Shown in pieces: positions 1-33,608 of a DNA stretch of 33,608 nt. This DNA is from Pelomonas aquatica (GTDB lineage Bacteria; Pseudomonadota; Gammaproteobacteria; Burkholderiales; Burkholderiaceae_C): positions 1 to 33,608 of the forward strand of contig NZ_JAPPUW010000035.1 in NCBI RefSeq assembly GCF_026712205.1. Direction: 5' to 3'. Under the pieces are notes generated by a model. That model was not told where the DNA came from and searched no databases. It saw only the letters and a list, made by a program, of their open reading frames with translations. The translations under genes were made by a program, and so were the position numbers. Every line of letters starts with the position of its first letter. Position 1 is the first letter of the stretch.

Positions 1-118
1 ATCCGGCTTCCTTCAGACCCACAGTCACCCGCGGAACCCTTGCCATTGGCTAACCATTCCCCTTGCCGGGCTGATAGAGGACTCTCACCTCCGAGTAGGT
101 GCACCCTGCCGGGCGCAC
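1..118 (-). mobile_element. group II intron, 5' end (partial, runs off the left edge)
   Basis: Read on the minus strand, position 118 begins with GTGCG, the classical group II intron 5' end. The first 22 bases fold as a 9-bp stem (98-106 with 111-119, one G-U pair, tetraloop). Next come the domain I signatures GGAGGTGAGAGTCC (about 93-80), GGCAAGGGG, AGCCAATGGCAAGGG and CTGAAGGAAGCCGG, all typical of bacterial group II introns. The intron-encoded reverse transcriptase/maturase, domains V-VI and the 3' end would lie beyond base 1. The short open frame from 46 to 1 is therefore RNA structure, not a gene. The subclass cannot be set from 118 bases. The element starts three bases beyond the T-run of the rplQ terminator. 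Confidence 0.8.
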
Positions 119-120
119 CG

Positions 121-145
121 CAAAAAAGCCCGCTCAAGGCGGGCT
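121..145 (-). terminator. intrinsic terminator after rplQ
   Basis: On the minus strand AGCCCGC (145-139) pairs perfectly with GCGGGCT (133-127) around a 5-base loop, followed by a run of T (127-122). It lies 24 bases past the rplQ stop and ends the rpsD-rpoA-rplQ unit. Confidence 0.9.
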
Positions 146-168
146 CTGCAGATCAGCCGGGGCTGAGC

Positions 169-558
169 TTATTCGGCGGCAACGCCTTCGGTCTCACCTT
201 CGGGGCGGTCCACCAGTTCGACGAAGGCCATGGGCGCGTTGTCGCCGACGCGGAAGCCCATCTTCAGGATGCGGGTGTAGCCGCCCGGGCGGTTCGCGAA
301 ACGCGGGCCCAGCTCGTTGAAGAGCTTGCCGACGATGTCGCGGTCGCGCAGGCGGTCGAAAGCCAGGCGGCGGTTGGCCAGCGTGGGTTCCTTGGCGAGC
401 GTGATCAGGGGCTCGACGACACGACGCAGTTCCTTGGCCTTGGGGACCGTGGTCTTGATGGCTTCGTGCTGCAGCAGCGAAACGCACATATTGCGCAGCA
501 TGGCAGCGCGGTGGGCGCTGGTGCGGTTGAGTTTGCGGAGGCCGTTACGGTGACGCAT
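169..558 (-). CDS. rplQ: 50S ribosomal protein L17
   Basis: Protein of 129 residues starting [17 protein letters not shown], the conserved L17 N-terminus, followed by the basic core with [18 protein letters not shown] and the conserved GGYTRILK segment near residue 92. L17 binds 23S rRNA at the polypeptide exit side of the large subunit. The length matches the family; the last ten residues are an acidic variable tail. It is the final gene of the rpsD-rpoA-rplQ block. It is separated from rpoA by 97 bases that contain a hairpin, and an intrinsic terminator follows. Confidence 0.97.
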
Positions 559-618
559 GGTGCTATTCCTTTCACTTCGTTAATGCCGCCAGCCGGATCA
601 GGTACTGGCGGGTGCACC

Positions 619-644
619 GGTCGGGGTTGGTCAACGCCCCGACC
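619..644 (-). promoter_or_regulatory. hairpin between rpoA and rplQ
   Basis: A perfect 8-bp stem (GGTCGGGG at 619-626 with CCCCGACC at 637-644) and a 10-base loop sit in the 97-base rpoA-rplQ spacer, 12 bases after the rpoA stop. No T-run follows on the minus strand, so it is more likely an mRNA processing or stability element than a terminator. Confidence 0.5.
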
Positions 645-655
645 ACTTCAAAAAA

Positions 656-1645
656 TCAACGCTTGTCGAGACCCTGCGGAGGCCAGTTCTCGAGGCGGGC
701 GCCGAGGGTGAGGCCGCGGGAAGCCAGGACTTCCTTGATCTCGTTGAGCGACTTGCGACCCAGGTTGGGGGTCTTCAGCAGTTCGGTCTCGGTGCGCTGG
801 ATCAGGTCGCCGATGTAGTAGATGTTTTCGGCCTTCAGGCAGTTAGCCGAACGCACCGTCAGCTCGAGCTCGTCGACCGGGCGCAGCAGGATCGGGTCGA
901 AGCTGCTGGAGCGCTGGGCCGGCTGGTCGAAGGCGTCGACCAGGTCGGTGCCTTGCAGCTGGGCGAAGACGGCCAGTTGCTCGACCAGGATCTTGGCCGA
1001 GGCACGGATCGCTTCCTCGGGCGAGATGGCGCCGTTGGTTTCGATTTCCATGACCAGCTTGTCCAGGTCGGTACGCTGCTCGACGCGGGCGTTCTCGACG
1101 GCGTAGCTGACGCGCTTGACGGGCGAGAACGAGGCGTCGAGCACGATGCGGCCGATGCTCTTGGTCGGCTCGTCGCCGAAGCGGCGCATCGTGCCGGGCA
1201 CATAGCCGCGGCCCTTCTCGACCTTGATCTGCATGTCGAGCTTGCCGCCTTGCGACAGGTGGGCGATGACGTGCTCGGGGTTGATGATCTCGACGTCGTG
1301 CGGGGTCTGGATGTCGGCCGCGGTGACGGGGCCTTCACCTTCCTTGCGCAGGACCAGGGTCACTTCCTCGCGGTTGTGCAGGCGGAAGACGACGCCCTTG
1401 AGGTTCAGCATGATGTGAACCACGTCCTCTTGCACGCCGTCGATGGCCGAGTACTCGTGCAGCACGCCGGCGATCGTCACTTCCGTCGGCGCATAACCCA
1501 CCATCGACGAGAGCAGCACACGGCGCAGGGCATTGCCCAGGGTGTGACCGTAGCCGCGTTCGAACGGCTCCAGCGTGACCTTGGCGCGATGACCGCCCAG
1601 GGGCTCCACGTTGATGGACTTGGGTTTGAGCAAGTTGGTTTGCAT
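656..1645 (-). CDS. rpoA: DNA-directed RNA polymerase alpha subunit
   Basis: Protein of 329 residues, the same length as E. coli alpha. The N-terminal dimerisation and assembly domain (about 1-235) holds [23 protein letters not shown] linker leads to the C-terminal domain, where [11 protein letters not shown] begins at residue 265; Arg265 is the key UP-element DNA-binding residue in E. coli. The [12 protein letters not shown] helix-hairpin-helix follows. The alpha dimer nucleates assembly with the beta and beta' subunits, which are also encoded in this window. The gene lies between rpsD and rplQ as in the alpha operon; a GC hairpin stands in the 139-base spacer upstream. Confidence 0.98.
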
Positions 1646-1742
1646 GAGGTCTTTCTTTCAATACCCTCGGTTCGTTACACCGATAAGGCTGAGGACCAGC
1701 CGGGCAGAGCCTTCGAAGGGCAACTAGGCCCGGACGAGGAAA

Positions 1743-1774
1743 CGCCGACCGCGCCCAGGTGGACGCGGTCGGCG
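1743..1774 (-). terminator. hairpin between rpsD and rpoA, possible attenuator
   Basis: A perfect 11-bp stem (CGCCGACCGCG at 1743-1753 with its complement at 1764-1774) and a 10-base loop start 10 bases past the rpsD stop. On the minus strand it is followed only by TTTCCT, so it would terminate weakly if at all. It may tune the S4 to alpha ratio or protect the 3' end of the rpsD message. Confidence 0.5.
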
Positions 1775-1784
1775 GGGGGAACGA

Positions 1785-2408
1785 TTAACGCGAGTACAAC
1801 TCGACGATCAGCGATTCGTTGATCTCGGCGCCGAACTCGTCGCGGTCCGGGGCCTTCTTGAACACGCCTTCCAGCTTGGTGCCGTCGACGGCCACCCAGG
1901 CCGGCAGACCGATGGAGTCGGCCAGCTTGAAGGCCTCGGTCACGCGCAGCTGCTTCTTGGCCTTTTCGCGCACGGCCACGGTGTCACCGGCCTTGACCAG
2001 ATAGGAAGCGATGTTGACGACCTCGCCGTTCACCGTCACGCCCTTGTGCGAAACCAGTTGACGGGCTTCTGCACGCGTCGAGCCGAAGCCCATGCGGTAG
2101 ACGACGTTGTCCAGACGCGATTCCAGCAGCTGCAGCAGGTTCACGCCGGTCGAGCCCTTGCGGCGTTCGGCCTCGGCGAAGTAGCGGCGGAACTGACGCT
2201 CGAGCACGCCGTACATGCGCTTGACCTTCTGCTTCTCGCGCAGCTGCAGGCCGAAGTCGCTGGTGCGCTGGCCCGAGGTGCGGCCGTGCTGGCCGGGCTT
2301 GCTGTCGAACTTGGCCTTGTCGCTGATGGCGCGGCGGGCGCTCTTCAGGTAGAGGTCAGTGCCTTCACGGCGGGAAAGTTTGGCCTTGGGGCCGAGGTAG
2401 CGTGCCAC
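1785..2408 (-). CDS. rpsD: 30S ribosomal protein S4
   Basis: Protein of 207 residues starting [16 protein letters not shown]. The N-terminal domain carries the [10 protein letters not shown] loop. The S4 RNA-binding domain (about 97-160) contains [21 protein letters not shown] and [13 protein letters not shown]. The N-terminus has no cysteines, so this is the zinc-free form. S4 starts 30S assembly by binding 16S rRNA and in E. coli represses the alpha operon. Here rpsD is separated from rpsK by 220 bases with its own candidate promoter and leader hairpin, so it appears to head a unit of rpsD-rpoA-rplQ. Confidence 0.97.
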
Positions 2409-2529
2409 TTTGAGTGTCCTTGTTCAATCTGACGCCAGGGTTTGCCTGACGCGAGTCCAGCCGGTGTTGTTGTGGGCTTGGACGGTGGGCTTATGAGCTG
2501 ATCTCGAAAGGAGATTGACTCAAGACTGA

Positions 2530-2559
2530 AGCCGGCGCGGCACAAAGTGCCCGCCGGCT
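2530..2559 (-). promoter_or_regulatory. leader hairpin upstream of rpsD
   Basis: AGCCGGCG (2530-2537) pairs with CGCCGGCT (2552-2559), and an inner GGCAC/GTGCC stem closes on an AAA loop with one bulged base. It would begin about 10 bases into a transcript from the 2575-2602 promoter and about 120 bases before rpsD. It has no T-run. It could be an rpsK 3' structure or part of an S4 autoregulatory leader; S4 control is inference from E. coli. Confidence 0.5.
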
Positions 2560-2574
2560 CCGGGAAAACGCGCG

Positions 2575-2602
2575 ATTATCGCACTGTCATCCGCTTCTGC
2601 AA
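2575..2602 (-). promoter_or_regulatory. candidate sigma70 promoter for rpsD-rpoA-rplQ
   Basis: On the minus strand TTGCAG (2602-2597), a 16-base spacer and GATAAT (2580-2575) form a plausible -35/-10 pair. The predicted start is near 2568, giving a leader of about 160 bases before rpsD. The -10 box matches 5 of 6 consensus bases and the -35 box about half. Confidence 0.5.
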
Positions 2603-2628
2603 TATCCCTGTCACCGAGAGGTGGGGGT

Positions 2629-3033
2629 TTAGATGCGACGACGCTTCTGCGGACGGCAGCCGTTGTGCGGCACCGGCGTCACGTCGGAGATCGAGTTGAT
2701 GCGGATGCCCAGCGCCGCAAGAGCACGCACCGACGACTCACGACCCGGGCCGGGGCCCTTGATCTTGACGTCCAGGTTCTTGATGCCCTGCTCTTGAGCG
2801 GCACGGCCGGCCACCTCAGCCGCCACCTGGGCTGCGAAGGGCGTCGACTTGCGCGAGCCCTTGAAGCCCTGGCCACCCGACGAAGCCCAGGACAGGGCGC
2901 CGCCTTGACGGTCGGTGATGGTGATGATGGTGTTGTTGAACGAGGCGTGGACATGCGCGATGCCGTCAGCGACGTTCTTGCGGACCTTCTTGCGAACGCG
3001 TTGAGCCGCCGAATTGTTGGGAGCCTTTGCCAT
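2629..3033 (-). CDS. rpsK: 30S ribosomal protein S11
   Basis: Protein of 134 residues. After a short basic start ([20 protein letters not shown]) it shows the S11 core [18 protein letters not shown] and ends with the conserved [22 protein letters not shown]11 sits on the 30S platform and contacts the 3' domain of 16S rRNA. It follows rpsM by 26 bases and is the last gene before the break that precedes rpsD. The length is slightly above the E. coli protein, as expected for betaproteobacteria. Confidence 0.97.
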
Positions 3034-3059
3034 ATTGACCTTCTTTCAGTTCGGGCAGC

Positions 3060-3425
3060 TTACTTCTTGCCGGTCGCCGCCGACTTGCGCGGACCCTTGC
3101 GGGTGCGGGCATTCGTGCGGGTGCGCTGGCCGCGCATCGGCAGGCCGCGGCGGTGACGGAAACCGCGGTAGCAGCCGAGGTCCATCAGGCGCTTGATGTT
3201 GATGGATTGCTCGCGGCGCAGATCGCCTTCGATGGTCAGCTTGTTGACCTCGTCACGGATCTTTTCGAGATCGCCGTCGGTCAGATCCTTGACCTTCTTG
3301 TCGAACGGAATGCCGCAGGTGGTGCAGATCTTCTGGGCGGTCGTACGGCCAATGCCGTAGATCGAGGTCAGACCGATCTCAGTGTGCTTTTGCGGCGGAA
3401 TGTTGATACCAGCAATACGTGCCAT
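3060..3425 (-). CDS. rpsM: 30S ribosomal protein S13
   Basis: Protein of 121 residues starting [20 protein letters not shown]. The helix-two-turn-helix core includes [12 protein letters not shown], and the C-terminus is the basic [19 protein letters not shown] tail that reaches tRNA in the P site. S13 forms the head of the 30S subunit and intersubunit bridges. It lies between rpmJ (30-base gap) and rpsK. Confidence 0.97.
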
Positions 3426-3455
3426 GGTGGTCCTCTAGTCCTGTCGTGCGGCCAA

Positions 3456-3569
3456 TCAGCCCTGGCGCTGCTTGTGGCGCGGGTCGGTGCAGATCACACG
3501 CACCACGCCCTTGCGGCGGATGATCTTGCAATTGCGGCACATCTGCTTCACGGATGCCGAAACTTTCAT
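3456..3569 (-). CDS. rpmJ: 50S ribosomal protein L36 (zinc-ribbon type)
   Basis: A 37-residue protein starting [20 protein letters not shown]. It has the zinc-ligand pattern C11-x2-C14 ... C27 ... H32, so this is the zinc-containing form. L36 is a small 23S rRNA-binding protein of the large subunit. The ATG at 3569 is preceded on the minus strand by AGGAGCAGACC, a good ribosome-binding site. The gene lies between infA and rpsM, its usual position. Confidence 0.95.
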
Positions 3570-3627
3570 GGTCTGCTCCTTGGCCTAACTCTTATGCGCT
3601 CTTGACGCGTCCGGGGGTTCAAACAGC

Positions 3628-3846
3628 TCACTTCGCCCGGAACACGATGCGAGCACGACTCAAATCGTAGGGCGTCAGCTCCACGGTCACCTTGTCGCCG
3701 GGGAGGATGCGGATGTAGTGCATCCGCATCTTGCCGGAGATGTGACCGAGAACGACATGCCCGTTCTCCAACTTCACACGAAACGTCGCATTGGGGAGGT
3801 TCTCAAGAATCTCACCCTGCATCTGGATGACGTCGTCTTTCGACAT
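3628..3846 (-). CDS. infA: translation initiation factor IF-1
   Basis: Protein of 72 residues forming a single S1-type OB fold: [20 protein letters not shown] at the start, then [28 protein letters not shown] and [16 protein letters not shown]-1 occupies the A site of the 30S subunit during initiation. The length is exactly that of the family. It lies between secY (54-base gap) and rpmJ, a position common in Gram-negative spc/alpha clusters but not that of E. coli infA. Confidence 0.97.
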
Positions 3847-3900
3847 GTCTGCGCTTCGTGTGGGTTAAATCAATTTTTTCCCATGTACAGCTTCGGGCCC

Positions 3901-5211
3901 TCAGTTGGGCTTGAAGCTGGCCTTCTTCAGCAGCGATTCGTACTGCTGACTCATGATGTAGCTCTGCACCTGGGCCCAGAAGTCCATCGTCACGACGACG
4001 ATGATCAACAGCGAGGTGCCACCAAAGTAGAACGGCACGTTGTACTTCAGCGTCAGGAACTCGGGCAACAGGCAGACCAGCGTGATGTAGATCGCACCGG
4101 CCAGCGTCAGCCGCGACAGGATCTTGTCGATGTGCTTTGCGGTCTGTTCACCCGGGCGGATGCCGGGGATGAACGCGCCGCTCTTCTTCAGGTTGTCGGC
4201 CGTCTCACGGCTGTTGAACACCAACGCCGTGTAGAAGAAGCAGAAGAACACGATCGCCGCCGAGTACAGCAGCACATAGATCGGCTGGCCCGGGCGGACC
4301 ATGTCCGCCAGATCCTTCAGCCAGCGCAGGCCGTCACCGGTCGCGAACCAGCTCACCACCGTTGTCGGCAGCAGGATGATGGACGACGCGAAGATCGGCG
4401 GGATCACGCCCGACATGTTCAGCTTCAGCGGCAGGTGCGACGACTGGCCGCCATAGACCTTGTTGCCGACCTGGCGCTTGGCGTAGTTCACCAGGATCTT
4501 GCGCTGGCCACGCTCGACGAACACGACACCGAAGGTCACGGCGACCACGACGGCGACGACGAAGATTGCCGAGCCAGGGCCCATCGCACCGGTCCGCACC
4601 AGCTCGAACAGGCCGCCGATGGCGCCCGGCAGACCCGCGGCGATACCGCCGAAGATCAGGATCGAGATGCCATTGCCCAGACCGCGCTCGGTGATCTGCT
4701 CACCCAGCCACATCAGGAACATCGTGCCGGCCACCAGGCTGGATACGGCCGTCAGGCGGAAGCCGAAACCGGGACTGATCACGAGACCGGCAGAGCCTTC
4801 CAGCGCCAGCGCGATCGACAGGCTCTGGAACAGAGCCAGGCCCAGCGTGCCGTAACGGGTGTACTGGGTGATCTTGCGGCGGCCCGCCTCGCCTTCCTTC
4901 TTCAGCTGCTCCAGCGTCGGGACGACATAGGTCATCAGCTGGATGACGATGGAAGCCGAGATGTAAGGCGTGATGCCCAACGCGAACACGGTGAAGCGCG
5001 ACAGCGCGCCGCCCGAGAACATGTTGAACAGGCTCAGGATGCCACCGGCCTGACCCTTGAAGAATTGGGCCAGCTGGTTCGGGTCGATACCGGGCACGGG
5101 GATATGCGCCCCGATGCGGTAGACGACCAGAGCCAGCAGCAGGAACACAAGCCGGCGACGCAGGTCGCCGAACTTGCCGCTCTTGGCCAGCTGATTCGCG
5201 TTGGTAGCCAC
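3901..5211 (-). CDS. secY: protein translocase subunit SecY
   Basis: Integral membrane protein of 436 residues with the ten hydrophobic segments expected for SecY. Visible marks are [24 protein letters not shown] at the first membrane span with its plug-side loop, the cytoplasmic [15 protein letters not shown] loop and the [16 protein letters not shown] loop, which contacts SecA and the ribosome. SecY forms the channel of the SecYEG translocon; SecE is encoded at 32871-33257. The gene follows rplO by 26 bases at the end of the spc block. Confidence 0.97.
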
Positions 5212-5237
5212 GCTGGATCAGTTCCTTGTGCGCTGGT

Positions 5238-5669
5238 TTAAGCGACCGAGCCGCCCGCCGCCTCGATGGCCGCCTTGGCGCCCTTCGTGGCGTTCACGCC
5301 CTTCAGCGTGACCTTGCGCTCGATGGCGCCAGACAGGATGACCTTGACCGACTTGGCCAGCTGCGGCACGAGGCCGACGGCCTTCAGCGTCGACACGTCG
5401 ATCTCGTCGCCGGCCAGGACTTGCAGGTCCGACAGCGTGATCTCGGCGTTGTACTTCAGCGTCAGCGACTTGAAGCCGCGCTTGGGCAGGCGACGCTGCA
5501 GCGGCATCTGGCCGCCTTCGAAGCCGACCTTGTGGTAGCCACCGGCGCGCGACTTCTGGCCCTTGTGACCGCGACCCGCGGTCTTGCCCAGGCCCGAGCC
5601 GATGCCACGGCCGACACGGCGCTTGGCGTGCTTGGCGCCCTCTGCGGGCTTGATCGTGTTGAGTTCCAT
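5238..5669 (-). CDS. rplO: 50S ribosomal protein L15
   Basis: Protein of 143 residues starting [20 protein letters not shown]. The glycine- and arginine-rich N-terminal extension ([18 protein letters not shown]) threads into 23S rRNA. The ATG at 5669 overlaps the rpmD stop as TGATG, which suggests translational coupling. An in-frame GTG directly upstream (5672) would add one residue but is less likely, because relatives begin MELN. L15 is a late assembly protein of the 50S subunit. Confidence 0.96.
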
Positions 5670-5851
5670 CACAGCACCTGAACCAGGTAGGCGATCTTGT
5701 TGATCATGCCGCGCACGGCGGGCGTGTCTTCCAGCGTGCTCTGGCTGTTCAGCTTGCGCAGACCCAGGCCGACCACGGTGGCACGGTGCGAGGCGCGGCA
5801 GCCGATGGGGCTGCGCACCAGCTTGACCGTCACGGTTTTCTTGTCAGACAT
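5669..5851 (-). CDS. rpmD: 50S ribosomal protein L30
   Basis: A 60-residue protein with the L30 ferredoxin-like fold signature: [20 protein letters not shown], then [11 protein letters not shown] and the C-terminal [13 protein letters not shown]. The length is normal. The stop codon overlaps the rplO start by one base. It follows rpsE by 20 bases in the standard spc order. Confidence 0.95.
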
Positions 5852-5871
5852 CTTGTGCTCCGCTCTGGCGA

Positions 5872-6390
5872 TCAGTTGAAGATTTCTTCAACCGTCTTGC
5901 CGCGCTTGGCAGCGACTTCCGACGCCGTCGTGGAACGCTTCAGAGCGTCCAGCGTGGCGCGGACCATGTTGTAAGGGTTGGTCGAACCGTGGCTCTTGGT
6001 CACGATGTCGGTCACGCCCATCACTTCGAAGACGGCGCGCATCGGGCCGCCGGCGATGACGCCGGTACCGGCAGGAGCCGGAGCCATGATCACGTGAGCC
6101 GCACCATGCTCGCCCACCACGTTGTGGTGGATGGTGCCGTTCTTGAGCTGGACCTTGACCATATTGCGGCGGGCCGATTCCATGGCCTTCTGCACCGCGA
6201 CCGGCACTTCCTTGGCCTTGCCCTTGCCCATGCCGATGCGGCCATCGCCGTCACCGACCACGGTCAGCGCCGCGAAGGACAGCGTACGGCCGCCCTTCAC
6301 CACCTTGGTCACGCGGTTCACCGCGATCATCTTTTCCTTCAGGCCGTCGTCATTGCCTTCGGTCTGCGCGCGGGGTTGAAACTTTGCCAT
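5872..6390 (-). CDS. rpsE: 30S ribosomal protein S5
   Basis: Protein of 172 residues. The N-terminal double-stranded-RNA-binding-like domain includes [20 protein letters not shown] and [19 protein letters not shown]. The C-terminal domain holds [20 protein letters not shown] and [17 protein letters not shown]5 lies at the mRNA entry side with S4 and affects decoding accuracy; spectinomycin-resistance changes map to the loop containing VKGGR. That loop looks unaltered here. It lies between rplR and rpmD. Confidence 0.97.
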
Positions 6391-6408
6391 TTCGTATTCC
6401 TTGATGCG

Positions 6409-6765
6409 TCAGAACTGCAGACCGGCTTCGCGGGCGGCCTCGGCCAGCGCCTTGACGCGGCCGTGGTAGGCGAAACCGGCACGGTCGAACGCGACCTTCT
6501 CGACGCCGGCGGCCTTGGCCTTCTCGGCGATGCGCTTGCCGATCAGCGCCGCAGCGGCGACGTTGCCGCCATTGCTCAGCTGTTCGCGCACTTCCTTCTC
6601 GACCGTGGAGGCCGAGGCCAGCACACGGGCGCCGTCTTCGGAAATGACTTGGGCGTAGATGTGGGTGTTGGAGCGCAACACGGTCAGACGGGCCACGCGC
6701 TGGATCGCGATGCGAGCGCGGGTCTGGCGCGAACGACGCAGGCGTTGTTCTTTCTTGGTCATCAT
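6409..6765 (-). CDS. rplR: 50S ribosomal protein L18
   Basis: Protein of 118 residues starting [20 protein letters not shown], with the 5S rRNA-binding core [13 protein letters not shown] and the C-terminal [28 protein letters not shown]18 with L5 attaches 5S rRNA to the 50S subunit. Two ATG codons stand in tandem. The first (6765) has the better spacing of seven bases from an AGGAG ribosome-binding site; starting at the second would remove one residue. Confidence 0.96.
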
Positions 6766-6776
6766 GGCGCTGCTCC

Positions 6777-7310
6777 TTACTTCTTCTTGGTCTCTTTGAG
6801 GGAGACCTTCTCGTCCGAGTAACGGATGCCCTTGCCCTTGTAGGGCTCGGGCGGACGGAAGGCGCGCACCTCGGCGGCGATCTGGCCGACGACCTGGCGG
6901 TCAGCGCCCTTGATGATGATTTCCGTCTGGGTCGGGCACTCGACCTTGATGCCGGCCGGCATGTCCTTCACCACGGGGTGGGAGAAACCGATCTGCAGGT
7001 TGAGCTTCTGGCCCTGGGCCTGGGCGCGGAAGCCCACGCCGACCAGGTTCAGCTTCTTCTCGAAGCCCTTGCTGACGCCGTTGACCATATTGGCCACCAG
7101 CGCGCGCATCGTGCCACTCATCGCATCGGCTTCGGCCGATTCGTTCACGGGCACGAAGCTCAGCTTGCCGGCTTCGTTCTTGACGGTGACGAGCTTGTTC
7201 GACGGACGCACCAGCGTGCCGAGCGAGCCCTTGACGCTGATGGCTTCAGCGCCGATGGTCACGTCCACGCCTTGCGGGACGTTGACCGGCATTTTTCCAA
7301 CGCGGGACAT
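6777..7310 (-). CDS. rplF: 50S ribosomal protein L6
   Basis: Protein of 177 residues with two repeated L6 domains. The first starts [17 protein letters not shown], and the second ends with the family signature [14 protein letters not shown] near residue 160. L6 sits near the sarcin-ricin loop and factor-binding site of the 50S subunit. It lies between rpsH and rplR with short gaps (17 and 11 bases), so transcription as part of the spc unit is clear. Confidence 0.97.
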
Positions 7311-7327
7311 TGTGGGTACTCCTTCGC

Positions 7328-7723
7328 TTAGGCGACGTAGCAGAGCACCTCGCCGCCGATACCGGCAGCGCGGGCCTTGCGGTCCGTCATGACGCCTTGC
7401 GGGGTCGTCACAATCGCCACGCCCAGGCCGTTCATGACCTGAGGAATGTCGTGGCGGCCCTTGTAGATGCGCAGGCCGGGACGGCTGACACGCTCGATGC
7501 GCTCGATGACCGGACGGCCAGCGTAGTACTTCAGCGAGATTTCCAGTTCCGGACGGGCGGCTTCGCCACGCACGGCGAAGTCGTCGATATAGCCTTCGTC
7601 CTTCAGGACCTTGGCAATCGCCACCTTCAGCTTGGACGACGGCATCACAACGTTCGTCTTTTCGACGATCTGCGCGTTGCGGATGCGGGTCAGCATATCG
7701 GCGATGGGATCACTCATGCTCAT
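7328..7723 (-). CDS. rpsH: 30S ribosomal protein S8
   Basis: Protein of 131 residues starting [18 protein letters not shown]. The C-terminal RNA-binding domain contains [16 protein letters not shown] and ends [10 protein letters not shown]8 binds the central domain of 16S rRNA; in E. coli it represses spc translation by binding within rplE mRNA. An alternative start at the second Met would shorten it by two residues. It lies 26 bases after rpsN. Confidence 0.97.
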
Positions 7724-7749
7724 TTGCGATATCTCCTATCAGCCGATGA

Positions 7750-8055
7750 TTACCAGCTGGCCTTGACGACACCGGGGATGTCGCCCTTGAAGGCCAGTTC
7801 ACGGATCTTGTTGCGGGCCAGACCGAACTTGCGGAAGGTGCCGCGCGGACGACCCGTCAGCTCGCAGCGGTTGCGCAGGCGAGTCGGGTAGGCATTGCGG
7901 GGCAGCTTTTGCAGCTCGAGGCGGGCGGCGTAGCGCTCTTCCTCGGACTTCTTGCCGTCGTCGATGATGGCCTTCAGTTCGGCGTACTTCTTGGCGAACT
8001 TGGCGACCAGCGCCTCGCGCTTCAGCTCACGTTGTTTGATCGAGAGTTTTGCCAC
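7750..8055 (-). CDS. rpsN: 30S ribosomal protein S14
   Basis: Protein of 101 residues. The C-terminal half has the S14 signature [19 protein letters not shown] followed by [18 protein letters not shown]. It has only one cysteine and no CxxC pairs, so it is the long zinc-free type rather than the short zinc-binding form. S14 binds the 3' domain of 16S rRNA in the head of the 30S subunit. It lies between rplE and rpsH with 8- and 26-base gaps. Confidence 0.97.
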
Positions 8056-8063
8056 GGGTCACC

Positions 8064-8603
8064 TCAGTTCTTGAACGGAAACTTGAACGCAGCCAGCAGA
8101 GCCTTGGCTTCGTCGTCCGTCTTGGCAGTCGTCGTGATGCTGATGTTCAGACCACGCAGAGCATCCACCTTGTCGTACTCGATCTCGGGGAAGATGATTT
8201 GCTCTTTGACGCCGATGTTGTAGTTGCCACGGCCGTCGAACGAGCGGCCGGAGATACCACGGAAGTCGCGAACGCGCGGCAGCGCGATCGTCACGAAGCG
8301 GTCCAGGAATTCGTACATCTGGACGCCACGCAGGGTGACCATCGCACCGATGGGCACGCCGTCGCGGATCTTGAAGCCGGCGATGGCCTTCTTGGACTTG
8401 GTGACCACGGGCTTCTGGCCGGCGATCTTGGTCAGGTCGCCCACGGCGTGATCCATGACCTTCTTGTCGGCGACCGCCTCGCTCACGCCCATGTTGAGCG
8501 TGATCTTGGTGATGCGGGGCACCTCCATGACCGACTTGTAGCCGAACTTCTCGACCAGGCCGGGCACGATTTTTTCGCGGTAATGCGTTTGCAGACGAGC
8601 CAT
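8064..8603 (-). CDS. rplE: 50S ribosomal protein L5
   Basis: Protein of 179 residues starting [20 protein letters not shown], with [20 protein letters not shown] near residue 40 and the C-terminal [21 protein letters not shown]5 binds 5S rRNA and contacts the P-site tRNA and the 30S head through a bridge. The frame is open 36 codons further upstream, but that stretch overlaps rplX and does not resemble L5. The ATG at 8603, preceded by AAGAGGTCCGAC, is therefore the start. Confidence 0.97.
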
Positions 8604-8613
8604 GTCGGACCTC

Positions 8614-8928
8614 TTAAGCCTTGATCTCTTCGCCGGTCGACTTGAAGACGCGCACCCGCTTGCCGTCGACGAGCTTGACGCCCACGCGATCGGCCTTGCC
8701 GGACGCGGCATTGAAGATCGCCACGTTGGATTGATGGATGGGCATGGTCTTGTCGACGACGCCGCCGGTGGTGCCCTTCATGGGGTTGGGCTTGACGTGC
8801 TTCTTCACGACATTGACGCCTTCGACCACGACGTGGTCGGCATCGGTGCGCGCGGACACGGCGCCGCGCTTGCCCTTGTCGCGGCCGGTCAACACGATGA
8901 CCTGGTCGCCGGTACGGATCTTGTTCAT
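8614..8928 (-). CDS. rplX: 50S ribosomal protein L24
   Basis: Protein of 104 residues with the KOW motif at the N-terminus ([20 protein letters not shown], about residues 3-22), then [12 protein letters not shown] and the C-terminal [17 protein letters not shown]24 is an early assembly protein that binds the 5' domain of 23S rRNA near the exit tunnel. It lies between rplN (23-base gap) and rplE (10-base gap). Confidence 0.97.
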
Positions 8929-8951
8929 GGCTTACCTCAGACAGTGGGGGC

Positions 8952-9320
8952 TCAGAGCACCTCGGGCGCCAGCGACACGATCTTCATGAAGCGCTCGGTG
9001 CGCAGTTCGCGCGTGACCGGGCCGAAGATGCGGGTGCCGATGGGCTCCAGCTTGGCGTTGAGCAGCACGGCGGCATTGCCGTCGAACTTGACGAGCGAGC
9101 CGTCCTGGCGGCGCACGCCCTTGGCGGTGCGAACGACCACGGCGCTGTAGACCTCGCCCTTCTTCACGCGACCACGCGGGGCAGCTTCCTTGATGCTGAC
9201 CTTGATGATGTCGCCAATGTGCGCATAGCGGCGCTTGGAGCCGCCCAGCACCTTGATGCACTGAACCGACTTCGCGCCAGTGTTGTCCGCGACATCAAGC
9301 CGCGATTGCATTTGAATCAT
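8952..9320 (-). CDS. rplN: 50S ribosomal protein L14
   Basis: Protein of 122 residues starting [20 protein letters not shown], with [15 protein letters not shown] and the C-terminal [22 protein letters not shown]. The open frame extends four codons further, but all L14 proteins begin MIQ, so the ATG at 9320 is chosen; GGGGACAGAC precedes it. L14 forms intersubunit bridges next to L19. It is the first gene of the spc block, about 158 bases downstream of a good promoter. Confidence 0.97.
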
Positions 9321-9484
9321 GTCTGTCCCCAACTTGTCCCGAAAGGCGCGAAGCGTCAGTCGGTCAGTCTTGGGCCCGTAAGTCGATCAGTTCGCGGCGT
9401 TGCACCACTCGCTGCCCGACGGTTGAGGGCGGATCCGAGGCCACAGCACATTGCTCATGTGCCTAGCGTTCGGCGAAGCTGCGC

Positions 9485-9514
9485 ATTATGCAGTGAGAAC
9501 CCTGGGGCCGTCAA
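9485..9514 (-). promoter_or_regulatory. sigma70-type promoter of the spc block
   Basis: On the minus strand TTGACG (9514-9509), an 18-base spacer and CATAAT (9490-9485) match consensus at 5 of 6 positions in both boxes. This is the best promoter in the window. The predicted start is near 9478, with a leader of about 158 bases to rplN. E. coli also has its spc promoter just upstream of rplN. Confidence 0.7.
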
Positions 9515-9543
9515 TGCCTGGCGCAGAAGTTTTTGCTGGACCC

Positions 9544-9589
9544 GCGGCGCAGGCCCAGCGGGGTCGAGCCGGTTCGGGCCGGCTCGACC
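9544..9589 (-). terminator. hairpin(s) after the peroxiredoxin gene
   Basis: A perfect 11-bp stem (9562-9572 with 9579-9589, loop of 6) starts 8 bases after the peroxiredoxin stop. A second GC-rich foldback (CGCGG and CCGCT region, about 9541-9561) is next to it. No T-tract follows directly, although CAAAAACTT appears downstream. It is a probable 3' end or stability structure, not a classical terminator. Confidence 0.5.
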
Positions 9590-9597
9590 GGGATGCA

Positions 9598-10107
9598 TCA
9601 GGCCGACTTGGCCTGGCCCAGCATCGTCGCGGCGTCGCTGACCTCGAACTTGCCCGGACCTTCGACGTTCAGCGTCTTGACGACACCGTCCTTGACCAGC
9701 ATCGAGTAGCGCTGCGAGCGCAGGCCCATGCCCTTGGCGGTCAGGTCCAGCGTCAGGCCGGTGGCCTGGGCGAAGGCGGCGCTGCCATCGGCCATCATGC
9801 GCACCTTGCCGGCCGTCTTCTGGTCACGCCCCCAGGCGCCCATGACAAAGGCGTCGTTGACCGACACGCACCAGATCTCGTCGACGCCGGCCGCCTTCAG
9901 CGCCTCGGCGGATTCGACATAGCCGGGCACATGCTTGGCCGAGCAGGTCGGCGTGAAGGCGCCGGGCAGGCCGAAGATGGCGATGGTCTTGCCGGCCGTG
10001 GCCTTCTCGATGTCGAAGCTGTTGGGGCCGAGCGAGCAGCCCTCGCCTTCCACTTCGATGAATTCCTGCAGGCTGCCAGCCGGCAGCTTGTCGCCAACCT
10101 TGATCAT
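9598..10107 (-). CDS. peroxiredoxin, Prx5 (AhpE/glutaredoxin-dependent) family
   Basis: Protein of 169 residues of the thioredoxin fold. The peroxidatic cysteine is C55 in the signature PGAFTPTCS, and the supporting arginine is near residue 132 in LRSQRYSMLVKDGVV. Two further cysteines (C24 and C80) are visible, but no C-terminal resolving cysteine, so it probably works as a one-cysteine enzyme reduced by glutathione/glutaredoxin. Such enzymes reduce H2O2 and organic peroxides in the cytosol. The gene lies between rpsQ and rplN, flanked by the S10 terminator upstream and a hairpin plus the spc promoter downstream. No clear promoter of its own is visible; read-through from S10 is possible. The start ATG follows GAGGAACGACACC. 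Confidence 0.92.
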   Translation of the reverse strand: MIKVGDKLPAGSLQEFIEVEGEGCSLGPNSFDIEKATAGKTIAIFGLPGAFTPTCSAKHVPGYVESAEALKAAGVDEIWCVSVNDAFVMGAWGRDQKTAGKVRMMADGSAAFAQATGLTLDLTAKGMGLRSQRYSMLVKDGVVKTLNVEGPGKFEVSDAATMLGQAKSA

Positions 10108-10141
10108 GGTGTCGTTCCTCGGTGAATGGGATTCTCAAAAC

Positions 10142-10178
10142 AAAAAAACCGGCCCGCCAGTTGCCCAGCGCGCCGGTT
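10142..10178 (-). terminator. intrinsic terminator after rpsQ
   Basis: On the minus strand AACCGGC (10178-10172) pairs with GCCGGTT (10153-10147) around an 18-base GC-rich region that can fold further. A T7 run interrupted by one G (10148-10137) follows. It lies 26 bases after the rpsQ stop and ends, fully or in part, the S10 transcript before the peroxiredoxin gene. Confidence 0.85.
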
Positions 10179-10204
10179 GTGCAGCGGTCATGCGACCGTT
10201 GTCT

Positions 10205-10474
10205 TTAGACGATCTCGGCCTTCTCGACCAGGCGGGTCACGACCCAGCTCTTGGTCTTGGAGATCGGACGGCCTTCGCTGATCTCGACCACGTCGCCCAT
10301 CTTGTACTCGCCCTTTTCGTCGTGGGCGTGGTACTTGCGGGAACGGGCCACGATCTTGCCGTAGAGCTCGTGCTTGGCGCGACGCTCGACCAGGACGGTG
10401 ACCGTCTTGGCGCGCTTGTCGCTGACCACGCGACCCACCAGGGTGCGGGTGTTCTTCACTTGGGCCTCAGTCAT
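10205..10474 (-). CDS. rpsQ: 30S ribosomal protein S17
   Basis: Protein of 89 residues with an OB fold: [20 protein letters not shown], then [20 protein letters not shown] and the conserved [21 protein letters not shown]17 is a primary 16S rRNA-binding protein of the 30S body. Its ATG overlaps the rpmC stop as ATGA (10471-10474), implying translational coupling. It is the last ribosomal gene before the terminator of the S10 block. Confidence 0.97.
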
Positions 10475-10671
10475 TTCGCGGCCTCCTTCTTCTTTTGTGC
10501 CAGAACAGTCTTGGCACGCGCGATGTCGCGGCGGGTCTTGCCCAGCTGGCTGTGGTTGGTCAGCTGCTGGGTGGCCTTTTGCATGCGCAGGCCGAAGTGG
10601 GCCTTCAGCAGGTCGGTCACTTCCTTTTCGAGGGCAGCGACGTCCTTGGCGCGGAGTTCAGTTGCTTTCAT
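10471..10671 (-). CDS. rpmC: 50S ribosomal protein L29
   Basis: A 66-residue, mostly helical protein. It starts [20 protein letters not shown] and carries the family core [31 protein letters not shown]29 lies beside the peptide exit with L23 and contributes to the binding of trigger factor and SRP. It lies between rplP (11-base gap) and rpsQ (4-base overlap). Confidence 0.96.
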
Positions 10672-10682
10672 GGTGTCCTTCC

Positions 10683-11099
10683 TCAGGTACCGACCTGGCG
10701 GGCCACGAAGGTGCAGCGCAGCGGCAGCTTGGCAGCGGCCAGCGTGAACGCCTCGCGAGCCAGCTCTTCCGGCACGCCGTTGACCTCGTAGATCACCTTG
10801 CCCGGCTGGATCTCGGCGACGTAGTACTCGGGGTTGCCCTTGCCGTTACCCATACGGACTTCGGCAGGCTTTTGCGAGATGGGCTTGTCCGGGAAGACGC
10901 GGATGAAGATCCGGCCGCCACGCTTGATGTGGCGGGAGATCGCGCGGCGAGCCGCCTCGATCTGGCGGGCCGTCAGGCGGCCGCGCTCGGTGGCCTTCAG
11001 GCCGAAATCACCGAAAGACACCGCGGCGCCACGGGTCGCAACACCAGTGTTGCGGCCCTTCTGCTCCTTGCGGTATTTACGACGAGCGGGTTGCAGCAT
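10683..11099 (-). CDS. rplP: 50S ribosomal protein L16
   Basis: Protein of 138 residues starting [17 protein letters not shown]. Signature segments are [22 protein letters not shown] and [26 protein letters not shown]16 helps position tRNA in the A and P sites and binds near 5S rRNA. The start is only two bases from the rpsC stop, so coupled translation is likely. Confidence 0.97.
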
Positions 11100-11101
11100 G
11101 C

Positions 11102-11962
11102 TTATTCTCCTTTGGCCTCACCGGCAGCGGGAGCCTTGCGGATCACACGCTTGCCAGCGGGCTTGGCTGCGTCACCCGTGGGGGCGGCGGCAGCGGGCTG
11201 ATCTGCTCCGTCACGCGGGCCACGGTCGCCACCCGGGCGGCCACGGCCACCGGGAGCGCCCGGACGGGCGTTACGGCGCGGGCGACGATCGTCTTCGGCG
11301 CCAGCGGGGGTGTTGATGACGGGGGCCTCGCCATTGGCCAGGCGGTCACCGCGGTAGACCCAGACCTTGACGCCGATGACGCCGTAAGTGGTCTTGGCCT
11401 CGGAGAAGCCGTAGTCGATGTCGGCCTTCAGGGTGTGCAGGGGCACACGACCTTCGCGATACCACTCGGTACGAGCGATTTCGATGCCGTTCAGGCGACC
11501 GGCGCTCATGATCTTGATGCCCTGGGCGCCCAGACGCATGGCGTTCTGCATCGCGCGCTTCATCGCGCGGCGGAACATGATGCGCTTTTCGAGCTGCTGG
11601 GTGATCGAGTCGGCGATCAGTTGGGCATCGACTTCGGGCTTGCGCACTTCTTCGATGTTGACGGCGACGGGCACGCCCAGACGCTTGGTCAGCTCGGCCT
11701 TCAGCGCTTCGATGTCCTCGCCCTTCTTGCCGATCACGACGCCCGGACGAGCCGAGAAGATCGTGATGCGGGCGTTCTTGGCGGGGCGCTCGATCAGGAT
11801 GCGCGAGACGGCGGCATTCTTGAGCTTGGCCTTCAGGTAGTCGCGAACCTGCAGGTCTTCGGCCAGCATCGTGGCGAAGTTCTGGTTGTTCGCGTACCAG
11901 CGCGAAGCCCAGTTACGGGTGACAGGAAGGCGGAAGCCAACCGGATGGATTTTCTGTCCCAT
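11102..11962 (-). CDS. rpsC: 30S ribosomal protein S3 with long C-terminal tail
   Basis: Protein of 286 residues. The core (about 1-208) begins [20 protein letters not shown], contains the KH domain motif [14 protein letters not shown] near residue 77, and ends with [17 protein letters not shown]3 lines the mRNA entry channel and shares helicase activity with S4. After residue 208 comes a tail of about 78 residues rich in Arg, Gly, Pro and Ala ([20 protein letters not shown], then Ala/Pro/Lys-rich), making it about 50 residues longer than E. coli S3. Such tails occur in Burkholderiales; their role is unknown to me. It lies between rplV and rplP. Confidence 0.97.
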
Positions 11963-11976
11963 AGTCTTCTTGCGCC

Positions 11977-12306
11977 TTAGTTGCCGACAGCCACGAAGAT
12001 GTGGCAGGTGGGCTTGCTGATGCGGTTGCCGCGGCCCTTGGCGCGAGCCGAGAAGCGCTTCAGCGTGGCACCCTGTTCGACGTAGATCGAGGTGACCTTG
12101 AGCTCATCGATGTCAGCGCCGTCGTTGTGCTCGGCGTTGGCGATGGCGCTTTCCAGCGCCTTCTTGATGATCAGGGCCGCCTTCTTCTGGGTGAAGGTCA
12201 GGATGTTGAGGGCGTGGTCCACCTTCTTGCCGCGGATCATGTCCGCCACGAGGCGGCCCTTGTCACACGACAGGCGAACGCCGCGAACGATTGCTTTGGT
12301 TTCCAT
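11977..12306 (-). CDS. rplV: 50S ribosomal protein L22
   Basis: Protein of 109 residues starting [20 protein letters not shown]. The long beta-hairpin that reaches into the exit tunnel includes [20 protein letters not shown], followed by HIFVAVG. The frame has an ATG three codons upstream (12315), two bases past the rpsS stop. AAGGA is correctly spaced only for the ATG at 12306, and homologues begin METKA, so 12306 is chosen. No erythromycin-type change in the tunnel loop is evident. Confidence 0.95.
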
Positions 12307-12317
12307 CGTCGGCATCC

Positions 12318-12596
12318 TTACTTCTTACCGGCCTTCTTGTCGGCCGGGTGGCCCTTGAAGGTGCGGGTCAGTGCGAATTCACCCAGCTTGTGGCCAACCA
12401 TCTGGTCGGACACATAGACCGGCACATGCTGCTTGCCGTTGTGCACGGCGATCGTCAGACCGATGAACTCGGGCAGGATCGTGGAGCGACGCGACCAGGT
12501 CTTGATGGGCTTCTTGTCCTTGTTGGCCACAGCCTTGTCGACCTTGACCATCAGGTGATGGTCGACGAAGGGGCCTTTCTTCAGCGAGCGAGTCAT
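12318..12596 (-). CDS. rpsS: 30S ribosomal protein S19
   Basis: Protein of 92 residues starting [19 protein letters not shown]. Conserved segments are [25 protein letters not shown] and [25 protein letters not shown]19 lies in the head of the 30S subunit, where it pairs with S13. The gene is 10 bases after rplB, in the standard S10 order. Confidence 0.97.
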
Positions 12597-12606
12597 GGCC
12601 TAGCCC

Positions 12607-13431
12607 TTACTTCTTGCGACGCGAAACGATGAACGTCTGCGTGCGCTTGTTGTTGCGAGTGCGGTAGCCCTTGGTCATCGTGTTCCAAGGCGAAACCGGG
12701 ACCTGGCCTTCGCCGGTGCGGCCTTCGCCACCACCGTGCGGGTGGTCCACCGGGTTCATGGCGACGCCGCGGACTGTCGGGCGGACGCCCTTCCAGCGGA
12801 TCGCGCCGGCCTTGCCGTACTGACGCAGGCTGTGCTCTTCGTTGCTCACTTCACCGATGGTGGCGCGGCAGTCGATGTGCACGCGGCGGACTTCGCCGGA
12901 GCGCAGGCGGACCTGGGCGTAGACGCCTTCACGAGCCATCAGGACGGCGGAAGCGCCAGCCGAACGGATCATCTGGGCACCCTTGCCGGGCAGCAGTTCG
13001 ATGCAGTGGATGGTCGAACCCACCGGGATGTTGCGGATCGGCAGCGTGTTGCCAGCCTTGATCGGCGCTTCGGCGCCGCTCAGGATGGTTGCGCCGACTT
13101 CCAGGCCGCGCGGGGCGATCACGTAGCGGCGCTCGCCGTCGGCGTAGCACACCAGCGCGATGTGGGCGGTGCGGTTCGGGTCGTACTCGATGGTCTCGAC
13201 CTTGGCCGGAATGCCGTCCTTGTTGCGCTTGAAGTCGACCACGCGGTAGTGGTGCTTGTGACCACCGCCCTTGTGGCGAATCGTGATGTGACCGTTGTTG
13301 TTGCGGCCGGAGTTCTGGATTTGCGGCTCAAGCAAGGCTGCATGGGGCGCGCCCTTGTGCAGATGCTTGTGCACCACCTTGACGACGCCACGGCGGCCGG
13401 GCGAAGTCGGCTTGACTTTGACGATGGCCAT
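12607..13431 (-). CDS. rplB: 50S ribosomal protein L2
   Basis: Protein of 274 residues. The OB-fold and SH3-like RNA-binding domains are followed by the C-terminal signature [21 protein letters not shown]. That segment contains the conserved histidine near the peptidyl-transferase centre. L2 is needed for subunit association and peptide bond formation. The start abuts the rplW stop with no gap. An open reading frame on the opposite strand of this gene is only a GC-bias shadow. Confidence 0.98.
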
Positions 13432-13755
13432 TTATGCGGCCTCCCCGAAATTGAGCTCTTGACCGGCCTTGAGGGCCACATAGGCCTTCTTGACGTGGTC
13501 ACGGCGGCCGGCGCGGCCACCGAAGCGCTTGGTCTTGCCCTTGACCTGGACGACGTTGACCGACTCGACCTCGACCTTGAACATCAGTTCAACGGCGGCC
13601 TTGATCTCGGGCTTGGTGGCGTCGCGCAGGACCTTGAACAGCACCTGGTTGTGCTTCTCGGCGACTTGCGTGGCCTTTTCGGACACGATGGGCGCGAGCA
13701 GCACCGAGGCCAGACGGCCTTCTGCAAACTTGGTGGCGGATTGCTTGGAAGTCAT
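13432..13755 (-). CDS. rplW: 50S ribosomal protein L23
   Basis: Protein of 107 residues. The conserved parts are [25 protein letters not shown], then [27 protein letters not shown] and the basic [21 protein letters not shown]23 at the tunnel exit is the docking site for trigger factor and SRP. It overlaps the end of rplD by 4 bases and abuts rplB. Confidence 0.97.
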
Positions 13756-14372
13756 GCCAGCATCTCCTTGAGTTGCTCGACCGCGGCCTTGGTCACCAGC
13801 ACCTTCTTGTAGAAGACCAGCGACAGGGGGTCGGCGTAGCGCGGCTCGACGACGAGCACGTTGGCCAGGTTGCGCGAGGCCAGCAGCAGGTTGTCGTCCA
13901 CGGTGTCGGCGATGACCATCACCGAGTCCAGGCCCATGGCCTTGAACTTGGCGGCCAGCAGCTTGGTCTTGGGGGCTTCGACCGAGATCGAATCCACCAC
14001 GGCCAGGCGGCCTTCACGGGCCAGCTGCGACAGGATCGCAGCCATGCCGGCGCGGTACATCTTCTTGTTCAGCTTGTGCGAGAAGTTCTCGTCAGGCAGG
14101 TTCGGGAAGATGCGGCCGCCCCCGCGCCACAGCGGCGACGAGGTCATACCGGCACGAGCGCGGCCGGTGCCCTTCTGGCGGAAAGGCTTCTTGGTCGAGT
14201 GATGGACCTGTTCACGGTCCTTCTGGGCGCGGGTGCCTTGGCGGGCGTTGGCCTGGAAGGCCACGACCACCTGGTGCACCAGGGCTTCGTTGTAGTCGCG
14301 AGCGAAGACGGTGTCAGGCGCGTCCACCTTGGCGGTGGCCTGACCCTGCTCGTTCAGGAGCTCGAGCTGCAT
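13752..14372 (-). CDS. rplD: 50S ribosomal protein L4
   Basis: Protein of 206 residues starting [20 protein letters not shown]. The tunnel loop includes [20 protein letters not shown] and [20 protein letters not shown], with no visible macrolide-resistance change. L4 is a primary assembly protein and in E. coli represses its own operon by attenuation in the S10 leader. Here rpsJ is in another unit, so any such control would act at the rplC leader. It overlaps rplC by one base and rplW by four. Confidence 0.97.
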
Positions 14373-15043
14373 CAGTTGGCTCCCTTCTTGATCTTGACCT
14401 TGACGGCGGGGCGCACGACCACATGGCCGTTCTTGGCGCCCGGCACCGCACCGCGGACCAGCAGCAGCTGACGGGCTTCGTCAACGCGCACGATGTCCAG
14501 GTTCTGGGTGGTGACGGTCTCGTCGCCCATATGGCCGGTCATCTTCTTGCCCGGGAACACGCGACCCGGGTCCTGCGCCATCGAGATCGAGCCCGGCACG
14601 TTGTGCGAACGGCTGTTGCCGTGCGACGCGCGCTGCGAGCTGAAGTTGTGGCGCTTGATGGTGCCGGCGTAGCCCTTGCCGATGGACGTGCCCTGCACGT
14701 CGACCAGCTGGCCGGCGGCGAACAGCGTCACCGGGACGGTCGCGCCAGCTTGGTACTGGGCGGCGACGTCGGCTTCGACGCGGAATTCCTTGAGGATTCG
14801 ACCGGCTTCGACACCCGCCTTGGCGAGGTGGCCGGCTTCCGGCTTGGTCACGCGCGAAGCTTTGCGCGCACCGAACGCCACCTGGATGGCGCTGTAGCCG
14901 TCGGTCTCTTGGGTCTTGACCTGGGTCACGCGGTTGTTGGACACGTCCAGCACCGTCACGGGAATGGCATCGCCATCGTCCGTGAAGATGCGCATCATGC
15001 CCACCTTGCGGCCCAGCAAACCGAGACGGTTGCTCAGACTCAT
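14372..15043 (-). CDS. rplC: 50S ribosomal protein L3
   Basis: Protein of 223 residues starting [20 protein letters not shown]. The long loop that approaches the peptidyl-transferase centre includes [22 protein letters not shown] and [14 protein letters not shown]3 is one of the two assembly-initiating proteins of the 50S subunit. The ATG at 15043 follows CTGGAGAAAAAC; a start 18 bases upstream is in frame but lacks conservation. It is the first gene of the S10 block here, after a 253-base spacer with a terminator-like hairpin and a candidate promoter. Confidence 0.97.
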
Positions 15044-15184
15044 GTTTTTCTCCAGCCCCAATCGCTCTCGCGACCGAAGCCATTACGAACACCCGACATC
15101 GATTGGCCGGGCTGACCTTGCTGCGCCGCGTCAGCGGTGCAGCGCGAACCTGGTCCCGCGCAAGCGGGGCCAGAAAAGCTAGCG

Positions 15185-15214
15185 AGTATAGCTTGAGGGA
15201 TAGTCCTGATGCAA
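15185..15214 (-). promoter_or_regulatory. candidate sigma70 promoter for rplC and the S10 block
   Basis: On the minus strand TTGCAT (15214-15209), an 18-base spacer and TATACT (15190-15185) precede a predicted start near 15178. This gives a leader of about 135 bases with GC-rich complementary segments before rplC. The -10 box is strong (5 of 6) and the -35 box is moderate. Confidence 0.6.
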
Positions 15215-15232
15215 GCGTTGCACCAAAGACAA

Positions 15233-15263
15233 GGCCCCGGCCCGTCGAGACAGGGCCGGGGCC
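15233..15263 (-). terminator. terminator-like hairpin after rpsJ
   Basis: A perfect 11-bp GC stem (GGCCCCGGCCC at 15233-15243 with its complement at 15253-15263) and a 9-base loop start 33 bases past the rpsJ stop. On the minus strand TTGTCTTTGG follows, a weak T-tract. It likely ends or attenuates the str transcript before the rplC promoter. Confidence 0.7.
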
Positions 15264-15296
15264 TCGGGAATTCCACAGGCCCGGAGGCCTGGGAAA

Positions 15297-15608
15297 TCAC
15301 TGCAGCTTGATTTCGACGTCGACGCCGGCGGGCAGGTCGAGCTTCATCAGCGCGTCGACCGTCTTGTCGGTCGGATCGACGATGTCCATCAGGCGCTGGT
15401 GGGTGCGGATCTCGAACTGGTCGCGGCTGGTCTTGTTGACGTGCGGCGAACGCAGGATGTCGAAACGCTCCAGGCGGGTCGGCAGGGGCACGGGGCCCTT
15501 GACGATGGCGCCGGTGCGCTTGGCGGTCTCGACGATCTCGAGGGCCGACTGGTCGATCAGCTTGTAATCAAACGCCTTCAGGCGGATGCGGATCTTTTGC
15601 TTTTGCAT
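15297..15608 (-). CDS. rpsJ: 30S ribosomal protein S10 (NusE)
   Basis: Protein of 103 residues: [20 protein letters not shown], then the loop [33 protein letters not shown] and the C-terminal [14 protein letters not shown]10 is a 30S head protein and, as NusE, binds NusG (encoded at 32280) to link transcription with translation. Its usual place is the head of the S10 operon. Here it follows tuf by 63 bases and is followed by a terminator-like hairpin, so it appears to be the last gene of the str unit. Confidence 0.97.
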
Positions 15609-15633
15609 GACGTTTCCTTAAAGAGCGGGGTGA

Positions 15634-15658
15634 GCACCGGGCGGCAGCCACCCGGTGC
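15634..15658 (-). promoter_or_regulatory. hairpin between tuf and rpsJ
   Basis: An 8-bp perfect stem (GCACCGGG at 15634-15641 with CCCGGTGC at 15651-15658) and a 9-base loop start 13 bases after the tuf stop. No T-run follows. It could mark a 3' processing or stability site on the abundant tuf message. Confidence 0.4.
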
Positions 15659-15671
15659 ACGTCACGCGTGA

Positions 15672-16862
<1,191 letters not shown>

Positions 16863-16984
16863 TTCAATTCTCCAAAAAGAGCATCTCGCCAGTCTGTTGG
16901 TTTAGCGTTTCCGCAGCGCCCGTGATTCCCGCCGACTGGCCAAGCGGGTGGACTGCTGCGAAGACGATTCGGTTCAGAAGCGGA

Positions 16985-19090
<2,106 letters not shown>

Positions 19091-19111
19091 GGTTTGCTCC
19101 AGAAGACAGGA

Positions 19112-19144
19112 GCCGCCAGCGGGTTGGTGTAAACCCGAGGCGGC
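19112..19144 (-). promoter_or_regulatory. hairpin between rpsG and fusA
   Basis: Nested stems GCCGCC/GGCGGC (19112-19117 with 19139-19144) and GGGTT/AACCC (19121-19125 with 19132-19136) fold in the 69-base spacer, 15 bases past the rpsG stop. There is no T-run. It is probably an intercistronic mRNA structure that sets fusA expression or message stability. Confidence 0.45.
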
Positions 19145-19159
19145 CGAAAGACGATGAGT

Positions 19160-19630
19160 TTAGAAGCGGAAGTGCGAGAACGCCTTGTTGGCTTCTGCCA
19201 TGCGGTGAACTTCGTCGCGCTTCTTCATCGCGCCGCCACGGCCTTCGGAGGCCTCCAGCAGTTCATTGGCCAGGCGTTGGGCCATCGACTTCTCACCGCG
19301 CTTGCGAGCGGATTCCTTGAGCCAGCGCATGGCGAGGGCCATCCGGCGGACGGGGCGAACTCCCACGGGAACTTGGTAGTTCGCACCGCCGACACGGCGG
19401 GACTTCACTTCAACCATGGGCTTCACGTTGTTCAGGGCGACCATGAACACTTCCAGCGGATCCTTGCCGATCTTCTTCTCGACCTGGTCCAGGGCACCGT
19501 AGATGATGCGCTCGGCGACGGCCTTCTTGCCCGATTCCATGATGACGTTCATGAACTTGGACAGATCGACGGAACCGAACTTGGGGTCCGGCAGGATCTC
19601 GCGCTTGGGTACTTCGCGACGACGTGGCAT
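19160..19630 (-). CDS. rpsG: 30S ribosomal protein S7
   Basis: Protein of 156 residues starting [20 protein letters not shown]. It shows the helical core [23 protein letters not shown], the beta-hairpin [18 protein letters not shown] and the C-terminal [18 protein letters not shown]7 is the primary assembly protein of the 30S head; in E. coli it represses the str operon by binding between rpsL and rpsG. The rpsL-rpsG spacer here is 145 bases, long enough for such a site. Confidence 0.97.
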
Positions 19631-19775
19631 GGGATTCTTCCTTCTGCTTCAGTTGGAGGGGCTTTTTTGCCTCGCTCCGCTGGACGACCACCGACATCTG
19701 GGGCCATCCACTTACTCGGCCAGATTGGCCGCAACAACGTTGGGTCAGCGATAGAGCTGAGCCCGAACAGACGAT

Positions 19776-20150
19776 TTACTTCTTCGGACGCTTCGCGCCG
19801 TACTTGGAGCGCGACTGCTTGCGATCCTTGACGCCCTGCAGGTCGAGGGAGCCGCGGACGATGTGGTAACGCACACCCGGCAGGTCCTTCACACGGCCGC
19901 CGCGCACCAGCACGACGCTGTGCTCTTGCAGGTTGTGGCCTTCGCCGCCGATGTAGGAGATGACCTCGAAGCCGTTGGTCAGGCGCACCTTGGCGACCTT
20001 ACGCAGAGCCGAGTTCGGCTTCTTCGGCGTGGTGGTGTAGACGCGGGTGCAGACACCGCGGCGCTGCGGGCAGTTCTGCATCGCAGGCGACTTGGACTTG
20101 GTGACCTCGGCCTCTCGACCGTGGCGCACCAGCTGATTGATGGTTGGCAT
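19776..20150 (-). CDS. rpsL: 30S ribosomal protein S12
   Basis: Protein of 124 residues starting [20 protein letters not shown]. The decoding-site loop [17 protein letters not shown] has lysines at 43 and 44 (42 and 43 without Met), and [13 protein letters not shown] has Lys88. These are the streptomycin-sensitive residues. The Asp of KDLPG is the usual methylthiolation site. It is the first gene of the str unit, 104 bases downstream of a promoter's predicted start, with a stem-loop in the leader. Confidence 0.98.
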
Positions 20151-20200
20151 AAAGCGACTTGTTCCCGTTTGAAGTCAGTGAGCCCCGCTTTTCGGGCGCG

Positions 20201-20231
20201 TTGCCGGCGCACTTGCGTGCGCCCACGGCAA
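20201..20231 (-). promoter_or_regulatory. stem-loop in the rpsL leader
   Basis: On the minus strand TTGCC, a 3-base bulge, then GGCGCAC pair with GTGCGCC and GGCAA around a GCAA tetraloop, giving 12 bp in 31 bases. It lies about 25 bases into the predicted str transcript and 50 bases before the rpsL start. It could be a regulatory or RNA-stability element. Confidence 0.55.
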
Positions 20232-20260
20232 TACGACGCCCAAAAGGCGGAGAGCCGAGG

Positions 20261-20289
20261 ATTGTAGTCCGCCGGCAACTTCGGCACAA
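20261..20289 (-). promoter_or_regulatory. candidate sigma70 promoter of the str unit (rpsL-rpsG-fusA-tuf-rpsJ)
   Basis: On the minus strand TTGTGC (20289-20284), a 17-base spacer and TACAAT (20266-20261) lie in the 172-base divergent gap between rpsL and the PIN gene. The predicted start is near 20254. The -10 box matches 5 of 6 consensus bases and the spacing is optimal. Confidence 0.6.
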
Positions 20290-20322
20290 GGGCTCGAACG
20301 GGCGACCGTTTAAGCTGGCGGC

Positions 20323-20796
20323 ATGGACACCGCCGCTCCGCACGCTTCCGCCATCGACGGCCCCGACGCCCTCCCGGCCATCGTCATCGACACCCAGGTC
20401 GTCATGGACTGGCTGGTGTTCCGCGATGCACGCGTGGCGGCGCTGACCGCTGCCGTCACGTCGGGCGCACTGCGCTGGCTGGTGGCACCGGCGATGCGCG
20501 ACGAGATCCGCCATGTGCTGGGCCGCGGCGTGGCGGCCAGCTACACGCCGGACCTGGCCTTCATCGAGGCGCAGCTCGATGCGCACGCAGTCGCCGTCGA
20601 CGCCATCGCGCAGCAGCCTCTCGCCGGCCGACTGGTCTGCCGCGATCCCGACGATCAGAAGTTCATCGACCTCGCGCTGTCCGGCGGCGCACGCTGGCTG
20701 GTCTCGCGCGACAAGGCGGTGCTGGCACTGGCCAGGCGTGCGCTGCCGCGCGGGCTGCTGATCGTCAAGCCCGAGAACTTCAGGGCGTCGGAATGA
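20323..20796 (+). CDS. PIN-domain protein, putative orphan VapC-like toxin (COG1569-type)
   Basis: The only plus-strand gene, 157 residues. It has the acidic residues of a PIN ribonuclease: D23 in VIDTQVVMDW, E61 in MRDEIRHVL, D108/D110/D111 in CRDPDDQKFIDLA and D130 in VSRDKAVL. The CRDPDDxKF pattern fits the family labelled toxin component of putative toxin-antitoxin systems. PIN proteins are metal-dependent RNases; the target here is unknown. The first 15 or so residues are a nonconserved lead. No antitoxin gene is adjacent, because the neighbours are divergent rpsL and convergent rpoC. No clear ribosome-binding site precedes the ATG. Its stop lies 2 bases from the rpoC terminator stem. 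Confidence 0.85.
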   Translation: MDTAAPHASAIDGPDALPAIVIDTQVVMDWLVFRDARVAALTAAVTSGALRWLVAPAMRDEIRHVLGRGVAASYTPDLAFIEAQLDAHAVAVDAIAQQPLAGRLVCRDPDDQKFIDLALSGGARWLVSRDKAVLALARRALPRGLLIVKPENFRASE

Positions 20797-20829
20797 AAAA
20801 GCCGCCCGCGGCCTGAACCGGGGCGGCTT
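20795..20829 (-). terminator. intrinsic terminator of rpoBC
   Basis: A 9-bp stem (AAGCCGCCC at 20799-20807 with GGGCGGCTT at 20821-20829) and a 13-base loop are followed on the minus strand by TTTTT (20800-20796). It begins 23 bases past the rpoC stop. The same hairpin could also protect the 3' end of the convergent PIN transcript, but it lacks a T-run in that direction. Confidence 0.9.
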
Positions 20830-20852
20830 GAGGGGCGAAGGCCCCGTGGCGC

Positions 20853-25070
<4,218 letters not shown>

Positions 25071-25081
25071 GCATCTGCTCC

Positions 25082-29203
<4,122 letters not shown>

Positions 29204-29390
29204 AAACACTCCGTGTCGAGTGCATCCCCGGCCGTGGGACGCACCGCGTCGGCGACTGGCTGGCTCGCACACCCAGGACGGGCGGCTGCCTAGCTTGGTG
29301 GTTGGCCACTACCAACCGCTGGCGGACAACTTCGGCCCCGCAACAGATGCTGACCAAAGTCCGACCAAACTGGTTCTCTGCAGTCGGATC

Positions 29391-29448
29391 AGAGAACACG
29401 TGAAAGAACCGCGCATCATACCGCGCGCGGTTCTTTCAGCTGTTCTCT
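29391..29448 (-). repeat. 58-base inverted repeat between rplL and rpoB
   Basis: Arms TGAAAGAACCGCGC (29401-29414) and their exact complement (29425-29438) flank a 10-base loop. Beyond a two-base mismatch on each side, AGAGAACA (29391-29398) pairs with TGTTCTCT (29441-29448). This gives 22 bp in all, far longer than any other stem here. As RNA it could be an RNase III cleavage site, known in the same spacer of E. coli; as DNA it could be an operator. Confidence 0.75.
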
Positions 29449-29470
29449 ACGGGACAAACCCGCAAAGACG

Positions 29471-29502
29471 AAAAAGGGGAAGCCCGAAGGCCACCCCTTT
29501 TT
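29471..29502 (-). terminator. intrinsic terminator/attenuator after rplL
   Basis: AAAAAGGGG (29471-29479) pairs with CCCCTTTTT (29494-29502) and encloses a second GCC/GGC stem with a tetraloop. On the minus strand the stem ends in TTTTT. The structure is nearly symmetric, so it could also act on plus-strand transcripts. It stands 142 bases past the rplL stop, between rplKAJL and rpoBC. Confidence 0.8.
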
Positions 29503-29509
29503 TGAATCC

Positions 29510-29625
29510 GGACGACCCGGATTCGGCGAGGGAGCGGCGTCGCGAGCCGGTCGAGGTCGGGCCTGAGACGCGGAGCCGTACTGGCGTACGGCGAGCATCG
29601 AAGGCTCGAGATCGGCCGGCGCAGT
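29510..29625 (-). repeat. cluster of short palindromes, possible dispersed repeat unit
   Basis: Several perfect short hairpins follow one another: CGAGC/GCTCG (about 29597-29613), GCCGTAC/GTACGGC with a 4-base loop (29575-29592), and CGGATTC/GAATCCG next to the terminator (29504-29524). The arrangement resembles intergenic REP-like elements. Whether it recurs in the genome cannot be seen here. Confidence 0.35.
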
Positions 29626-29643
29626 AGCCGTGCCCTCGTCGAA

Positions 29644-30024
29644 TTACTTCATTTCGGCCTTGGCGCCGGCTTCGACCAGCTTCTTCACGGCGGCTTCGGC
29701 GTCGGCCTTGGAGATGCCTTCCTTGACGTTCTTCGGAGCGCCGTCGACCAGGTCCTTGGCTTCCTTCAGGCCCAGGCCGGTGATTTCGCGGACGGCCTTG
29801 ATGACACCGACCTTCTGGGCGCCGGCGTCGGTCAGGACGACGTTGAACTCGGTCTTCTCTTCAGCAGCGGCAGCGGCGCCGCCAGCCGCGCCACCGGCGG
29901 CCGGAGCAGCCATCGAAGCGGCGGACACGCCGAACTTCTCTTCAATTGCCTTGACCAGATCGTTCAGTTCCAGAACGGTCATGCTGTCCAGAGCGGTCAG
30001 GAAAGCGTCTTTATCGAATGCCAT
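29644..30024 (-). CDS. rplL: 50S ribosomal protein L7/L12
   Basis: Protein of 126 residues. The N-terminal dimerisation domain ([20 protein letters not shown]) is followed by an Ala/Gly-rich hinge (about 36-60). The C-terminal domain ([20 protein letters not shown], then [23 protein letters not shown]) recruits translation factors. Multiple copies bind L10 to form the stalk. It lies 51 bases after rplJ, behind the ribosome-binding site GGAACACATC, and before the rplL-rpoB attenuator. Confidence 0.98.
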
Positions 30025-30075
30025 GATGTGTTCCTAAATAACAGATGGGTTGCGTGGATACGCGGTGTTCGTCGA

Positions 30076-30594
30076 TCAGGCTGCGGGCGCTTCGGCGGCA
30101 ACTTCGCCACCACCACGCTGTTGGGCCAGGGCAGCCAGCACGGCCGCGGTGCGTTGCACCGGCGACAGCAGCAGGCCGGCGATTTGCGACAGCAGCACTT
30201 CCTTGCTCGGGACGGATGCCAGCGCCTTCACGCCGTTCACGTCCAGAGCCTTGCCGCCGTAGGCACCGCCCTTGATGACAAGCTTGTCGTTGGTCTTGGC
30301 AAAGTCAGCGATGACTTTGGCAGCCGCGACAGCGTCTTCCGAAAAGCCGTAGATCAGCGGACCGACCATGCTCTCCGAGGCCGCCTCGAACGGGGTGCCG
30401 GCGACGGCGCGACGGGCCAGGGTGTTCTTCAGCACGTGAAGATAGACACCCTTGGCACGCGCGTCGACGCGCAGCTTGTTCAAGGCTTCCACGGTGAGGC
30501 CACGGTACTCGGCCAGCGCGAGCGTTTGCGACTTGGCGGCTTGCGCTGCCACGTCGGTCACGACGGCTGCTTTCTCGTTGCGATTGAGACTCAA
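30076..30594 (-). CDS. rplJ: 50S ribosomal protein L10, TTG start
   Basis: Protein of 172 residues: [20 protein letters not shown], then [20 protein letters not shown] and [14 protein letters not shown], followed by the C-terminal helix that holds L7/L12 dimers. L10 anchors the stalk to 23S rRNA. The first codon is TTG at 30594, preceded by GAGGAG with six or seven bases of spacing; no ATG stands near it. In E. coli L10-L7/L12 represses this message through its leader, and the 257-base spacer upstream is the likely counterpart. Confidence 0.96.
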
Positions 30595-30851
30595 GGTCTA
30601 CTCCTCACGTTTGCTCCCTCGGCCTTGCGGCTTCGAGAGCGCCAGGGATTCAGCGACCATCTGATAAGAAACACGTCAGGAACGAACTTCTTTCAGCGGG
30701 ACCGCCATCTGCGCTGGTTCTCGGTCTTGCGACGTCGATTTAAGGGGTCTCCACCAGCGGTCTTGGATGACGCGCCGACCCGGTTGCCCGGGCCAGCGCC
30801 CCACCAATCTTGTCGCCCGGGGCCAGACTCGCCCCGAGCAGATTCTTTACG
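30595..30851 (-). promoter_or_regulatory. rplJL leader, candidate L10-binding autoregulatory region
   Basis: The 257 bases between rplA and rplJ contain no gene. On the minus strand they hold the GCAAGACCGAGAACC segment (about 30736-30722) and a hairpin near the rplJ ribosome-binding site (GCTCTCG with CGAGGGAGC, about 30612-30642). L10-L12 control of this leader is known in many bacteria; that this sequence does so is inferred from position. Confidence 0.5.
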
Positions 30852-31562
30852 TCAAGCCGCCGAGGCTTGAGCGTTGATCGACGCGATTTCGACGCGGGCG
30901 CCGACGCCCATCGTCGAGGACACGGCGACCTTGCGCAGGTAGATGCCCTTGCTCGACGCCGGCTTGGCCTTGTTCAGGGCCTCGATCAGCGCGCGCAGGT
31001 TGCCTTCCAGCTCGTCGGTGTCGAACGAACGACGGCCGAGGGTGCCGTGGATGATGCCGGCCTTGTCGACGCGGAACTGGACCTGGCCAGCCTTGGCGTT
31101 CTTGACGGCGGTGGCGACGTCCGGGGTCACGGTGCCGACCTTGGGGTTGGGCATCAGGCCGCGCGGGCCCAGGATCTGACCCAGGGTACCGACGACGCGC
31201 ATCGTGTCGGGCGAGGCAATGACCACGTCGAAGGGCATGTCGCCCGCCTTGACGCGCTCGGCCAGGTCTTCCATGCCGACGACATCGGCGCCGGCGGCCT
31301 TGGCTTCCTCGGCCTTGGCGCCTTGGGCGAACACGGCCACGCGCTTGGTCTTGCCGGTGCCGTTGGGCAGCACGACGGCGCCGCGCACGACCTGGTCAGA
31401 CTTCTTGGCATCGATGCCGAGTTGCACGGCGACGTCGATGGACTCATCGAATTTGGCGCTGGCCAGGCTCTTGACCAGGTCCAGGGCTTCGGTCAGCGCG
31501 TACAGCTTGGTCGACTCGACCTTGCCAGCCAGAGCCTTTTGCTTCTTGGTGAGCTTGGCCAT
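30852..31562 (-). CDS. rplA: 50S ribosomal protein L1
   Basis: Protein of 236 residues starting [20 protein letters not shown]. It has the two-domain L1 fold with the inserted domain [20 protein letters not shown], then [19 protein letters not shown] and [18 protein letters not shown]1 forms the mobile stalk at the E site and in E. coli represses its own operon. It starts one base after the rplK stop, so the two are surely coupled. Confidence 0.97.
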
Positions 31563-31563
31563 G

Positions 31564-31998
31564 TCAGACCCCTTCCACGATGATGCCCATCGAGCGGGCG
31601 GAGCCGGCGATGGTACGAACGGCGGCGTCGATGTCGGCGGCCGTCAGGTCCTTGGTCTTGATCTTGGCGATCTCTTCCAGCTGGGCGCGGGTCAGCTTGC
31701 CGACCTTGTCCAGGTGGGGGCGCTGCGAACCCTTCTCGATCTTCGCGGCCTTCTTGATCAGCACGGTCGCCGGGGGCGACTTGATGATGAAGGTGAAGCT
31801 CTTGTCTGCGAACGCGGTGATGACCACCGGCAGCTTCATGCCTGGCTCGTAGCCTTGCTGAGTCTGGGCGTTGAACGCCTTGCAGAACTCCATGATGTTC
31901 AGGCCACGCTGACCCAGCGCGGGACCCACCGGCGGCGAAGGATTTGCCTTGCCGGCCGGAATTTGCAGCTTGATGAAGCCGACAATTTTCTTGGCCAT
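31564..31998 (-). CDS. rplK: 50S ribosomal protein L11
   Basis: Protein of 144 residues. The N-terminal domain ([20 protein letters not shown], then [20 protein letters not shown]) binds factors and thiostrepton-type drugs. The C-terminal domain ([25 protein letters not shown]) binds the GTPase-centre 23S rRNA. The proline-rich N-terminus is wild type. It heads a unit of rplK-A-J-L behind a candidate promoter, and a possible L1 operator overlaps its translation start region. Confidence 0.97.
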
Positions 31999-32013
31999 GT
32001 TTTCTCCAATCCA

Positions 32014-32039
32014 GTGACCCTGCGGCCTCGCAGAATCAC
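32014..32039 (-). promoter_or_regulatory. candidate L1-binding hairpin before rplK
   Basis: On the minus strand GTGA, an asymmetric TT/GG internal loop, then CTGCG with CGCAG around AGGC, closed by TCAC, form a 26-base two-helix hairpin. It ends 15 bases before the rplK ATG, next to its GGAG ribosome-binding site. In E. coli L1 represses rplK-rplA by binding a two-helix, internal-loop structure in the same place. The assignment is by position and shape. Confidence 0.5.
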
Positions 32040-32164
32040 CTGAGTGCTAGCGCATCGGACTCGGGCCAGATCTTTCCGATCCAGTCCTTACCTTTGCTCC
32101 TCTTGTCCGCCTCTCGTTGCAGACTGGTCACGGGCCGACGTCAGGGTCGCCAGCCGAACCCGGA

Positions 32165-32194
32165 ATTCTACTCTGATGCTCGAAATTGAGGCAA
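32165..32194 (-). promoter_or_regulatory. candidate sigma70 promoter for rplKAJL
   Basis: On the minus strand TTGCCT (32194-32189), an 18-base spacer and TAGAAT (32170-32165) give a predicted start near 32158 and a leader of about 160 bases. The -10 box matches 5 of 6 and the -35 box 4 of 6 consensus bases. It lies in the 281-base nusG-rplK spacer. Confidence 0.6.
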
Positions 32195-32259
32195 TCAGTT
32201 CATTTGAAGCATCAGCGACGCCGGTCGGACCTTTTGCCTTAGCCCTGCGGGCAGCGGCG

Positions 32260-32289
32260 AAAAGTCTGACGACGTGTCGTCAGACTTTT
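32260..32289 (-). terminator. hairpin overlapping the nusG stop codon
   Basis: AAAAGTCTGACGA (32260-32272) pairs perfectly with TCGTCAGACTTTT (32277-32289) around a 4-base loop. The TGA stop of nusG (32282-32280) lies inside the stem. On the minus strand only four T close the stem, then CGCC follows, so termination may be partial. A translating ribosome at the stop would melt the hairpin. Confidence 0.7.
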
Positions 32290-32855
32290 TCAACCTGCGC
32301 GAAGTCCAGCTCGACCGGCGTGGCACGGCCGAAGATCGTGACCGACACACGGACCTTGGACTTGTCGTAGTTGACCTCTTCGACCGAACCGTTGAAGTCG
32401 GTGAAGGGGCCTTCCTTGACGCGCACGACCTCGCCGACCGTCCACTCGACCTTGGGCCGGGGCTTCTCGACGCCTTCCTGCATCTGGTTGACGATCTTCA
32501 TGACCTCGGCTTCCGAGATCGGGGCCGGGCGGTTCTTGGCGCCGCCGACGAAGCCCGTCACCTTGGACGTGTGCTTCACCAGGTGCCAGGACTCGTCATC
32601 CATGAACATCTCGACCAGCACGTAGCCGGGGAAGAAGCGGCGCTCGGTGACGGCCTTCTTGCCGTTCTTCAGCTCGACGACTTCTTCGGTCGGCACCAGG
32701 ATGCGGCCGAACTTGTCCTGCATGCCGGCGCGGTCGATGCGCTCGCGCAGATTGCGTTCGACGGCCTTTTCCATGCCCGAGTAGGCATGGACGACGTACC
32801 AGCGCTTGGGCGGGCCCGTCGGGGCTTCGGTCGTGACGACTTGTTCTTCAGACAT
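32280..32855 (-). CDS. nusG: transcription termination/antitermination factor NusG
   Basis: Protein of 191 residues. The NGN domain ([20 protein letters not shown], then [20 protein letters not shown]) binds RNA polymerase. The C-terminal KOW domain ([20 protein letters not shown]) binds Rho or S10. The acidic N-terminal lead of about 14 residues is variable. NusG raises elongation rate and couples transcription to translation. The start is 15 bases after secE; the stop lies in a hairpin stem. Confidence 0.98.
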
Positions 32856-32870
32856 TCGGATTCCTTGCGA

Positions 32871-33257
32871 TCAGCGCTTCCAGCCCAGGATCAGGTCGTA
32901 GAGCACCCATTCCAGCGTCTTGTCGGTCATCCACAGGAACAGCGCCATGACGACGACGAAGGCGAACACATAGCCCGTCATCTGGGTCGCTTCCTTGCGG
33001 GTCGGCCAGACGACCTTCTTGACCTCGCGCGACGAGTCGCGGCCGTAGGCGATCAGCGCCTTGCCGTGCTCGGACGTGAAGAAGGCCGCCACGCCGGCAG
33101 CCAGCAGCACGAGCAGCGAGGCCCACTGCACCAGCGCGCCTTGCTTGGCCAGGCCGTAATAGGCCGCCAGCGCGCCGATCAGCAGCAGCACCGCAGCGGC
33201 CAGCTTGGCCTTGTCGGCGCCGCTGGTCACGGTCTCGACTTGGGGAGGATTCGCCAT
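32871..33257 (-). CDS. secE: preprotein translocase subunit SecE
   Basis: Protein of 128 residues with three hydrophobic spans (about 18-37, 44-64 and 94-113), as in E. coli. The amphipathic cytoplasmic segment SSREVKKVVWPTRKEATQMT comes before the third. SecE clamps the two halves of SecY (encoded at 3901). The ATG at 33257 (MANPPQVETV) is chosen. A GTG seven codons upstream (33278) is in frame but has no ribosome-binding site, and relatives are about 126-128 residues long. Confidence 0.95.
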   Translation of the reverse strand: MANPPQVETVTSGADKAKLAAAVLLLIGALAAYYGLAKQGALVQWASLLVLLAAGVAAFFTSEHGKALIAYGRDSSREVKKVVWPTRKEATQMTGYVFAFVVVMALFLWMTDKTLEWVLYDLILGWKR

Positions 33258-33297
33258 CACTTCACTTTCACGCGCCACCTGGGGTGGCTGTTCGGAT

Positions 33298-33354
33298 GCT
33301 GCTGCGGCCCGTAGCCATCAGCAGCAAGGCCCGCCGAGATCTCTCCCGCGGGCC
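33298..33354 (-). promoter_or_regulatory. two adjacent hairpins between tRNA-Trp and secE
   Basis: Two 7-bp perfect stems, GCTGCTG/CAGCAGC (33298-33304 with 33319-33325) and GGCCCGC/GCGGGCC (33328-33334 with 33348-33354), fill most of the 141-base spacer. No T-run and no clear promoter are seen. They probably shape the processed mRNA end once the tRNA is cut out. Confidence 0.4.
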
Positions 33355-33398
33355 GATGCTTGGTTTGCCGGGATCCAACCGCCGTGATCAGTGGCGGG

Positions 33399-33474
33399 TG
33401 GCAGGGGCAGAGGGTCTCGAACCCCCAACCTTCGGTTTTGGAGACCGACGCTCTGCCAATTGAGCTATGCCCCT
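33399..33474 (-). tRNA. tRNA-Trp (anticodon CCA)
   Basis: A full cloverleaf is visible on the minus strand. The acceptor stem is AGGGGCA/TGCCCCT, the D stem GCTC/GAGC, and the anticodon stem TCGGT/ACCGA with loop CTCCAAA (anticodon at 33441-33439). The T arm is GGGGG-TTCGAGA-CCCTC, with discriminator base G, the identity base for tryptophan, and an encoded CCA end (33401-33399). It lies 14 bases after the tuf stop and before secE, so it is probably cut from a tuf-tRNA-secE-nusG transcript. Confidence 0.97.
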
Positions 33475-33488
33475 GTGGCCTTGAAAAC

Positions 33489-33608
33489 TTACTCGAGGAT
33501 CGTGGCGACGACGCCAGAACCGACGGTGCGGCCACCTTCACGGATGGCGAAGCGCAGGCCCTGCTCCATCGCGATCGGCGCGATCAGCTTCACGGTGATG
33601 CCGACGTT
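33489..33608 (-). CDS. tuf: translation elongation factor EF-Tu, second copy (3' end only)
   Basis: The last 39 codons and the TAA stop of a second tuf gene; the rest lies beyond the right edge. The 120 bases are identical to 15672-15791 of the complete copy, including synonymous sites, which points to gene conversion between the copies. It ends [16 protein letters not shown]. Its place before tRNA-Trp and secE is that of tufB in the ancestral proteobacterial order. Confidence 0.98.

Follow-up and report, generated by a model that had tools for sequence, protein, structure and literature searches.

The window, by which we mean the whole 33,608-nt stretch of DNA that was analysed (G000:C29:1-33608, G000 being its own genome), starts inside a group IIC intron located immediately past the transcription terminator of the ribosomal protein gene rplQ. 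This feature is almost certainly where one copy of an intron begins (5' end) that has recently spread to about nine places in its own genome. On the minus strand the order is rplQ, a GC-rich hairpin, T6, GCG and then GTGCGCCCGGCAGGG, which begins at base 118 and extends to the left as far as base 1. Bases 118-1 (GTGCGCCCGGCAGGGTGCACC...GGTCTGAAGGAAGCCGGAT) are the first 118 nt of the intron, and three bases separate them from the T-run of the rplQ terminator. Since base 1 is the end of contig C29, the sequence to its left is unreadable. The features of this region are as follows:

Bases 1..118, minus strand: beginning of the group IIC intron (its 5' GTGCG... at 118) and of domain I, cut by the contig end; based on eight identical 112-nt 5' ends, 89-90% identity to the relatives L045 and L043, and a sub-threshold Rfam match.
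Bases 119..121, minus strand: GCG, the last three bases of the 5' exon, corresponding to positions -1 to -3 of the putative IBS1; based on the sequence and on EBS1-loop pairing in relatives.
Bases 122..127, minus strand: T-run of the rplQ terminator; based on the sequence.
Bases 128..145, minus strand: hairpin of the rplQ intrinsic terminator; based on the sequence and on a positive detector result with an 8-bp stem.
Bases 169..558, minus strand: rplQ (ribosomal protein L17), donor of the terminator used; based on the open frame and a Pfam Ribosomal_L17 match of 137.6 bits.

A search of the own genome with the first 400 bases of the window revealed seven other contig ends sharing the intron start. 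The first 112 nt of the intron are letter-for-letter equal at all eight ends (one distinct sequence among eight), and a detector of hairpins followed by T-tracts was positive at 8/8 of these 5' junctions, as against a background of 1.07% (488 of 45,600 positions drawn at random from the survey loci). The feature therefore exceeds chance, and the first-pass annotation, which had placed a group II intron 5' end at base 118 of the minus strand, three bases past the rplQ terminator, described the letters correctly. Domain V was identified at nine other contig ends of the same genome (RF00029, 44.8 bits each). The 117 nt that close the intron (with CCTACTCGAT at the end) do not differ between these 3' ends (9/9), and the first base of the 3' exon is T in eight and G in one. 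The own domain V (GAACCGCCGG...CCGGTGGT) is predicted to fold with a C-G-C triad around a G-U pair; a CGC rather than an AGC triad marks group IIC.

At each of the 17 ends (eight 5', nine 3') the contig breaks off after 112-120 nt of intron. Searches of the own assembly for RVT_1 and TIGR04416 found neither, and a DNA search with the intron interior matched only the 3' 115-118 nt. Identity among the eight 5' ends and among the nine 3' ends points to a family that is young and numbers about nine nearly identical members; as far as these searches can tell, their interior is absent from the assembly. The own copy count is at least nine, 40 of 159 first-look candidates having been scored in the 5' search and 40 of 124 in the interior DNA search. 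The family accounts for the contig breaks at base 1 of the window and at 16 further ends of the assembly. A bias towards the lagging-strand template has been published for such introns. GC skew, taken as a stand-in for the strand of replication, was computed at the 17 contig ends, and the flanks on either side of the rplQ intron (L263, L274) were opposite in sign. A diverged domain I stretch of this intron type, 79% identical, detector-positive and lying within a contig (C24:17157-17299, L016), is a trace of an older insertion.

Three of the copies were put together from their halves. For the copy behind rplQ, the 3' end, which the first-pass annotation would have sought within about 3 kb to the left of base 1, was located on another contig, at the end of C17 (L021). 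The C17 flank after the intron end is 85.6% identical over 471 nt to the sequence behind rplQ in G308, a genome of the same genus (L184), only from the 30th base of the flank on. Joined across the intron, the rplQ site of the own genome reads TTTTTTGCG^TCCGTCG. Resembling uninterrupted rplQ sites are TTTTTTGCGTCCCTG (L191), TTTTTTTCGTCCGTG (L185) and TTTTTTTCGTCCGTA (L187), and other relatives differ more. For the second copy, an lpd-like oxidoreductase gene (C4, L015) was paired with an AFG1-ATPase (zapE-like) gene (C55, L026); the own site reads TTTTTTTG^TGATGACC and is uninterrupted as TTTTTTTGCGATGACC in L285 and L286. The third copy pairs C25, which carries an outer-membrane-barrel-like gene (Pfam match just under the cut-off), with C7, which carries a tryptophan halogenase gene. 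C25 was joined to C7 because the C7 flank matches locus L301 of G302 (82.9% over 469 nt), where the C25 gene has a relative next to it.

Two of the sites were read base by base, and neither shows bases duplicated or lost. In the same genus, 19 genomes besides the own one were searched and an rplQ match was obtained in 18; no recognisable intron was seen behind rplQ in 15 of these 18, by eye in the stretches inspected. The comparison of rplQ downstream regions across relatives yielded empty sites in same-genus genomes, and the clean empty sites at two loci lend indirect support to the putative mobility of the intron.

The class of the intron was determined from full-length relatives. A search with the 118 nt covered 299 genomes of the family, themselves part of a larger set, and matched nine of them, the own one included. 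Two relatives, 89-90% identical to the window stretch, could be read with both ends and a reverse transcriptase (RT), namely L043 (1910 nt) and L045 (1889 nt). With Rfam, the window gave at gathering score a tRNA only and no group II intron match; group-II-D1D4-3 matched bases 34-1 with 22.5 bits (E 0.013), which is below the gathering score of 32 and truncated by the contig end. L043 and L045 exceed the gathering score for both the domain I and the domain V models. Pfam identified RVT_1 and GIIM only in their proteins, which are without an endonuclease domain, and TIGR04416 scored 418 (L043) and 405 bits (L045). The best solved relative of the RT is GsI-IIC (450 and 458 bits), followed by 7uim (368 bits), which we take to be a IIC protein; LtrA scored 128 and 135 bits, and 6me0, presumably a IIB protein, 137 and 130 bits (L043 and L045, respectively). 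An RT-maturase lacking an endonuclease domain and nearest to GsI-IIC (450/458 versus 128-137 bits) indicates group IIC (class C). Judged by the proteins of these two relatives, the window intron is a group IIC intron, and this is settled within the tests made, that is, RT scores against GsI-IIC, 7uim, LtrA and 6me0.

The motif CTGAAGGAAGCCGG in domain I had been taken earlier as a reason to doubt class C. It lies within the first 140 nt of 4/43 aligned introns, L043 and L045 included, and the shorter motif CTGAAGGAAGC was found in 19/43. Since L043 and L045 carry CTGAAGGAAGCCGG together with GsI-IIC-like proteins, such an intron is a IIC intron with the ordinary class C target rule, and the doubt falls away. 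A different group II RT occurs in the same genus (L234, G238:C35; L235, G312:C111); its HNH domain and its closeness to 6me0 were established from L235.

Three other explanations were weighed against a recently spread group IIC intron. Instead of an intron, the stretch could be a conserved leader or an RNA element of the ordinary kind behind rplQ, as might be thought of a short intergenic stretch behind a gene of which just 118 nt are visible. The same sequence, however, stands behind eight different terminators, and the 15 of 18 same-genus relatives described above lack any intron discernible by eye at this place. A gene leader or conserved downstream element is ruled out by these empty sites together with the seven further copies, and the probability left to this reading is practically nil. 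A group IIB or other non-IIC intron with independently evolved terminator targeting is very improbable. It would draw on the domain I motif, which had not been tied to class C, but the RTs of L043 and L045 score more than 300 bits higher with GsI-IIC than with 6me0 or LtrA, the control RT with an HNH domain (L235) shows the opposite pattern (563 bits to 6me0, 127 to GsI-IIC), and the domain V triad is CGC. Group IIB was rejected on these grounds.

The own copies could also belong to a IIC derivative without an ORF or with an internal deletion, whose movement in trans relied on an RT that this genome lacks or has lost. That neither an RT gene nor interior DNA was found in the assembly fits such a derivative. 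Against it, all 17 ends stop 112-120 nt in at contig ends, as a collapsed long repeat would, and both full-length relatives with both ends read carry an RT. We regard this derivative as unlikely, though it is the most serious of the three; in the preferred reading of a recently spread IIC intron, the own copies would themselves probably encode an RT.

The first-pass annotation had also stated that class C introns habitually insert just after intrinsic terminators, and a wide survey bears this out. GTDB genomes were scanned exactly with a degenerate 5' end pattern, which gave at least 115 stretches; one duplicate and L093 (flank too short) were left out and 113 junctions were examined. A terminator precedes 107 of the 113 by the hairpin and T-tract detector (among the matches listed, and with the kinship of the introns uncorrected), which is to be compared with the 1.07% of random positions. 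The location of the window intron directly behind the rplQ terminator is explained by this target rule. The detector missed L076, L095, L122, L125, L156 and L157, in most of which, by eye, the hairpin has a bulge or an extended loop, or the T-run is poor. In L125, L157 and L076 the hairpin is accompanied by a poor or absent T-run (by eye), which would fit a hairpin that outweighs the T-run.

Class C introns are expected to have a short IBS1 that pairs with EBS1, and to lack an IBS2. EBS1-IBS1 pairing between intron and target was analyzed in 43 aligned introns, comprising 38 of 114 survey junctions, L043, L045 and three introns of a second lineage (type-2, see below). Using a stricter motif, the EBS1 loop (domain I, after GGC) was found in 29 of the 43, and the remaining 14 were unused. 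Loop and target pair in 26, 29, 27, 10 and 17 of these 29 relatives at positions -1, -2, -3, -4 and -5, respectively, so that pairing is weak at -4 (10/29) and -5 (17/29). The mean was 3.76 EBS1-IBS1 pairs of 5 as compared to 2.86 when shuffled, and 0 of 10,000 target shuffles reached as high a value (kinship uncorrected). By base complementarity the putative EBS1 loop of domain I pairs in relatives with each intron's own target; the corresponding EBS1 of the own copies is predicted to lie in the missing interior.

Insertion of class C (IIC) introns after intrinsic terminators, guided by a short IBS1 and the hairpin, is described in passages of four articles (PMC4424553, PMC3522654, PMC8919778, PMC3898094). 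PMC8919778 states that introns with IEP types g6, U1 and U2, which are neighbours of C, likewise insert after terminators, and a section of PMC7161350 describes a mobility assay using a terminator-like stem-loop followed by IBS1. The target rule observed here is thus the one already in the literature. No concept is changed; the window holds an element of a known kind at the usual kind of landing place. What the data add is a case in which the class C target rule can be followed cleanly by comparison, with own targets, empty sites in relatives and an EBS1 loop that tracks the target in two lineages. By this rule, the intron RNA would be spliced out and, bound to the RT-maturase, would recognise the terminator hairpin as DNA. 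The EBS1 loop would pair with the target bases that directly follow hairpin and T-run on the 3' side, and the RNA would then reverse-splice at the paired site with the assistance of the protein, before being copied into DNA.

The host of GsI-IIC is presumably Geobacillus stearothermophilus. GsI-IIC differs from the present introns in host group and sequence, and the likeness rests on the RT protein, which (PDB 6ar1) aligned over 413-415 residues with the RTs of L043 and L045. In parts of PMC8919778 and PMC4424553, introns of its class insert after intrinsic terminators, as here. A second IIC lineage within the genus, type-2 (GTGCGCCCAGC..., L228, L230), shares the RVT_1 and GIIM protein, the terminator target and, in G302, the rplQ site; GsI-IIC is also the best solved relative of the L228 RT (417 bits). 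The lineage differs in its domain I sequence, and its EBS1 letters match other target letters. A terminator stands at 24/24 junctions of type-2 introns (GTGCGC[CT]CAGC), all from five genomes, and 3 of 27 type-2 loci are without a recognisable 5' end. Three type-2 introns pair at 5/5 positions with three different targets, for example AACGA-TCGTT and CATGA-TCATG. Di.ze.I1 and So.gl.I1, class C introns of Enterobacteriales, are likened here by description, being characterised in PMC3522654 as low in copy number in each genome, with a short IBS1/IBS3 and a location past Rho-independent terminators.

Three of the 18 same-genus genomes with an rplQ match have another intron or a remnant right behind the rplQ terminator: a type-2 intron in G302 (L179), a type-2 remnant in G310 (L183) and a type-1 remnant in G300 (L192). 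Counted by lineage, the independent hits are at least two, as the G300 remnant may share the insertion seen in the window and the G310 remnant that of G302. That distinct IIC lineages land repeatedly at the rplQ terminator in this genus is a tentative idea which we consider rather doubtful. If true, some terminators, for example those of heavily used operons, would be struck far more often by distinct IIC lineages. In the wide survey, rplQ was the upstream neighbour of 0/113 introns (among the matches listed), and a literature search found nothing joining a group II intron with rplQ.

Insertion behind terminators had been supposed to let the element sit beside the most expressed genes without harm. 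As a preference, the first part found no support: only one of 113 upstream regions (among the matches listed) contained a relative of any of the 26 window genes, namely a redoxin-family gene, and one of eight own copies is behind rplQ. A preference for ribosomal operons was accordingly rejected. Single cases next to genes of the highly expressed type are rplQ in the window and rpoC upstream of the L043 intron, L043 being outside the survey. The latter intron (L043:942-2851, G144) lies behind rpoC and before a gene resembling rpsG, which we take to be rpsG-like from its letters.

Absence of harm could not be upheld in general either. Another own copy is situated 2 nt before the putative start codon of the AFG1-ATPase gene; the terminator rule is therefore no guarantee of a harmless site. 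This gene may depend on read-through or may have start signals of its own. In relatives, too, the start of the AFG1-ATPase (zapE-like) gene is found a few bases past the T-run of the terminator of the lpd-like gene.
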